A stretch of 64,000 nucleotides of DNA from Chloroflexia bacterium SDU3-3 (GTDB taxonomy: Bacteria; Chloroflexota; Chloroflexia; Chloroflexales; Roseiflexaceae): assembly GCA_009268125.1 (NCBI GenBank), contig WBOU01000013.1, positions 62,001 to 126,000 on the forward strand, written 5' to 3'. Under the pieces are notes generated by a model, which was given only the letters and a program-made list of their open reading frames with translations, searched no databases and was not told the origin of the DNA. Below, in pieces: positions 1-64,000 of this stretch (the first letter of the stretch is position 1; each line of letters starts with the position of its first letter). Made by a program: the position numbers and the translations under genes.

Positions 1-861
1 CTGCAGCGCCAGGCCAGCGCCGCCGATCTGGCCGCGCTGATGCAGTGGGTCAAGCTGTTCGGCATGATCGACCAGCAGATCCGCGCCGCCACCATCGCCC
101 AGCTGCCGCTGGAGATGGCCGTGGTCGAGGCCATCGCCCGCCCCGCGCCCGCACTGGGCGCGCCCGCCGCGCGGCCCGCAGGCCCCAGCGCCCGCGCCGC
201 AGCGCCCACGCCACAGCCCCAGCGCCAGACCCCAGCGCCCGCGCCGCAGCGCCAGCCCGCGCCGCAGCCCCAAGCCCCGCGCCCCGCGCCAGTGGAGCAG
301 GCCGCGCCGCCCGAGCAGGCCGCGCCGCCGCACCCCGCCGACGAGCAGCCGCCGCACCCCGCCGACGCCGCGCCCGCCCCAGCCGAGCAGGCAGCGCCTG
401 CGCCCCAGGCCGAGCCCGCAGCTGCGGAGGTGGAGGAGGATGACGCCTCGACCGCCGACATCGCCCAGGAAAACGCCGCCGTAGCCGCGCTAGAGCAGAT
501 TGAGTCGATCTGGAACGACGTGGTCCGCGATGTGCGCGTCCGTGATAAAATGGTCTACGCCCTGCTCAACAGCGGCGTCAGGCCGATCGATGTGGAGGGC
601 ATCGTGCTGGTGCTCGAAGTGGCAAGCGACTTCTTCCGCACCAAGCTCGACCAGCCTAGCACCAAGGCCGTAATCGAGCAGATGCTCAAGAAGCACACCG
701 GCATCGACTACCGCCTGCGCTGCGCCGTGAAAGAGCTTGAGCGCGAGAACCCGAATGTGCTGCGCGAGCAGATCCGCACCAGCCGCAAAGACCCGCACGT
801 GAAGGCCGCGCTCAACATCTTCGATGCCGAGATCGTGGCCGTCGAGCCGGATGAGGCCTAG
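1..861 (+). CDS. dnaX: DNA polymerase III subunit gamma/tau, C-terminal part (5' end outside window)
   Basis: The reading frame is open from base 1, so the gene starts before the window; 286 codons are visible. The first residues (QWVKLFGMIDQQIR and then LPLEMAVVEAI) match the end of the DnaX clamp-loader collar domain, where small helices end in an LPLE(M/L)A motif. A long low-complexity Pro/Ala/Gln/Glu linker follows (about residues 45-150 of the visible part), then a folded C-terminal region of about 130 residues that should correspond to the tau-specific domain binding polymerase or helicase. The position directly before ybaB and recR is the classic dnaX-ybaB-recR order, which supports the call. 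The linker composition is biased but in frame, with no sign of decay. The ATPase domain is not visible, so the call rests on the collar motif and context. Confidence 0.85.
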   Translation: MQRQASAADLAALMQWVKLFGMIDQQIRAATIAQLPLEMAVVEAIARPAPALGAPAARPAGPSARAAAPTPQPQRQTPAPAPQRQPAPQPQAPRPAPVEQAAPPEQAAPPHPADEQPPHPADAAPAPAEQAAPAPQAEPAAAEVEEDDASTADIAQENAAVAALEQIESIWNDVVRDVRVRDKMVYALLNSGVRPIDVEGIVLVLEVASDFFRTKLDQPSTKAVIEQMLKKHTGIDYRLRCAVKELERENPNVLREQIRTSRKDPHVKAALNIFDAEIVAVEPDEA

Positions 862-900
862 CATACAATCAGCGAAAGCAAACGAAAGGAATACCAACGC

Positions 901-1206
901 ATGAACCCCAAGCAGATGCAGCAGATGGCCATGCAGATGCAGCGCCAGATGGCCAAGATCCAAGAGGAGCTGGGCAAAGAGATCGTCGAGGGCAAGGCCG
1001 GCAGCTACATCACCGTGAAGATGAACGGCCACCGCGAGATCCAGGGCATCACCATCGCCCCCGAGGTGGTGGACCCCGAGGATATCGACACGCTGCAGGA
1101 TCTGCTGGTCTCGGCCATCCAGGACGCCACCGCCAAGGCCCAGGAGCTTGCCCAGAAGCGGCTCGGCCCGCTGACCGGTGGCATGAACATCCCCGGCCTG
1201 TTCTAA
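901..1206 (+). CDS. ybaB: YbaB/EbfC family nucleoid-associated protein
   Basis: A 101-residue protein, the usual length for the YbaB/EbfC family of small dimeric DNA-binding proteins. It opens with a Met/Gln-rich helix, followed by the family core in which a beta hairpin (SYITVKMNG...I.GI.I.PEVVDPEDIDTLQDLL) leads into a long C-terminal helix and a Gly/Met/Pro tail ending in PGLF. A good ribosome site (AAAGGA) sits about 10 bases before the ATG. It lies 39 bases after dnaX and 86 bases before recR, and the three genes are commonly co-transcribed. The family is thought to act on nucleoid structure and possibly recombinational repair together with RecR; the exact role here is inferred from context only. 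Confidence 0.93.
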   Translation: MNPKQMQQMAMQMQRQMAKIQEELGKEIVEGKAGSYITVKMNGHREIQGITIAPEVVDPEDIDTLQDLLVSAIQDATAKAQELAQKRLGPLTGGMNIPGLF

Positions 1207-1292
1207 ACACCGCGCGGCCAGGCGCAACAGCCCTGGCAGATGCTGGATGGGGTGCCGACGCGCGCCCCATTTCTTATGATGTAGAGCACCAT

Positions 1293-1910
1293 ATGACACA
1301 CGGAAACGACAACCAGCTGCTGGTCGAGCCGGTGGCCCGCCTGATCGAGCAGTTCGGGCGGCTGCCCGGCGTGGGGCCAAAGACCGCCTCGCGGCTCACC
1401 TTCTACCTGCTGCGCGCCCCCGAGGAGCAGACCCGCGCCCTGGCCGAGGCGCTCACCGGCCTGCGCGAGGGCGTGCAGTTCTGCAAGCGCTGCTTCAACA
1501 TCGCCATCGGCGACCTGTGCGTCTACTGCGCCAACACCAACCGCGACCAGCGCCTGATCTGCGTGGTCGAGGAGCCGCTGGATGTGCTGGCGATCGAGCG
1601 CACCGGCGGCTACCGTGGCGTCTACCACGTGCTGCACGGGCGCATCGCCCCGCTAGAGGGCATGAACCGCGAGGATATCTACTTCGACGAGCTGATCGAC
1701 CGCGTGCGCAGCGAGCCGGTGGAGGAGATCATCATCGCCACCAACCCCAATACCGAGGGCCAGGCCACCGCGTTCTACCTGCACCGCGCCCTGGCCCCGC
1801 TGGGCGTGCGCGTCACCCAGCTGGCGCGCGGCCTGCCCACCGGCGGCGACCTGGAGTGGGCCGACCCGGCCACGCTTGGCTCGGCGCTGGAGGGGCGGCG
1901 CGAGTTCTAG
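1293..1910 (+). CDS. recR: Recombination protein RecR
   Basis: A 205-residue protein of normal RecR length. The N-terminal helix-hairpin-helix (GRLPGVGPKTASRLTFYLL) is followed by a four-cysteine zinc finger (FCKRCFN...LCVYC) and a Toprim domain with the usual VVEEPLDVLAIE strand and the later ATNPNTEGQATAFYL stretch. The C-terminal ARGLPTGGDLEWADPATLGSAL segment is the conserved RecR tail. RecR works with RecF and RecO to load RecA on gapped DNA; recO lies at 48.9-49.7 kb in this window. There is no obvious Shine-Dalgarno before the ATG at 1293, but the protein alignment to the family start is natural. Confidence 0.97.
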   Translation: MTHGNDNQLLVEPVARLIEQFGRLPGVGPKTASRLTFYLLRAPEEQTRALAEALTGLREGVQFCKRCFNIAIGDLCVYCANTNRDQRLICVVEEPLDVLAIERTGGYRGVYHVLHGRIAPLEGMNREDIYFDELIDRVRSEPVEEIIIATNPNTEGQATAFYLHRALAPLGVRVTQLARGLPTGGDLEWADPATLGSALEGRREF

Positions 1911-2236
1911 CCCGCCCCGGTGCGGGGGTCGCCCCCGATCCCCGCGCCGCATCCCCCACGAGAACCATTTACCACCATACCCCAAGGCCCCAAGGAACAA
2001 ACAGAAACGAATACCACGAAGACGCGAAGACGCGAAGGGAAGAAACCCCAAAACACGAAGCGGCATCATAGAGAACGTGTAGCCCCTTCCCCCGCCCGAT
2101 GCTCCTTGGCGCAAACTATTTTCGTTCAAAAAATCTAAACCAGTTTAGCCCATTTTCAACCAATCTTGGGCCAATCTAGTGTATACTTCTTGCTATGTTT
2201 TGCGCATAATCGCCTTGAACTGACTGATGGTGCATA
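1911..2236. other. Intergenic gap between recR and malQ, holds a dispersed repeat
   Basis: No convincing gene. The middle carries one copy of the ACCACCAAG/ACCACGAAG dispersed repeat (annotated separately). The stretch from about 2110 to 2230 is noticeably more AT-rich than the surrounding genes and should contain the malQ promoter, although no consensus pair stands out. Short open frames here are low-complexity readings of the repeat. Confidence 0.6.
1972..2045 (+). repeat. Dispersed intergenic repeat, copy 1
   Basis: Contains CCCAAGGCCCCAAGG, then AAACGAATACCACGAAG followed by GACGCGAA units. It is the reverse complement, with few differences, of the repeat at about 5502-5573: both share AAACGAATACCA(C/T)GAAG. 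Related modules occur at about 8435-8499 and 19068-19131. All four copies are intergenic. Confidence 0.8.
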
Positions 2237-3754
2237 ATGAACATACTGCGACGGAGCGGCATCCTGCTGCACCCGACATCGCTGCCGGGCAACTCGGGCA
2301 TCGGCGACCTGGGCGAGCACGCCTATCGATTTATCGACTTCCTCCAGCGCACCGGCCAGCAGCTCTGGCAGGTGATGCCGCTCGGCCCCACTGGCTACGG
2401 CGACTCGCCCTACCAGTGCTTCTCGGCCTTCGCCGGCAACCCGCTGCTGATCAACCTTGAGGCGCTGGTGGCCCAGGGCCTGCTGGCCCAGGCCGATCTG
2501 GCCGACACCCCGGCCTTCCCGCGCGACCACGTGGACTATGGCTGGATCATCCCGTTCAAGATCGCCGCGCTCCGCCGCGCCTTCGAGCGCATGCAGGCCA
2601 GCGACTCGGCGGGCATGCGGCAGGCGATCAACCACTTCCGCGCCGCCAACGCCGCCTGGCTGGATGACTACGCCCTGTTCGCCGCGATCAAGGCCGCCCA
2701 CGGCGGCGCAAGCTGGAACACCTGGGAGGATGACATCGCCCGCCACCAGCCCGAGGCGCTGCAGCGCTGGGCGGCCCAGCTGAGCGAGGAGGTGCAGTTC
2801 CACGCCTTCATGCAGTTCCTGTTCTTCCAGCAGTGGGGCCAGCTGAAGAGCTACGCCAACGAGCGCGGCATCCAGATCATCGGCGACATCCCGATCTTTG
2901 TGGCCTACGATAGCGCCGACGTGTGGGGCAACCGCGAGATCTTCGCGCTGGATGAGCAGGGCGAGCCGACCGTGGTGGCCGGGGTGCCGCCGGACTACTT
3001 CAGCGCTACCGGCCAGCGCTGGGGCAACCCGCTCTACCGCTGGGATGTGCTGGAAAAGCGCGGCTTCGACTGGTGGGTCAGCCGCTTCCGGGCGATGCTG
3101 AACATGGTCGACATCATTCGGCTCGACCACTTCCGCGGCTTTGCGGCCTACTGGGAGGTACCCGCATCCGAGGAGACCGCCATCAACGGGCGCTGGGTGC
3201 CCGGCCCGGGCGCGCGCCTGTTCGAGGCGATCAAGGCCGAGCTGGGCAGCCTGCCAATCATCGCCGAGGACCTGGGCGTGATCACCCCGGACGTGGAGGA
3301 GCTGCGCGACCAGTTCGAGTTCCCCGGCATGAAGGTGCTGCACTTCGCCTTCGGCGACGACGACCCCGAGAACGCCTACCAGCCCCACAACTACCCCACA
3401 CGCTGCGTGGTCTACACCGGCACGCACGACAACGACACCACGCTGGGCTGGTGGCAGGCCATGGGCGATACCGAGCGAGCGCGGGTGCAGACCTACCTGG
3501 CCCGCGATGGCCACGACATCTGCTGGGACATGGTGCGCCTGGCCTTCGCCTCGGTGGCCGAGATCGCGGTGGTGCCGCTGCAGGATGTGCTGGGACTAGG
3601 CAGCGAGGCTCGCATGAACACCCCCGGCCAGCCCGGCGGCAACTGGGGCTGGCGCTACCAGCCCGAGCAGCTGGGCGGCTGGGGCGAGAGCCGCCTGCAC
3701 GACATGACCAAGCTCTATGGCCGCGCGCCCAAGAGCGAGACCGAGAAAGCCTAG
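2237..3754 (+). CDS. malQ: 4-alpha-glucanotransferase (amylomaltase, GH77)
   Basis: A 505-residue protein, typical of bacterial amylomaltase. It transfers alpha-1,4-glucan segments between maltodextrins in glycogen and maltose metabolism in the cytoplasm. Family landmarks are clear: RSGILLHPTSLPG at the N-terminus, WQVMPLGPTGYGDSPYQ, the DIPIFVAYDSADVW block, GVPPDYFSATGQRWGNPLY, the nucleophile region IRLDHFRGF, the acid/base region IIAEDLGVITPDV and the transition-state Asp region TGTHDNDTTLGW. The gene is alone on its strand block, flanked by a repeat-containing gap and a strong terminator. The glycogen debranching enzyme at 28.4-30.4 kb and this enzyme would act on the same polymer. No abnormality was seen. 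Confidence 0.97.
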   Translation: MNILRRSGILLHPTSLPGNSGIGDLGEHAYRFIDFLQRTGQQLWQVMPLGPTGYGDSPYQCFSAFAGNPLLINLEALVAQGLLAQADLADTPAFPRDHVDYGWIIPFKIAALRRAFERMQASDSAGMRQAINHFRAANAAWLDDYALFAAIKAAHGGASWNTWEDDIARHQPEALQRWAAQLSEEVQFHAFMQFLFFQQWGQLKSYANERGIQIIGDIPIFVAYDSADVWGNREIFALDEQGEPTVVAGVPPDYFSATGQRWGNPLYRWDVLEKRGFDWWVSRFRAMLNMVDIIRLDHFRGFAAYWEVPASEETAINGRWVPGPGARLFEAIKAELGSLPIIAEDLGVITPDVEELRDQFEFPGMKVLHFAFGDDDPENAYQPHNYPTRCVVYTGTHDNDTTLGWWQAMGDTERARVQTYLARDGHDICWDMVRLAFASVAEIAVVPLQDVLGLGSEARMNTPGQPGGNWGWRYQPEQLGGWGESRLHDMTKLYGRAPKSETEKA

Positions 3755-3776
3755 CGGCCCGCCAGAGGCAACCAAG

Positions 3777-3811
3777 ACGCCCCGTAGCTCGCAAGCTGCG
3801 GGGCGTTTTTT
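3777..3811 (+). terminator. Rho-independent terminator after malQ
   Basis: A 13-bp stem with one G-U pair (ACGCCCCGTAGCT, loop CGCA, AGCTGCGGGGCGT) is followed by a run of five T residues. It sits 23 bases after the malQ stop codon. Confidence 0.9.
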
Positions 3812-3819
3812 CACCCCCT

Positions 3820-3876
3820 AACGTACGTATCTTTTCTCCTAGCAGCTCGGTACATTCAGCGACGAACGTACGTACT
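3820..3876. promoter_or_regulatory. Two AACGTACGTA palindromes upstream of comM
   Basis: AACGTACGTAT at 3820-3830 and GAACGTACGTACT at about 3864-3876 both centre on the 8-bp palindrome ACGTACGT. They are spaced about 45 bases apart, the second lying just before the comM start at 3891. Paired palindromes in this position look like an operator. The regulator is unknown; LexA is one possibility given the GAAC half-site, but the second half does not match a GAAC-N4-GTTC box. Confidence 0.4.
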
Positions 3877-3890
3877 AAAGGGAAGAGTAT

Positions 3891-5408
3891 ATGCTTGCAA
3901 AAGTCCACAGCTGCGCTATGGTCGGCCTCGAAGGCGTGCTGATCGAGGTGGAATTGGACATCACCACTGGCCTGCCCGCCTTCACCATCGTCGGCCTCGG
4001 CGACACCGCCGTGCAGGAGAGCAAGGAGCGCGTGCGCTCGGCAATCAAGAACAGCGGCTTCACCTTTCCCCTCAAGCGGCTCACCGCCAACCTGGCCCCC
4101 GCCGACATGCGCAAGGCCGGCCCCGCCTACGACCTGCCGATCGCCATCGGCCTGCTGATCGCATCCGAACAGGTGGCGGGCGAGCTGGGCGACTGCGTGC
4201 TGATCGGCGAGCTGGGGCTGGATGGCGCCGTGCGCCATACCGACGGCGTGCTGCCTATGGTGGCGGTGGCCCGCCAGCACGGCATCGACACCGTGTTCGT
4301 GCCCTTCGAGGATGCGGCGGAGGCGGCCCTGATCGACGGGATGCGGATCATCCCGGTGCGTGCCCTGGGCGACCTGGCCGCCCACATCACCGGCGAGCGC
4401 CCGATCGCGCCGTTCCTGCCCCAGCCCAGCGCCGACGAGGCCGAGGTGTGCGTGGGCGTGGACTTCGCCGAGGTGCGCGGCCAGGAGCACGTGAAGCGGG
4501 CCATGGAGGTAGCCGCGGCAGGCGCGCACAACCTGCTTATGTCCGGCAGCCCAGGCTCGGGCAAAACCATGATGGCGCGGGCCATGCTCTCCATCCTGCC
4601 GCCGCTAACCCTGGACGAGGCGCTGGAGGTGACGAAGATCTACAGCGTGGCCGGGCAGCTGCACAAAGATACCCCGCTCATCCGCCAGCGCCAGTTCTGC
4701 GCGCCCCACCACACCACCTCGCTGGCCGGGCTGGTGGGCGGCGGCGCGAGCCGGATCAAGCCGGGCATGATCTCGCTGGCCCACCGTGGCATCCTCTTCC
4801 TCGACGAGCTGCCCGAGTTTGGCCCCAAGCTGGAGGTGCTGCGCCAGCCGCTGGAGGACCGCGCGGTCACACTCTCGCGCGCGGCGGGCAGCGTGGTCTT
4901 CCCAGCCTCGTTCACCCTGGTGGCGGCCCAGAACCCCTGCATGTGCGGCTGGCACGGCGACAGCGAGCGCCAGTGCATCTGCTCGCCCGCCTCGGTGGCG
5001 CGCTACCAGAAGCGCGTCTCCGGCCCGCTGATGGACCGGATCGACATCCATGTCGAGGTGCCGCGCATCAACTACGACAAGCTGTCCGGCGGGCGTGTGG
5101 GCGAGGCCTCCGAGCGCATCCGCGAGCGCGTGATCGCCGCCCGCCAGCGCCAAGCCGAGCGCTTCCGCGGCACGCGGCTGCTCACCAACGCCGACATGGG
5201 GCCGGGCGAGATCCGCCAGCACTGCCCGATCGACAGCGCGGGCCAGAGCCTGATGAAGGCCGCCATGCGCCAGCTCCAGCTCTCGGCGCGCGGCTACCAC
5301 CGCGTGATCAAGCTGGCCCGCACCATCGCCGACCTCGCCGCCAGCGACGTTGTCGGCGCGGCCCACCTAGCCGAGGCCCTGCAGTACCGCCCCCGCCGCG
5401 CCGAGTAG
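3891..5408 (+). CDS. comM: YifB/ComM family Mg-chelatase-like AAA+ ATPase
   Basis: A 505-residue protein of the usual ComM/YifB length. The N-terminal ChlI-like domain (about residues 20-140) carries GLPAFTIVGLGDTAVQESKE and LAPADMRKAG. The AAA+ core follows with Walker A GSPGSGKTMMAR, Walker B ILFLDELPEF, the TLSRA stretch and the CMCGWHGD/C.C insert typical of the family. The C-terminal region (ARGYHRVIKLARTIADL) is the conserved Mg-chelatase lid domain. ComM proteins are hexameric branch-migration helicases that help integrate incoming DNA during natural transformation. The ATG is preceded by GGGAAGAG. The gene stands alone with paired palindromes upstream. Confidence 0.93.
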   Translation: MLAKVHSCAMVGLEGVLIEVELDITTGLPAFTIVGLGDTAVQESKERVRSAIKNSGFTFPLKRLTANLAPADMRKAGPAYDLPIAIGLLIASEQVAGELGDCVLIGELGLDGAVRHTDGVLPMVAVARQHGIDTVFVPFEDAAEAALIDGMRIIPVRALGDLAAHITGERPIAPFLPQPSADEAEVCVGVDFAEVRGQEHVKRAMEVAAAGAHNLLMSGSPGSGKTMMARAMLSILPPLTLDEALEVTKIYSVAGQLHKDTPLIRQRQFCAPHHTTSLAGLVGGGASRIKPGMISLAHRGILFLDELPEFGPKLEVLRQPLEDRAVTLSRAAGSVVFPASFTLVAAQNPCMCGWHGDSERQCICSPASVARYQKRVSGPLMDRIDIHVEVPRINYDKLSGGRVGEASERIRERVIAARQRQAERFRGTRLLTNADMGPGEIRQHCPIDSAGQSLMKAAMRQLQLSARGYHRVIKLARTIADLAASDVVGAAHLAEALQYRPRRAE

Positions 5409-6013
5409 GCCCCTCTTACCCATGGCGGCGGGGCGCAGGCTCCGCCGCCACACCAACAGGGGTACGCGTTCTCTCTATTGGTAATGAATCGGCCTTCTCC
5501 CCTCCGCGTCTTCGCACCTTCATGGTATTCGTTTCCTGTTGTCCCTTGGTGCCTCGGCGTCTTGGCGGTAAAAAACATTCTGCCGACCAAGAACGCATAG
5601 GCCCCACCGCCCCGCTAACAAAATTGTTCCTTGTTCCTACGACAAGCTATAGTAAAATAGAACAAGCGGCTATTCCCTTGCTCTAATGGCCTACCACCCA
5701 TAGACCCAGGAAGAACCACCACCCAGGGCGCGTGGCACCCCCGTGTGCCGTCTACACGCCCCAGCACCCAGGCGGCGCGCCGATGCGCAGGCCATGGGCC
5801 GCCAGCGTGCGCCACAGATCCGGTAGCGATGGACCGCAACGCCACCATGGGATGCCACAAAGGCCACGTGGCGCAAAGCCCGTGCCCGCACGCGCATAAC
5901 AATTCGTTCAAGACAGATGCCCCTTTCGGCGGCTAAAACGCCCCGCGAGTGACATTTATCTCATTTTACTGCTGGCCGACCACGCCGATCGGCCAGCCGA
6001 GGAGCACCCACAG
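5409..6013. other. Long intergenic gap before the secreted protein
   Basis: No gene is supported here. The 63-codon open frame at 5745-5936 has no coding character and no ribosome site. The gap holds an inverted copy of the dispersed repeat (5502-5573), a possible promoter pair TTGTTC/TATAGT (5624-5653) overlapped by CTTGTTC/GAACAAG arms (5630-5636 and 5660-5666), and a hairpin CTGGCCGA/TCGGCCAG at 5972-5996 just before the ribosome site of the next gene. Confidence 0.5.
5502..5573 (-). repeat. Dispersed intergenic repeat, copy 2 (inverted)
   Basis: Reads CCGCGTCTTCGCACCTTC then ATGGTATTCGTTTCCTG, CTTGGTGCCTCGGCGTC and TTGGCGGTAAAAAA. Its complement lines up along most of its length with copy 1 at 1972-2045, including the shared AAACGAATACCA core. 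Confidence 0.8.
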
Positions 6014-8218
6014 ATGAATAGCATCCGATGGTGGCGCGCTGTCGCGGTAGTAGCACTACTCGCGGCGGCGTTTTTGCTGCCCGCCCAGCCCGCTGCCGCC
6101 GCGACCAAGGTTATCTACGACGACGCCCTAGCCATAGGCTGGGACAACTGGTCGTGGGCCGAGGTCAGCCTGAGCGCCACATCTCCCACCCACAGCGGCA
6201 GCCACAGCATCCAGGTGACCTACAGCGCCTGGTCGGGCCTCTACCTGCACCACGCCGGGCTGGCCACGGCTGGCTACACCACCCTGCGCTTCTTCATCCA
6301 CGGCGGAACCGCAGGCGGCCAGGGCATCATGGTCTGCGCCAGCAGCGGCTGCTCCACCGCCACCCACAAGGATGTGAACGCCGTGGCCAACGCATGGACC
6401 CGGATCGACATCCCGCTGAGCGAGCTGGGCAGCCCCGCCATGATCACCGACCTTGAGTGGCAGGCAGGCAAAAGCGCCCTGGACACGCTCTACATCGACG
6501 ACATCGCGCTGGTGCGCGACGACTCGGCGGCAGCGCCCTCGCTCGGCGGCGGCAGCCTGCGCCCCAGCGCCCTGCCCGCCGACGGCACCAGCAAGGCGCT
6601 CATCCAGGTGGCGGCCAGCGACCCGCAGGGCCTGGCCGACATCGCCAGCATCACCGTGGACGCCAGCGCCGTGGGCGCGGGCAAGGTGGCGCTGCGCGAC
6701 GACGGCAACAGCGGCGACGGCGCGGCGGGCGATGGCACCTACGCCGGGGCATTCGCCGTGCCCGGCGGCGTGGCCAGCGGCGAGTACGCCCTGACCGCCA
6801 CCGCCACCGACAAGGCGGGCAACACATCCAGCACCGCGCTGGGCAATCTGGTGGTGCTGGCCAATGCGGGCGGCAGCGTGCCAGCCGCCCTCCCACAGCG
6901 CTTCGGCTGGGGCACCAACGAGTGGAGCTACGACGACAGCCAGGACTGGCAAAAGCAGAGCGGCGTGCCCTGGGACTACATGTACAACTACATCACCTAC
7001 GAGTGGTACACCGACCCAGGCCACTGGGGCAACTACGTGCAGCAGCTGACCCAAAGCTCGTGGCGGCGCGGCGTCACCCCCGTGATCAGCGTGTACATGA
7101 TGCTGGCGGCGGGCGGCAACAGCGGCGAGGGCGGCGCGGTCTACGCCCAGAAGCTCCAGAGCGCCTCTACCGTCAGCAGCTACCTGGCCGCGCTCCAGAA
7201 GGCGGCGGAGGACGCCAAGGGCGACAAGCCCGTGATCTTCCAGCTGGAGCCAGATTTCTACGGCTTTATGCAGCAGCTTAGCAACGATGCCGCCAAGCGC
7301 CCGGCGGGCGTGCGCGCCGACGACCCCACGTCCTTCCCGGTGGCCCTGAATATCAGCGGCTACCCCAACACGCTGGCGGGCTTTGGCAGGCGCATGGTCG
7401 ACGTCATCCGCCAGACCGCACCCAACGTGCTGATCGCGCCCCACGCCAGCATGTGGGCCACCAACGGCGACCCCAACAACGGCACGCCCGCCGACACCAT
7501 CGCCATAGCCCAGCGCACCGCCGATTTCATGGGCGCGATGGGCGGCGACCAGGCCGACTTCTATATCGTCGAGTGGAGCGACCGCGATGCGGGCAGCGGC
7601 ATCCGCGCCTGGTGGGACGACACCGACCAGTCGCTGCCGCGATTCACCCGCGCCCTGCTGTGGGAAAACGCCCTCTCGGCCCGCGCCAAGAAGCGCCTAG
7701 CGCTCTGGCAGGTGCCGGTGGGCAACATGGGCCTGGACAACAGCTGGTACCACTACCAGGACAACAAGGCCGCCTACATCTTCCGGCACCAGAGCGCGCT
7801 GGCCAAGGCGGGCGTGTTCGCCGTGCTGTTCGGCGCGGGCACCGACCATATGACCCGCCCCTCCACCGATGGCGGCTTTGTCACCGCCAAGGCCGGCCTG
7901 GCCTACGCCGCGCCCGGCGCGCCCAGCGGCCTCACTTCGCTGGGCGCCAGCCGCGTGCTGGCCTCGTTGCGCTGGGCACCCAGCGCCGAGGCCGACGTGG
8001 TGGGCTACCGCCTGACTGCCAGCGGGCCAGGCGGGAACACCGTGGTGGATGTGGGGCCGCAGAACAGCGCCACCGTGCTGCTGCCCGTGGCGGGCAGCTA
8101 CAGCGTCACCGTGGCCGCGCTCGATTCACAGGGCAACATCAGCCCGGCCTCCGCCGCTATCAGCGTCACCACCGACGCCACCGCGCACACCCTCTTCTTC
8201 CCCATCGCTGGCCGCTAG
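6014..8218 (+). CDS. Secreted multidomain protein, probable glycoside hydrolase
   Basis: A 734-residue protein with a clear signal peptide (residues 1-30, hydrophobic core VAVVALLAAAFLL, cut after AAAA). Residues about 30-170 look like a jelly-roll carbohydrate-binding domain ending in DTLYIDDIALV. About 175-285 is an Ig-like domain (KVALRDDGNSGDG... GDGTYAG). About 290-635 is a putative TIM-barrel with an acidic strand end VIFQLEPDFYGF, reminiscent of GH6-type LEPD motifs, and FYIVEWSDRD. The remainder is a fibronectin type III domain. The last residues are HTLFFPIAGR. A ribosome site AGGAGC precedes the ATG. The catalytic family is not identified; the hydrolase role is an inference from domain layout and the acidic motifs. 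Confidence 0.75.
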   Translation: MNSIRWWRAVAVVALLAAAFLLPAQPAAAATKVIYDDALAIGWDNWSWAEVSLSATSPTHSGSHSIQVTYSAWSGLYLHHAGLATAGYTTLRFFIHGGTAGGQGIMVCASSGCSTATHKDVNAVANAWTRIDIPLSELGSPAMITDLEWQAGKSALDTLYIDDIALVRDDSAAAPSLGGGSLRPSALPADGTSKALIQVAASDPQGLADIASITVDASAVGAGKVALRDDGNSGDGAAGDGTYAGAFAVPGGVASGEYALTATATDKAGNTSSTALGNLVVLANAGGSVPAALPQRFGWGTNEWSYDDSQDWQKQSGVPWDYMYNYITYEWYTDPGHWGNYVQQLTQSSWRRGVTPVISVYMMLAAGGNSGEGGAVYAQKLQSASTVSSYLAALQKAAEDAKGDKPVIFQLEPDFYGFMQQLSNDAAKRPAGVRADDPTSFPVALNISGYPNTLAGFGRRMVDVIRQTAPNVLIAPHASMWATNGDPNNGTPADTIAIAQRTADFMGAMGGDQADFYIVEWSDRDAGSGIRAWWDDTDQSLPRFTRALLWENALSARAKKRLALWQVPVGNMGLDNSWYHYQDNKAAYIFRHQSALAKAGVFAVLFGAGTDHMTRPSTDGGFVTAKAGLAYAAPGAPSGLTSLGASRVLASLRWAPSAEADVVGYRLTASGPGGNTVVDVGPQNSATVLLPVAGSYSVTVAALDSQGNISPASAAISVTTDATAHTLFFPIAGR

Positions 8219-8234
8219 GCTGCCGCGAACAAGC

Positions 8235-8266
8235 CGGGGCGGCAGCACACGCCGCCCCGCTTTTTT
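8235..8266 (+). terminator. Terminator after the secreted protein gene
   Basis: A perfect 9-bp stem CGGGGCGGC / GCCGCCCCG with a 7-base loop is followed by six T residues, 16 bases after the stop codon. Confidence 0.92.
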
Positions 8267-8434
8267 GCAAACGTAGCCGCCGCCGCAGCGCGGCAGGAGC
8301 GCTTCGGTTGGGATTATGGCCAGTAGCCCACCTGCGGCACCTTCGCCGGATGGGCCAGGCCGCTGTTTGAAACATTCCCCAGCACGCTTGAATCACCCCC
8401 CGCGCCTTATCGCAAAAAACCACCCATAGCTCCT

Positions 8435-8499
8435 ATTTCCTTGGTGTCTTGGAGTTTTGGTGGTAAAAAATCCTCGCGCCTTCGTATCTTCGTGGTAAA
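8435..8499 (-). repeat. Dispersed intergenic repeat, copy 3
   Basis: Reads CCTTGGTGTCTTGGAG, TTTTGGTGGTAAAAAA, then CGCGCCTTCGTATCTTCG and TGGTAAAA. The complement contains both modules, ACCACGAAG and ACCACCAAA, but in the opposite order to copies 1 and 4, so the element is modular rather than one fixed unit. Confidence 0.7.
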
Positions 8500-8582
8500 A
8501 CGGTCGCCTGTGCTCCCTTGCGTCTTCGAGGCTAGCGGCCCTCACGTCTCCATCTCGCGGCGGATGCCAGCGGCCAAACCTG

Positions 8583-8591
8583 TGCTATACT
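8583..8591 (+). promoter_or_regulatory. Extended -10 promoter for the T-box/proS transcript
   Basis: TGCTATACT is an extended -10 element (TGn-TATACT). No good -35 is present 17 bases upstream, which is tolerated by extended -10 promoters. It lies about 20 bases before the T-box stem I. Confidence 0.6.
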
Positions 8592-8611
8592 TGCGCCCAA
8601 ACCACATAGCA

Positions 8612-8877
8612 ACGACGAAGACAGCGAAGCAGTACGCGCGCCGCCCGCAACCCAGCGAGCCGGGGAGAGTGCAAGCCCGACCAGACCGCCCGCGCCGAAC
8701 CCATCGCCAGAGTCGCACCCGAGCCGCCCCGCGCGGGAAGGAGTGCCGGAAGCCCACCGTGACTAGGGCGCGCCCTCGGCCATCGGCTGGCGGCGGCAGA
8801 GTGGGGGCCACACGGCCCCAAGCAAGGTGGTACCACGGGAACTCCCGCCCTTGAGCAAGACGCTCAAGGGCTTTTTT
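8612..8877 (+). ncRNA. T-box riboswitch, proline specificity (specifier CCC)
   Basis: Stem I opens with ACGACGAAGACAGCGAAG and the AGTA loop-E motif (8631-8634). AGCGAGCCGGGGAGAGTG resembles the conserved AG-bulge region. On the 3' side GAA-CCC-A (8697-8703) is a specifier loop with Pro codon CCC at 8700-8702. The T-box proper AAGGTGGTACCACGG (8824-8838) contains the TGG bulge that binds the tRNA NCCA end. The antiterminator pairs CAAGG with CCTTG. The competing terminator is a perfect 10-bp stem GCCCTTGAGC/GCTCAAGGGC (8847-8871) with six T residues. Uncharged tRNA-Pro should favour the antiterminator and raise proS expression. The specificity agrees with the downstream gene. Confidence 0.93.
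8847..8877 (+). terminator. T-box regulatory terminator
   Basis: Perfect 10-bp stem GCCCTTGAGC / GCTCAAGGGC, 5-base loop, then TTTTTT. Its 5' arm overlaps the 3' part of the T-box antiterminator, so the two structures are mutually exclusive. Confidence 0.93.
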
Positions 8878-8911
8878 GCGCCCGCTATTTCAGACACCCA
8901 AGGAGGGAACC

Positions 8912-10612
8912 ATGCGACTCTCAACCCTGTTTGGCCGCACGCTGCGCGAGGCCCCGAGCGAGGCCGACCAGCGCGGCCACCAGCTGGCCCTGCGCGCCGG
9001 GCTGGTGCGCCAGGTGCAGGCTGGCAGCTTCGCGCTGCTGCCGCTGGGCATGCGCGTGCTGCGCCGCATCGAGGCAATCATGCACCACGAGCTGGCCGCC
9101 ATCGGCGCGCAGGAGTTCCGCACCCCGATCATCCAGGCCCAGACCGCCTGGGAGAAGAGCGGGCGGCTGGAGAGCTACGGCCCGCTGATGCTGCGGCTGG
9201 CCGACCACGGCGAGCGCCCGCTGATCGTGGCCCCGACCCACGAGGAGGCCGTGGCCGAGCTGGCCGCCCGCGAGGTGGCCTCGTACCGCCAGATGCCGCA
9301 GATCGTCTACCAGATCCACACCAAGTACCGCGACGAGACGCGGGCCAAGGGCGGCCTGATGCGCATGCGCGAGTTCACCATGCTGGATGCCTATAGCCTG
9401 GACAGCAGCGCCGCCGGGCTGGATGCCAGCTACGAGCTGCTGGCCGGGGCCTTCGAGCGCATCTTCACGCGCTGCGGTGTGCGCTTCGGCGCGGTGGATG
9501 CCGACGCGGGCGAGATGGGCGGCAGCGAGCCGCGCGAGTACATGGCCCACTCGGCCAGCGGCGAGGATGTGCTGGCCATCTGCACCGACTGCGGCTACGC
9601 GGCCAACATCGAGGTGGCCGAAGCCGACTACACCGCCGATACCGCGCAGGGCGAGCAGGCCATGGAGGAGATCGCCACACCGCACACCGCCACCATCGCC
9701 GATCTGGCCGCGCTGCTGGGCATACCGGCATCAGCCACCGCCAAGGCGGTGTTCTTCGATACGCCGGAGCGCGGGCTGGTGTTCGCGGTCATCCGGGGCG
9801 ACCTTGAGGTGAACGAGCTGAAGCTGCGGCGAGCGGCGGGCGTCTCGGCGCTGCGCCCGGCCAGCGCCGAGCAGATCGCGGCGGCGGGCGCGGTGGCGGG
9901 CTACGCCTCGCCGGTGGGGCTGGGCGTGGCGAGCGAGCTGGGCAGCGCGGGGGTGCTGGTGGTGGCCGACGCCAGCGTGGCGGGACAGGCCGCGCTGGTG
10001 GCCGGGGCCAACCGCGCGGGCTACCACCTGCGCGGCGTGCGCTACGGGCGCGACTGGCAGGCCACCCTGGTGGCCGACATCGCCAGCGTGCGCGAGGGCG
10101 ACGCCTGCCCGCGCTGCGGCGAGCCGCTGGCATGTGTGCGCGGCGTGGAGATCGGGCACATCTTCAAGCTAGGCACGCGCTTCGCCAGCGCGCTGGGCGC
10201 GCTGTTCCTGGATGCCGATGGCAGCGAGAAGCCGATCGTCATGGGGTCGTACGGCATCGGGCTGGAGCGGCTGCTGCAGATCATCATCGAGCAGCACAGC
10301 GACGAGCGCGGCATCATCTGGCCGTACGAGGTCGCGCCGTTCCAGGTGCATCTGGTGCGGCTGGGCAAGGGCGAGGAGGCCCGCGCCGAGGCCGAGGCGA
10401 TCTACCGCGAGCTGCAGGCCAGGGGCACGCAGGTGCTCTACGACGACCGCGACGAGAGCGCCGGGGTCAAATTCAACGACGCCGACCTGATCGGCATCCC
10501 GCTGCGGGTGGTGGTGAGCGAGCGGCTGCTGGCCGCAGGCCAGGTGGAGGTGAAGGCGCGCGACGGCGCGGCACGCACGCTGGCGCGCGGCGATCTGTAC
10601 GCGCTGCTCTAG
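8912..10612 (+). CDS. proS: Prolyl-tRNA synthetase, bacterial type
   Basis: A 566-residue class II synthetase charging tRNA-Pro. Motif 1 covers [17 protein letters not shown], motif 2 is [14 protein letters not shown] and motif 3 lies in [12 protein letters not shown]. The editing (INS/YbaK) domain that removes mischarged alanine lies at about residues 230-380, between motifs 2 and 3 ([21 protein letters not shown]), so this is the bacterial rather than the archaeal-like form. The anticodon-binding domain ends the protein. I chose ATG 8912 because AAGGAGGG precedes it by 5 bases; the longer frame from 8876 would begin inside the T-box terminator. The gene follows its own proline T-box. Confidence 0.97.
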
Positions 10613-10756
10613 TGTGGGCAGACGTGTTACTGCCCTTGCCCTATCGGTGAAAGAACGACAACCCCTATCTTCACGCCGATATGGTATCTTATATCCGACA
10701 GTTATTGGCAAGGGAGCAATGGCGCTCCCCAACCTTCACAGAAGTGAGGTGTCTCA

Positions 10757-11326
10757 ATGAAGCGACACACCGTGCTCATCCCACTCGACGGCTCGCAGTT
10801 CAGCCGCGAGATCGTACCACACATACTCCGCCGGTTCGCGCCGGAAGAGTGCAGGCTCATCCTGCTGCGGGTGGGGCATATGCCGCACGGGCTGATCGGG
10901 GCATCGCCTCGCCCGATCGGCAGTCACTGGCCAGTCAACGGATATACACGCGCTGAAGACGTATCGCGCGCCTACCACCCGATCTACTCGACCCAGGAGG
11001 AAGAGAGCGAGCGGGCGCGTCTGATCGATTCGGAGCATGCGCTCAAGGGCATGCTGGAGCAAGCAGGGTACGAGGTACGCGTGATCGCCCAGTTCGGCGA
11101 TCCAGCCGAGGAGATCATCACCGCTATTCGGCAGCTCAATGCCGATTTCGTCGCGATGGCCATCCACGGTCGGCAGGGCTTCCGGGCGTTCTTGCCCTCG
11201 GGCATATCGTCCCAGGTGCTGCGGCGCTCTTCCGTTCCAGTGCTGCTCTTCCAGCCGCTCGCTCGCGGCGCGCAACCGGTTACCACGTCCCATAAGGATG
11301 GCTACTATCATAAGAGCGCGATGTGA
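10757..11326 (+). CDS. Universal stress protein family (UspA)
   Basis: A 189-residue single-domain protein, slightly longer than a standard UspA unit because of an insertion around residues 40-80. It starts with the family strand VLIPLDGSQFSREIVP and ends with FVAMAIHGRQGFRAFLPSGISSQVLRRSSVPVLLF, which matches the G-x2-G-x9-G-S/T type nucleotide-binding loop pattern in degenerate form. A ribosome site (AGTGAGGTG) precedes the ATG. Members bind ATP or AMP and modulate stress survival; the ligand here is not predictable. It is alone in its transcription unit, between proS and the exporter gene. Confidence 0.88.
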   Translation: MKRHTVLIPLDGSQFSREIVPHILRRFAPEECRLILLRVGHMPHGLIGASPRPIGSHWPVNGYTRAEDVSRAYHPIYSTQEEESERARLIDSEHALKGMLEQAGYEVRVIAQFGDPAEEIITAIRQLNADFVAMAIHGRQGFRAFLPSGISSQVLRRSSVPVLLFQPLARGAQPVTTSHKDGYYHKSAM

Positions 11327-11343
11327 TTGACCTGATCAATCAC
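11323..11343 (+). other. Hairpin over the usp stop codon
   Basis: GTGATTGA and TCAATCAC form an 8-bp perfect stem with a 5-base loop; the stop codon TGA is inside the left arm. There is no T run, so it may be an mRNA 3' stabiliser rather than a terminator. Confidence 0.45.
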
Positions 11344-11484
11344 GGGTAGCACCAGTGCATATCCGGCAGCGCCGCAGCCAGCAGCTTGTGAGGGCGAACA
11401 GAAGCCCTCGGAAGGGTGCTGGGGCGGCGCTGTTTTGTGTGGTGGGCACGGCAGAACGCACCGCTAGAAAGTTGTGATGAGGCT

Positions 11485-12993
11485 ATGAGCCAACCTATAG
11501 GGGCCACAAGCTCTACCGACAACATAGCGCACGCCCCGAGCGACCCCGCCCAAGCGCCATCCTCAGCTTTACCCCCTTCGTTGGTTCAGTCTACATCATC
11601 CGAGGATCGTACAACCCCTATGCAGGAACTACTCGACGAAAACGCTAGAACGCGCCAGATCCGCGCCGAGCTGCGCGACATCCTGAACGTCGTGCTGCGC
11701 GCGGGCCAGCTGCTGCTGGAGAACAGCGCCAACACCGCCCGTGTCGAAGACACCATGCGGCGCACCGCCATCGCGCTCGGCGCGCAGAGCCTCGACACCC
11801 ACGTGACGCCCACCGGCATCTTTGTCACCATCCACAGCAACGACGAGCACCGCACGCGCATCCTGCGCATCGTGGGCCACGGCGTCGACCTCAGCCGCGT
11901 CGAGGCCGTGCTTGAGGCGCTGCACGAGCTAGAGGATGGCAAGTTCGACCGCGCCCAGATGGCCGCGCGGCTGGAAGAGATCGCCAAGCAGCCCCGCGAG
12001 TACAGCAAGGTCTTCACCGCAGTGTCGGTGGGCGTGGCCGGTGCGAGCTTCTGCGTGCTGTTCGGCTGCGGCTTCTGGGAGTTCGTGGTGGTGTTTATCT
12101 CGGGCTTCCTGATGCAGTTTATCCGCGCCGAGCTGAACCACCGCCACGCCAACCGGCTGCTGATGACGGGCATCGTCTCAGCCGCAGTCACATGCTTTGC
12201 GCTGCTGTTCACCACGCTGCTGAACCAGAACGCCGAGGCCATCGGCGCGCTGCTGCCCTGGCTGCCCACCCCCCACGCCGACCCGGCGCTGGCGGTGGCG
12301 GCGGGCGGCATCCTGCCCATCCCCGGCATCCTGATGGTCAGCTCGATCGCCGACCTGTTCCGCGGCGATACCCTGGCGGGCATGGCGCGCTCCACCATCG
12401 CGCTGCTCACGATCTTTGCGATCAGCATCGGCATCTGGCTGGTGCTGCTGACCATCCAGATGACCACCGGCCTCAAGCTTGAGATCAAGACATCCAGCAT
12501 GCCGCCCATCCTCACCACGCTGATCGCGGGCGGGTTCGGCGCGGCGGGCTTCGGCATCGTGTTCGACGTGCCGCGCCGCAGGATCTTCTTCGCCGGGCTG
12601 GTCGGCTCGGTGGCCACGGGCGTGCGCTGGGTGGCCGTGCAGAAGGGCGGCATCCCGCTTGAGGCGGCGGCGCTGCTGGCCGGCATCGGCATCGCGCTGA
12701 TCAGCGAGCTGTGGGCCATGATCTTCAAGGCCCCCACCTCGATGTTCACCATCGCGGGCTTCATCCCGCTGGTGCCCGGCGTGTTCTCGTTCCGGGCCAT
12801 CCTCAACTTCGCCGAGGCCAAGTATACCGAGGGCACCACCGACATGGTGCGCGCCCTGCTGATTACCATGTCGGTGGCCGCCGGTATGGGCATCGTCACC
12901 GCGATGACCCGCATCCGCCCCAACGCGCCCAAGCAGGTGGTGATCGCCCGCAACAGCCTCAACCCAAGCGCCGCAACGCTTGAGCAGCCCTAG
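11485..12993 (+). CDS. ThrE-family threonine/serine exporter (fused two-domain form)
   Basis: A 502-residue membrane protein. After a Ser/Pro-rich N-terminal 40-50 residues comes a soluble DUF1212 segment (RAGQLLLENSANTARVEDT... LGAQSLDTHVTPTGIFVTI), then about ten hydrophobic segments in two groups of five. This matches a fusion of the two halves that are separate genes in many bacteria. A conserved GILPIPGILMVSSIADLFRGD stretch lies between helices. The family exports threonine and serine using the proton gradient. The ATG at 11485 is preceded by GATGAGG and is preferred to the upstream frame start at 11416. It is a single gene ending in a strong terminator. Confidence 0.88.
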   Translation: MSQPIGATSSTDNIAHAPSDPAQAPSSALPPSLVQSTSSEDRTTPMQELLDENARTRQIRAELRDILNVVLRAGQLLLENSANTARVEDTMRRTAIALGAQSLDTHVTPTGIFVTIHSNDEHRTRILRIVGHGVDLSRVEAVLEALHELEDGKFDRAQMAARLEEIAKQPREYSKVFTAVSVGVAGASFCVLFGCGFWEFVVVFISGFLMQFIRAELNHRHANRLLMTGIVSAAVTCFALLFTTLLNQNAEAIGALLPWLPTPHADPALAVAAGGILPIPGILMVSSIADLFRGDTLAGMARSTIALLTIFAISIGIWLVLLTIQMTTGLKLEIKTSSMPPILTTLIAGGFGAAGFGIVFDVPRRRIFFAGLVGSVATGVRWVAVQKGGIPLEAAALLAGIGIALISELWAMIFKAPTSMFTIAGFIPLVPGVFSFRAILNFAEAKYTEGTTDMVRALLITMSVAAGMGIVTAMTRIRPNAPKQVVIARNSLNPSAATLEQP

Positions 12994-13018
12994 CGGGCCA
13001 TCGACCGACCGGCACACA

Positions 13019-13055
13019 AGCGCCCCGGCGGAAATCCGCTGGGGCGCTGCTTTTT
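13019..13055 (+). terminator. Terminator after the ThrE-type exporter
   Basis: AGCGCCCC pairs with GGGGCGCT (8 bp), with a second inner GCGG/CCGC stem, followed by GC and five T residues. It separates this gene from the convergent STAS gene. Confidence 0.85.
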
Positions 13056-13070
13056 GGCTTTGGGATTGCG

Positions 13071-13886
13071 CTAGGCGGGCTGGATGGCGAGGCGCAGGCT
13101 GCCCAGGGCGTACTCAATACCCGCCTCTAGGTCGCTCAGGGTCAGCACGCCATCGAGGTCGACGCCGATCTGCACCATGGTCTGCGCGATCTCGGCCCCG
13201 ATGCCAGTGAAGATCACCAGGGTGCCCAGCAGGCTGGCCGCCCGAGCGGTCTGCAGCAGGTACTGCGCCACAAAGGTGTCGACGATCGCCACGCCAGTTA
13301 TGTCGATTATCACTGCGTCGGCGCTGTGCTCGGTGATCTTGGTGAGCAGCGCCTCCATCACCACGCCTGCGCGGTTGCTGTCGATCGCGCCGATCAGGGG
13401 CAACACCAGGATGCCGCTATAGATCGGGATGATCGGCGTCGACAGCTCGTTCACCAGCACCGCCAGGCGGTCGGCCTCGCTGCGCCGCAGCAGCAGGTCG
13501 CTCTGGCGCTCCTCGGCGGCGCGGGCGGCTGCGGCGCGGATCTGCTCCTGCTCGCGCAGCACCAGGGCGATCGCCGCGTCGTTCATGGCCAGCATCAGCG
13601 GCGAGAGCTGGCCGATCACGTGGCGGGCCTCGGCAGCGTGGCCAGCATCCAGCAGGGCGGCCTGCAGTGCCTCGGCCCCAGCCAGCAGCGACGAGAGCGC
13701 CAGCCCCGATGCGGCGAACTGCTGCGCCATAGCCCGCGCGTCGGCCTCGGGCGTCAGCAGATAGTCGGCCAGCTGCTCGCCCAGGCGGCGCAGCAGCGCG
13801 GGGTGCAGCGTGCCTCGGTTGTCCAGCGCGCGGGCGTGCATGGCCTGCTGCACAGCGGGGTAGAAATCGGCTGTCTGCATGGTCAT
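13071..13886 (-). CDS. RsbR-like STAS domain protein
   Basis: A 271-residue cytoplasmic protein. Residues 1-130 form an all-helical region without a recognised cofactor motif, in the position of the variable sensor domain of RsbR-type stressosome proteins. A short helix (EERQSDLLLRRSEADRLAVL) joins it to a STAS domain at about 145-260. The STAS domain carries IIDITGVAIVDTFVA, with Thr residues in the two places that are phosphorylated by RsbT-type kinases in RsbR/RsbS. The family relays stress or light signals through protein-protein contact and phosphorylation. Its start overlaps the stop of the DUF574 methyltransferase by 4 bases (ATGA), implying translational coupling. No cognate RsbT kinase is visible in the window. 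Confidence 0.85.
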   Translation of the reverse strand: MTMQTADFYPAVQQAMHARALDNRGTLHPALLRRLGEQLADYLLTPEADARAMAQQFAASGLALSSLLAGAEALQAALLDAGHAAEARHVIGQLSPLMLAMNDAAIALVLREQEQIRAAAARAAEERQSDLLLRRSEADRLAVLVNELSTPIIPIYSGILVLPLIGAIDSNRAGVVMEALLTKITEHSADAVIIDITGVAIVDTFVAQYLLQTARAASLLGTLVIFTGIGAEIAQTMVQIGVDLDGVLTLSDLEAGIEYALGSLRLAIQPA

Positions 13887-14662
13887 ACCTTCGTCACAAT
13901 CACGCCGTACAGATCCAGCGGCGACTCCTCCTGGCCTGCCTCATCGCCGCGCCACTGCGCCACGCCATTCCACTCGCTCAGCGGGATGATGCCGGGCTGC
14001 TCGATCTGCCACGGCCCCAGCAGCTCGCGCACCTCGTCGAGCGTGCGCGGCTGCACCGGCGAGCCCAGCTGGCGGTACATAGCCGCAAACGAGCTGGATG
14101 CGAAGCGCGCCACATCGGCTGGCTCGCCCGCCAGCCACGAGATGGCCAGCTTCGAGCCGGGGGCGCACCAACGGTAGAGCGCGCCCAGAATATCGCGCAG
14201 CACCGGCAGATCGAAGAAGTAGGCAACGCCGATGAAGCTGATGCCCACCCGCCGCTCGCCGCCGAAGTGCTCATCCGCAGCATCCAGAATGCCTGCGATG
14301 TCGGTCAGATTCGACTGGATGTAGCGCACCAGCGGGTTGTCGCCGATGATCTCGCGCCCATAGGCCACGATCACTGGGTCGTGGTCGTTGTAGAGCACGC
14401 GGGCCGTGGGTACCAGATCGTGGATGTAGCCCACCGTCGGCAGTCCGCTGGCTAGGTCGATCAGGCAGCCCAGCCCGGTGTCAGCCAGGCGGGCGGCGGC
14501 GTCGTACATGAACCAGCGGTTGAGCCGCGCGCCGCTGCGGCTGGATGGCATGAGCCGCAGCAGCTGCTCGGCGGCCACACGGTCGGCCTCGAAGTTGTTG
14601 GTTCCGCCTAGGAAGTAGTCGTAGATTCGCCCTGCGTTCGGAGTGGATGTGTCGATTTCCAT
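13883..14662 (-). CDS. DUF574 family SAM-dependent methyltransferase
   Basis: A 259-residue protein of the S-adenosyl methyltransferase family formerly called DUF574 (Methyltransf_19). It begins with the family signature NAGRIYDYFLGGTNNFEADR, continues with LNRWFMYDAAARLA and the SAM-binding strand LIDLASGLPTVGYIHD, followed by the acidic strand end VLYNDHDPVIVAYG. The substrate is unknown; the family is abundant in actinomycetes. The gene is first in a two-gene unit with the STAS protein, overlapping it by 4 bases. A promoter (TTGACT-17-TATCAT) lies about 130-155 bases upstream. Confidence 0.88.
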   Translation of the reverse strand: MEIDTSTPNAGRIYDYFLGGTNNFEADRVAAEQLLRLMPSSRSGARLNRWFMYDAAARLADTGLGCLIDLASGLPTVGYIHDLVPTARVLYNDHDPVIVAYGREIIGDNPLVRYIQSNLTDIAGILDAADEHFGGERRVGISFIGVAYFFDLPVLRDILGALYRWCAPGSKLAISWLAGEPADVARFASSSFAAMYRQLGSPVQPRTLDEVRELLGPWQIEQPGIIPLSEWNGVAQWRGDEAGQEESPLDLYGVIVTKV

Positions 14663-14790
14663 GATGCCCGACCTTTATCAGAACAGGGTGCCATTCCACA
14701 TGGCCGCCTACGCAGCCCGCTTTCTGCCCGCGCCAGCTGGGCGCTTCGCGGTAGAAAACGTACGTGTGTAGTAGCTTCGGATGCAGGGCG

Positions 14791-14819
14791 ATGATACTGC
14801 AAGTGATCGCATAAGTCAA
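14791..14819 (-). promoter_or_regulatory. Promoter of the DUF574-STAS unit
   Basis: On the minus strand TTGACT (14819-14814) and TATCAT (14796-14791) are separated by 17 bases. The predicted start leaves a leader of about 120 bases before the methyltransferase ATG. An ACGTACG element like those upstream of comM lies in this leader at about 14759-14765. Confidence 0.6.
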
Positions 14820-14885
14820 TGAAAATGAATAATCCGTTAGGAGTCGTTGTGCGGCTTGCTTCTGCCAAGCGCCCCGCGCGGCGCA

Positions 14886-14919
14886 CAAAAGGGCGGCGGT
14901 GGCAATGCCACCGCCGCCC
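14886..14919 (-). terminator. Terminator after pckG
   Basis: A perfect 14-bp stem GGGCGGCGGTGGCA / TGCCACCGCCGCCC with a single-base loop. On the minus strand it is followed by TTTT. It lies about 30 bases after the pckG stop codon. Confidence 0.88.
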
Positions 14920-14951
14920 TGCCGCCTACCGCGAGCGATAGGCGCTACCGA

Positions 14952-16784
14952 CTAGATCTCCCAGTGCTCGGGCGTGCGCCAGAGGTTCGAGAGGATCAGC
15001 TGGCGAACGAAGACCATCTCCTTCGGCAGCCGGTCAAACATCTTGGTGAACAGCTCCTCGTGGAGCAGCAGCTCCTGCACCCACTCCTCGCGGTCCACCG
15101 ACATCAGCTCGTGGAAGCGCTCCGCAGAGAAGTCCTCCATCCCGCGCCAGTCGAGGTCGCAGTAGCGGGGCATCCAGCCGATCGGGCCCTCGGTCGAGAC
15201 CGCGCGGCCACGGGCGCGCTCGACCACCCACTTCAGCACGCGCATGTTGTCGCCGAAGCCCGGCCACAGGAACTTGCCGTTCTCATCCTTGCGGAACCAG
15301 TTCACGCCGAAGATGCGGGGCGGGTTGGCCACGGTGCGGCCAAACTGCAGCCAGTGGTTGAAGTAGTCACCCATGTGGTAGCCACAGAAGGGCAGCATCG
15401 CCATCGGGTCGCGGCGAACCTGGCCGATCGTGCCAGCCGCAGCAGCCGTCATCTCCGAGCCCATCGTGGCGGCCAGGTAGACGCCGTAGGTCCAGTTGAA
15501 GGCCTGGTACACCAGCGGCATCAGGGTCGAGCGGCGGCCACCGAAGATGAAGGCCTGGACGGGCACGCCCGCCGGGTCTTCCCAGGCCGGGTCGATCGAG
15601 GGGCACTGGCTGGCCGGGGCCGTGAAGCGGGCGTTCGGGTGCGCCGCCTTGCGGCCGCAGTCCGGAGTCCAGTCCTGGCCGGTCCAGTCGATCAGGTGCG
15701 CGGGTGGGTTCTTGGTCATGCCCTCCCACCACACGTCGCCGTCATCGGTCAGGCCGACGTTGGTGAAGATGGTGTTCGACTTGGCCGACTCCATCGCGTT
15801 CGGGTTGGTCTCATACGAGGTGCCAGGCGCGACGCCGAAGTAGCCGCTCTCGGGGTTGATGGCGCGCAGCGTGCCATCCTCGCCGGGCTTGATCCAGGCG
15901 ATGTCGTCGCCGACGGTCGTGACCTTCCAGCCCTCGTCGGTAAACGCGGGGGGCGGGATGAGCATCGCGAAGTTGGTCTTGCCACAGGCCGAGGGGAAGG
16001 CGGCGGCCACGTAGGTCTTCTCGCCCTGGGGATCCTCGACGCCAAGGATGAGCATGTGCTCGGCCAGCCAGCCCTCGTCGCGGGCCATCGTCGAGGCGAT
16101 GCGCAGCGCGAAGCACTTCTTGCCCAGCAGCGCGTTGCCGCCGTAGCCCGAGCCGTACGACCAGATCGAGCGCTCCTCGGGGAAGTGCACGATGTACTTC
16201 TGGTCCTTGTTGCAGGGCCAGGCCACATCCTTCGCGCCGGTCTCCAGCGGAGCGCCGACCGAGTGCACGCAGGGCACGAAGTCGAAGCCATTGTTCAGGT
16301 ACTCGTGCACCTGCTTGCCCATGCGGGTCATAATCCGCATGTTCACCACCACATAGGGCGAGTCGCTGATCTCAACGCCGTACTGGGCGATCGGCGAGCC
16401 GAGCGGGCCCATGCAGAAGGGGATGACATACATCGTGCGACCCTTCATCGCGCCGTCGAACAGCTTGGCCAGGGTCTCCTTCATCTCCTTGGGGTGGACC
16501 CAGTTGTTCGTGGGGCCGGCATCGTCCTTCGAGATGCTGCAGATGAAGGTGCGGTCCTCGACACGAGCGACATCGCCGGGGTCCGAGCGGGCCAGGAAGC
16601 TGTTGGGGCGCTTGGCCTCGTTCAGCTTAATGAAGGTGCCCGCCTCCACCAGCTTGGTGCACATCGCATCGTATTCCTTCTGCGACCCATCGCACCAGTA
16701 GACAGAGTCGGGCTTAACAAGCTGAGCGATTTCCTCAACCCAGCTGATCAGTTTCTGATTGCGAACATATTCCGGAGCACTCAT
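14952..16784 (-). CDS. pckG: Phosphoenolpyruvate carboxykinase (GTP)
   Basis: A 610-residue enzyme of the GTP-dependent class, converting oxaloacetate and GTP to PEP, CO2 and GDP. The P-loop with the hyper-reactive cysteine is present (FPSACGKTN), as are the [14 protein letters not shown] metal/nucleotide region, [16 protein letters not shown] and NWVHPKEM. The length is typical of the class. I chose the inner ATG at 16784 because GGAGGTAGCC sits directly before it; the upstream ATG at 16799 has no ribosome site. It stands alone between two terminators. Together with ppdK at 37.9-40.6 kb it controls PEP supply, as expected for gluconeogenic or autotrophic growth. Confidence 0.97.
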
Positions 16785-17065
16785 GGCTACCTCCGCCATC
16801 GTTTGGTACGAACGTTGGTGTTCGTTTGCTTGCTTGGCCTAAGTATACGCCATCCGCCACCGTTCCAGCGTGAAGATAGTACAACGCGCCGTTAAAGGAA
16901 TTAGGGGTGAGAAAAAGTCTCATTCCACTTATTCCTGTGATGCGCCTATCATATCATAGATGATAGTTGCTTCGTCAAAAAGCGATATCAAAGCCTTAAA
17001 TTATTATATTTGAGTAAGACACTATAGATAGAGAAGTTTCTTACGCATCATGGGGATTATCTTCA
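16785..17065. other. pckG upstream region with two inverted repeats
   Basis: An AT-rich stretch with no gene. ACGAAC-N6-GTTCGT occupies 16809-16826 and CTATCAT-N7-ATGATAG occupies 16946-16966. On the minus strand TATACT (16847-16842) could be the pckG -10 element, which would place the first inverted repeat just downstream of the transcription start, a common repressor position. Confidence 0.45.
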
Positions 17066-17101
17066 ATAAAAATGTGCCGCGCATGTGGCCATGCGCGGCA
17101 C
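17066..17101 (-). terminator. Terminator after the receiver-domain gene
   Basis: A perfect 12-bp stem GTGCCGCGCATG / CATGCGCGGCAC with a 4-base loop. On the minus strand it is followed by ATTTTTATT. Confidence 0.88.
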
Positions 17102-17121
17102 GTGGACCCAAGAAGCTTTTC

Positions 17122-17535
17122 TTACCGAGCGATCGACACCGCCATCGCGCTCGGCGCGTCTGGCTCGCCGGTGTGCATGAGCGCCCGCAGCTCGCCCTCG
17201 CACAGGGGCAGCAGCAGGGGCTTCTCAAAATACAGCTCCACCGCGAGATCGCTCATCCGCCGACGCAGCGCCGGAGTGGGGATCGAGGCGATCACCACAA
17301 CGCGGGTGGCCGGATTCACTGTCTTGATCCGCTGAATAAGCTTCAGCGCATGAGATTGGTGCTGAGACGGGTCGATCAACAGCAGGTCGGGCCAGCGTTG
17401 CTGCATCAGCGACCAGCCGTCCTGGATGTTCGACGCTATCTTCAGATCCACAGTTGACGCAATCTGGGATATCACTGCGCCGGTTATCTTCGCCGCCTGA
17501 GCGTCGGCGTCGATTATCAGGATATATGGGTTCAT
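17122..17535 (-). CDS. Stand-alone receiver domain (CheY-like) protein
   Basis: About 137 residues from the ATG at 17535, forming one receiver domain. The first strand YILIIDADAQ has Asp-Ala-Asp instead of the usual acidic pair. The phosphoacceptor is likely the Asp in LLLIDPSQHQ, and the conserved Lys is in YFEKP. No output domain follows. The start is uncertain: ATG 17577 has GGGG 5 bases upstream and would add 14 residues, while 17535 places the domain start where it is usual. No kinase is adjacent, so its partner is unknown; the phosphorelay cluster at 30.7-36.2 kb is one candidate. Confidence 0.75.
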   Translation of the reverse strand: MNPYILIIDADAQAAKITGAVISQIASTVDLKIASNIQDGWSLMQQRWPDLLLIDPSQHQSHALKLIQRIKTVNPATRVVVIASIPTPALRRRMSDLAVELYFEKPLLLPLCEGELRALMHTGEPDAPSAMAVSIAR

Positions 17536-17731
17536 CCCTGGTCGCTGCTCTTCCTGACGATGAACGATTAGGTGCATATCGCCCCAACCATCGTCAAACA
17601 ATGGCAAACATAGCGCCCACTGCAAAAATGGTACGCCACGCTGCGAGGGGCCGCTTGGCTCTCAAGTGTACTGGTATTCGGTGCGATCTGGAGTTCAGAA
17701 GCGACAACAAAGCGTGGGGAAGGCACAACTT

Positions 17732-17766
17732 GCAAAAAATAATCGCGCCAGCGTGCGGCTGGCGCG
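17732..17766 (-). terminator. Terminator after the small winged-helix gene
   Basis: Perfect 8-bp stem CGCGCCAG / CTGGCGCG with a 7-base loop; the minus-strand continuation is ATTATTTTTTG. It lies about 120 bases after the stop codon at 17886. Confidence 0.75.
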
Positions 17767-17885
17767 AACCCAGAGCGTATTTCAGCGGGGCTGTGGTGAC
17801 AAGCGGGCGACCGCTATAAACACAGTATTTTTGGCGATCAGGCTGCTGTCGCGAGTGCCGATAGTGGCTACAACCCGCCGCAGCG

Positions 17886-18134
17886 CTAGCGCTCGTAGCT
17901 GCGCGCGGCGCGCTGATACGCGCTGGCGAACAGGTAGCGGCCCACACCATTCGCCGCCACCTCTTTGATAGCTAGGCGGTGCGCCGCAAGATCATCAAGA
18001 TAGGCGCGGGCCTCATCGGCGTTCAGGCCGATGCTCTCGGCCACCTCGCGCACGGTCAGCGCGCAACCTGGATTATCGCGCAGAAGGCCCACCACACGCT
18101 CGACATTTGCCAGAGTCTTTACTGAGACGCTCAT
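17886..18134 (-). CDS. Small winged-helix DNA-binding protein
   Basis: An 82-residue protein with a single predicted helix-turn-helix unit: NVERVVGLLRDN, then ALTVREVAESIGLNADEARAYLDDLAAHRLA as the recognition region, and a wing ending in GVGRYLFA. The start at 18134 has a strong ribosome site GGAGGAAAT. There is no ligand domain, so it is either a minimal regulator or an adaptor. It lies 50 bases downstream of the MBL hydrolase gene on the same strand and may be co-transcribed with it. The upstream part of the same frame has no coding character. Confidence 0.75.
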   Translation of the reverse strand: MSVSVKTLANVERVVGLLRDNPGCALTVREVAESIGLNADEARAYLDDLAAHRLAIKEVAANGVGRYLFASAYQRAARSYER

Positions 18135-18184
18135 CGGAATTTCCTCCTGCTGCCACACCCAAATGCCCATACTAGCAGCATAAA

Positions 18185-18814
18185 CTATGCCATTGGGCCG
18201 CGCCATGTGGCATCGCCGAAGAAACGTCCGTAGTCGCGCGAGAGGAACTTCTCGATCTCGGCGCGCCTGTCGCCCAGCGTGAACGGCTCGCCGTGGCCAG
18301 GGTGGCAGCGCGCAGTGTCGGGCCAGGCCAGCACCACCTGCCGCAGGGTGCGCAGGGTGGTCTGGAAGCCCTCGGTGGACCATGTGCGCCCCGGCCCCCC
18401 GCTGAAGATGGTGTCGCCCACGATCACATCATCGCCACCCTCGACCGCCAGGCAGATCATGTCCTCGGTGTGGCCCGGCGTCTCGTGCACCGCCACCGCC
18501 CCGCTGCCGATGGCGATCCGCTCGCCGTGCAGCACCAGCTGGTCGGGCGCGACATCGCGGATGTAGGGGCCGCGCCGCGAGAGCACCGGCACACCGAGGC
18601 GGCGGCGCATCTCGCCCAGCGCGCCCACGTGGTCGGGGTGGGTGTGGGTCAGCACGATCAGGGTGGGCGTGGTGCCGCTCAGCAGCCGCATGAGCGCCTC
18701 GGGGTCGGCCCCAGGGTCGATCAGCGCGCTCTGGCGGGTCTCGGGGCAGACCAGGGCGTAGGTGTTCATCGGCCAGGGGCCGACGGATCTGCTGCGAAGT
18801 TCAAGGATGCTCAT
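18185..18814 (-). CDS. Metallo-beta-lactamase fold hydrolase
   Basis: A 209-residue cytoplasmic enzyme of the glyoxalase II-like branch. The zinc motif is complete: THTHPDH near residue 58, a later His in ETPGHTEDM, Asp in VIVGDTIF and a final His in CHPGHGEP. The strong ribosome site GGAGGTG lies 8 bases before the ATG. Such proteins hydrolyse thioesters or similar substrates; the substrate cannot be told from sequence. It is followed on the same strand by the small winged-helix gene. Confidence 0.9.
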   Translation of the reverse strand: MSILELRSRSVGPWPMNTYALVCPETRQSALIDPGADPEALMRLLSGTTPTLIVLTHTHPDHVGALGEMRRRLGVPVLSRRGPYIRDVAPDQLVLHGERIAIGSGAVAVHETPGHTEDMICLAVEGGDDVIVGDTIFSGGPGRTWSTEGFQTTLRTLRQVVLAWPDTARCHPGHGEPFTLGDRRAEIEKFLSRDYGRFFGDATWRGPMA

Positions 18815-19171
18815 GGGCCTTCACCTCCAAAAAATAGGCTGGCATGTGCTGCTAGGATGATACTACGGCGGGCGAGCAAAAGGCGCGCGCAGCATCTACG
18901 GGTTAGGTTCGTTTTCACGCTATGGGCAAAGCCCCGGCATACGATCGCCGAGGCAGCAGGGGTTGGGCATGCAGCGTGCTCCCCGCTATTGTACCGAGAA
19001 TAAAGCAGGGTTTCAAGCGATGGGTAGGCCAGCAGCAGGGCTTCTGCGTTCTCGTTCGGCAGCACGTTTTTACCACCAAGGCTCCAAGGATCAAAACAGC
19101 CGATCCACCACGAAGACACGAAGGAAAAAACAACCGCCGCAGAGCCGGTTTTCCGCATGCGGGCGGATTCC
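18815..19171. other. Gap between divergent units, holds dispersed repeat copy 4
   Basis: No gene seen. It separates the minus-strand MBL gene from the plus-strand purine operon. The repeat is at about 19068-19131; the remainder shows no recognisable element. Confidence 0.5.
19068..19131 (+). repeat. Dispersed intergenic repeat, copy 4
   Basis: Reads TTTTTACCACCAAGGCTCC, AAGGATCAAAACAGC, then CCACCACGAAGACACGAAGG. It carries both modules in the same order as copy 1 (ACCAAG block, then ACCACGAAG block). Confidence 0.8.
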
Positions 19172-19200
19172 TTGACAGTGTGTAGGGCTTGCCGTATACT
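19172..19200 (+). promoter_or_regulatory. Near-consensus promoter of the purine uptake operon
   Basis: TTGACA at 19172-19177, a 17-base spacer and TATACT at 19195-19200. This is the best vegetative promoter in the window. The predicted start near 19207 leaves a leader of about 145 bases. Confidence 0.88.
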
Positions 19201-19206
19201 CGAAAT

Positions 19207-19351
19207 ATCGTATTAAAAGCCGTTAACTTTCGACCCAGAGCGAAGACAACCTAGCACCAAGCGCGTGCTTCTGCCCGACACAGATGTTGGCCGTTTTCCA
19301 GGCCACAGTGTGTTGTTTTTTGTGTTTCCGTCAGACTCTTGAAGGAGAAGT
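19207..19351 (+). promoter_or_regulatory. Structured leader with a terminator-like hairpin
   Basis: The untranslated leader contains AGCAC/GTGCT (about 19253-19269), then a hairpin with inner stem TGGCC/GGCCA and outer stem ACAC/GTGT (19278-19311), closely followed by six T residues (19316-19321). A terminator-like hairpin between a strong promoter and the ribosome site suggests attenuation or a riboswitch. I could not match the 70 bases before it to purine, preQ1 or guanidine aptamers. The outer stem is weak, so this is a hypothesis. Confidence 0.4.
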
Positions 19352-20728
19352 ATGAACGGCAAGCGAATCTCTCAGTTTGCGAGCGTGCTCGTCGGCGGGA
19401 TCTTGTTCGCCTCGTGTGGCACCACCCCCGCGAGCACCCCCGCAGCCACCGCGCCCGCCGCAGCCACCACGGCTGCCACCGCCATCACCGAGACGGTGAC
19501 GGCAGCAGCCACCGCCGAGGCCACCGCAGCAGCCACCGCCGAGGCAGCGGCTACCGCCGAGGCCACCGCAGCAGCCACCAGCGAAGCAAATTCCCCCAGC
19601 GGCGCAGTACCCACCGGCAATGGCGAGGCGATCACCTTCGGCCTCGTGCTGGTTGGCCCGATCAACGACGGCGGCTGGAACCAGGCCGTGTACGAGGGCG
19701 CGAAGTACGCCGAGGCCAAGATCACCGGCTCCAAGCTGGTCTACATCGACAAAGTCAACCCCGCCGACAAGCCCAACGTGACCATCCCGCAGGTGGTCGA
19801 TGAGCTGATCGCCCAGGGCGCGAAGCTGGTGATCACCAACTCCGCCGAGTTCAGCGACGGCACGATCGAGTCGGCCACCGCCCACCCGGATGTGAAGTTC
19901 ATCCACCTTTCCGGCGACGCCGTGCTGAAGGGCACCGCGCCCGAGAACATGGGCAACCTGATGGGCCGCATGGAGTTCGGCAAGATGATCGCTGGCTGCG
20001 CCGCCGCGCTCCAGACCGAGTCGGGCAAGATCTCCTACCTCGGACCGCTGATCGACCCGGAGACCCTGCGCCTGACCAACTCGGTCTACCTGGGCGCGAA
20101 GTACTGCTGGGAGACCTACCGCAGCAAGCCCGCCAGCGAGCTGGCCTTCGACGTGACCTGGATCGGCTACTGGTTCAACCTGCCAGGCCAGACGCTCGAC
20201 CCGACCAAGGTCGCCAACGACTTCATCAACGCCGGCAGCGACGTGATCCTCTCGGGCATCGACACCACCGAGGCGCTGGTGGAGGCCGACAAGGCCACCA
20301 AGGCGGGCAAAAAGGTCTACGCCATCCCCTACGACTTCAAGGATGTCTGCAGCCAGGCCCCCGACGCCTGCCTGGGCGTACCCTACTTCAACTGGGGCCC
20401 CTCGCTGACCAAGGTGCTGGCCAGCGTGCAGGACGGCAGCTTCAAGCAGAGCTGGGACTGGATCGGCCCCGACCCGAGCGATATCAACAACCCCGACACC
20501 AGCATGATCGGCTTTGTCGAGGGCGCGGCGCTCACCCCGGAGAACAAGACCACGCTGGACGAGTTCACCAAAAAGCTCACCAGCGGCGAGATCGATCTCT
20601 ACACCGGCCCGCTGAACTGGCAGGATGGCAGCACCTTCCTGGCGGCGGGCGAGAAGGCCGACGACCAGAAGATCTGGTACGCCCAGCAGCTGCTCGAAGG
20701 CATCAAGGGCCAGAGCACCTCGAAGTAG
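19352..20728 (+). CDS. BMP-family nucleoside-binding lipoprotein
   Basis: A 458-residue ABC solute-binding lipoprotein. The signal peptide ends in a lipobox LFASC (Cys at residue 22). Residues about 24-90 are a Thr/Ala/Glu-rich spacer made of imperfect TAEATAAA repeats that would hold the domain away from the membrane. The BMP fold follows with FGLVLVGPINDGGWNQAVYEG, VDELIAQGAKLVITNS and GYWFNLPGQTLDPTKVANDFI. BMP proteins bind purine nucleosides or related purines. It is the first gene of a five-gene unit with an ABC ATPase, two permeases and xpt, which argues for purine uptake. A good ribosome site (GAAGGAGAAG) precedes the ATG. Confidence 0.92.
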   Translation: MNGKRISQFASVLVGGILFASCGTTPASTPAATAPAAATTAATAITETVTAAATAEATAAATAEAAATAEATAAATSEANSPSGAVPTGNGEAITFGLVLVGPINDGGWNQAVYEGAKYAEAKITGSKLVYIDKVNPADKPNVTIPQVVDELIAQGAKLVITNSAEFSDGTIESATAHPDVKFIHLSGDAVLKGTAPENMGNLMGRMEFGKMIAGCAAALQTESGKISYLGPLIDPETLRLTNSVYLGAKYCWETYRSKPASELAFDVTWIGYWFNLPGQTLDPTKVANDFINAGSDVILSGIDTTEALVEADKATKAGKKVYAIPYDFKDVCSQAPDACLGVPYFNWGPSLTKVLASVQDGSFKQSWDWIGPDPSDINNPDTSMIGFVEGAALTPENKTTLDEFTKKLTSGEIDLYTGPLNWQDGSTFLAAGEKADDQKIWYAQQLLEGIKGQSTSK

Positions 20729-20823
20729 CAGGACAGACATGACGGTATGATACGGTGGCGGAGTGGTATGATGAGTACATCATAGCATCCCGCCGCCGTA
20801 TCAGCTTTCTGACCAAAGAAACC

Positions 20824-22368
20824 ATGAACGTAGAGATCCGCAATCTGACCAAGACCTTCGGCCCGCTGCGCGCCAACGACTCGCTGACCCTGAGCTTCGC
20901 CGCCGGGCAGATCCACGGCGTGCTGGGGGAAAATGGCGCGGGCAAAAGTACGCTGATGAAGCTGCTCTCAGGCTTCCTCAAGCCCGACGCGGGCGAGATC
21001 CTGCTGGATGGCAGGGCCGCGCAGCTCGGCTCGCCTGCCAGGGCGCTCCAGGCGGGCGTGGGCATGGTGCACCAAGACCCGCTCGACATCCCGGCGTTTA
21101 CCGCGATCGAAAATTTCTACTGTGGCAGCCATCGCCTAGCGATGCGCAACCGCACCGAGGCGCGCCGCAAGCTGGCCGAGCTTGCGGCGCGTTTTGGTTT
21201 TGCCGTCGACCCCGACGCCCAGATCGCCAGCCTGACGGTGGGCCAGCGCCAGCAGCTAGAGATCATGCGCCTGCTGGCGGGCGGCGCGCGGCTGCTCATC
21301 CTCGATGAGCCAACCACCGGCATCAGCGCGGCCCAGGCGCGGGCGCTGTTCGCGGCGCTCAAGCGGCTGGCCGCCGACGGCGCGACGGTGCTGTTTGTCT
21401 CGCACAAGCTAGATGAGGTGGCCGAGCTGTGCGACACGGTGAGCGTGCTGCGGGCTGGGAAGCTGGTGGGCGCTGGCCAGATGGCCATGCCCCAGCCCCA
21501 GGCCACCCTGCTCGACCTGATGTTCGGCAGCGCAGGCCCGCAGCACGCCGAGGCCCTGCCCGAGCGCGCGACCGCCAGCGGCGATGCCCCGCCCACCTGG
21601 CAGCTGCGCGATCTGAAAGCCCGCGAGGGTGTGGTGCGGCTGCGCGGCGTCAGCCTCGACATCCCGGCGGGCGCGTCGGTGGGCCTGGCGGGCATGGAGG
21701 GCAGCGGGCAGCAGGTGCTGCTGCGGCTGCTGGCCGGCAGCCTGCCGCCCACCGGCGGCACCATCACGGTCGGCGGCACCGACCTGACCGGCGCGGCCAT
21801 GCGGCGGTTCCGCGATGCCGGGGTGGAGTATTTGCCCGCCGACCGCCTGAGCGACGGCGTGATCGGCTCGTTCTCGCTCCAGGAGCACTTCGCGCTGCTG
21901 CGCCCCGCCAGCGAGCGGCTGCTCAACCCACAGGCCGCGCTGGAGTCGGCGCAGGAGGCGATCGCCTCGTACAACATCAAGGCCACGCCCAGCACGCCGA
22001 TCGCATCGCTCTCGGGCGGCAACCAGCAGCGAGCCATGCTGGCCCTGGTGCCACCGGATGCGCGCGGCATCCTGCTGGATCAGCCTACGCGCGGCCTGGA
22101 TGTGGCCTCATCGCAGGTGGTGTGGGAGAAGATGCACGCCCGCCGCACCCAGGGCGCATCGGTGGTGTTCGCATCGGCAGATCTGGATGAAATTCTCGAA
22201 AATAGCGACTTTGTGCTGGTGTTTTTTGCGGGAAAGCTCTCGCCGCTGCTGCCGCGCGCATCGCTCGACTTTGCGCGGCTCGCCGAGCTGATCGGCGGCA
22301 TTGGATTTGACGACCACGGGTTCAGCGCCGCGCAGGGCGCGGCCAGCCCGGCGGAGGCCCAAGCGTGA
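20824..22368 (+). CDS. Duplicated ABC ATPase of a BMP-type (purine) importer
   Basis: A 514-residue protein with two fused nucleotide-binding domains. Domain 1 has Walker A GENGAGKST, signature LTVGQRQQ and Walker B LLILDEPTTG. Domain 2 has a degenerate Walker A GMEGSGQQ lacking the Lys, a full LSGGNQQ signature and LLDQPTRGLD where Gln replaces the catalytic Glu. This asymmetry is usual in the simple-sugar and nucleoside class (RbsA, YufO). ATG 20824 is chosen because the protein begins directly with the EIRNLTKTFGPL strand; the ribosome site is weak. It overlaps the next gene (GTGA at 22365), so the two are translationally coupled. Confidence 0.93.
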   Translation: MNVEIRNLTKTFGPLRANDSLTLSFAAGQIHGVLGENGAGKSTLMKLLSGFLKPDAGEILLDGRAAQLGSPARALQAGVGMVHQDPLDIPAFTAIENFYCGSHRLAMRNRTEARRKLAELAARFGFAVDPDAQIASLTVGQRQQLEIMRLLAGGARLLILDEPTTGISAAQARALFAALKRLAADGATVLFVSHKLDEVAELCDTVSVLRAGKLVGAGQMAMPQPQATLLDLMFGSAGPQHAEALPERATASGDAPPTWQLRDLKAREGVVRLRGVSLDIPAGASVGLAGMEGSGQQVLLRLLAGSLPPTGGTITVGGTDLTGAAMRRFRDAGVEYLPADRLSDGVIGSFSLQEHFALLRPASERLLNPQAALESAQEAIASYNIKATPSTPIASLSGGNQQRAMLALVPPDARGILLDQPTRGLDVASSQVVWEKMHARRTQGASVVFASADLDEILENSDFVLVFFAGKLSPLLPRASLDFARLAELIGGIGFDDHGFSAAQGAASPAEAQA

Positions 22369-23405
22369 CAACTTCATCTGCATCCCCTAAACCCCAGTGG
22401 CGCTCCGGCGCGCTGTTCCTGCTGATCGCCATCGGCGGCGCGCTGATCTTCACCACGCTGGTGCTGCTGGCCTCGGGCACGCCCGTGCTCGAAAGCTACC
22501 AGCTCATCCTCACCGGCTGGGCCTCGACCCCGCCGCGCCTAGCCGACACCGTGATGGTTGCCGCGCCGCTGCTGCTGTGCGCGGCGGGGCTGGCCGTCAC
22601 CTTCAGCGCGGGCCTCTACAACCTGGGCGTCGAGGGCCAGATCGGCCTGGGCGCGGTATTCGCCTACGGCGCGCTGCGGGCCATGCCGGGCGCGCCGCCA
22701 GCCCTGCTGTGGGCCGCCAGCTTTGCGGCGGGCGCGCTGGGCGGCGCGCTGTGGGCCTTGGTGGCCGCGCTGCTGAAGCGCTACGGGCGCGTGAGCGAGA
22801 TCTTCGCGGGCCTGGGCCTGAACTTCCTAGCCACCGGTGTGCTGATGTTTATGATCGCCGGGCCGTGGCGCAAGGCGGGCAGCATCTCGGTGGTCAGCAC
22901 CGACCAGCTGCCCAAGGATGTGTGGCTGCCCACCATCAGCGCGCTGCGGCTGGCCCCCGCCGCGCCGGTGCTGGCGCTGCTGGCGCTGGGGCTGGTGTGG
23001 TTCCTGCTCACCCGCAGCCGCTGGGGGCTTTCGGTGCGCGCCACCGGCCTGAACGCCAGCGCGGCGGAGCGCATGGGCACGCCGGTGACGCTGCGCATGT
23101 TCCAGGCGCTGGCGCTCTGCGGGGCGCTGGCAGGCATGGCGGGCGCGATCCAGGTGCTGGGCGTCTACCACGCGCTCATCCCCACCGTCTCTAGCGGGCT
23201 GGGCCTGCTGGCGCTGCTGGTGGTGCTGCTGATCGGCTCGCGATCGCTGCTGGCGCTGCCCGTGGTGGTGCTGTTCGCGGCCTTCGCCACAGGCAGCCTC
23301 CAGCTGCCGCTGGTGCTAGGGGCCGACAGCAGCATCGCGGGCGTGTTGCAGGATGCGCTGGTGCTGTTCGCGCTGATCGGGCGCGGCGTGATGAGTAGAA
23401 AATAG
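22365..23405 (+). CDS. ABC permease, nucleoside/purine type (YufP-like)
   Basis: A 346-residue inner-membrane protein with about ten hydrophobic segments and the BPD_transp_2 family core TFSAGLYNLGVEGQIGLGAV. It also carries VRATGLNASAAERMG and ends with a GRGVM stretch before the stop. It starts with GTG overlapping the ATPase stop codon. It should pair with the following permease to form the channel of the importer. Confidence 0.92.
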   Translation: MTTSSASPKPQWRSGALFLLIAIGGALIFTTLVLLASGTPVLESYQLILTGWASTPPRLADTVMVAAPLLLCAAGLAVTFSAGLYNLGVEGQIGLGAVFAYGALRAMPGAPPALLWAASFAAGALGGALWALVAALLKRYGRVSEIFAGLGLNFLATGVLMFMIAGPWRKAGSISVVSTDQLPKDVWLPTISALRLAPAAPVLALLALGLVWFLLTRSRWGLSVRATGLNASAAERMGTPVTLRMFQALALCGALAGMAGAIQVLGVYHALIPTVSSGLGLLALLVVLLIGSRSLLALPVVVLFAAFATGSLQLPLVLGADSSIAGVLQDALVLFALIGRGVMSRK

Positions 23406-23421
23406 CTTCAAATAGGGAAAT

Positions 23422-24438
23422 ATGGACACATCGCAACTGCTTATCGATGCCGCCGCCGTGCTGGCGAGCGCCTCGCCGCTGGTGATCGCGGCTCTGGCCG
23501 AGATGATCAGCGAGCGCGCCGGGGTGGTGAACCTCTCGCTCGACGGCAAGATGCTGCTGGCCGGGATGGTCGGCTTCGCGGTGGCCTACAACACCGGCAG
23601 CGTGGGGCTGGGCTTCATGGCGGCGGCGCTGCTGGGCGGGCTGGTGGCGCTCATCCTGTGCTTCGTGAGCCTGAGCCTGCGCCAGTCGCAGAACGCGGCG
23701 GGCTTCGTGCTCTCGCTGCTCTGCACCGATCTCTCATCCTTCCTCGGCTCGCCCTACAACCGCCAGATCGGCCCCACGGTGCCGCACGCGCCCATCCCGC
23801 TGCTGTCGGACATCCCGGTGCTGGGGCCGCTGCTCTTCACCCACGACGCGGTGATCTACAGCAGCTTCCTGCTCATCCCGCTGATGTGGTGGTTCCTGAT
23901 GCGCACGCGGCCCGGCGTGCTGGTGCGCTCGCTGGGCGAGCGACCGCAGGCCGCCTTCGCGCGCGGCGCGCAGGTGACGCCGCTGCGCTACCTGGTGGTG
24001 ATCTGCGCGGGCATGCTGATCGGCATCGCCGGGGCGGCCTACACGCTCGATCTCAAGCAGGGCTGGAGCTACCGCCACATCGCGGGCATCGGCTGGATCG
24101 TGCTGGCGATCGTGATCTTCGGCGGCTGGAACCCCTGGCGGATCGCGCTGGGCTGCTACCTGTTCGGCGCGCTGCAGACGCTGGCCAGCCGCTGGCAGAG
24201 CGACCCGCCCACAGCGTTTGGCGGCCTGCTGGCCAGCATCCCCACCCAGGTCTACCAGGTCGCGCCGTTCGCGCTGATGATCTTTGTGCTGGCGCTGGTG
24301 AACGGCCTGACCAACCCCGCCGTCGGGCGCTGGGTGGCGGGCCTGCCCACACCGGTGCGCCGCCCCATCCACTGGTTGATCGCGCGGCTGAGCATGCCTG
24401 CCCCGTCGGCGCTCGGCCAGCCATTTGTCCGCCCGTAG
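23422..24438 (+). CDS. ABC permease, nucleoside/purine type (YufQ-like)
   Basis: A 338-residue integral membrane protein, the second permease of the system. The family core MISERAGVVNLSLDGKMLLAG is present near residue 28, and VRSLGERPQAAFARGAQV corresponds to the conserved cytoplasmic loop. It lies 16 bases after the first permease and 58 bases before xpt. The ATG is preceded by AGGGAAAT. The two permeases are distinct members of the same superfamily rather than a recent duplication. Confidence 0.92.
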   Translation: MDTSQLLIDAAAVLASASPLVIAALAEMISERAGVVNLSLDGKMLLAGMVGFAVAYNTGSVGLGFMAAALLGGLVALILCFVSLSLRQSQNAAGFVLSLLCTDLSSFLGSPYNRQIGPTVPHAPIPLLSDIPVLGPLLFTHDAVIYSSFLLIPLMWWFLMRTRPGVLVRSLGERPQAAFARGAQVTPLRYLVVICAGMLIGIAGAAYTLDLKQGWSYRHIAGIGWIVLAIVIFGGWNPWRIALGCYLFGALQTLASRWQSDPPTAFGGLLASIPTQVYQVAPFALMIFVLALVNGLTNPAVGRWVAGLPTPVRRPIHWLIARLSMPAPSALGQPFVRP

Positions 24439-24496
24439 CCATGAACTCAAGTCGGCGGGGCGTTTGGCCCCGCCCTCGCTCACGAGGATACACCCC

Positions 24497-25105
24497 ATGA
24501 CCGCTCTTGCATCGACGGCGCTGGTCGCGCCCTACGCCCCCCTGGCCCAGCGCGTGATCGACGAGGCGACCGTCGTCAACGACAAGATCCTGAAGATCGA
24601 CCACTTCCTCAACCACCGCATCGAGCCGTCGTTCATGGCCGACCTGGGCCGCGAGATGGCCCGCCGCATCGCGCCCTTCGCCCCCGACCTCATCCTCACC
24701 GCCGAGGCCAGCGGCATCGCGCCCGCGCTCTCGGTGGCCACCGCGCTGGATGTGCCCATGGTCTACGCCAAAAAGTACGCGCCCACCGTCGAGATGCCCG
24801 CGCTCTCGCGGATCGTGCCCTCGGCCACCAAGGGCAGCGACTACCGCCTGGTGATCTCGGCCCGCTATCTTCCGGCGGGCGCGCGCGTGGCGCTGATCGA
24901 TGATTTTCTGGCCAATGGCCGCACCGCTGTGGCCCTGGCCGAGATCGTGGCCGAGGCGGGCGCGCAGCTGGTGGCGGCGGGCTTCTTGGTCGAAAAACTG
25001 TTCCAGGATGGCCGGGCCAAGATGGCCTCCCACGATGCGCCGATCGCCGTGCTGACCCAGGTGGAGCGGCTGGAGGCTGGGCGCGTGATCGTGGCTGGGC
25101 TGTAA
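24497..25105 (+). CDS. xpt: Xanthine phosphoribosyltransferase
   Basis: A 202-residue type I phosphoribosyltransferase of normal Xpt length. It has the Xpt-specific ILKIDHFLNHRIEPSFM near the start, LILTAEASGIAPALSVA and the PRPP loop VALIDDFLANGRTAVAL. The enzyme converts xanthine (and guanine poorly) with PRPP to the nucleotide. Its place as the last gene of the purine importer unit indicates that the transported substrate is a purine base or nucleoside that enters salvage. ATG 24497 follows CACGAGGATA. A terminator follows at 25202. Confidence 0.95.
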   Translation: MTALASTALVAPYAPLAQRVIDEATVVNDKILKIDHFLNHRIEPSFMADLGREMARRIAPFAPDLILTAEASGIAPALSVATALDVPMVYAKKYAPTVEMPALSRIVPSATKGSDYRLVISARYLPAGARVALIDDFLANGRTAVALAEIVAEAGAQLVAAGFLVEKLFQDGRAKMASHDAPIAVLTQVERLEAGRVIVAGL

Positions 25106-25201
25106 AGCGTTTTTGGGCCGCCCGCTCCTGATTTTTTGGCCAGCCATAATATTTAGCGCAGCAAGATCGGATATTTTGTTCCCTCTTGCCTAGAAGGTAC
25201 G

Positions 25202-25235
25202 ACGCCTGCTATCATAGTGGCAGGCGTTGATTTTT
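25202..25235 (+). terminator. Terminator of the purine uptake operon
   Basis: Perfect 8-bp stem ACGCCTGC / GCAGGCGT with a 10-base loop, followed by TGATTTTT. It lies about 95 bases after the xpt stop codon. Confidence 0.8.
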
Positions 25236-25310
25236 ACACTCACAGCGGCACATGCCGACCGAAACACCCTCGTATTTCTGTCGCATGTGCTGCTGTGTCT
25301 TTTTTGCACT

Positions 25311-26255
25311 ATGATGACAACAGCACACACCCGCACACCGCAGCCATCCTCCCCTGCGCCCACCCGCTTCGCGTGGCTCTCGATCGCTGCGGCGGTCATC
25401 ACCATCGCGATCAAATTTGCTGCCTACATGGTCACCGGCTCGGTCGGCCTGCTCTCCGACGCGCTTGAGTCGGTGGTCAACCTCGTGACAGCCGTTCTCA
25501 CCCTGATCATCCTGGGCATCGCTATGCGCCCGCCGGATGAAGAGCACGCCTACGGCCACTCCAAGGCCGAGTACTTCTCCAGCGCCGCCGAGGGCATCAT
25601 GATCGTGGGCGCGGCGGTCAGTATCATCGCTAGCGCGGTGCCGCGCCTGCTGGCCCCGCAGCCGCTTGAGTCGGCGGGCCTGGGCCTGGCGCTCTCGCTG
25701 GCGGCCACGCTGGTGAATCTGGTGGTGGCCCAGGTGCTGCTGCGCGCCAGCCGCACCCACTCCTCAATCGCGCTAGAGGGCGAGTCGCACCACCTGATGA
25801 CCGACGTGTACACCTCGGGCGGCGTGCTGGTGGGCATCCTGCTCGTCACCATCACCGGTATCGAGCGGCTCGACCCGATCATCGCGCTGCTAGTGGCGCT
25901 CAACATCATCTGGTCGGGCGTGAAGCTCATGCGCAGCTCGGCGGATGGCCTGATGGATGCGGCGTTGCCCGCCGAGGATCGCCAGGCGATCATCACAGTG
26001 CTCGACCGCTACGTGGCCGAGCAGCAGATCGGCTACCACGCGCTGCGCACGCGCATGGCCGGGGCGAGGCGCTTCACCTCGATGCACATTCTGGTGCCGA
26101 ACACCTGGACGGTGAGCCAGGGCCACGATATCGTCGAGCAGATCGAGCGCGACATCCGCGCCGCCCTGCCGGGCACCACCGTGTTCACCCATCTGGAGCC
26201 AATCGAAGACCCGACATCATTTGAAGATACCAATCTCGACCGCTCGGCGGTCTAA
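25311..26255 (+). CDS. Cation diffusion facilitator family metal exporter
   Basis: A 314-residue protein with six hydrophobic helices and a C-terminal cytoplasmic domain (about residues 225-305). Helix 2 carries [15 protein letters not shown] and helix 5 has [13 protein letters not shown], holding the His/Asp metal site; [13 protein letters not shown] is the conserved loop between. It exchanges protons for divalent metals such as zinc, cobalt or iron; the metal is not predictable. The start is not certain: tandem ATGs at 25311 and 25314 lack a clear ribosome site, but the upstream part of the frame has no membrane-protein character. Confidence 0.9.
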
Positions 26256-26295
26256 GCGCCGCCACAAATAGCCCGCCGCGTCCTGCGGCCTCTGG

Positions 26296-26301
26296 TATAA
26301 T
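26296..26301 (+). promoter_or_regulatory. -10 element before the aldehyde dehydrogenase
   Basis: A perfect TATAAT about 32 bases before the GTG start. No good -35 box lies upstream. The leader would be about 25 bases, long enough for the CCGGAGG ribosome site. Confidence 0.55.
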
Positions 26302-26332
26302 TTTGTCACCTACAAAGCAACCGGAGGTCGCA

Positions 26333-27751
26333 GTGGACGACTATCAGTTCTATCTCGCGGGGGAGTGGCGCTCGGGCCGCCCCTACACCATCTTCTGCCC
26401 ATTCGACGGCGAGCCGGTCGGCAGCGTGCAGCGCGCCGATGCCACAGATGTCGAGCGCGCCATCGCGGCGGCGGCGGGTGCGTTCGCACAGACCCGCAGA
26501 CTGCCCGCCCACAAGCGCGCCGCCATCCTGCGCAGCATCGCACGCCAGCTCGGCGAGCAGGCCGAGGACATGGCCCGCACCATCGCGCTGGAGGCCGCCA
26601 AGCCCATCCGCCAGGCCCGCGCCGAGATCCAGCGCAGCATCCTCACCTTCGAGGCCGCCGCCGACGAGGCGGGCCGCAGCCACGACGAGGCGCTGCGCAT
26701 GGATGCCACGCCCGGCGGCGAGGGGCGGCAGGGCTTCGTGCGCCGCTTCCCGGTCGGCCCGATCGGCGCGATCACCCCCTTCAACTTCCCGCTCAACCAG
26801 GTGGCCCACAAGCTCGCCCCGGCCATCGCTGCAGGCTGCCCCGTGGTGCTCAAGCCCGCCCCGCAGGCCCCGATCACCGCGCTGCGGCTGGCCAAAATCA
26901 TCGCCAACACCGAGTGGCCCGCCGAGGCGCTGAGCGTGCTGCCGCTGGATGTGGCCGACGCCGCCCCGATTGTCGACGACGAGCGGCTGCGGCTGCTCAC
27001 CTTCACTGGATCGGTGGCGGCGGGCTGGGCGCTGAAGCAGCGGGCGGGTAAGAAGAAGGTGACGCTGGAGCTGGGCGGCAACGCCGCGTGCGTCGTCCAC
27101 CTAGATGCCGATCTGGCCCTGGCCGCCGCCCGCTGCGCCACCGGCGGCTACTCCTACGCGGGCCAGTCCTGCATCAGCGTGCAGCGCATTTTCGTGCACG
27201 ACTCGGTCTACCAGACCTTTCTGGATGCCTTCGTGCCGCTGGTGCAAGATCTGAAAATCGGACACCCGCTCGACGAGCAGAGCGACCTCTCGGCGCTGAT
27301 CGACGAGGCGGCGGCTGGGCGGGTCGCAGGGCTTCTGGATGAGGCGCGCAAGGGCGGCGCGCAGGTGCTTACCGGCGGCGGCTTCCACGGGCGCGCACTG
27401 GAGCCAACCGTGCTGATCAACACCGCCCCTGGTATGATGGTCAACAGCCAGGAGGCCTTCGCGCCCCTGGTGACCGTGCAGACCTACACCGACTTCGACG
27501 ATGCGCTAGCGCGGGTCAACCAGAGCGCCTTCGGCCTGCAGGCGGGCGTGTTCACCCGCGATATCGGGCGAGCCTTCCAGGCCTTCGAGACGCTGGATGT
27601 GGGCGGCGTGATGGTGAACGACGTGCCCACATGGCGGCTCGACCCCATGCCCTACGGCGGCGTGAAGGACTCCGGCATGGGCCGCGAGGGCCTGCGCTAC
27701 GCGATCGAGGACATGACCGAGCCAAAGCTGCTGGTGCTGAACCTGGGCTAG
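26333..27751 (+). CDS. NAD(P)-dependent aldehyde dehydrogenase
   Basis: A 472-residue enzyme of the ALDH superfamily. The nucleotide region GPIGAITPFNFPLNQVAHK, the FTGSVAAG turn, catalytic Glu in LELGGNAACVV and catalytic Cys in YAGQSCISVQRIFV are all present, as is the C-terminal GGVKDSGMGREG. It belongs to the branch containing glyceraldehyde-3-phosphate (non-phosphorylating) and lactaldehyde dehydrogenases, but the substrate is not certain. GTG 26333 is selected because CCGGAGG lies 6 bases upstream; the longer TTG start at 26303 overlaps the promoter region. An FmdE-like gene follows after 52 bases. Confidence 0.92.
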   Translation: MDDYQFYLAGEWRSGRPYTIFCPFDGEPVGSVQRADATDVERAIAAAAGAFAQTRRLPAHKRAAILRSIARQLGEQAEDMARTIALEAAKPIRQARAEIQRSILTFEAAADEAGRSHDEALRMDATPGGEGRQGFVRRFPVGPIGAITPFNFPLNQVAHKLAPAIAAGCPVVLKPAPQAPITALRLAKIIANTEWPAEALSVLPLDVADAAPIVDDERLRLLTFTGSVAAGWALKQRAGKKKVTLELGGNAACVVHLDADLALAAARCATGGYSYAGQSCISVQRIFVHDSVYQTFLDAFVPLVQDLKIGHPLDEQSDLSALIDEAAAGRVAGLLDEARKGGAQVLTGGGFHGRALEPTVLINTAPGMMVNSQEAFAPLVTVQTYTDFDDALARVNQSAFGLQAGVFTRDIGRAFQAFETLDVGGVMVNDVPTWRLDPMPYGGVKDSGMGREGLRYAIEDMTEPKLLVLNLG

Positions 27752-27803
27752 CGGCCACGGCGGGGGCGGGCGCACCGCCCCCGCCACCCAGATAGGTGAG
27801 ATC

Positions 27804-28406
27804 ATGACCCCAACCCTATCGCTCGACGACATACTGGCACAGCTGCTGCCGATGCACCGCCATATCTGCCCGCGCCAGGTGCTGGGCGTGCGCATCGGCA
27901 TGTGCGCCGCCGAGCTGCTGGGCCTCTATCTGCCCCAGGAAGACAAGCGGCTGCTGGCCTTTGTGGAGACCGACGGCTGCTTCGCCGATGGTGTGGCAGT
28001 GGCCACGGGATGCTGGATGGGCCACCGCACCATGCGCCTGATCGACTACGGCAAGGTCGCCGCGACCTTTGTCGACACCCGAACCAACCAGGCCGTGCGC
28101 ATCGCGCCCAGCCCGCACGCCCGCGCCGCCGCCGCCCAGGCCCTGCCCCACGCCAAGAGCCGCTGGCACGCCCAGCGCGACGCCTACCAGACCCTGCCCG
28201 ACAGCGTGCTGCTGTGCGCCACGCCGGTCGAGGTCACGCTGCCGCTGGCCCAGATCATCGCGCGCCCCGGCGTGCGGGTCAGCTGCGACACGTGCGGCGA
28301 GGAGATCATCAACAGCCGCGAGGTGCTGCGCGGCGCCCAGACGCTCTGCCAGAGCTGCGCGGGCGAAACCTACTACCGCGACGTAGTGCGCGAGGCCATA
28401 GCCTAG
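27804..28406 (+). CDS. FmdE-family zinc ribbon protein
   Basis: A 200-residue cytoplasmic protein of the formylmethanofuran dehydrogenase subunit E family. The N-terminal HRHICPRQVLGVRIGMCAAELL matches the family H-x-H-x-C-P site, followed by FVETDGCFADGVAVATGCWMG with two further Cys. The C-terminus has a zinc ribbon (CDTCGEE ... CQSC). In bacteria these genes often accompany molybdenum or tungsten enzymes rather than methanogenesis; no such enzyme is visible here. The gene lies 52 bases after the aldehyde dehydrogenase on the same strand, with GATAGGTGAG as ribosome site. The biochemical role is unknown. Confidence 0.85.
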   Translation: MTPTLSLDDILAQLLPMHRHICPRQVLGVRIGMCAAELLGLYLPQEDKRLLAFVETDGCFADGVAVATGCWMGHRTMRLIDYGKVAATFVDTRTNQAVRIAPSPHARAAAAQALPHAKSRWHAQRDAYQTLPDSVLLCATPVEVTLPLAQIIARPGVRVSCDTCGEEIINSREVLRGAQTLCQSCAGETYYRDVVREAIA

Positions 28407-28440
28407 CGGCGGGGCGCGCTTGCCCCGCCGCCCGAGGAGG

Positions 28441-30405
28441 CTAGGCAGCCGTCTCGCGCCAAGCCCGCAGCACCTCGGCCACGCTCCATGCCTGCTGCGG
28501 GCAGCCGCGCGGCGCGTGGGGCGCATCCCCATCGAAGATCTCGCTAATGCTGCCCACCCCGCCGCCGTGCAGCAGGTGGCCGACCATTGGCTCTAGGAAG
28601 CTGCGCGCCGTAGCCGCATCGCCGTAGGCCCGCAGGTGCGCCCGCACAAACGGCCCGATCAGCCAGCCCCACACCGCGCCCTGGTGGTAGCTGCCATCGC
28701 GCAGCTCCAGGTTACCGCGATAGCCGCCCACATACGCCGCATCGCTCGGCGTGAGGCTGCGCAGCCCGTGCGAGGTCACCAGCTCGCGGGCGCAGGCATC
28801 CACCACCGCCCGCTGCTTCCCCGCATCCAGCGGCGAGTGCGGCAGCGAGACCGCGAAGATCTGGTTCGGGCGAACGCTGGGGTCGACGCCATCTGGCCCA
28901 TCGATCACATCGTAGCAGCATCCCCCCGCAGCGTTCCAGAAGCGCCCAAAGCTGGCCCGCACCCGCTCGGCATCGACCTCGTAGGCGGCGGCATCGCGCC
29001 CAAGCGCGCGCGCAAACCCCGCCGCAGCGAGCAGCGTGTTGTACCACAGCGCGTTAATCTCCACCGGCTTGCCGATACGCGGCGTCACCACCCAGTCCAA
29101 AAACTTGGCGTCCATCCACGTGAGCTGCACACCCGGCTCACCCGCGTAGATCAGACCATCGGTGGGGTCGACGTGGATCTGGTAGCGCGTGCCCCGTCGG
29201 TGCCACGCGATGATCTCCTCCACCGCCGGGAGCAAATCGCGCAGCAGCGCGTCATCGCCGGTGGCCTCATGGTAAGCGCGGATGGCCTCCACATACCACA
29301 GAGTGGCGTCCACGGTGTTGTACTCGGGCACCTCGCCCGCGTCGGGGAAGCGGTTCGGGATCATGCCCTGGTCGACAAAGCGGGCAAAGGTGCGCAGGAT
29401 ACGCGACGCCACTTCGGGCCTGCCAGTAGCCAGCGTCAGCCCCGGCAGCGCGATCATGGTATCGCGGCCCCAGTCGCTGAACCACGGGTAGCCCGCGATC
29501 ACGCTGCGGCCCTCGGCGTCGTCCGCCAGCGGGCGGCGCACCACGAACTGGTCGGCGGCCAAGGTCAGCTCGGCCAGCGCCACATCGGCGGCAGCGCCGG
29601 GGCTGGCCGCCACGATCCCGCGCTCATAGGCCTGGCGTTCGGCCAGCGCCGCCGCCCCATCTAGCGAGGGCGCGGCCTCGGTGCTCAGCACCATCGTCAG
29701 CGACTCGCCCGCCCGCAGCGTCGCGCTGAAGTCACCCGCGTGCAGCAGATCCTCCATCGGCTCCTGGCCACGGTCGGCCTCCGCCGCATACCACAGCCCG
29801 CGCCGCCACTCGGACACCGGCTGGGCCGCCGCGCCATCGCTCAGCAGGTAAAACGGCCCATGCGCCGCATCTCCCTGCACACGCAGGCCGTGGGGCACCG
29901 CATCCACGGCCAGGCCCAGCAGCCGCGCCCGGGTGAAGCCGTGGTAGTCGCGGTGCGTGACCAGCGCGGCCAGCCGCAGCGCCAGCGGCCCCGACCCACG
30001 GCGCAGCGTATAGCGCACATAGGTCGTGTTGGCATCCTGCTGCATCCAGACGCGCTTCTCAAGCAGCGCGTCGGCCAGCGCATAGCGCCACACCGCAATC
30101 CTGCCATCAAGCGAAAAGCGCTCGATCAGGCGATGCCCGGCAGCGCCAAGCCCGCCCACCCAGCGATTTGTGCTCAGATCATAGGAAGAATCGGCATAGA
30201 GCGCCATCTCATCAAGCTTTGCAGCCAGCAGCGTGCGGCCCAACGGCGGGTGCAGCGCGGCGATCAGCAGGCCATGGTAGCGCCGGGTCAGCTCGCCCGA
30301 GATCGTCCCCATCGCAAACCCGCCGATGCCATTGGTCACCAGCCACTCACGCTCGCTGGCCTGCGCCACATCGCCGCAGATATCTCGCCCAAATACGACA
30401 GCCAT
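28441..30405 (-). CDS. Glycogen debranching enzyme (bacterial GDE/amylo-alpha-1,6-glucosidase type)
   Basis: A 654-residue protein. The N-terminal beta-sandwich begins with REWLVTNGIGGFAMGTISGELTRRYHGLL, a hallmark of the bacterial GDE N-terminal domain. The C-terminal (alpha/alpha)6 barrel carries FSDWGRDTMIALPGL, PNRFPDAGEVPEYNTVDATLW, VQLTWMDAKFLDW and RPNQIFAVSLP, with conserved acids for alpha-1,6 hydrolysis. It removes branch residues from glycogen in the cytoplasm and complements MalQ from this window. ATG 30405 follows GGAGGAATGGT and is preferred to the upstream start at 30438. It converges with the FmdE-like gene, with only 34 bases between the stop codons. Confidence 0.93.
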   Translation of the reverse strand: MAVVFGRDICGDVAQASEREWLVTNGIGGFAMGTISGELTRRYHGLLIAALHPPLGRTLLAAKLDEMALYADSSYDLSTNRWVGGLGAAGHRLIERFSLDGRIAVWRYALADALLEKRVWMQQDANTTYVRYTLRRGSGPLALRLAALVTHRDYHGFTRARLLGLAVDAVPHGLRVQGDAAHGPFYLLSDGAAAQPVSEWRRGLWYAAEADRGQEPMEDLLHAGDFSATLRAGESLTMVLSTEAAPSLDGAAALAERQAYERGIVAASPGAAADVALAELTLAADQFVVRRPLADDAEGRSVIAGYPWFSDWGRDTMIALPGLTLATGRPEVASRILRTFARFVDQGMIPNRFPDAGEVPEYNTVDATLWYVEAIRAYHEATGDDALLRDLLPAVEEIIAWHRRGTRYQIHVDPTDGLIYAGEPGVQLTWMDAKFLDWVVTPRIGKPVEINALWYNTLLAAAGFARALGRDAAAYEVDAERVRASFGRFWNAAGGCCYDVIDGPDGVDPSVRPNQIFAVSLPHSPLDAGKQRAVVDACARELVTSHGLRSLTPSDAAYVGGYRGNLELRDGSYHQGAVWGWLIGPFVRAHLRAYGDAATARSFLEPMVGHLLHGGGVGSISEIFDGDAPHAPRGCPQQAWSVAEVLRAWRETAA

Positions 30406-30688
30406 ACCATTCCTCCGCAACACACCAATGGCGGGCACCAGCCCGCCAGATAAACGTCACGGCCTATAGTAGCACGATATTTGCCCCACAGTTTGTCATC
30501 AATCCGGCGCAATTCTGCTCACACCAGCAGCCTATCCGTGAGTATGATACACAGCATAGCACGCCCTTTGCAGGCCGCCACCGCCCAACAATAGTATGTA
30601 GCACCAAGCATTCCCAACCGCAGGCGCGCTCTGACAGATCGGCAAAGAGCAGGCCCAGACTGCACCAAGATATGCGCGGGAGAATACC
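30406..30688. other. Divergent promoter region between debranching enzyme and phosphorelay genes
   Basis: The transcription starts of two divergent units should lie here. Several TATA-like stretches occur (for example CTATAGTAG near 30464) but no clean -35/-10 pair could be chosen. No gene or repeat was seen. Confidence 0.4.
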
Positions 30689-32347
30689 ATGACCGTGGAT
30701 GCAACCAATCTCCTTTTTGAAGAACGCCTTCGAGCCCTCCGGCGAGCGTATATCGAACAGCTGTGGAAAACATCCGCCGAGCTTGACCTGCACCTGCAGA
30801 ACTTGCAGAGCGGACAGTACCCGATCGAAGATCTCGAGCAGCTGCGGCTCACCGCCCATGGGCTGGCGGGGTCGGGGGCGACCTATGGGTTCAGCACCAT
30901 CAGCGAGACAGCTGGGCGGCTCGACCGCTACATCCAGAGCATCCTGGAAAGTAAGATCAGCGCCACCCAGACCCAGCTCAACTATATCTCGGCGCTGCTC
31001 AACGACCTGCGCGCCGTGCTGGCCAAGCTCCCATCCGAGCCAGCCAGCACGCCCGCCATCCCCAACGAATCGCCCGCCGTGCCGCGCTTCCCCCACGACG
31101 TACGGCGGATTGTGATCTGCGACCCCGACCCGCTCACCAGCGACGACATCGCCCGGCAGATCGCCAACTACGGCTACAGCGTGGACATCTTCAGCAGCGC
31201 CGAGGCGGCGATCGATCATATCGGCACCACCGCACACTCGGCGATCATCAGCGACATCTCGTTTATCAACAGCTGGCAGAACCTCAACACCTCACAGCAC
31301 CTGCAGCTGCTGTTCACCGCCACTAGCGACGACTTCGCCACACGGCTCAAGGCCGTGCGGGCCGGCGGGGTCGCCTTTCTCACCAAACCGATCGACCTAG
31401 GCGCGCTGATCGACACCCTCGACACCTTCACCGCCGCCCGCGAGATGGAACCATACCGCATTCTGATCATCGACGACCAGCCGCTGCTGGCCGCCACCTA
31501 CGCCACCACGCTGCGTCAGGCCGGCATGGTGGTCTCCACCGTCACCAACCCGCTGCGGGTGATGAGCACGCTCGGCGAGTTCCACCCCGATGTGCTGCTG
31601 CTCGACATGTATATGCCGGGCTGCACCGGCATCGAGCTAGCCACCGTGCTGCGCCAGCAGGCCACATTCGTTGGCATCCCGATCGTCTTTCTCTCCGCAG
31701 AGACCCAGCTCGACCGCCAGATGGATGCGCTCAAGCGCGGCGGTGACGACTTCCTCACCAAGCCCATCCAGCTCGACCACCTTGTGACGGCGGTCGCCAG
31801 CCGAGCACAGCGGGCCAGGCTGCTGCGCTCGGCGATGGTGCGCGACAGCCTCACCGGGCTGTACAACCACACTACCACCAAAGAGCACCTCAAGCGCGAG
31901 CTAGCCCGCGCGGCCCGCCAGGATCGCCCGCTCACCTTCGCCATGATCGACATCGACCACTTCAAGCGCGTCAACGACACCTACGGGCACGTCGTGGGCG
32001 ATCAGGTGATCAAAAGCCTCTCGCGGCTGCTGCAGCAGCGGCTGCGCAAGACAGACATCATCGGGCGCTACGGCGGCGAGGAGTTTGCGATCATCCTTCC
32101 CGATACCGACACGGTCGGCGCGGCCAAACTGCTCGATGAGATCCGCGAGCGCTTCTCGCAGGTGCGGCAGAACGCCGATGACATGGCCTTCTCCTCCAGC
32201 ATCAGCTGTGGGTTCGCCAGCTTCCCCGAGCGCTCGGATGCCGCCACGCTGGTAAGCGCCGCCGATCGCGCGCTCTACGATGCCAAGCACGCGGGCCGAA
32301 ACTGCGTGATGCAGGCAGTCCTCGATCAGGCCGAGCGCGCATCCTAG
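30689..32347 (+). CDS. Hpt-REC-REC-GGDEF diguanylate cyclase
   Basis: A 552-residue cytoplasmic signalling protein. Residues about 10-115 form an Hpt domain with His57 in LTAHGLAGSGATYG. Receiver 1 (about 138-250) is degenerate; its acid is Asp189 in IISDISF. Receiver 2 (about 256-370) is canonical with IIDDQ, Asp306 in LLLDMYMP and Lys358 in LTKP. The GGDEF domain (about 382-545) has GGEEF at 462-466, an active-site form, and an inhibitory site RKTD at 453-456 five residues before it. It should make cyclic-di-GMP in response to phosphorelay input with product inhibition. It is first of three genes, 17 bases before the hybrid kinase. Confidence 0.92.
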   Translation: MTVDATNLLFEERLRALRRAYIEQLWKTSAELDLHLQNLQSGQYPIEDLEQLRLTAHGLAGSGATYGFSTISETAGRLDRYIQSILESKISATQTQLNYISALLNDLRAVLAKLPSEPASTPAIPNESPAVPRFPHDVRRIVICDPDPLTSDDIARQIANYGYSVDIFSSAEAAIDHIGTTAHSAIISDISFINSWQNLNTSQHLQLLFTATSDDFATRLKAVRAGGVAFLTKPIDLGALIDTLDTFTAAREMEPYRILIIDDQPLLAATYATTLRQAGMVVSTVTNPLRVMSTLGEFHPDVLLLDMYMPGCTGIELATVLRQQATFVGIPIVFLSAETQLDRQMDALKRGGDDFLTKPIQLDHLVTAVASRAQRARLLRSAMVRDSLTGLYNHTTTKEHLKRELARAARQDRPLTFAMIDIDHFKRVNDTYGHVVGDQVIKSLSRLLQQRLRKTDIIGRYGGEEFAIILPDTDTVGAAKLLDEIRERFSQVRQNADDMAFSSSISCGFASFPERSDAATLVSAADRALYDAKHAGRNCVMQAVLDQAERAS

Positions 32348-32364
32348 TTCTCATTGTTCAGCCT

Positions 32365-34761
32365 ATGCAAACACGACGCATATCTGATACTAGCAGCCCA
32401 GCACAACCGCCTATGCACCGCCAACTTATCGAGCAGATCCGCACGCATCTGGGCAGCATCGACATCGAGGAGCGCTGGAAACCGCTGTTCGCCGCGATCA
32501 GCAGCACCTACGAGCAGAGCGACGAAGAGCGCAACATGCTGATCCAGCAGAACAGCTACCTAGAGGCGCTGCACCACACCACGTTCGGGCTGCTCAACCA
32601 GCACGATCAGAAGACGCTGCTGAGAGAGATTGTCACCCGCGCCACCGCGCTGCTCGGCACGCCCGACGGGGGCCTCTTTGTGATCGATGCGGAGGGCAGC
32701 AAGCTGGTGCTTGAGGCCGCCAGCGGCATCTTCACCCAGATTCTGGGCGGCGAGATCGAGCGCGGGGCCGGGCTGTGCGGTCGGGTGTGGGATCTGGGCA
32801 AGGCGCTGACGGTGTATGACTATATCGGGTGGGCGCATCGGCTGCCCACGCTCGACCCACTGCAGCTCCACACGGTGATCGGCGTCCCGCTGACCTCGCA
32901 TGGCGCCATGATCGGCGTGTTTACCATCGCCTACGCCGAGACAGAGCATACCTTCTACCAGTCCGAGCTCGAGCTCATCGATCGCTTCGCCCAGCTCGCA
33001 TCGCTGGCCATTGAGAATGTGAAGCTCTACAACGAGCTAGAGCAGCGCGTGCTGCAGCGCACGATCGAGCTTGAGGAGATCAACCAAGAGCTTGAGCGCG
33101 AGATCGCCGAGCGCATGCGCACCGAGGGCCGCCTGCGCGAGCGCGAGACCACCTACCGCCTGCTCACCGAGTACGCCACCGATGTCATCTCGCGGCACAG
33201 CCCCGATGGAACCTACCTCTATGTCTCGCCCGCCTCGGCCACCACGCTCGGCTACCTGCCAAATGCGCTGCTTGGCCGCAATATGCGCGATTTCATCCAC
33301 CCCGACGACGTGCGCACTATCACCCACTTCACCACCGAGCTGCTGGACAAAGTGAACAACTACAGCATCAGCATGCGGTTCCGGCGCAGCGATGGTAGCT
33401 ACATCTGGCTGGAGACCACCACGCGGGTCATCCGCCACCCCGAAAGCAACCAGGCCGCCGCGCTGATCGCCGTATCGCGCGATATCAGCGAGCGCAAGCG
33501 TGTGGAGCTGGCCCTAGAGGAGGAGCGACAGCTGCTGGCCATGCGCGTGGAGGAGCGCACCGCCGACCTGCGCCGCGCCAACATCGAGCTGGCGCGCGCC
33601 GCCCGCCTCAAAGACGAGTTCTTGGCCAACATGTCGCACGAGCTGCGCACCCCGCTAAACGGCATCCTGGGCCTTTCCGAATCGCTTCAGGAAGAGGTGT
33701 ATGGCCCGCTGATCGCTGATCAGAATCAGGCGCTGCAGATCATCATCGAGAGCGGGCGGCACCTGCTGGCCCTGATCAACGACATCCTCGACCTCTCGAA
33801 GATCGAGGCCGGCATGCTCACGATCGAACGCCACCAGATCGAGATCCCGCGCGTCTGCGAGATGAGCCTGCGGATGATCCGACAGTCGGCAGTGCAGAAA
33901 AGGATCCACGTCGAAACCTGCATCGACCCCGCCGCAACCATTATGTATGCCGACGAGCGGCGGCTCAAGCAGATCTTGGTCAACCTGCTGGGCAACGCGG
34001 TCAAATTCACCCCCGAGGATCGCAGCATCGGGCTGCACGTGACCACCAACACCGAGGACGACACCATCCAGTTTCGCATCTGGGACACCGGGATCGGCAT
34101 TGCAAAGGAGGATCTTGGGCGGCTATTTCAGCCCTTCACCCAGCTCGACAGCAAGCTCTCGCGGCAATATGAGGGCACCGGGCTAGGGCTGGTGCTGGTG
34201 GCGCGCATGGTCGACCTGCACGGCGGCAGCATCCAGGTGGCCAGCGAGCCTGGTAAGGGTAGCCAGTTTACCATCACGCTGCCATGGCACCCACTTGGCA
34301 GCGAAAATCCTCACGAGCTAGCGCTGATCGAGGGCAAGCCAGCCGCCCCAGCGCGCCACACAGCGCACAAGCGCACCATCCTGATCGCCGATGATAACGA
34401 GATCAACATCCTTACCTTTAGCGACTACCTACGGCAGAAGGGTTTCCATATCGTCGTTGCAAGAAATGAGACCGAGATCTACACCCACCTCAGCCAGAGC
34501 ATATCGCTTATCTTGATGGACATCCAGATGCCCAAAAGCAATGGGCTAGATATTATCAGAACTATCCGGCAGCAGCTGGACAAATACCAACTGCCGATCA
34601 TCGCACTGACTGCGCTAGCGATGCCGAGCGACCGCGAGACAAGCCTGGCCGCCGGTGCCAACGCCTACCTCAGCAAGCCGGTGAGCCTGCGCGAGCTTGT
34701 CAGCACGATCGAGCACATCCTTAGCACCTACCAGGAAGGAAAGAACCATGGAACAGCCTAG
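32365..34761 (+). CDS. Hybrid histidine kinase GAF-PAS-HisKA-HATPase-REC
   Basis: A 798-residue soluble kinase without membrane segments. Order: N-terminal helix, GAF (about 70-220), coiled coil (about 220-260), PAS with PAC (about 262-380), second coiled coil, HisKA with His425 in ANMSHELRTPLNG, HATPase with N box LLGNAVKFTPED, DTGIG and GTGLGLVL, then a receiver (about 672-795) with the phosphoacceptor in LILMDIQMP and KP near the end. It probably senses a cytoplasmic signal and passes phosphate to its own receiver, then to the Hpt domain of the upstream gene. The last 14 bases overlap the start of the next kinase gene. Confidence 0.93.
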   Translation: MQTRRISDTSSPAQPPMHRQLIEQIRTHLGSIDIEERWKPLFAAISSTYEQSDEERNMLIQQNSYLEALHHTTFGLLNQHDQKTLLREIVTRATALLGTPDGGLFVIDAEGSKLVLEAASGIFTQILGGEIERGAGLCGRVWDLGKALTVYDYIGWAHRLPTLDPLQLHTVIGVPLTSHGAMIGVFTIAYAETEHTFYQSELELIDRFAQLASLAIENVKLYNELEQRVLQRTIELEEINQELEREIAERMRTEGRLRERETTYRLLTEYATDVISRHSPDGTYLYVSPASATTLGYLPNALLGRNMRDFIHPDDVRTITHFTTELLDKVNNYSISMRFRRSDGSYIWLETTTRVIRHPESNQAAALIAVSRDISERKRVELALEEERQLLAMRVEERTADLRRANIELARAARLKDEFLANMSHELRTPLNGILGLSESLQEEVYGPLIADQNQALQIIIESGRHLLALINDILDLSKIEAGMLTIERHQIEIPRVCEMSLRMIRQSAVQKRIHVETCIDPAATIMYADERRLKQILVNLLGNAVKFTPEDRSIGLHVTTNTEDDTIQFRIWDTGIGIAKEDLGRLFQPFTQLDSKLSRQYEGTGLGLVLVARMVDLHGGSIQVASEPGKGSQFTITLPWHPLGSENPHELALIEGKPAAPARHTAHKRTILIADDNEINILTFSDYLRQKGFHIVVARNETEIYTHLSQSISLILMDIQMPKSNGLDIIRTIRQQLDKYQLPIIALTALAMPSDRETSLAAGANAYLSKPVSLRELVSTIEHILSTYQEGKNHGTA

Positions 34762-36223
34762 CATCGTCCTGATTGTGGACGATGAGCCCATTGGGAGGGC
34801 CACCCTTGAGGGGCTGCTGCGGCATCATGGATATCAGCTGGCCTTCGCCGCCAATGGGCAGGAAGCCCTGGCGCAGGCCGCAACCCTGATGCCCGATCTC
34901 ATTCTGCTCGATGTGATGATGCCACACATGGATGGCTATGAGGTCTGTCGGCGGCTGCGCAACAATGTGCACCTAGCCGACATCCCGGTGATTATGATCA
35001 CCGCGCTGGATGACCGCGAGTCGCGGGTGCGCGGGATCGAGGCCGGTGCCGACGACTACATCGGCAAGCCGTTCGACCGGGTAGAGCTGCGCACCCGCGT
35101 GAACACAATCACACGGCTCAACCGCCACCGCCGCATCATGGCCGAGCGCGCGCGCTTTGAGTGGGTGGTGGAGCACACCGATGAGGGCTACCTGGTGATC
35201 AACAACCACGCCCGGCTGGTGTACGCCAACCCGCAGGCGCGGCGCTACCTGGGGCTGGCGCAGGGCGAGATGGTGTCCGGCGACTTCTTCCAGCTAATCG
35301 AGAAGCAGTATGTCTGCGAGCCACGCGACGCCTGGGAGCAGTGGCGCAACAAGAGCGGCGATCTGGCAGGCAGGCCGCTCTACCTCATCCACCCCGAGAC
35401 AAACGCAACCCAGACCTTCTGGCTTGAGATCGACTCGCACGACTTCCCTAACGGCAGCGATGGGCAGCGCCTGATCCGCCTGCGCAACGTCACATCGCAG
35501 GTGAACTACCAGCGCGACATGTGGAAATTCCACAGCATGGTGACGCACAAGCTGCGCACACCGTTTATCGGCATCAGCAGCCTGCAGATCCTCGGCCAGC
35601 ACGCCAAGAACATGTCGCCAGACGAGATCGCCGAGTTCAGCCAGATGGTGGCCGACGGTGCGGAGCGCCTGCGCAGCTCGATCGAGGATATCCTTCAGTA
35701 CATCAGCATCCCAGGCATCGTGCGGCAGGCCGGCAAGTGTCCGCTCAGGCTGATCGAGAATCTGGTGCAGGAGCTGAACAACAGCGAGCAGTTCGGGGCG
35801 ATCTCGGTAGCATACCAGCCGGGGCTGGAGGATGTGCAGCTGCCTGTTCATCCGCAGGGGCTCGATCTCATCCTGCGCGAGCTGCTCGAGAACGCGAAGA
35901 AGTTTCACCCCAGCCACGAGCCGACCATCGAGATCATGGCGCTGCGCGGGTCGGGCAACAATGTGCTGATCCAGGTACGCGACAATGGCACCACGCTCTC
36001 ACCCGAGCAGCTCAGCCAGGTGTGGGTGCCCTACTACCAGGGCGAGAAATACTTCACCGGCGAGGTCTCGGGCATGGGGCTGGGGCTGCCGATGATCGCA
36101 TCGCTGCTGTGGAGCGTGGGCGGCAGCTGCAATATGCGCAACCGCGAGGATGGCCCGGGTGTGATCATCGAGATGCGCATCCCGATCGCGCGCGAGCGCA
36201 CCCCCGAGTCGGCAGCGGCCTAG
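34748..36223 (+). CDS. Receiver-first histidine kinase (REC-PAS-HisKA-HATPase)
   Basis: A 491-residue protein. A canonical receiver (residues 5-120) with DD at 11-12, Asp55 in LILLDVMMP and KP at 107-108 is followed by a PAS-like domain (about 138-250). A variant H box FHSMVTHKLRTPFIG carries His267, and the ATPase domain has an N box ELLENAKKFH, DNG as the G1 box and GMGLGLPM as G2. It is built to receive phosphate and then signal through its kinase, a layout typical of kinase-to-kinase relays. ATG 34748 is preceded by AGGAAGGAAAG and lies inside the end of the hybrid kinase gene, so the two are coupled. Confidence 0.92.
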   Translation: MEQPSIVLIVDDEPIGRATLEGLLRHHGYQLAFAANGQEALAQAATLMPDLILLDVMMPHMDGYEVCRRLRNNVHLADIPVIMITALDDRESRVRGIEAGADDYIGKPFDRVELRTRVNTITRLNRHRRIMAERARFEWVVEHTDEGYLVINNHARLVYANPQARRYLGLAQGEMVSGDFFQLIEKQYVCEPRDAWEQWRNKSGDLAGRPLYLIHPETNATQTFWLEIDSHDFPNGSDGQRLIRLRNVTSQVNYQRDMWKFHSMVTHKLRTPFIGISSLQILGQHAKNMSPDEIAEFSQMVADGAERLRSSIEDILQYISIPGIVRQAGKCPLRLIENLVQELNNSEQFGAISVAYQPGLEDVQLPVHPQGLDLILRELLENAKKFHPSHEPTIEIMALRGSGNNVLIQVRDNGTTLSPEQLSQVWVPYYQGEKYFTGEVSGMGLGLPMIASLLWSVGGSCNMRNREDGPGVIIEMRIPIARERTPESAAA

Positions 36224-36254
36224 CCAGGGGCGCGGCGGGCCAGCGCCAAGATGG

Positions 36255-36278
36255 TACAATACGAGGATAGTATCGATA
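36255..36278 (+). promoter_or_regulatory. Possible -10 element and palindrome before the 69-residue orphan
   Basis: TACAAT at 36255-36260 could be a -10 box. The 10-bp palindrome GTATCGATAC at 36269-36278 lies immediately after it, where a repressor could act. No -35 box is clear. Confidence 0.35.
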
Positions 36279-36295
36279 CCACCGAGGAGAACTCT

Positions 36296-36505
36296 ATGGC
36301 TGGGAAGCCGCTTCCCATCTATCGGCTGCCGATGCAGCCGAGGCAGCGCGTCGGGCAGGTGCTGGTGAAGAAGGATCGCAATGGCAAGCTCTATATCGAG
36401 GGCACGCGGGTTGAGGAGATGACGCCAACCGGCGAGTACCAGATCCTCAGCATGCCAAACGGCAAAAAATACTACGTGCTCCAGAGCGACCTCGACCAGC
36501 TCTAG
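36296..36505 (+). CDS. Small conserved-looking protein of unknown function
   Basis: A 69-residue basic protein starting MAGKPLPIYRLPMQ, with two short predicted beta segments (KLYIEGTRVEEMTP and GEYQILSMPNGKKYYVL). ATG 36296 has a good ribosome site GAGGAG. The gene has a strong terminator right after its stop codon, which supports real expression. No domain was recognised. It is not obviously part of the upstream kinase unit, since a separate -10-like element lies between. Confidence 0.65.
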   Translation: MAGKPLPIYRLPMQPRQRVGQVLVKKDRNGKLYIEGTRVEEMTPTGEYQILSMPNGKKYYVLQSDLDQL

Positions 36506-36513
36506 AAAACACA

Positions 36514-36551
36514 CACCGCCCGCAGGTTTCCCTGCGGGCGGTGGTCTTTTT
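36514..36551 (+). terminator. Terminator after the 69-residue orphan
   Basis: Perfect 13-bp stem CACCGCCCGCAGG / CCTGCGGGCGGTG, loop TTTC, then GTC and a T run. On the minus strand the complement TGTGTGTTTTC may also terminate the convergent ArsA-type gene's opposite strand weakly. Confidence 0.9.
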
Positions 36552-36568
36552 CGGGCTTTGGGCTAGCG

Positions 36569-37747
36569 CTAGGGCTGGGGGATGGGCGGCTCGGGCGCGC
36601 CGAAGCGCACCTCCAGCGTGCCGCCCTTGAACACCGCCTTGGTGGCGGGGCGCTCGGCCAGGGTCAGCGGCAGGATCATGTCGCGCTTGAAGTTGCCGAT
36701 GGTGATGAACAGCTCGTCGCCGCGCTTGGTGATGCCCACCTTGCCGATCTCGACATGTGGCAGCGGCAGGCGCAGCAGGTACTCCTCGCCCTCTTTCACG
36801 ATCTCCTGGGTGCTGCCTGCGAAGAAGACCTTGGTCGGATCCTCCTGCTTGAACAGGGCGCGGCCCACGGCGGCCAGCCGCTCGACGCCGGTGACATCGT
36901 GCGGGTAGTGCGGGGCCTCCCAGATCGGCAGGGGCGAAAACAGGTCGTGGACCTGCTGGCGGTAGCGCGACTGCATCTCGGCCATCTGGCTCATGAACGC
37001 GCCCTCGACGGCGGTCTTGGGCAGCACGCGGTTGAGCACCACGCCATCTACCGGGTAGCCGAACAGCGAGAGGTAGGTGGCGGCGCGCTGGGCCTCTTTG
37101 ATCACGATCCGCTCGGGGTTCACCACCAGGCGGTACGAGCTGATCGACGGATCGGTGAGGGTGGTGCGCAGCACCTCGACGCCCTTCTGCAGCTTCTGCA
37201 CCTGCTCGAAGGCGTTGGTGGCCGGGATGAGCGCCCGCACCAGCGGCTTGGCCAGGCTCATGGTGCCGCTGTCCCACTCCATCACGCGCGAGGCGTACCA
37301 CTGGAAGGTCTCGGGCATGGTTAGGAGGCGGATGGTCTCGCCGGTGGGGGCCGCATCCACGATCACGGCGTCGTAGTTGCCATCGCGGGCCTGGCGGTGG
37401 ATGTGCAGCAGCGACACGACCTCCTCCATGCCAGGGATGATCGCCAGTTCCTCGGAGGCTACGTCGTCCACGCCCTTGCGCTTGAGCAGGGTGGCCAGGT
37501 AGTTGCGCAGCGCGCCCCAGTGCTCGCGCACCTCGTCCAGCACGTTGATCTCCTGGCCCCAGAGGTTCTCGGCCACCTGAGTGGGCTGCGAGCCAAGCGG
37601 GGTGTCAAGCGCGTCGGCGAGGCTATGGGCCACGTCGGTGCTGACCACGAGGGTGCGGTGGCCAAGCTCGGCGGCGCGCACCGCCGTGGCGGCTGCGGTG
37701 GTGGTCTTGCCTACACCGCCCTTGCCAAGGTAGAGAATAAGTCGCAT
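36569..37747 (-). CDS. ArsA/Get3-type ATPase with HSP20-like tail
   Basis: A 392-residue single-domain ArsA-family ATPase. The deviant Walker A GKGGVGKTT lies at residue 8 and the switch region TLVVSTDVAHSLADAL follows. AVIVDAAPTGETIRLLTMPE and LNRVLPKTA are later family motifs. From about residue 310 (PHVEIGKVGITKRGDELFI) to the end, the sequence looks like a small beta-sandwich of the HSP20/alpha-crystallin type, a fusion seen in ArsA-like proteins of phototrophs. No ArsB transporter or arsenic regulator is nearby, so a role in protein targeting or metal handling is open. ATG 37747 follows GAAGGAAC. Confidence 0.88.
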   Translation of the reverse strand: MRLILYLGKGGVGKTTTAAATAVRAAELGHRTLVVSTDVAHSLADALDTPLGSQPTQVAENLWGQEINVLDEVREHWGALRNYLATLLKRKGVDDVASEELAIIPGMEEVVSLLHIHRQARDGNYDAVIVDAAPTGETIRLLTMPETFQWYASRVMEWDSGTMSLAKPLVRALIPATNAFEQVQKLQKGVEVLRTTLTDPSISSYRLVVNPERIVIKEAQRAATYLSLFGYPVDGVVLNRVLPKTAVEGAFMSQMAEMQSRYRQQVHDLFSPLPIWEAPHYPHDVTGVERLAAVGRALFKQEDPTKVFFAGSTQEIVKEGEEYLLRLPLPHVEIGKVGITKRGDELFITIGNFKRDMILPLTLAERPATKAVFKGGTLEVRFGAPEPPIPQP

Positions 37748-37830
37748 CGAAGTTCCTTCGAGTCTATCGGCTGATTTTGTACCGCTACGACGCAGCGCGG
37801 CGCGGCTTTGTTGCAGGCCGACATGCACAG

Positions 37831-37861
37831 CGGGCGCACGGGGTTTCCCCCGCGCGCCCGC
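37831..37861 (-). terminator. Possible terminator after ppdK
   Basis: CGGGCGC and GCGCCCG arms with an inner GGGG/CCCC stem form a strong hairpin about 40 bases after the ppdK stop codon. There is no T run, so termination would be weak or factor-assisted. Confidence 0.35.
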
Positions 37862-37897
37862 CTGCTGCTCGCTAGGGCCGAAGCCCCAGGGCGATGC

Positions 37898-40567
<2,670 letters not shown>

Positions 40568-40657
40568 TACAACTCCTCCGTTGTATTGTGTAATACTGGA
40601 ATGCGTGCTGCGCAGAAGCTGGTCTGCCTGCTGCACCATTGCGGCACGCGCATGCAG

Positions 40658-41044
40658 CTACGCACTATCCTCGATTTGATCCGCCAGCCACGCGGTCACA
40701 TCCTCGCGGCTGATCGCGCCGCGAGCGATCTCGCGGGCGTACTGGCGCAGCGCATCATCGGTGGCGGTGAGGCGCGCGCCGTTGCGCTGGAGGAAGAGCC
40801 GAAGCGCCAGGGTTGCGATCCGCTTGTTTCCATCCCAGAACGGGTGGAAGACAACCAGGCTGTGCAACAGCGCGCCCGCCTTCTCCTCAAGCGAGCCAAA
40901 TATTTCTTGACCAAACACCACCTGCTGTGGCGCGCTGATCGCAGCCATCAGGCTGCTCATCTCGCGCACCGCGCAGCTGTTCACGCTCTCCTTGGCCACC
41001 CGATGCCGGATGGCCATCAGATCGCCCAGGTGCAGGTAGTTCAT
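40658..41044 (-). CDS. Doc/Fic family protein (second of a tandem pair)
   Basis: A 128-residue Fic-fold protein. The active motif is HPFWDGNKRIA, with Lys in place of the second Gly of canonical Fic enzymes, as in Doc toxins that phosphorylate EF-Tu. N-terminal MNYLHLGDLMAIRHRV resembles Doc openings. It shares EIF-S-EKAGALL, the active motif and the C-terminal G-ISRE-V--WL pattern with the next upstream gene, so the two are paralogues. No Phd-like antitoxin lies between them. It ends about 90 bases before ppdK. The start codon has a weak ribosome site. Confidence 0.85.
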   Translation of the reverse strand: MNYLHLGDLMAIRHRVAKESVNSCAVREMSSLMAAISAPQQVVFGQEIFGSLEEKAGALLHSLVVFHPFWDGNKRIATLALRLFLQRNGARLTATDDALRQYAREIARGAISREDVTAWLADQIEDSA

Positions 41045-41088
41045 GCCGCGCTTCCAGGCCAGCGCTGGCGGCGGGAAGCCCGCTGTGG

Positions 41089-41475
41089 CTAGCGCTCGGT
41101 GCTATGGCGTTCGAGCCAGTCGAGCAGGCCCTCGCGGCTCATCGAGCCATCGGCCAGGGCCATGATCGCGCTGTAGGCCTCGTGGTTGCTGGCCTGCAGG
41201 CGCAGCCCAGCCGCATCGAGGGCCATATCCAGGGCCACCAGGGCCACCCGCTTGTTGCCATCCGAGAACGGGTGCGCCTTCATGATCGCGTAGCACAGCG
41301 CCCCGGCCTTCTCGCGCGCGCTGGGGAAGATCTCCATCCCGAAGGCGCTGGCGCTCGGTGCCGCCGCCGCGCCCTCGAGCCGGCCAAAGCCCGACTCGGT
41401 GATGCCGCGCATGCCACCGAACGATGTCATCAGCAGCTCGTGGATCAGCAAGATGTCGGCGGGCGCAAGAACCAT
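41089..41475 (-). CDS. Doc/Fic family protein (first of a tandem pair)
   Basis: A 128-residue Doc-like protein when started at ATG 41475, identical in length to its downstream paralogue. Active motif HPFSDGNKRVALVAL. The N-terminal part APADILLIHELLMTSFGGMRGI is a recognisable Doc/Fic helix, with GGMRGI where many members have GG-RG. The C-terminus SMSREGLLDWLERH parallels the paralogue. A GTG 15 bases upstream is an alternative start. It lies 25 bases after a small 68-residue ORF that could encode its antitoxin, and 44 bases before the second copy. Confidence 0.85.
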   Translation of the reverse strand: MVLAPADILLIHELLMTSFGGMRGITESGFGRLEGAAAAPSASAFGMEIFPSAREKAGALCYAIMKAHPFSDGNKRVALVALDMALDAAGLRLQASNHEAYSAIMALADGSMSREGLLDWLERHSTER

Positions 41476-41500
41476 AGCCAGTGGTACCACCCTGGCGTTG

Positions 41501-41707
41501 CTACGAGAGGTTCATCAGGGCCTCGCGGTAGGTGGCCATGGTCACCTGCGCGCGGGCGATCACCTCGGGGGCAACACCGGGAAGGGCGCGAATTCTCACG
41601 CGCCCTTCATCTAGCTGCTCGATTGAAATAACAACAGCGGGCTGCTCTGCAAGCCATGTGCGCATGACCTCGGGTAGCTCCGCCATCGGAAGTACGATAT
41701 CATCCAT
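41501..41707 (-). CDS. Small protein upstream of the Doc pair, candidate antitoxin
   Basis: A 68-residue protein starting MDDIVLPMAELPEVM. It has a short strand-like region AVVISIEQLDEGRVRIRAL and a C-terminal helix (VIARAQVTMATYREALMNL). It is not clearly Phd, AbrB or ribbon-helix-helix. Its size and its position directly before a Doc-like gene fit the usual antitoxin-toxin order. The ribosome site is weak and the longer frame start at 41761 has no coding character. The function is inferred from context only. Confidence 0.5.
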   Translation of the reverse strand: MDDIVLPMAELPEVMRTWLAEQPAVVISIEQLDEGRVRIRALPGVAPEVIARAQVTMATYREALMNLS

Positions 41708-41812
41708 AGAGCAACACCAAGCCCATGTGGGCAGAAGTGTATTCGGCTGCGCCAGAATCATCTGTCCAGCACGCTTTGCCGAACCGTACTATACCGCGCT
41801 TTCGGGTACGTG

Positions 41813-43171
41813 TCAAAGTTGCCGATCGCCTTCCGAAGGCTCTGGGCGCTGATCATCTGGCGGCGGCGGCGCTTGCTCGCTGCTGGGCGGGGGGATCTCC
41901 CCCGCTGGCGCAGCGGCCTGGGCGGCAGCGGCGGCACGGGCGCGACGCTGCATCTGGATGCGGCGCAGCAGCACATAGGCAAAACAGACAAATGAGGCCA
42001 ACAGGAACAGGCCGATCATCAGATTGCGATAGGGCAGCACCGGGCGCTTGAGCCGCAGCGACTGGACGACCGTACCACCACGCGTAGGGCTTTCCCCCGC
42101 CGCGCCCACCGACGCATCGCGTGCCACCAGCGGCAGGTAGCGCACGCTCGGCCCTGTGGTGTCGGGCGCGGGCGCAGGCGGCAGCTGGGCCACCGTGGTG
42201 GCCCCGGCGGGCGCGGCGGTAGCTAGCGGGGCCACCGCAGTGGGCAGGCGACCAGGCTGCGCTGGCGAGGTGCCGCGCGGCAGGATGACCACCTCGGTCG
42301 GCTGCTCGGTGGCACGGATGTCGCCAGGGCCAGGGGTGGCGCCAAAACCTGTAGGTGCCACATCCACGGCAGCGGTGGCGGTAGCGGTGATGGCCAGGGT
42401 GTCCGTGGGGGTGGGCGTGGCCGTAGGCGTGCTGGTGGCGACAATCACCCCGCCAGGCTGGGGGGTGAGCGTGATGGTGGGCGTGGCGGTGGCGTTGCCA
42501 TCTGGCGTGGGCGTGATGGTGCGGGGCGTCGTGGGGGTGGGCGTGGTGCCCATCTGCGAGTCGCTGGTGAGCGTCAGGCTCTCGCCATTGCCCAGCGCGT
42601 CGATCCCGAACTCCCACAGCGCCGAGGTCGAGTTACACGACGAAAAGCGGCTGGGCGTGCACTCGACCACGCTGGCCGACTGCACTTCCCAGTGAAAGCG
42701 GCTGGGGTAGCCTGCGGGCAGAGCATCGCCATTGGCATCAAAGGGCCTGCCGGTGAGGGCCGCCACCACCGACACATGGTCGTTCTGGCGGGTCGCCGTC
42801 AAGGTTGTGATCATGCTGTTGTAGTTGCTGGCCTTCTCGCGCAGCGTGTTGAGCTGGCTCTGCAGCATGGCCGTGTCGGTGAACTGGGTGGTAAGGCGGA
42901 CGCCAGCGTAGGTGCTATCGCTCCAGTAGTCGAGCGCGGGCTGCCAGGCCTCTGGGAAGTTGTCCACCTCCGCCGAGAAGATCTCGTAAAGCGTCTGCGG
43001 GTCGATAGGCACCTGGCCAGCCGCCTCCTGCTGCTGCTGGTACGCCTGGTTCACCCCCACATGGACCTCGATCGTACCGCTGCCGTCGTCGTTCAGCTGC
43101 ACGATCGTATCGTGGGCATAGCAGCCCGAGAGCAGCAGGGCGCACAGCAGCAGCAGAAAACAGTGCTTCAT
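41813..43171 (-). CDS. Lipoprotein with Thr/Pro-rich stalk and C-terminal membrane helix
   Basis: A 452-residue protein. Residues 1-17 form a lipoprotein signal with lipobox LLSGC. About 20-195 is a folded domain beginning TIVQLNDDGSGTIEVHV, similar in pattern to the LppM/DUF3153 domain. About 205-340 is a Thr/Pro/Ala stalk (TPTPTTPRTITPTPDG and similar). YLPLVARD follows, then a membrane helix at about 382-402 (MIGLFLLASFVCFAYVLL) with Arg after it, and a Pro/Glu-rich cytoplasmic tail. It would be tethered to the membrane at both ends of its outer part. It starts 3 bases after the stop of the D-aminopeptidase gene, so the two are one unit. The function is unknown. Confidence 0.75.
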   Translation of the reverse strand: MKHCFLLLLCALLLSGCYAHDTIVQLNDDGSGTIEVHVGVNQAYQQQQEAAGQVPIDPQTLYEIFSAEVDNFPEAWQPALDYWSDSTYAGVRLTTQFTDTAMLQSQLNTLREKASNYNSMITTLTATRQNDHVSVVAALTGRPFDANGDALPAGYPSRFHWEVQSASVVECTPSRFSSCNSTSALWEFGIDALGNGESLTLTSDSQMGTTPTPTTPRTITPTPDGNATATPTITLTPQPGGVIVATSTPTATPTPTDTLAITATATAAVDVAPTGFGATPGPGDIRATEQPTEVVILPRGTSPAQPGRLPTAVAPLATAAPAGATTVAQLPPAPAPDTTGPSVRYLPLVARDASVGAAGESPTRGGTVVQSLRLKRPVLPYRNLMIGLFLLASFVCFAYVLLRRIQMQRRARAAAAAQAAAPAGEIPPPSSEQAPPPPDDQRPEPSEGDRQL

Positions 43172-43174
43172 AGG

Positions 43175-43984
43175 CTAGCCAGCAAGGTTATACATAGCGC
43201 GGAAGGCCCGGAACACCTCGGTATAGCTGGCGTGGGTGAACTGCACGCCGCGCGCGCCCACCCGCTCGCTGCCGGGCGTGAGCGCGGCCATATCGGCCTG
43301 GCTGGTCTTCATAAACTCGACCAGCATGGTCACCCTGGGGGCAGGGAGCAGCGGCGGCGGCAGCTGGGCCAGCGCGGCCTGCGCGCCCTCGCGGATGCGG
43401 CGGCGGCTCTCGCCCAGGGGCAGGCAGCGCGCGCCGGTGCGGCTGATGGCCTGCTTCACCTGCACGGTGGTGACGCGGTCGCCCAGCAGGGCGCGGGCCT
43501 CGGCGCAGATCGTCTGGTCGCCGGTGACAAGCGCCACCGGCACGCCGAAGTGCCCGGCGAACAGCGCATTGATGCCCAGCTCGCCCACCACCAGATCGTT
43601 GATGGTGACGCGGTAGACCGACCCCTCGGTGTAGGTATGGTCGATGGTGGCCGGGGTGCTGCCCGCCATGCCATGGTAGCCCACGCAGAACATGGCGTCG
43701 AAGCCTGCCTCCAGCCCCTGCACCATCGAGTAGGGCTTGGGCGAGCCGGAGATTAGCTCGGCGCACGGGTGCAGATCCTCAATATGCAGATTGCGCATGT
43801 TCCAGTGCGAGTCGTTCACCACCACCTCGGTCGCGCCAGCATCCAGCGCGCCCTCCACGGCGGCATTCACATCGCCCATCATCAGCGCGCAGGCGCGGTC
43901 GTACTCGCGCGCCCCTGGCTCGGTCTGGTCGGCGTGGACCACACCCGATGCCCCTTCCATGTCGGCAGAAATATAGACTCGCAT
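43175..43984 (-). CDS. dppA: M55-family D-aminopeptidase (DppA-like)
   Basis: A 269-residue enzyme of DppA length. It opens with the zinc-site motif VYISADMEGASGVV, and includes HADQTEPGAREYD, VVVNDSHWNMRNL, the GYHGMAG motif and VSGSPKP-like segment ELISGSPKPYSM. DppA forms a large self-compartmentalised ring and cleaves D-amino acid dipeptides from cell-wall turnover. ATG 43984 has GGAAGGGTG 5-6 bases upstream. It is first in a two-gene unit with the stalked lipoprotein. No dipeptide ABC transporter is adjacent, unlike the Bacillus operon. Confidence 0.9.
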   Translation of the reverse strand: MRVYISADMEGASGVVHADQTEPGAREYDRACALMMGDVNAAVEGALDAGATEVVVNDSHWNMRNLHIEDLHPCAELISGSPKPYSMVQGLEAGFDAMFCVGYHGMAGSTPATIDHTYTEGSVYRVTINDLVVGELGINALFAGHFGVPVALVTGDQTICAEARALLGDRVTTVQVKQAISRTGARCLPLGESRRRIREGAQAALAQLPPPLLPAPRVTMLVEFMKTSQADMAALTPGSERVGARGVQFTHASYTEVFRAFRAMYNLAG

Positions 43985-44146
43985 GCTTTCACCCTTCCCC
44001 AGCCTGAGGGTGCGCTCGGTAGCGCAGCGCGTGGGGCTGGCCCATTGTAGCATAGCGCTGAGTGGGCGTGGGGCGCATCCAGCGCAAAGAAATGGACGTA
44101 GGCAGCATAATCACATCCCAACGAGCAGGAGAAGGAGCCGCAACCT

Positions 44147-45787
44147 ATGAGCAACCCCGCCGCGCCGGCGATGCAGCCCTCGGGAGAAAAGGGCCTAGCG
44201 TACAAGTGGAAAGTGCTGATCTGCGTGATCTTCGGGATCTTCATGATCATTCTCGACAGCACGGTCATCAATGTGGCGCTCCAGACGCTGCGCGCCGAGT
44301 ATGGCGTGACGCTGGCAGAGGCGCAGTGGATCATCAGCATCTACACGCTGGCGCTGGGCATCACCACGCCGCTCTCGGGCTTTCTGGCCGACCGATTCGG
44401 CATCAAGCGCATCTACATCACCGGCCTAGCGCTATTCACGCTCAGCTCGCTGTTCTGCGGGCTGGCCCCCAGCTTCCTGCTGCTGATCGTCGCGCGCGCC
44501 CTGCAGGGCATCGGCGGCGGGCTGGCCCAGCCGCTTGGCCCGGCCATGTTCTACCGCGCCTTCCCGCCCAACGAGCAGGGCACCGCGCTCGGCTTCTTCG
44601 GCATGGCGCTGGTGGTGGCACCGGCGCTGGGGCCGATCCTCGGCGGGCTGCTGGTGGATGCCGATCTGTGGCGCTGGATCTTCTTGATCAACCTGCCGAT
44701 CGGGCTGCTGGGCGTGGTGCTGGCCACCACCATGCTGCGGCCCGACAAGGCCGAGGGCCACGCCAAGGCCGACCCGCTGGGCATCGCGACAGCGGTCATC
44801 GCCTTTGGGTCGCTGCTGTACGCCGCCACGCAGGCCGCCGAGATCGGCTGGGGGGCTGCCGAGGTGCTGGGGATCTTCGCGGTAGGCGCGGTGGCGCTGC
44901 TGGCCTTCATCATCGTCGAGCTGTTTGTGGCCAAGGAGCCGCTGCTCGACCTGCGGCTGTTCCGCAGCCCCACCTTCGCGATCGCCACGGTGATCGGTTA
45001 TGTCACTGTGGTGGCGCTGTTCGGGGCCGAGTTCCTGATGCCGGTGTACCTGCAGGTGCTGCGCGGGCGCACGGCCATGGAGAGCGGGCTGCTGCTGCTG
45101 CCGCTGGCGCTCACCTCGGCGGTGGTCACGCCGCTGGCCGGGCGCTTCTACGACAAGATCGGCCCGCGCATGCTGCTGATCGTGGGCTTCGGGCTGCTGG
45201 CGGTCAACACATGGCAGCTCTCGCAGATCCAGGCGCTCACGCCGATGAGCACGATCATGTGGCTGCTGGCGCTGCGCGGGGCGGCGCTGGGCTGCATCAC
45301 CCAGACCACCATGGCCACGGCGCTGGGCGCGGTGCCGCGCAACCTGCTGCCACGCGGGTCGTCGCTGATCAACGGCACGCGCTTTGTGGTGCAGTCGATC
45401 GGCGTGGCGCTGCTGGCCACGTTGCTGGCCAGCACATCCTCGGCGCAGACTCGGCAGCTGCAGGCCGACTACAGCGCTCACAGCGCCGCTGGGGCATCGA
45501 CCAGCTTCGGGCTATGCGAGACCCCAGGCGTCGCCCCCGAGCGCAACCTGCCGCCCGCGCTGAGCAGCCAGCCCGCCGCCGCGCAGGCACAGGCCAAGGC
45601 CCAGATCGACCAGGCCTGCAGCGAGTATCTGGCCGGGTTCGACCTGGACTACCGGCTCACATTCTACTTCGCGCTGGCGGCCCTGGCGCTGGGAGCGCTG
45701 CTGCCGGGCTGGCCAGGGCCGTGGGCCGGGCGCGGCGCACCGCAGCCCGAGCGCGGCGCGCCAGCCATCGCCGAGCATGTGGGCTAG
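44147..45787 (+). CDS. DHA2-family MFS drug exporter (EmrB/QacA type)
   Basis: A 546-residue inner-membrane protein with about 14 hydrophobic segments. Helix 1 carries LDSTVINVALQTL, the DHA2 family signature, followed by LSGFLADRFGIKRIYI as motif A and GLAQPLGPAMFYRAFPP. A long periplasmic loop (about residues 430-500) lies before the last helix. It should use the proton gradient to expel a drug or dye; the substrate is not predictable. The ribosome site (AGGAGAAGGAG) is about 9 bases upstream. It is divergent from dppA and is a single-gene unit. No adjacent regulator or EmrA partner was seen. Confidence 0.92.
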   Translation: MSNPAAPAMQPSGEKGLAYKWKVLICVIFGIFMIILDSTVINVALQTLRAEYGVTLAEAQWIISIYTLALGITTPLSGFLADRFGIKRIYITGLALFTLSSLFCGLAPSFLLLIVARALQGIGGGLAQPLGPAMFYRAFPPNEQGTALGFFGMALVVAPALGPILGGLLVDADLWRWIFLINLPIGLLGVVLATTMLRPDKAEGHAKADPLGIATAVIAFGSLLYAATQAAEIGWGAAEVLGIFAVGAVALLAFIIVELFVAKEPLLDLRLFRSPTFAIATVIGYVTVVALFGAEFLMPVYLQVLRGRTAMESGLLLLPLALTSAVVTPLAGRFYDKIGPRMLLIVGFGLLAVNTWQLSQIQALTPMSTIMWLLALRGAALGCITQTTMATALGAVPRNLLPRGSSLINGTRFVVQSIGVALLATLLASTSSAQTRQLQADYSAHSAAGASTSFGLCETPGVAPERNLPPALSSQPAAAQAQAKAQIDQACSEYLAGFDLDYRLTFYFALAALALGALLPGWPGPWAGRGAPQPERGAPAIAEHVG

Positions 45788-45991
45788 GCGCAAGCTCCAC
45801 CCGTTCTGCGCAGGAAAAGCCCTCTAGTACACAACATCCTGTGATCGGGTACACTCTGGTATTTTCTTGGCAGCTTGATGGTAACAACGCTTCCGTATTA
45901 TTGAGGACGCACACCCTCGGCGAAGCCTAACATGGCTTGCAGTTCGTGCTACACTATGCTATGTCGAACCATGGCTTCTCGGAGGCACCAC

Positions 45992-46663
45992 GTGATACGG
46001 CCAAGCTCGCTTCCCACAACTAGCCAGGGCTGGGCGGCCCTGGCCCACACAGCAACGCAGCTTGAGACCACCATAGCACCAGAAGAACTGCTGATCGTGC
46101 GCGACACCCAGGGCCGACACATGCGCTTGGCGGGGCCGCCGCCGGGCATGCGCGCACGGCTGGGCGCGGTGCTCCTGCTGCTCTTCCCCCAAGGCGGCGA
46201 CCTGTGCCTGCCGCTTACGGTGCGCAGCGAGCACCTGCCCCACCATAGCGGCGAGGTCTCGCTGCCGGGCGGCGCGACCGACCCCGGCGACAGCGGGCCG
46301 ATCGCCACCGCCCTGCGCGAGTGCGAGGAGGAGATCGGTGTCCCCCAGGGCGGGCTGGCGATCTGGGGCGAGTTCGCGCCGATCTACATCCTGCCCAGCA
46401 ATTTCCAGGTCACACCTGTGGTAGCATATAGCCAGATCGCGCCGCAGCTGTATGTGAACCCCTACGAGGTGAGCGACATCATCCTGGTGACGCTGCGCGA
46501 CCTGCTCGACCCGGCCATGGTGCTCACCGAGCGGCGCACGCTGCGCGGCACGGTGGTGGATGTGCCCTACTTCGCCATCGGGCAGCAGAAGGTGTGGGGG
46601 GCTACCGCGCTGGTGCTCAGCGAGTTCACCGCCCGGATGCGCCGCGTGCTCGCCGATGGATGA
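45992..46663 (+). CDS. Nudix hydrolase, CoA pyrophosphatase type (NudL-like)
   Basis: A 223-residue enzyme. The NudL/CoA motif LPLTVRSEHLPHHSGEVSLPGG leads directly into the Nudix box GGATDPGDSGPIATALRE and CEEEIGV, where Asp replaces the first Glu of the standard box. The family hydrolyses CoA or acyl-CoA to 3',5'-ADP and phosphopantetheine. I chose GTG 45992, because GGAGG sits 6 bases upstream; the ATG at 45971 and the longer frame at 45932 lack ribosome sites. It is a single gene with no functional partner next to it. Confidence 0.88.
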   Translation: MIRPSSLPTTSQGWAALAHTATQLETTIAPEELLIVRDTQGRHMRLAGPPPGMRARLGAVLLLLFPQGGDLCLPLTVRSEHLPHHSGEVSLPGGATDPGDSGPIATALRECEEEIGVPQGGLAIWGEFAPIYILPSNFQVTPVVAYSQIAPQLYVNPYEVSDIILVTLRDLLDPAMVLTERRTLRGTVVDVPYFAIGQQKVWGATALVLSEFTARMRRVLADG

Positions 46664-46717
46664 GAGTACTAGCGCGGCGCGGTACAATGGTGCCACCCCC
46701 AGGTCGGCAGCGCGCCA

Positions 46718-46747
46718 TTGACAGCGGCTGCACTGCCCTTTTATTAT
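46718..46747 (+). promoter_or_regulatory. Promoter of the 81-residue orphan
   Basis: TTGACA at 46718-46723 and TATTAT at 46742-46747 with an 18-base spacer (or TTATTA with 17). The leader of about 95 bases before the ATG contains GCCTGCGAAATTCGCTG and other short repeats but no structure that I recognise. Confidence 0.7.
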
Positions 46748-46847
46748 TAGGGGCGGTAGCCTGCGAAATTCGCTGTAGGGTAGCCCTTTACGGCTTGCGG
46801 CAACATCTTAGATTCTCTACGGTCGTTATGTATAGGAGGACCGGCTC

Positions 46848-47093
46848 ATGTCCATCGAAAATGCCATTGCGGATCTCACCAGCCGCATCCAGGGTGCCAG
46901 CCCCGACGCTGTCATCCGCATCAAGCAGCGCAACAGCGAAGAGGCGACCATCCGCGTCTACGCGCCCGCCGACCACGAGAGCACCATCAAAGAGATCGTC
47001 CAGCCGATCACGCTCTCGCTGCTGACCGAGAACGACCTGGATGTGCAGGTGCTGGTCTACGACATCGCCACCTCGCTGCCACCCGAGGAGTAG
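46848..47093 (+). CDS. Small acidic protein of unknown function
   Basis: An 81-residue protein, predicted as a compact alpha-beta domain: ADLTSRIQGASPDAVIRIKQ, EEATIRVYAPADHESTIKEIV, then LTENDLDVQVLVYDI. A strong ribosome site (ATAGGAGGAC), a good promoter and a terminator all support a real, well-expressed gene. The pattern of a helix followed by alternating strands and an acidic end could fit a small ferredoxin-like fold. No family was recognised. Confidence 0.75.
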   Translation: MSIENAIADLTSRIQGASPDAVIRIKQRNSEEATIRVYAPADHESTIKEIVQPITLSLLTENDLDVQVLVYDIATSLPPEE

Positions 47094-47107
47094 GGTGGGG
47101 TGTGATA

Positions 47108-47150
47108 CGGGGCATCGGGGAGCTTAAAAAGACCCCGACGCCCCGCTTTT
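47108..47150 (+). terminator. Terminator after the 81-residue orphan
   Basis: CGGGGCATCGGGG pairs with CCCCGACGCCCCG (13 positions with one mismatch) around a 12-base loop, followed by CTTTTT. Confidence 0.88.
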
Positions 47151-47153
47151 TCG

Positions 47154-47993
47154 CTAGCCCGCCGCCTGGATGCGCGACAGCACCCCGCGGATCACCGCGC
47201 TGAACGCGGGCTTGGCGGCCTCGCCGGCCTCAAGCACCTCCTCGTGGTTGGCGGGCGCACCATCGGGCAGCGCCAGGTTGGTGATCAGCGAGATCGCCAG
47301 CACCCGCATGCCGCCGTGCCGCGCCACCAGCACCTCGGGCGCGGTCGACATCCCCACCGCATCGGCCCCCAAGATCTGGAACATCTTCAGCTCGGCCCCG
47401 CTCTCGAAGGCCGGGCCGCTGACCATGGCGTAGACGCCCTCGCGCAGGGTCGTCCCGGCCTCGGCAGCGGCCTCGCGGGCCATCTGGGCCAGCCCCTCGT
47501 CGTACGCGCCCACCACCGGCGGGAAGCGCACGCCCAGGCGGTCGTCGTTCGGGCCGACCAGCGGGTGATGGCCAGCCAGGCCAGGGAAGAAGATGTGGTC
47601 GCGCAGGCGCATCAGGTTGCCCACCTGCCACTCGGGGCGCAGGCCGCCCGCCGCGTTGGTGGCGATCAGGGTGTCGCAGCCCAGCGCGCGCAGCACGCGG
47701 ATGGGGAAGGTCACCTCCTGCATAGTGTAGCCCTCGTAGAAGTGGAAGCGCCCGCGCATCACGGCCACGGGGTGGCCCGCCAGAAGGCCCACCGCCAGCT
47801 CGCCGCGGTGGCCGTGCACCGTGGACTTGGGGAAGCCCGGGATCTCGCCGTAGGGGATGATGGTGGCCTGCTCGATCTCATCGGCCAGCGCGCCCAGGCC
47901 CGAGCCGAGCACCAGCGCGGTGCGCGGCACTATGCCGATCCGGCCCGCGATAGCGGCGCGCGCCTGCTCGATCTGGGTATAGAGGTCGCTCAT
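47154..47993 (-). CDS. punA: Purine nucleoside phosphorylase
   Basis: A 279-residue enzyme of the trimeric, high-molecular-weight-substrate PNP class. Phosphate-site motif LVLGSGLGALADEIE, the HGHRGELAVGLLAG loop, MRGRFHFYEGY, the TNAAGGLRPEW signature and the purine-site region ALISLITNLA-type near the end (with NLALPDGAPANHEEVL) are present. It splits guanosine and inosine to the base and ribose-1-phosphate. The gene complements xpt and the BMP importer earlier in the window. Ribosome site AAAGGAG lies 9 bases before the ATG; a -10 TATAAT on the minus strand lies in the upstream hairpin. Confidence 0.95.
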   Translation of the reverse strand: MSDLYTQIEQARAAIAGRIGIVPRTALVLGSGLGALADEIEQATIIPYGEIPGFPKSTVHGHRGELAVGLLAGHPVAVMRGRFHFYEGYTMQEVTFPIRVLRALGCDTLIATNAAGGLRPEWQVGNLMRLRDHIFFPGLAGHHPLVGPNDDRLGVRFPPVVGAYDEGLAQMAREAAAEAGTTLREGVYAMVSGPAFESGAELKMFQILGADAVGMSTAPEVLVARHGGMRVLAISLITNLALPDGAPANHEEVLEAGEAAKPAFSAVIRGVLSRIQAAG

Positions 47994-48018
47994 GATTCAG
48001 TGCTCCTTTAGATCCGGC

Positions 48019-48061
48019 AAAACAAAGACCGCGAAACCGCCATTATAGGGCGATTTCGCGG
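48019..48061 (-). terminator. Terminator of the PH/SHOCT gene with embedded punA -10
   Basis: CCGCGAAA pairs with TTTCGCGG, with an inner CGCC/GGCG pairing; on the minus strand it is followed by TCTTTGTTTTG. The loop contains TATAAT (48047-48042), about 49 bases before the punA start, so the same stretch may both end one transcript and begin the next. Confidence 0.7.
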
Positions 48062-48083
48062 CGCGGGTAATTCCTTAGGCGCG

Positions 48084-48782
48084 CTAGATCCGGCTCAGCA
48101 GCTCGCGCTTCTTCAGCTCGAACTCCTCGTTCGAGAGCACGCCGCGGTCGCGCAGCTCGGCCAGGGTGCTGAGCGTGTGCTCAAGATCGCCGCCGCCCGC
48201 CAGAGCGCCGCCCGCCGACACATACGGCTCGACCTCGCGCGGGTCGTAGTAGCCGAACCCGTGGATGTACTGCTGCTTCGCGTCGTTCATGGCCCGCTTG
48301 AAATCCAGCGGGTGCGCGATCTTCTGCAGCACATTCGCGCCTGTATCCGACGCGGTGAGAATCTCGACATCGCCGAAGTCGAACATGCGGCCCAGCCAGC
48401 TCTGGCGCAGCTCCAGATCATTGATCTTATCCAGCGACGAGTCAGCCGCCTCCTTGTTCACCACGCCGCGCAGGCGAACGACGCGGTGGTTAGTGATCAC
48501 GAACTCGGTGCTGACCCAGCGCAGGTAGTCGATGATCGCGCTCACCAGGATGATCAGGCTGATCACCAGGCACACGATCAGCACCATCTGGCCGATCGGC
48601 ATATTCCCTATCATACCCTGCCGCGAGTTCGGGAAGGCCACCTGCGAGGCCACGCCCGCCGCCACCATCAGCACGATCAGCGAAAGCTCCGCCAGGATAT
48701 TCCCGATAAGAATGAAGATATGCTGCCGCCCGATATAGATCACCTTCTCGTCGCGGCCCAGCAGATCGTCGATGTAGGCCAT
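48084..48782 (-). CDS. Membrane protein with PH domain and C-terminal SHOCT
   Basis: A 232-residue protein. Two hydrophobic helices (about 22-48 and 65-88) are followed by a bacterial PH (bPH_2) domain with TEFVITNHRVVRLRGVVNKEA and a strand pattern through DVEILTASDTG. The end (about 200-232) is a SHOCT motif LSTLAELRDRGVLSNEEFELKKRELLSRI, a short oligomerisation helix pair. ATG 48782 follows AAGGAGAAG. The PH/SHOCT combination is common in membrane proteins of unknown role. It is transcribed toward punA and separated from it by a terminator. Confidence 0.85.
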   Translation of the reverse strand: MAYIDDLLGRDEKVIYIGRQHIFILIGNILAELSLIVLMVAAGVASQVAFPNSRQGMIGNMPIGQMVLIVCLVISLIILVSAIIDYLRWVSTEFVITNHRVVRLRGVVNKEAADSSLDKINDLELRQSWLGRMFDFGDVEILTASDTGANVLQKIAHPLDFKRAMNDAKQQYIHGFGYYDPREVEPYVSAGGALAGGGDLEHTLSTLAELRDRGVLSNEEFELKKRELLSRI

Positions 48783-48896
48783 AACCACTTCTCCTTACGC
48801 AATGGCTGGAATGTCTGTGACTACGCGGCTTGCGGGACTTGCACCCATGCGTCGTAGTCCCAAAGCGATAGTGCAATGTCCCCGGCGCAGGGCGTG

Positions 48897-49670
48897 CTAC
48901 GCCGGGCCGCTCGGTAGGCGGGTACGAACATCATCTAGGAATGCGACCGAGCGCAGGTCGCGCTCAAGCACCTGCCGGATGTAGGCGCGCAGCAGCGCCT
49001 CGGCCTCGGCGCGCACCTGGGGCGAGATCTGCATGCGGTCGACCGCCTCGATCGGCTGGGTCTGCAGGAAGCGCAGCAGCTTGAATGCACCAAGCCCCAT
49101 GGCCATGGCGCGCGGGTCGGCGCTGGCGCAGCGCGGGCAGAGCACCCCGCCCATCGCGGGGCTGAAGCGGCTGGCCTGCTCGGTCAGCTGCTCTTGGCAG
49201 GCGGCGCAGTGGTGAAAGCGTGGCCGATAGCCCACATACCCCAGCAGGCGCAGCTCGAACATGCGCAGCACCAGATCGGCGGGGCTGCCCGCGTCCAGCG
49301 CACCCAGGGTCTCGACCAGCAGCTCAAATACCTGGGGGTTTTCGTCTTCCTCCTCTATCAGCCGGTCGATCAGCTCGGCGCAGTAGTAGGCTGCGCCGAT
49401 GCGGTCGAGATCGGCCCGCAGATGCTCGTAGCTGTGGATGAGGGCGCTCTGGGTGACGATATCGAAGGTGCGGCCAACCGCCAGCAGCATGGTGGCGTAG
49501 CTAAACAGCTCGATATGCCCAGCGATGCGGCTGGCGGTCTTGCGCGCGCCCTTGGCCACCACGCGCCGCTTACCCGCCGGGGTCAGCAGGGTGAGCAGCC
49601 GGTCGGCCTCGCCAGTGTCGCCGCGGCGGATGACCACCGCCTCTGTTCGGTAGACGCGTTCTCGTGCCAT
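48897..49670 (-). CDS. recO: DNA repair protein RecO
   Basis: A 257-residue protein of RecO length. The N-terminal OB fold starts ERVYRTEAVVIRRGDTGEADRLLTLLT and includes VVAKGARKTASRIAGHIELF. The helical middle has AYYCAELIDRLIEEEDENP. A zinc-binding segment with two CxxC pairs (CAACQEQL ... CPRC) follows. RecO anneals DNA and helps RecR load RecA; recR is at 1.3-1.9 kb. The gene lies 32 bases after the XPB-like gene on the same strand, so the two are probably co-transcribed. Confidence 0.95.
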   Translation of the reverse strand: MARERVYRTEAVVIRRGDTGEADRLLTLLTPAGKRRVVAKGARKTASRIAGHIELFSYATMLLAVGRTFDIVTQSALIHSYEHLRADLDRIGAAYYCAELIDRLIEEEDENPQVFELLVETLGALDAGSPADLVLRMFELRLLGYVGYRPRFHHCAACQEQLTEQASRFSPAMGGVLCPRCASADPRAMAMGLGAFKLLRFLQTQPIEAVDRMQISPQVRAEAEALLRAYIRQVLERDLRSVAFLDDVRTRLPSGPA

Positions 49671-49702
49671 AGGGTGATTGCCGTGCCTCGTGGGCCGAGG
49701 GC

Positions 49703-51568
49703 CTAGGGCAGCCGCTCGCGCAGCGCCTCAAGCGCCCCCCGCCCCAACTGATATGCTCGGTTGAGCTGCCGCTCGTCGAGAAGATCGGAGACCCGCCGCA
49801 GCAGGGCCGCGCTCGCGCCGCCCTCGATCTGTAGATCGGCGCAGGCCCCGGCGTAGAACTCCAGCGCGGCCAGCACCACCGCTAGGTCGCGCTCGCCCAG
49901 GGGCGTGGCAGCGGCCTCGGCGGCGAGGCCGTAGCCCGCCTTGCGCATGCGCTCGGCCAGGGCGGGCGCATCGCCCTCGCGGATGGCGTAGGCCGTGTCG
50001 CTCAGGCGCTGGGCGGCGGGGAAGCGCAGCCGCCGATCATGGCGGATCTGCTGCATCACTGCGGCGTCGCTGGCTTCGACCAGCACCGCCCGCCGCAGCG
50101 AGACCTGGCCGTGCTGGCGGGCCCACTCGCGCATGGATGCCAGCACGTTCTGCGGCACACGCCGCTCGCTGGCCTCGATCAAGAACTGCTCAATATCGTC
50201 AAAAGCTATGCCACGGTCCAGCGCGGCCAGCAGCGCGTGTCGGTCGAGGTGGAAGACCGACATTGCACCGCCTGCTATCTGGCGTGCGATCCGCCCGATC
50301 TGAAAGCGCGCGTAGAGCGACGCATAGGGCGGCACCAGCGCCTCAAAGTTTGATTGTACCACGAGTGGTGCGGCTGGTGGCTCTGCGGGCGGCGGGGCCT
50401 GCCGCAGCAGCGCCGCGCCCATGGGCGTCAGCCGCAGCAGCGCGGGGTCGCCCGCGCGCGGGGCCAGGTCGGCCAGGCCCAGCCAGTGCAGCGGCCCGGC
50501 GATCACGCTGGCGATCTGCGCGCCCTCCACCGCATCCCAGTGGGCGAAGCCATCGAGCGAGCGTCCGTCGCGGCTGCGGATGCCCCACGACTCGTAGCGG
50601 CCGGTGGGGCGGGCGTAGTCCGGCTCGACATCGCGGATGGCGGCGACCACGGCGGACAGCGACACCCACTGGTCATCGGGCAGCTGGGCGAAGATCCGCA
50701 CCAGAGCGCGGTGGGCGCGCTGCAGATCGCGCCCGTAGGTGCGCTCGAACGACATACCGCACATGCTGGCCAGCTCGTCGAACCCCGACTCGGCCCAGGC
50801 ATCCAGCATGGCGCGGGCGCGCTCGGCGGCGGGGCGGCGCAGCCATGCCAGCGCCGCGCGGGTGGGGCGCAGCAGGCCGCCGCTGGGCCGCAGCAGGCCG
50901 GACTGCTCGGCAATAGCCTGCAGAAAGGTGTGGTAGGGCGCAGGCTCGCCCTGGCCCAGCCGCTGCGCCAGCTGGCGCAGGCTGGCCGCCCGCAGCGCGC
51001 CGCCCGCCCCCACCTCAAGCGCGCCATCATAGCCCAGCAGCAGCAGGGCCAGCAGGTCGCCCTCGGCATCCTGGGTGGATCGGGCGCGCATGTCGAGCGG
51101 GGCGGGCGCGGGGGCCACCTGGATGCGAGAGGGCGCGGGGGCCACCGGCGGCAGCAGCGCCAGCAGATCGGGCGGGATGGCGTAGCGGCGCTCGTGGCCC
51201 GACGGCACCGGCTGGATCATACCCAGCAAAAATAGCCGCTCGGTGGGCGACGGCGGGGCCGACAGCGCCAGCAGATAGGCGCGGGGGTTGGCGTAGCTCT
51301 CGGCGGCGCGGATGCTGCCAAACTCGCGCTCGATCACCGGCGCGGGCAGGCTGCCGCCGTGGGATTGCAGGCGCACCAGCGCGGCGCGCGCTGGCGGCGG
51401 CAGGCCATCTAGCGCGCGCCGCACTGCGGTGGCATCGAGCATCGCATCTGCCAGCAGCTCGGGCGAGGCCCCCAGATCAGGCGATAGCAGCCACATCCGC
51501 GCAATCACCGCTCGCTCCGAGGGGATTCGCTCCTCTAGCCAGAACCGCAGATCCAGAGCGCCATTCAT
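49703..51568 (-). CDS. XPB/Ssl2-like helicase-associated protein without helicase motor
   Basis: A 621-residue protein. The C-terminal half has the pattern of the XPB/Ssl2 N-terminal helicase-associated domain: VVQSNFEALVPPYASLYARFQIGRIA, MSVFHLDRHALLAALDRGI and the helical region around LREWARQHGQVSLRRAVLVE-like positions. There is no Walker A or DEAD/DEAH motif anywhere, so it lacks ATPase function. The first half is helical, with a Pro/Ala linker near residue 150. Related stand-alone proteins occur in actinobacteria and other high-GC bacteria. It probably binds DNA or a helicase partner. ATG 51568 is preceded by AGAAGGA. It lies upstream of recO, in the same unit. Confidence 0.75.
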   Translation of the reverse strand: MNGALDLRFWLEERIPSERAVIARMWLLSPDLGASPELLADAMLDATAVRRALDGLPPPARAALVRLQSHGGSLPAPVIEREFGSIRAAESYANPRAYLLALSAPPSPTERLFLLGMIQPVPSGHERRYAIPPDLLALLPPVAPAPSRIQVAPAPAPLDMRARSTQDAEGDLLALLLLGYDGALEVGAGGALRAASLRQLAQRLGQGEPAPYHTFLQAIAEQSGLLRPSGGLLRPTRAALAWLRRPAAERARAMLDAWAESGFDELASMCGMSFERTYGRDLQRAHRALVRIFAQLPDDQWVSLSAVVAAIRDVEPDYARPTGRYESWGIRSRDGRSLDGFAHWDAVEGAQIASVIAGPLHWLGLADLAPRAGDPALLRLTPMGAALLRQAPPPAEPPAAPLVVQSNFEALVPPYASLYARFQIGRIARQIAGGAMSVFHLDRHALLAALDRGIAFDDIEQFLIEASERRVPQNVLASMREWARQHGQVSLRRAVLVEASDAAVMQQIRHDRRLRFPAAQRLSDTAYAIREGDAPALAERMRKAGYGLAAEAAATPLGERDLAVVLAALEFYAGACADLQIEGGASAALLRRVSDLLDERQLNRAYQLGRGALEALRERLP

Positions 51569-51752
51569 CAAGCTATCGTCCTTCTGTGGGTACGAAAACC
51601 CTTTCACGATCGCGCCATAGGCCATAGGGAAGCCCAGCAAAGTATAGCATATCTGAGCTAGGAAGGGGAGCAGCGCCCCATGCCGCGCCCCGGCTGTGGT
51701 ATTATGCACCGCGGGCTTTTCTGGCCCGTGTCGCTGAAGCACCAAACGATAC

Positions 51753-51772
51753 TGCCAGGCCAGCGCCTGGCA
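51753..51772 (+). promoter_or_regulatory. Hairpin abutting the pgsA ribosome site
   Basis: A perfect 8-bp stem TGCCAGGC / GCCTGGCA with loop CAGC ends directly at the AGGAGG ribosome site of pgsA. It could control translation or protect the mRNA end. Confidence 0.5.
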
Positions 51773-51783
51773 AGGAGGAAGGC

Positions 51784-52386
51784 TTGTCGGCCCGAAGCAT
51801 CCCAAATTTGCTCGGCTTTCTGCGCATTCTCACCACGCCCCTGCTGTTCTGGCTTGTGCTCTGGGGCACGGCGGGCGGCTACATCGGGGCCAGCGTCCTG
51901 CTGCTGCTGATGGCGATCAGCGACATGGTAGATGGCAAGCTGGCCCGTCGGCTCAACGCGGTCTCGCCGCTGGGCGTCTTCCTCGACACCACATCCGACA
52001 AGATCTTTGTGGCCGGTGCCATGCTGCCCATGATCGAGACCGGCCTGCTGCCCGCCTGGATCCCCTTCCTAGTGATCTTCCGCGACTCGGCGGTGTCGGG
52101 CCTGCGCTCCTACGCCGCCGCCGAGGGCCACGTGATCTCGGCTGGGGCCTGGGGCAAGCAGAAGCTGGTGATCTCGGTGGTGGCAATCATCTGGCGGCTG
52201 GTCGCGGCCACGATCACGCTCTACCCCGAGGCGCCCAACTGGCTGCAGCTGATCGGCAACGTGTGGCCGATCTCGATGGGGCTGTGCGTGATCTGGACGG
52301 CGATCTCGGGCATTGAGTACTTTGTCAAGGCCTGGCCCATGCTCAGCAGCGATATCACCCCCAAGGTGAAGGGCGATCTCGAGTAG
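51784..52386 (+). CDS. pgsA: CDP-diacylglycerol-glycerol-3-phosphate phosphatidyltransferase
   Basis: A 200-residue membrane enzyme making phosphatidylglycerophosphate, first step to phosphatidylglycerol. The CDP-alcohol phosphotransferase signature is exact: DG-KL-AR, eight residues, G-VFL-D-TTS-D in DGKLARRLNAVSPLG and the FLDTTSDK that follows. About six hydrophobic helices are present. It begins with TTG, chosen because AAGGAGGAAGG lies directly before it; no ATG near the N-terminus fits. The stop is near the start of the next gene. PgsA is the usual assignment for this length, but other CDP-alcohol transferases share the signature. Confidence 0.9.
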   Translation: MSARSIPNLLGFLRILTTPLLFWLVLWGTAGGYIGASVLLLLMAISDMVDGKLARRLNAVSPLGVFLDTTSDKIFVAGAMLPMIETGLLPAWIPFLVIFRDSAVSGLRSYAAAEGHVISAGAWGKQKLVISVVAIIWRLVAATITLYPEAPNWLQLIGNVWPISMGLCVIWTAISGIEYFVKAWPMLSSDITPKVKGDLE

Positions 52387-52447
52387 CTTGCCACCTAGCG
52401 CACGGCGCGTTCCGATCCAGCCCGCGACAACCTACCGAGCAACCTGC

Positions 52448-53314
52448 ATGTACAACGCACAGATCCGCAGCCTGCTGCACCGCGTCCTCATCCAGATCAG
52501 CATCGGCACCGCAGCGCTTGCGGCCATCGGCGTGCTGGCCCTGGCGCAGGGCCACACGCGCTCCTGGGATTTCCCGCTGGCATGCGGCATCGAGGCGCTG
52601 GCCTTCGCCGGGGCCGCCGCGTGCATCCAGCGGCGCTGGATGGCTGGCGCGGGGGTGGCGCTGGCGGCACAGGCGCTGGTGTGCGCCGCTATGGCCACGC
52701 GCTACCCCCAGCTGGCGGCGGCGCTGGCGGTGCGGCAGTCGGTGGGGGCGTGCCTGATGCTTGCGCTCATCCCGCGCAGGCTGTTTGCGGCCATGTGCGG
52801 GCTGTCGCTGCTGAGCGTGGCCTGCAGCATCATCCGCCCCGCGATCGCTATCCCGCCCGCGCCGCTGGGGCCGTGGCTCATGCCGATGAGCATGGCGGTC
52901 ACCATGCTGACGCTCGGCGCGGTGGTCTGGGCGGGCAAGCAGATCATCGGCATCGAGCGCGCCACCCGCGTGCAGCTCGCCCAGAGCCTGGCCCAGCTGC
53001 ACGATGCCCAGACCCAGCTGCTGCGGGCTGCGCAGGACAAGGCCGCCATCGATACCGCGATCGCGGCCACCCACGACCTCGCCCAGCCGCTGACCGTCAT
53101 CCTCAGCGAGGCGGGCATGCTGCGGGCCTTCCCGCAGACCGCCGCCGAGCAGGCCCAGTCGATCTCTGCGATCGAGCGCGCGGCCATCCAGGCATCCCAG
53201 AAGCTCCACCGCATCCGCGAGGTGCGGCACTATGTGCCCACCGAGTACCTAAACGATATCACGATGCTGAATCTGGAATCGGATCAGGCCTACGATCCGC
53301 AGATCCGCATATAG
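52448..53314 (+). CDS. Membrane protein with a HisKA-like helix but no ATPase domain
   Basis: A 288-residue protein. Residues about 10-165 contain six hydrophobic segments. A coiled coil (about 168-200) leads into a histidine-kinase dimerisation pattern AAIDTAIAATHDLAQPLTVI with His209, followed by a second helix (SAIERAAIQASQKLHRIREV). It then ends about 30 residues later. No N, G1 or G2 box of an HATPase domain is present, and the following bases contain no frame for it. It may be a phosphotransfer partner, a kinase inhibitor or a decayed kinase. ATG 52448 has no clear ribosome site; an upstream start near the pgsA stop codon is possible. Confidence 0.7.
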   Translation: MYNAQIRSLLHRVLIQISIGTAALAAIGVLALAQGHTRSWDFPLACGIEALAFAGAAACIQRRWMAGAGVALAAQALVCAAMATRYPQLAAALAVRQSVGACLMLALIPRRLFAAMCGLSLLSVACSIIRPAIAIPPAPLGPWLMPMSMAVTMLTLGAVVWAGKQIIGIERATRVQLAQSLAQLHDAQTQLLRAAQDKAAIDTAIAATHDLAQPLTVILSEAGMLRAFPQTAAEQAQSISAIERAAIQASQKLHRIREVRHYVPTEYLNDITMLNLESDQAYDPQIRI

Positions 53315-53510
53315 CGACGCCCCAGCGGCAGGAACATACAGCGGCGTACCGAGCAGCACAGCAAGCAACAGGAAGGCACAGTCAGGCGGCGCGCTGGGCA
53401 TATTGACATGGGTTCTGCGGCAGACTATTGTAGCCATAGCCGCCGTACGCCAAACGATGCCATCATTTTTCGCCAGAGCGCCCCGCGCGCTTGGCAAGGG
53501 AGCTTGTGCT

Positions 53511-54839
53511 ATGCGCGACATCTCCGCCCAGGCCGCCGACACGCGCCGCCCGCTCACCACGGCCCAGCAGATCGTGCTGAGCGTCTACTGGCTGGCCACC
53601 AGCGCCCACTGGTCGGCCATCCTGATCACGCTGCTGCCCCTCCAGGCCGAGGCGATCGGCGGGGCCGAGTTCAAGGGCCGCACGCTGGGCAGCATCCTGC
53701 TGTTCGGCGCGCTGGTGTCGATGGTGGTCGCGCCCTTCTTCGGGGCCTGGAGCGACAGCGTGCGCACGCGCTGGGGGCGGCGCAAGCCCTTCCTCGTCGT
53801 TGGGACGATCTGCAACGTGGCGGGGCTGCTGGTGATGGCCAACATCCACGCAGGGCCAGGCGCGCTGCCGATCTACATCGCCACCTTCATGTGGCTCCAG
53901 CTGTTCAACAACCTGGCCACCGCTCCCTACACCGCGCTGCTGCCCGACATCACCCCGCCCGAGCAGCGCGGCTCGGCCAGCGGCTGGATGGGCCTGATGA
54001 GCATGCTGGGCACCTTCGTGGGCGGCATCACCGGGCTGCTGCTGCCGGTGGTGGGCGGCGTGTCGGGCGCATACCTGATGCTGGCCGCGATCATGCTGGT
54101 GGCCATGCTGATCACGGTGCGCTTCGTGCACGAGCCGCCCGCGCCGCCCGCAGCGCCGTTCCGGTGGGGCGTGGCGCTGCGCGGCATGCTCGCGCCCTTC
54201 CGCTCGCGCGACTTCGGCTGGGTGTTCTTCACGCGCTTCCTGGTCATCCTGGGCACCTTCACCGTGCAGGAGTTCATCCAGTTTTTTATGCAGGATGTGG
54301 TGGGCGGCGGCAGCGCCGAGCACACCTACACCTTCTTCGGCATAGCGCTGGCTAGCACCGCCGCCGCCGCGACCTCGTTCTTCATTATCGCGCTGCTGGT
54401 GGGCGCGGTGGGCAGCTCGCTGGTGGCAGGCAAGCTCTCCGACCGCTACGGGCGCAAGATCATGGTCTACATCAGCGGCGGGCTGCAGGCGCTAGTGGTG
54501 CTGGTGTTCGCGCTCAGCGGGCGCTTCGAGGTGGTGGTGCTGCTGGGCGTGGTGTTCGGGGTGGGCTACGGAGCCTACCGCTCGGTCGACTGGGCGCTGA
54601 TCACCGACGTGCTGCCCAACCAAGAGGAGTACGCCAAGGACATGGGTATGTGGCACATCGCCGACACCCTGCCGCAGATCCTGGCCACCCCGATCGCGGG
54701 CGCGCTGCTCGATGAGTTCCAGCGCGTCGGGCGCAGCAACGGCATGCCCACACTCGGGTATAATGTGATCTTTGCGATGGCCTTTGTCTACTTTCTGCTT
54801 GGGACTGCCCTTGTCCGCAATGTGCGCGGGGCAAGATGA
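53511..54839 (+). CDS. MFS transporter, glycoside/sugar carrier-like
   Basis: A 442-residue protein with about 12 hydrophobic segments. The MFS motif between helices 2 and 3 is FGAWSDSVRTRWGRRKPFLV, the form found in sucrose/SLC45-like and GPH-type carriers, with a second copy LSDRYGRKIM in the C-terminal half. FNNLATAPYTALLPDITPP and RSVDWALITDVLPNQEEYAKDMG are further family marks. A sugar or glycoside substrate is likely. ATG 53511 follows AAGGGAGC; the longer frame start at 53403 adds 36 residues without a fitting topology. trpA follows after 8 bases, possibly in the same transcript. Confidence 0.88.
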   Translation: MRDISAQAADTRRPLTTAQQIVLSVYWLATSAHWSAILITLLPLQAEAIGGAEFKGRTLGSILLFGALVSMVVAPFFGAWSDSVRTRWGRRKPFLVVGTICNVAGLLVMANIHAGPGALPIYIATFMWLQLFNNLATAPYTALLPDITPPEQRGSASGWMGLMSMLGTFVGGITGLLLPVVGGVSGAYLMLAAIMLVAMLITVRFVHEPPAPPAAPFRWGVALRGMLAPFRSRDFGWVFFTRFLVILGTFTVQEFIQFFMQDVVGGGSAEHTYTFFGIALASTAAAATSFFIIALLVGAVGSSLVAGKLSDRYGRKIMVYISGGLQALVVLVFALSGRFEVVVLLGVVFGVGYGAYRSVDWALITDVLPNQEEYAKDMGMWHIADTLPQILATPIAGALLDEFQRVGRSNGMPTLGYNVIFAMAFVYFLLGTALVRNVRGAR

Positions 54840-54847
54840 GGTAAGCT

Positions 54848-55633
54848 GTGAGCACAATCGCAGACGTTTTTACCCGCTGCAAGGCGGAAAAGAAGCTCGC
54901 GCTGATGCCGTACCTGATGATCGGCTACCCCCAGCGCGAATCGACCCTGGAGCTCGCGCCCGCGCTTGAGTCCGCCGGGGCCGACATGTTCGAGCTGGGC
55001 GTGCCCTTCTCCGACCCGCTGGCCGACGGCGCGACCATCCAGCGCGCGGCAGAGCGCTCGCTCGCCAACGGCGTGCGGCTGCCCTACTGCCTAGAGACGG
55101 CCGCCACGCTGCGCCAGCGCGGCCTGAAGGCCCCGCTGGTGATGATGGGCTACTACAACCCCTTCCTGCAGTATGGCGTCGAGCGGCTGTGCGACAGCGC
55201 GGCCTCGGCGGGCGTCGACGGCCTGATCATCCCCGACCTGCCGCCCGAGGAGGCCGCCGAGGTGGGCGCGGCCTCGCGCGCGCGCGGGCTGGACCTGATC
55301 TGCTTCATGGCCCCCACCACCCCCGAGGAGCGCATGGAGCAGATCGGCAAGGTGGCCAGCGGCTTCATCTACTGCGTGGCGCTCACCGGCGTCACCGGCG
55401 CGCGCAAGGAGCTGTGGTCGGGCCTGCCCGACTTCCTGCACCGCGTGCGCCAGCACACCGACCTGCCGCTAGTGGTGGGCTTCGGCATCAGCACGCCCGA
55501 GCACATCCAGCAGGTAGGCGCCTACGCCGACGGCGCGATCGTGGCCAGCGCCCTGATCAACACGCTCGACCGCCTCGCGCCCGAGGCCCAGGTCGAGGGC
55601 GCGGCCCAGTTCGTGCGCTCGCTGCGCGGCTAG
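54848..55633 (+). CDS. trpA: Tryptophan synthase alpha chain
   Basis: A 261-residue TIM-barrel enzyme splitting indole-3-glycerol phosphate into indole and glyceraldehyde-3-phosphate. Catalytic Glu and Asp are in FELGVPFSDPLADG; GLIIPDLPPEEA and CVALTGVTGARKEL are the flexible loop regions, and VVGFGIST the phosphate site. It starts with GTG, with GAGG in the sequence before. There is no trpB or other trp gene in the window; it follows an MFS transporter by 8 bases. The partner subunit must be elsewhere in the genome. Confidence 0.96.
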   Translation: MSTIADVFTRCKAEKKLALMPYLMIGYPQRESTLELAPALESAGADMFELGVPFSDPLADGATIQRAAERSLANGVRLPYCLETAATLRQRGLKAPLVMMGYYNPFLQYGVERLCDSAASAGVDGLIIPDLPPEEAAEVGAASRARGLDLICFMAPTTPEERMEQIGKVASGFIYCVALTGVTGARKELWSGLPDFLHRVRQHTDLPLVVGFGISTPEHIQQVGAYADGAIVASALINTLDRLAPEAQVEGAAQFVRSLRG

Positions 55634-55660
55634 CCCGCCTAACTTGTTCCTACGTTCCAG

Positions 55661-55687
55661 CTTGGGGAGGCAGCGCGCCTCCCCAAG
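55661..55687 (+). terminator. Hairpin after trpA, possible terminator
   Basis: Perfect 11-bp stem CTTGGGGAGGC / GCCTCCCCAAG with a 5-base loop, about 28 bases after the trpA stop codon. No T run follows, so termination efficiency is uncertain. Confidence 0.55.
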
Positions 55688-55784
55688 CCTGTCTCTGACG
55701 CTGCTCGCAAAAAACCAGCGCTATCATTTGCTTTGCATTGAAAAAGAGCCGAGACTCTTTCAAAATGAGGAGAGGAAAACAGAC

Positions 55785-56867
55785 GTGAAAAAGCTGATCT
55801 ATATTGCCCACACCCAAGTTGGATTCGAGGAGATCGTGGCCGAGCAGCTGCGCCAGGAGTACACCGGGCTAAAGGTGCTGGGCACCCGCTCGGTCTCCGA
55901 TAAGAATGGCATGGTGCTCTTCCACTACGATGGCGCGATCCAGGATCTGTTCGACCTGCGCACGATCGAGGATCTGTTTGTGCAGGTGCTCAGCCAGGCC
56001 GGGCTGCCGCCAGTCTACGCCGGGCTACGCCTGCTCACCGATGGCGTGAAGGCCGCGCAGATGGAGGACGCCTTCACGCTCATCCGCTCGCTGCGGCCTG
56101 GCTTCGGCGGGCGCGGCGGCAAGACGCGTTTCCGCGTGATCGCGCGGCAGGCCAACCAGGCCAGCTACCGCCGCGTGGACGCCCAAGAGGCCGTGGAGAA
56201 GGGCATGAAGCAGCGCGAGGACCGCAAGTGGGAGCTGGCCGAGCAGAGCGCGATCGAGCTGTGGGTGACCATGCTCACCAACGAGGCCATCGTGGCGCTG
56301 CGCCTGAGCGACGAGAAGATGCGCCGCCACACCGAGAAGCGCGAGCACCTGCCCGCGTCGCTGCGGCCCTCGGCGGCGGCGGCGCTGGTCTGGCTCTCGC
56401 GCCCGCGCCCCACCGATGTGTTCCTCGACCCTATGTGCGGCGCGGGCACCATCCTGATCGAGCGCGGCGAGGCCGGGCGCTACAAGCAGCTCTACGGCGG
56501 CGACATCCGCGAGGAGGCCGTGGCGGCTACCCTAACAAACATCGGGCCGCGCTACAAGCCGATCAGCATCGAGGAGTGGGATGCGCGCAGCCTGCCGCTC
56601 GCCGACGAGTCGGTGAGCAATGTGGTGGTGAACCTGCCCTTCGGCCAGCAGATCGGCTCGTACGAGGAGAACCGCACGCTCTACCCCGCGTTCCTGCAGG
56701 AGATGAGCCGCGTGGTGCGGCCCGCCGGTCGCCTCGTGGCGCTCACCGGCGACATGCGCTCGTTCGAGACGGCGCTGCGCCGCAACACCAACTTCACGCT
56801 GCTGCGCCAGTTCTCGGTGATGGTGCTGGGGCGCGCGGCGGCGGCCTACCTGTTCGAGCGCAACTAG
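55785..56867 (+). CDS. THUMP-domain RNA methyltransferase (Trm14/RlmL-like)
   Basis: A 360-residue protein. Residues 1-165 contain a ferredoxin-like and THUMP region (LIYIAHTQVGFEEIVAEQL ... TRFRVIARQ) that binds RNA. The Rossmann methyltransferase follows with the SAM site FLDPMCGAGTILIERG, YGGDIREEAV and the NLPFG catalytic loop (in place of NPPY). It most likely methylates a guanine at N2 in tRNA or rRNA. GTG 55785 follows GAGGAGAGG; the upstream frame is not coding. Its last codons reappear in degenerate form at 59832-59865, on the far side of the AT-rich insert. Confidence 0.9.
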   Translation: MKKLIYIAHTQVGFEEIVAEQLRQEYTGLKVLGTRSVSDKNGMVLFHYDGAIQDLFDLRTIEDLFVQVLSQAGLPPVYAGLRLLTDGVKAAQMEDAFTLIRSLRPGFGGRGGKTRFRVIARQANQASYRRVDAQEAVEKGMKQREDRKWELAEQSAIELWVTMLTNEAIVALRLSDEKMRRHTEKREHLPASLRPSAAAALVWLSRPRPTDVFLDPMCGAGTILIERGEAGRYKQLYGGDIREEAVAATLTNIGPRYKPISIEEWDARSLPLADESVSNVVVNLPFGQQIGSYEENRTLYPAFLQEMSRVVRPAGRLVALTGDMRSFETALRRNTNFTLLRQFSVMVLGRAAAAYLFERN

Positions 56868-56870
56868 GCG
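56850..56870 (+). repeat. Left copy of direct repeat (methyltransferase 3' end)
   Basis: The bases CTGTTCGAGCGCAACTAGG around the methyltransferase stop codon. A similar stretch on the other side of the AT-rich insert (59846-59865) reads CTTGTTCGCGCTCAACTAGG. The similarity extends leftward by about 13 bases with three mismatches. Confidence 0.6.
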
Positions 56871-56875
56871 CAGCG

Positions 56876-56914
56876 CCCGCCGCACCGCAGCAGACACGCA
56901 TGCGGTGCGGCGGG
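56876..56914 (+). terminator. Hairpin after the methyltransferase gene
   Basis: Perfect 14-bp stem CCCGCCGCACCGCA / TGCGGTGCGGCGGG with an 11-base loop, 8 bases after the stop codon. It is GC-rich, host-like DNA and marks the last host sequence before the AT-rich insert. No T run follows. Confidence 0.55.
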
Positions 56915-56998
56915 TCGGCAAAATTATGATATCCAAGCCACAAGCAAATCCATGTTGGCTACAGTTAAGATTAGAACCACTATTCCAAGTTAAACCAA

Positions 56999-59530
56999 CT
57001 AAGACTGATGTCCTTGATTCCGAACGCTCAACCATTGCTTATCATAATTCTTACTTAGCATCAACTCAATCTGCCTTAATAGAATACCATCATCTTTATT
57101 AAAGCAACCCTGACTGCGTTTAGCTTCTATCCGTCGATGAACTGCCCATAGAATTGTTAGAGCACTATATATAAGTATACGTACTGATTGTGGATTCTTC
57201 TTCTCTAATTTACCTACGGACTTATAAATATCACCACCATCGATTTTACTATCTGATTTATCGCCAGAACTCGTCATTATTCCACCATAAACATCGTAGC
57301 TTAAAATTTTCAACCCACCAAAACGAAACTTCTCATTCTCTTCCACCAAAAACAGCATATAACCAGAAACACTTATAAGGTCTTTTATATATTTATCATT
57401 ATAATTACTTTCTTCTTTTTCATAATCATCAATATTAACCTTATACAGCATATCACATATGAAATCTGTATACTTCACAAGCTTCTCTGGAGAATCCCTA
57501 TCTTTACTATGTATTATATTCATTTTCGGATGAATATAATATTTTATTATTTTTTCAATTGTATTTTTAACTTTCCCTGTTTTATTACCACTAATATACT
57601 TATTTAAATCTAATATAGATTTTCTACTTAGACCAATACAAATATCAACTAAATGCGTAAAAAGGCTGATCTCAAGAAAATCATTATCTTCTGAGAAAGC
57701 AGCCTGATCTTGAATATCACTTCCCTTACATACGCCTTCAGATCCTTTAGCTCTTATGCTATTTACTTGATGAACACCCTGATAAACAAAAATAGCACTA
57801 TTATTTTCATGATGGCGGCCATCTGCTGTCATATCCAAATCTGATCCAGCATTAATAGTCAATACTACACCCACATGCACATCAGCTGAGGGATTTACAA
57901 TCTTCTCATCGTAATCAATATTGATCTCCTCATAACCATGGGTCGCATCTTTCCAAAGTGCTATGTTTTTCCAGCCATCCTTATAACGTTTATCATTACC
58001 ACGTTTTGTCATGCCCAATGCGCTTAACGACAGTACCGATGTACCAGGATCGTCAGCCATCACACTTGCATAGCGCCCAGACCAGCGAGCTTTGCTCTGC
58101 GGGCCATCAAGTAACAATGCTATCAACAGTGTGGGTCCTATCCCTCGTACCAGCTCCGACACGGGGTCAAGCCGAGCAAGGTCTTCACAGACCAGAGGGC
58201 AAAGCGTAAACCATTCATTTGCTGCAAGGACAGAAAGCCTCCGCATATAGAAATTGGTCGCCTCCCACCATAATTTTTTACTTGTTAGCACACTACCCAG
58301 CTTATATTGTAAAATCTGCTGTTGATTAAGACACCAACGATGGTGCTTATTCTGCATCATCCGATACCATTTACCAGCAAAAAACGTAGACATGTAAACC
58401 ATATTATTAGAGAGCCTGCCAGTATCAATTTCATCAAGATTATCACCCGCATGGCCACAGATACCCGATATAACTATCGGCATCTTATCTCTATCTTGGT
58501 TTTTGGTAAGGAAACTTAAAAATGCATCTAGCTGTTTTTCTGTTAGGGCCTGCTCTGGCAAGACGACCATATGAATGCGGCCAATTGATTCTTCTGCATT
58601 TTTTATCAGATCATACGCAACATCAGGTTTGAATTCTTCTTTCGCGCCAATATATTGAAAGTATCTTGTGTTTTCATAACTATTCCTATCAGTAGCAAAT
58701 GTACTAGCCCGAAAACGATCAGTATCAATCGTGAAAGGCCAGGGGATTATTAATATATTAACAATATTATCATCAATATTAACTAAAGGCATTGTTCTCC
58801 AGCGTATCTCTGCTTCTGTCTGGTGAGATGTCAGATGATGAGACACTGAGCGTAGAGTCATCCCTACAGTAGGGGTTCGTAGCTTTGGCAAGATAGATAC
58901 AATATTTTTCGGAAGACGAGACAGTGTCCCATGCAAAGAAAGCAAGTTATTGGCAACAAATATAACCATCTTCGTTTTATGTCTTAAATCATGCTCCTTA
59001 TTATCATCAGTGTGTTCTACTAATGGTATGCCAAATCCTCTACAGGTCTCATCAGCTATTGCATGTAGCTCTAATAAAACCTTTGCAACTTCCCAAGCAT
59101 CATCTTGATTATAGCTATAGGCATTTTCATTTTTAGATTCAACATACTCATTCTCATCGAATAGATCCTTCTTTGTATCTGGACTAATAAGTGCTGATAG
59201 ATGTCTCAATGTTACTCTTCCAGCGCTTTCTCGAAGCTTATTCTTAAGTTTTTCTAATTTCTCCATGTGTGAGTTTTCATTTACAATATTCTCAATCCAT
59301 TCTTTCTTATAAGCTTCAAGATCTTTATCCCAAGTCTTGCTTTCAGGCCATGTTTTTGTTGGAGCTACCGCCAAGAGATAACTACCAGTGCGGCTAAAAA
59401 TTAGCGATGTTAGAGCAAAAACATCCGGTGGCCAAGCAAACCAATCATCCAAATTCCATTTTGGATTTAGCTGGTTCATAAACTCAAAGACTGTCGGAGA
59501 ATCACTTGCAATATTTTCAGAATCACTCAT
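56999..59530 (-). CDS. Large protein with a nitrilase-type (carbon-nitrogen hydrolase) domain, AT-rich alien gene
   Basis: An 843-residue protein with codon use unlike all its neighbours. Residues about 255-510 have the order of the nitrilase superfamily: a first strand IVNILIIPWPF, Glu326 in MVVLPEQALTE, Lys395 in QNKHHRW and Cys448 in LCPLVCEDLARLDPV, then GPTLLIALLLDG and SVLSLSALG. This would supply the Glu-Lys-Cys triad. Residues 1-250 (helical, with TPTVGMTLRSVSHHL) and the last 330 residues match nothing that I recognise. No reverse transcriptase YxDD motif is present. Nitrilase domains occur in some antiphage reverse transcriptases (UG1/DRT1), so a defence role is possible but unproven. 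ATG 59530 follows TGAGG; ATG 59542 is an alternative. Confidence 0.72.
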   Translation of the reverse strand: MSDSENIASDSPTVFEFMNQLNPKWNLDDWFAWPPDVFALTSLIFSRTGSYLLAVAPTKTWPESKTWDKDLEAYKKEWIENIVNENSHMEKLEKLKNKLRESAGRVTLRHLSALISPDTKKDLFDENEYVESKNENAYSYNQDDAWEVAKVLLELHAIADETCRGFGIPLVEHTDDNKEHDLRHKTKMVIFVANNLLSLHGTLSRLPKNIVSILPKLRTPTVGMTLRSVSHHLTSHQTEAEIRWRTMPLVNIDDNIVNILIIPWPFTIDTDRFRASTFATDRNSYENTRYFQYIGAKEEFKPDVAYDLIKNAEESIGRIHMVVLPEQALTEKQLDAFLSFLTKNQDRDKMPIVISGICGHAGDNLDEIDTGRLSNNMVYMSTFFAGKWYRMMQNKHHRWCLNQQQILQYKLGSVLTSKKLWWEATNFYMRRLSVLAANEWFTLCPLVCEDLARLDPVSELVRGIGPTLLIALLLDGPQSKARWSGRYASVMADDPGTSVLSLSALGMTKRGNDKRYKDGWKNIALWKDATHGYEEINIDYDEKIVNPSADVHVGVVLTINAGSDLDMTADGRHHENNSAIFVYQGVHQVNSIRAKGSEGVCKGSDIQDQAAFSEDNDFLEISLFTHLVDICIGLSRKSILDLNKYISGNKTGKVKNTIEKIIKYYIHPKMNIIHSKDRDSPEKLVKYTDFICDMLYKVNIDDYEKEESNYNDKYIKDLISVSGYMLFLVEENEKFRFGGLKILSYDVYGGIMTSSGDKSDSKIDGGDIYKSVGKLEKKNPQSVRILIYSALTILWAVHRRIEAKRSQGCFNKDDGILLRQIELMLSKNYDKQWLSVRNQGHQS

Positions 59531-59634
59531 GATATGCCTCATTTCAAGTGTGCCTCTGCCATAAAACATGCAATATAAGCATATCACATATGTCAATCAA
59601 AAATATAATTTTACAGGTAAAATATATCACATAC

Positions 59635-59684
59635 TAAATAAGATGTCTTGCTATATCAGCTGATATAGCAAGACATCTTATTTA
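59635..59684. repeat. Perfect 50-bp palindrome
   Basis: The 25-bp arms (59635-59659 and 59660-59684) are exact reverse complements with no spacer; the left arm reads TAAATAAGATGTCTTGC then TATATCAG. It lies about 105 bases upstream of the nitrilase-like gene start, at the right edge of the AT-rich insert. It could be a bidirectional terminator, an operator or a recombination/replication structure. Confidence 0.9.
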
Positions 59685-59715
59685 CCAACTTTCAGTATGG
59701 CGTTACCCAATATCA

Positions 59716-59835
59716 TCAACAGTACTCCCGGAATATCTTGGTATGCCCCAAAACCGCGCAGAAGCTCTGCCCCGGCACCAGCGCCAGAGCCAGCCGCCGC
59801 AACAGGTGGGCCAGCACCACCCGCATCTGCAGCTG
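59716..59835 (-). pseudogene. Cytochrome P450 3'-end fragment
   Basis: The minus strand from 59835 reads QLQMRVVLAHLLRRL, ALALVPGQSF, then CAVLGHTKIFREYC and a stop. The intact P450 in this window (62181-63503) has QLQMRVVLAHLLRRL, DLALVPGQSF, RAVPVPTKM at the same place. The DNA match is very close over about 100 bases and then decays toward the C-terminus. The heme-binding region and everything before it are missing, so this is a remnant formed by duplication or recombination with the intact gene. Confidence 0.88.
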
Positions 59836-59867
59836 CGGCAAGCTACCTTGTTCGCGCTCAACTAGGC
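59832..59867 (+). repeat. Right copy of direct repeat (methyltransferase 3' end remnant)
   Basis: GCTACCTTGTTCGCGCTCAA then CTAGGCGC matches the end of the methyltransferase gene with a one-base insertion and a few substitutions: 29 of 34 aligned bases by eye, between 59834-59866 and the copy ending at 56871. It joins directly to the P450 fragment at its left and to the stop codon of the BKACE gene at its right. Confidence 0.65.
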
Positions 59868-59868
59868 G

Positions 59869-60603
59869 CTAGGCATGCCCAGCGGCGCTCGCCCTTCGGC
59901 GTGCCTCGGCGATAAGCGCAGCGTTATCCTGCGCCAATGCGCCGCCGGGCAGGTCGAGCACATCCTCCAGGCCAATGCGGGTGCTGTAGCCGCGCGCCAG
60001 CGCCAGATCGAGCACCGGCCAGGCGGTAGCATCTTGGCCGTGCAGCAGGCGGGGCGTCCGATCGGCGGCATAGTCGAGCGCCGCCTCAATCTGCGCGATG
60101 GTCGCCATCGCGCCGTGGAGCGTCGGCTCGCCTGGCTCGATCAGCACCCGCAGGCATGCTCCGGCAAGCCCCCAGCGCACATAGGCCTCGGCGGCGGCGG
60201 CGCTGTCGATCCCGGCCTCTACCGCCACGCCCAGGTCCGCAAGCGCGGCGCACAGCTCGCCAGCGCCCGGCTCGGAGAAATTGACCGAGGCGAAATCGGG
60301 CAGCTCGCGCCACGAGGCCACCGCAGCACGGCGCGCCTCGACATCCGGCAGGATGCTGAACAGCGTGCTCACGCCCACAGGCACACCAGGGCAGGCGGCG
60401 TGCACCGCCAGCAGCGCCGCGCCCACATCCGCCGCCGCAAGCGACTGGTGCCCAGCGGCACCGCGCGGGTGCATGTGGATGGCCTGCGCGCCAGCGTCCA
60501 CCGCAGCCCACGCCGCATCCGCAAGCTCGCGCGGGGAGAGCGGCAGCGCGGGGTGATCGCCTGGCGCGCGCGCGCCGTTCAGACAGACTTTGAGCAGCGG
60601 CAT
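59869..60603 (-). CDS. BKACE family (DUF849) beta-keto acid cleavage enzyme
   Basis: A 244-residue TIM-barrel enzyme. It begins LLKVCLNGARAPGDHPALPLSP, with the family's zinc-site motif AIHMHPRGAAG, and later GVSTLFSILPDVEARRAAV and VNFSEPGA. BKACE enzymes condense or cleave beta-keto acids with acetyl-CoA, as in lysine fermentation or carnitine degradation; the substrate here is not predictable, and it is somewhat shorter than the classical Kce (about 275 residues). ATG 60603 follows GGAGG. It lies directly right of the insert junction, and its 3' end touches the methyltransferase-like remnant but is intact. It is separated from the oxidoreductase gene by a long inverted repeat. Confidence 0.85.
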   Translation of the reverse strand: MPLLKVCLNGARAPGDHPALPLSPRELADAAWAAVDAGAQAIHMHPRGAAGHQSLAAADVGAALLAVHAACPGVPVGVSTLFSILPDVEARRAAVASWRELPDFASVNFSEPGAGELCAALADLGVAVEAGIDSAAAAEAYVRWGLAGACLRVLIEPGEPTLHGAMATIAQIEAALDYAADRTPRLLHGQDATAWPVLDLALARGYSTRIGLEDVLDLPGGALAQDNAALIAEARRRASAAGHA

Positions 60604-60626
60604 CGTATCCTCCTTCAGCAAAACCA

Positions 60627-60668
60627 CGGGCCACCCCAAGGGTTGAGATCAACCCTTGGGGTGGCCCG
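60627..60668 (-). terminator. Long inverted repeat between oxidoreductase and BKACE genes
   Basis: Perfect 20-bp arms CGGGCCACCCCAAGGGTTGA and complement with a 2-base spacer. On the minus strand it follows the oxidoreductase gene by about 8 bases and is succeeded by TGGTTTTG. A terminator, or an attenuator for the BKACE gene downstream, is the likely role. Confidence 0.8.
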
Positions 60669-60675
60669 CACATAG

Positions 60676-61602
60676 CTACACCACCTGCAGCACGATCCGG
60701 CCCCGACCATGCCCGCGCTGGCTCTGCGCATGGGCTTGGGCAGCCTCGCTCAGCGGGAAGACCGCCCCAACCAGCGTGCGCAGCTCGCCGCGCTCAAGCA
60801 TCTGCGACCACGTGTCGAGCTGCTCGGCAGAGGCTCGCATCGAGAAGAACGATGCCTTCACGCCAAGCGACTCGGCCTGCGCACCGTCGGGCGGGTTCAC
60901 GATGCTGACAAACCGCCCGCCCCGTTTTAGCGCCGCCATGGCGCTGGCGGCCGTCGCGCCGCCGACCGCGTCAAAGAGCAGATCAACATCTTCCACAGGA
61001 ACGGCGGGGGTCTGCGTGTAGTCAATCACCGTGTCGGCACCCAGCGAGCGCACAAACTCGACATTGCTGGTGGATGTGGTCGCGAGCACCTGCGCGCCGC
61101 TGGCGTGGGCAAACTGCACCCCGAACATGCCGACGCCGCCCGACCCGCCCAGGATCAGCACCCGCTGGCCCGGCTGAAGGCCGCCCTCGTCAAAAAGCGC
61201 CTGCCAGGCGGTGCTCGCCCCGATAGGGATGGTCGCCGCCTCGACAAACGTGAGCGATGGCGGCTTGGGCGCAAGGGTGGTGGCGGGGGCCACGCAGTAC
61301 TCGGCGTAGGCACCGGCGTTGGCCCGGCCAAACACCTCCTGCCCGACCGAGAAGCCAGCCACGCCCGGCCCGACGCGCTCCACCACGCCCGCCAGCTCCA
61401 CGCCGGGCACCCACGGGAAGCTCACCGGCATCATGCGCTGCATCGCGCCCGAGCGGATCTTCCAGTCGATCGCGTTGACGCCCACCGCATGGACGCGCAC
61501 CAGCACCTCGCCCTCGCCCGGCTCCGGCTGTGGGATCTGCTTCAGCTCAAGCACGCCGACATCACCATAGCCCTCTACCACAATCGCCTTCATGTCGCCC
61601 AT
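60676..61602 (-). CDS. NADPH-dependent quinone reductase-like oxidoreductase (MDR superfamily)
   Basis: A 308-residue enzyme of the zinc-free medium-chain reductase family. N-terminal MKAIVVEGYGDVGVLEL and VLVRVHAVGVNAIDWKIR are family marks; the cofactor site is RVLILGGSGGVGMFGVQFA. The later VDLLFDAVGGATA segment is also typical. No structural zinc cysteines were seen. It should reduce quinones or activated alkenes with NADPH. It follows marR on the same strand with an operator palindrome between them (61635-61658), which fits MarR control in response to an electrophile or quinone. Ribosome site AGAGGAGAAG precedes the ATG. Confidence 0.9.
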   Translation of the reverse strand: MGDMKAIVVEGYGDVGVLELKQIPQPEPGEGEVLVRVHAVGVNAIDWKIRSGAMQRMMPVSFPWVPGVELAGVVERVGPGVAGFSVGQEVFGRANAGAYAEYCVAPATTLAPKPPSLTFVEAATIPIGASTAWQALFDEGGLQPGQRVLILGGSGGVGMFGVQFAHASGAQVLATTSTSNVEFVRSLGADTVIDYTQTPAVPVEDVDLLFDAVGGATAASAMAALKRGGRFVSIVNPPDGAQAESLGVKASFFSMRASAEQLDTWSQMLERGELRTLVGAVFPLSEAAQAHAQSQRGHGRGRIVLQVV

Positions 61603-61634
61603 CTTCTTCTCCTCTCGCCAAAGATATGTTTAGC

Positions 61635-61658
61635 AAATACTATGCCAGCATAGTATTT
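61635..61658. promoter_or_regulatory. MarR-type operator 1 (between marR and oxidoreductase)
   Basis: AAATACTATGC and GCATAGTATTT form a perfect 11-bp inverted repeat with a CA spacer. The core TACTATGC-2-GCATAGTA is identical in arms to operator 2 upstream of marR. Confidence 0.88.
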
Positions 61659-61682
61659 AGAACAAAAAAACACCTCGTCGTC

Positions 61683-62102
61683 CTACTCCTCGCCCAGATT
61701 CGCCACAGACTGCTGGAGCAGGCGGAGAAAAAGCACCTTCTCCACATCGCTCATGCCGCGCACGGTGCAGGCCGCCAGATCCTGCCACACCTGCTGGGCT
61801 GGGGCGTAGAGCGCGCGGCCCTCCTCGGTGAGGAACACCTGCAAAGCGCGGCGATCCTCGGGGTCGGGACGGCGCACCACCAGGCCAGCGCGCTCCATGC
61901 GCTGCAGCGACTTGCCGATAGTGGCTAGGCCCACCCTAAAGCGCGCCGCCAGCTGGGTGGCCGTCAGGCCATCCTCCTCGTGCAGCAGAAAGAGGATATG
62001 CTCTTGCGCAGCGTAGAGGCCGATCTTCTTGAGATTTTCCTCGCAGCGCTGCCGGTGAGAATGGGCAAGCATGATGATCTGATAGCTGATCTCGTCATTC
62101 AT
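61683..62102 (-). CDS. MarR family transcriptional regulator
   Basis: A 139-residue protein of typical MarR length. The winged helix runs from LYAAQEHILFLLHEEDGLTATQL through the recognition helix VGLATIGKSLQRMERAGLV to the wing RRPDPEDRRALQVFLTEEG. It probably represses itself and the oxidoreductase, because near-identical palindromes flank it on both sides. ATG 62102 lacks a clear ribosome site; GTG codons at 62111 and 62108 are alternatives. The ligand would be a small aromatic or oxidising compound, by analogy with the family. Confidence 0.92.
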   Translation of the reverse strand: MNDEISYQIIMLAHSHRQRCEENLKKIGLYAAQEHILFLLHEEDGLTATQLAARFRVGLATIGKSLQRMERAGLVVRRPDPEDRRALQVFLTEEGRALYAPAQQVWQDLAACTVRGMSDVEKVLFLRLLQQSVANLGEE

Positions 62103-62126
62103 AGGCACCACGTGCGCTCAAAAATT

Positions 62127-62144
62127 ACTATGCTGGCATAGTAT
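62127..62144. promoter_or_regulatory. MarR-type operator 2 (upstream of marR)
   Basis: TACTATGC-TG-GCATAGTA, a perfect 8-bp inverted repeat 25 bases before the marR start. It shares the same arms and spacing with operator 1. Confidence 0.88.
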
Positions 62145-62180
62145 CATGCGCTAGCACTTTAGTCAATAGGGCAAATTCAC

Positions 62181-63503
62181 TCATCTTCGCGGGCGCACCG
62201 TCACCCGCAGGCCGTCCCAGGGCATCTTGGTGGGCACCGGCACCGCGCGGAAGCTCTGCCCTGGCACCAGCGCCAGATCCAGCCGCCGCAGCAGGTGGGC
62301 CAGCACCACCCGCATCTGCAGCTGCGCGAAGGCCAGCCCCACGCACACGCGCGGCCCGCCGCCGAAGCCGATCAGGTGGAAGGGGTGGCGGCCCTCCTCG
62401 CGCGGGGGCGCGAAGCGCTCGGGGTCGAAGCGCTCGGGTTCGCGCCACAGCTCGGGCATCATGTGGGTGAACACGCTGGAGTACATCACCGTCCAGCCCT
62501 TGGGGATGCGGTAGCCGCCATAGGCGAACTCCTCCACCACGCCACGAAAACCGCCGGGCGCAGGCGGGTGCAGGCGCTCGGCCTCGCGGAGCGCGCGGTC
62601 GAGGTAGGGCAGCTGGCGCAGCTGCTCGGCGCGCAGCGGGGCCTCGCCCAGCGTGGCGGCTAGCTCGGCGCGCAGCCCGGCCAGCTCGGCGGGGTGGCGC
62701 AGCAGCTCGTAGCAGGCCCACGTCAGCAGCGAGGTGATAGTGTCGTGCCCGGCCCACAGCAGCACCAGCAGCTCATCCACCAGCTCGGCATCGCTGAAGC
62801 CCTGGCCGTCGGCGTCGCGCGCGGCGATCAGCATGGACAGCATGCTGTCGTCGGGCCTGCGCCGCCGCTCGGTGATAATACCAGCCAGGGTGCGGCGCAG
62901 ATCCTGTGCGGCCCCCCAGGCGCGGCCAAACGGCAGGAAGGGCAGCCGCCACGCAGGGAAGGCGAACAACCCCCGGCTGAACACGTGGAACTCGTGGGCG
63001 AAAGCGCGGGCCTGCGGGCCATCGGGCAGGCCCAGGATGGCCCCCGCCGCCACCGCGAAGCTCAGGTGCTTGAAGCCGTCGAACAGCCGGATCTCGCCCG
63101 CCCGCAGCCACACATCGGCGTGCGCCTCCACCAGCCGCTGCATCAGGCCCAGGTAGCGCGGCACCGCCGTGGCGTGCAGCGCGGGCATGATCATGCTGCG
63201 GTGGCGGCGGTGCTGCGCGCCGTCGATCAGCGACAGGCCGTCGCCGATCAGCGCGGTGAGCGTGCGACTCCAGCCATCGCGCGAGGAGAACAGGTGGGTG
63301 TGGCTGCCCAGGATGAAGCGGTTGGCCTCCGGCCCCAGCAGCACGGCGCACGGCCTGCCCAGCAGGTGGGTGCGGAACACCGGCCCGTAGCGGGCATGGC
63401 GCTCCTGCGCGAAACCCAGCGGGTCGAGCCACCAGTGGTTCATCTCGCCCACAACGGGCATGCCATCGCTGCCCGGCGGCAGCGGCAGATCTGCGACGGC
63501 CAT
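62181..63503 (-). CDS. Cytochrome P450
   Basis: A 440-residue soluble P450. The oxygen-binding helix I is LLWAGHDTITSLLT, the ExxR motif is EAER in LREAERLHPPAPGG, and the heme loop is FGGGPRVCVGLAFA with the ligand Cys. The proline-rich start LPLPPGSDGMPVVGEMNHW resembles the CYP120/CYP26-like bacterial group. It would need separate redox partners, none of which is visible. ATG 63503 follows TAGGAGAAAC; the frame upstream is not conserved in character. The end of this gene is duplicated as a pseudogene fragment at 59716-59835. Confidence 0.95.
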   Translation of the reverse strand: MAVADLPLPPGSDGMPVVGEMNHWWLDPLGFAQERHARYGPVFRTHLLGRPCAVLLGPEANRFILGSHTHLFSSRDGWSRTLTALIGDGLSLIDGAQHRRHRSMIMPALHATAVPRYLGLMQRLVEAHADVWLRAGEIRLFDGFKHLSFAVAAGAILGLPDGPQARAFAHEFHVFSRGLFAFPAWRLPFLPFGRAWGAAQDLRRTLAGIITERRRRPDDSMLSMLIAARDADGQGFSDAELVDELLVLLWAGHDTITSLLTWACYELLRHPAELAGLRAELAATLGEAPLRAEQLRQLPYLDRALREAERLHPPAPGGFRGVVEEFAYGGYRIPKGWTVMYSSVFTHMMPELWREPERFDPERFAPPREEGRHPFHLIGFGGGPRVCVGLAFAQLQMRVVLAHLLRRLDLALVPGQSFRAVPVPTKMPWDGLRVTVRPRR

Positions 63504-63534
63504 AGCGTTTCTCCTACCTGCGCGACACCACAAT

Positions 63535-63577
63535 AAAAAAACGGCTGCGCGGGCGATCTGGATCGCCCGCGCAGCCG
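63535..63577 (-). terminator. Terminator after the last gene
   Basis: Perfect 16-bp stem CGGCTGCGCGGGCGAT / ATCGCCCGCGCAGCCG with loop CTGG. On the minus strand it is followed by seven T residues. It lies 12 bases after the stop codon at 63589. Confidence 0.95.
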
Positions 63578-63588
63578 CAGCGTGGCCG

Positions 63589-63996
63589 CTAGACATCGTG
63601 CGGGATGATCACCGGCATGATCCGGTCGTAGCGCACCGAAGACTGGATCGGCTCCAGCACACGCCAGGTGCCGGGCGTGCGCGGCAGGCACAGCACCTGC
63701 AGCCGCCCCTGGCGCAGCAGCCGCAGCGCCTCGTTGCCATCGGCCACCCAGATGCTGCCCACATAGGTGCGGCGCGGCGCGACCGCGATCGCGCAGTCGA
63801 GCAGCGCACCCTCGATATCGCCCGTGAGCGTACGATTGGGCCGCAGCTTGAGGATATGGGCGCGCAGCATCAGCCCGTTGCGCAGCAGGAAGATGTCGTC
63901 CCACACGCGCATGCCGATGCGGTAGGTGCCAAACAAGAACATACCCACCAGCAGCGTAAGCGGCAGCGCCACCAGCACCAGCGGCATGCGCATCAC
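63589..63996 (-). CDS. Membrane-anchored protein of unknown function (possibly cut by the window end)
   Basis: 135 residues are visible from a GTG at 63996; the frame is open to the window edge, so the real start may lie outside. A hydrophobic helix (PLVLVALPLTLLVGMFLFG) at the N-terminus is followed by a basic, soluble domain with a run of strands (RAHILKLRPNRTLTGDI, YVGSIWVADG, RLQVLCLPRTPG). No family was recognised. It is followed by a very strong terminator and is transcribed toward the P450, which has its own ribosome site. Confidence 0.6.
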   Translation of the reverse strand: MMRMPLVLVALPLTLLVGMFLFGTYRIGMRVWDDIFLLRNGLMLRAHILKLRPNRTLTGDIEGALLDCAIAVAPRRTYVGSIWVADGNEALRLLRQGRLQVLCLPRTPGTWRVLEPIQSSVRYDRIMPVIIPHDV

Positions 63997-64000
63997 GGTC

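Follow-up and report, generated by a model that had tools for sequence, protein, structure and literature searches.

A horizontally acquired nitrilase-fold gene in a Chloroflexia genome, a candidate phage-defence effector related to the nitrilase domains of reverse transcriptase fusions

An AT-rich gene between direct repeats

The window analysed here is a stretch of 64,000 nucleotides from contig WBOU01000013.1 of Chloroflexia bacterium SDU3-3, and all positions refer to it. Near its right end lies an intact open reading frame of 843 codons on the minus strand, which starts with an ATG at position 59530. The GC content of this gene is 37%, that of the rest of the window 67%. The AT-rich stretch spans approximately 56920 to 59740, and apart from it every kilobase of the window has a GC content of at least 57%, which bears out the earlier note in calling this the only AT-rich gene in a GC-rich window. 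A foreign origin of the gene is well supported. The features of the locus are:

56835-56871, plus strand: left direct repeat, the 3′ end of the neighbouring methyltransferase-like gene including its stop codon
56999-59530, minus strand: coding sequence of a stand-alone nitrilase-fold protein of the long-form clade (843 amino acids, ATG at 59530)
59635-59684, no strand assigned: perfect 50-bp palindrome upstream of the nitrilase gene, a strong hairpin as RNA
59829-59869, plus strand: right direct repeat, an imperfect, attachment-site-like copy of the left repeat (19/22 in the core)

By inspection, the neighbours read as ordinary host genes, and the window copy is located outside any defence island. 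On the left a tryptophan synthase alpha-like gene comes before a methyltransferase-like gene (55644-56867, plus strand); on the right is a gene for a small metabolic enzyme (59869-60639, minus strand). The nitrilase gene sits between imperfect repeats of the 3′ end of the methyltransferase-like gene. By chance 0.01 such repeat matches are expected, and the score is not reached by any of 2950 control pairs. Such a pair resembles the attachment repeats flanking elements whose point of entry is the end of a gene. No integrase gene and no Rfam family were found within the insert, and no tRNA gene in the window. An empty insertion site was not found among relatives and could not be demonstrated, because relatives do not keep the two flanking genes together. 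The palindrome occurs at a single place in the genome and folds as RNA with −34 kcal/mol; it is a candidate terminator, operator or element end.

A nitrilase fold with a predicted active site

The structure of the protein was modelled with AlphaFold2 on an alignment of 77 family members, which resulted in a pLDDT of 81.8 and a pTM of 0.88. Parts and residues of the protein map to the minus strand as follows:

58913-59530, minus strand: N-terminal helical domain, residues 1-206, conserved family-wide, with invariant Asp160
58823-58894, minus strand: conserved linker motif, residues 213-236, consensus VLPKxRTPxxGxTLRSLSHH, with invariant Lys216 and Gly223
57773-58783, minus strand: nitrilase domain, residues 250-586, assigned by fold match and by profile kinship to RT-fused nitrilase domains
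58553-58555, minus strand: Glu326, predicted catalytic Glu of the nitrilase set (77/77), aligned with the Glu of the PE motif in RT-nitrilases
58346-58348, minus strand: Lys395 in the motif KHHRW, predicted catalytic Lys (77/77), aligned with the QGK motif of RT-nitrilases
58262-58264, minus strand: Glu423, invariant (77/77), 25 residues before Cys448 in 74/77
58187-58189, minus strand: Cys448 in the motif CEDLAR, predicted nucleophile and counterpart of DRT1 Cys1116 (77/77), aligned with the ICYD motif of RT-nitrilases
57002-57697, minus strand: C-terminal helical domain, residues 612-843, found in the long-form clade only, moderate model confidence

In the model the nitrilase fold comprises residues ~250-586. 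The earlier note had put such a domain at residues 255-510; the placement holds, and the proposed end at 510 is somewhat short. Superposition of residues 250-586 with VIA-align gave the NadE glutaminase domain (Z 14.6), Nit2 (14.1) and formamidase (13.5) as matches, and many nitrilase chains are found at Z 12-14.6. On the strength of this model, the predicted nitrilase fold and membership in the nitrilase superfamily, the fold claimed earlier for the centre of the protein, are well supported. With the NadE glutaminase domain, Nit2 and the formamidase AmiF the protein has the fold and the Glu-Lys-Cys set in common, at an identity of 8-15% to superfamily enzymes among the matches listed; unlike them, it carries additional domains on both sides.

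The ordered set Glu326, Lys395 and Cys448 had been read from the sequence at exactly the right positions. Invariance of all three in the 77 aligned homologues is far beyond chance. In nitrilases, Glu, Lys and Cys lie at a strand end, after a strand and at a strand-helix elbow, respectively. The model shows these placements too: Glu326 is near a strand end, Lys395 directly follows a strand, and Cys448 sits at a strand-helix elbow. That the set represents a nitrilase active site is a well-supported prediction. Glu423 is possibly the second Glu of a catalytic tetrad, judging by its spacing to the Cys. Asp475, Gln478, Arg482 and Trp483 are likewise invariant in 77/77.

The flanking parts had been described as matching nothing, and this agrees with the searches: Pfam gave no match, and for the N-terminal domain no fold was found in the PDB. 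This domain of approximately 206 residues is modelled confidently on its own (pLDDT 87); its best PDB match has a Z of 3.1 and a Foldseek E-value above 1, a weak match that is no proof of a new fold. It might be a sensor or an oligomerisation part. The viral fold library BFVD gave no match, and a search of the PDB by sequence profile returned only noise.

A widespread family related to RT-fused nitrilases

Searches of Pfam, NCBIfam and PADLOC gave no match for the window protein, and PHROGs returned only noise. It does not reach the curated cut-off of Pfam CN_hydrolase (PF00795), and the 77 aligned members likewise lack convincing Pfam matches, the best for PF00795 being a single member at E 0.07. 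Homologues were collected by tblastn with the window protein, which gave 12 plasmid records and, in the phages collection, no record carrying a family member. In the genome_contigs collection the single-sequence query gave no matches and a twelve-row alignment query 174 relatives, of which 80 were kept; the alignment holds 77 members. Relatives come from Acidobacteriota, Pseudomonadota, Myxococcota, Planctomycetota, Bacteroidota and other phyla. The family is undescribed and widespread in bacteria.

Among related genomes its spread is sporadic. Only one clear carrier (41% identity) was found in 150 of them, and its copy, too, stands alone and is AT-rich (36% GC), with ordinary genes on either side. 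Nitrilase genes are more than 3 percentage points AT-richer than their flanks at 46 of 77 loci, compared to 9% of control genes.

The window protein belongs to a long-form clade (support 97), the members of which have the extra C-terminal helical domain; other members are mostly shorter, with about 490-750 residues. In many short forms a small ORF lies within 60 bp downstream. One similarity group of these ORFs is present at 16/73 short-form loci, and 0/685 control ORFs join it; further groups are small and mutually unrelated, many loci have no small ORF, and neither has the window long form. We considered whether the long-form C-terminal domain is the small downstream protein of the short forms fused on, which a profile comparison rejects (E 0.5). 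Two tandem, clearly related long-form genes are found in a deltaproteobacterial MAG (L016:9947-12706 and 13343-16216); the second deviates from the KHHRW motif and nevertheless keeps Lys395.

The earlier note had pointed to nitrilase domains fused to reverse transcriptases (RT) in antiphage systems. We compared the nitrilase region of the family by hhalign with six RT-fused domains (E 3.7e-7, with Glu, Lys and Cys aligned), with seven housekeeping nitrilases (E 0.0097) and with the reversed RT-nitrilase profile (E 0.15), all of these being single-pair values from profiles of few sequences. Single housekeeping nitrilases gave matches to a family-specific profile that were too weak for use. By profile, the family domain is nearer to RT-fused (DRT1/UG5-type) than to housekeeping nitrilases; this is well supported, and the comparison bears out the link to RT-fused nitrilases. 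In addition, 4 of 12 members weakly match the PADLOC RT_UG5-nitrilase profile.

The absence of an RT motif, noted before, is borne out: the window protein has no YxDD motif and no RT match in Pfam or PADLOC. Its own genome has no RT_UG5-nitrilase match, and across member loci an RT profile matches only one ORF, near one locus. DRT1 and the class 3 UG/Abi RTs (UG1, UG5-nitrilase) have the same catalytic residues in a related C-terminal nitrilase domain, and RT-nitrilases share plasmid and defence-island settings with the RT-free family. Differences are the length (843 amino acids compared to about 1230 in DRT1), the RT domain lacking in the window protein and the motifs, KHHRW and CEDLAR in the family against QGK and CYD in RT-nitrilases. 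The N- and C-terminal domains of the window protein cannot be aligned with the middle region of DRT1, and a relationship of the N-terminal domain to that region was rejected, since the comparison shows no likeness.

For DRT1 it has been reported that the nitrilase Cys1116 is required for immunity, that the system acts through abortive infection with protein-primed DNA synthesis and filament formation, and that the nitrilase substrate is unknown (PMC13275509). Protein-primed DNA synthesis is not expected in the family, because an RT is lacking; nor are filaments expected.

Prophages, defence islands and a possible function

Family genes were found in five contigs of the viral_contigs collection. 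In a P2-like prophage contig (L126), tail genes, a repressor and an integrase are followed directly by the nitrilase gene; another viral contig with a nitrilase gene encodes portal, terminase, integrase and a CI-type repressor. Hotspots with defence genes have been described for P2-like elements (PMC9122126), and among the hotspot genes described there no member of the RT-free nitrilase family was found. Single-gene abortive-infection genes beside P2-like prophage integrases have the same layout and position as the nitrilase gene of L126. In a further viral contig (L129:674-1240) a truncated nitrilase gene lies beside an integrase-like ORF and, by eye, an apparent type I specificity gene, as if it were being lost.

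Some of the bacterial loci are clearly defence islands, with genes for cyclase, E2, TIR, VPA1262 and SIR2 proteins. Type I restriction genes adjoin some family loci; a DUF262-like pair, a type II methyltransferase and MzaE/AbiU-like proteins are located near long forms; and CBASS-type effectors lie near some members according to a PADLOC neighbour scan, which counts families, not proteins. Many other members adjoin housekeeping or transposase genes, and the defence neighbours are examples from individual loci. Had homologues been only housekeeping amidases, the proposal of the earlier note would have been refuted; instead, members occur in prophages, and some lie among defence genes. On the checks which that note proposed, its reading as a candidate defence gene is supported. 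A partner gene common to the loci was not observed, in keeping with a single-gene system.

We interpret the window gene as encoding a stand-alone, single-gene nitrilase effector that would defend against phages by abortive infection and is related to the DRT1 effector, though free of an RT; the probability of this reading is roughly 0.6. Defence is the best reading because of the prophage carriage, the island settings and the kinship with a proven effector. The broader proposal is that the RT-free nitrilases form a cross-phylum family of immune effectors, so far undescribed, whose N-terminal domain lacks a PDB match; this proposal has about an even chance of being right. In the proposed mechanism the small foreign insert would carry the gene for an effector of the nitrilase superfamily. 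The N-terminal helical domain, together with the C-terminal domain in the long-form clade, might sense infection or control oligomerisation. Once triggered, the nitrilase with its Cys448 would cut an essential small molecule at an amide bond or a related C-N bond, and this cleavage would stop the cell before phage release.

A horizontally acquired amidase or nitrilase that has no part in phage defence, and whose substrate is an amide from the environment or the cell, would have the same fold as the NadE glutaminase domain, Nit2 and formamidase, and many immediate neighbours are indeed ordinary genes, including those of the window copy and of its nearest relative. We regard such a metabolic role as rather unlikely, since housekeeping nitrilases are further away by profile than the RT-fused ones, constant metabolic neighbours are lacking, and the sporadic spread, the prophage carriage and the extra conserved domains argue against it. 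Carriage by plasmids and prophages would also suit a toxin or addiction gene that retains mobile elements, or a prophage gene for lysogenic conversion with a role other than defence. The small ORF of the short forms could then encode an antitoxin or regulator, for which the one group at 16/73 short-form loci (0/685 control ORFs) speaks. However, no small partner accompanies the long form of the window, the small ORFs belong to several groups without mutual relationship, many loci lack them, and the kinship of the nitrilase is with a known defence effector, which makes this explanation unlikely.

The lone gene in an insert without integrase could be a catalytically inactive relic, which is very improbable given the open frame of 843 codons and the presence of all invariant family residues. 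Descent from a DRT1-type gene by loss of the RT would account for the related nitrilase domains, but this is an old and diverse family with intact members in many phyla, it has a conserved N-terminal domain of its own that is unlike the DRT1 middle region, and the RT_UG5-nitrilase match missing from the window's genome is a further point against it; this degenerate origin is disfavoured and has hardly any probability.

If the broader proposal of a family of immune effectors is true, the family would, together with DRT1, show nitrilase to be a reusable immune effector module that different sensors can drive. A nitrilase that is not tied to an RT would be a simpler protein for finding the substrate, and the family would add at least 174 loci from one genome collection, a group missing from Pfam and PADLOC.

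Among the RT-nitrilases themselves, a true one is present in a related genome, and more are found on plasmids, several of them annotated as reverse transcriptase. No relationship was seen between the small ORFs that follow RT-free genes and the one downstream of RT-nitrilases. On Vibrionales and Alteromonadales plasmids a small ORF of 140-168 amino acids with a hydrophobic N-terminal stretch lies behind each of the RT-nitrilase genes:

L137:4363-4785, small ORF after a plasmid RT-nitrilase gene
L138:4337-4789, small ORF after a plasmid RT-nitrilase gene
L139:4178-4684, small ORF after a plasmid RT-nitrilase gene

The Sinorhizobium meliloti plasmid pRM41A (L140:2203-5220) encodes an RT-nitrilase-like protein of 1005 amino acids that is annotated as hypothetical only. 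In Pedobacter panaciterrae an ORF of 1852 amino acids (L020:15190-20748, minus strand) with an RT-like stretch (FVDD) is located ~3 kb from the nitrilase gene, and its N-terminal part looks primase-like by eye.
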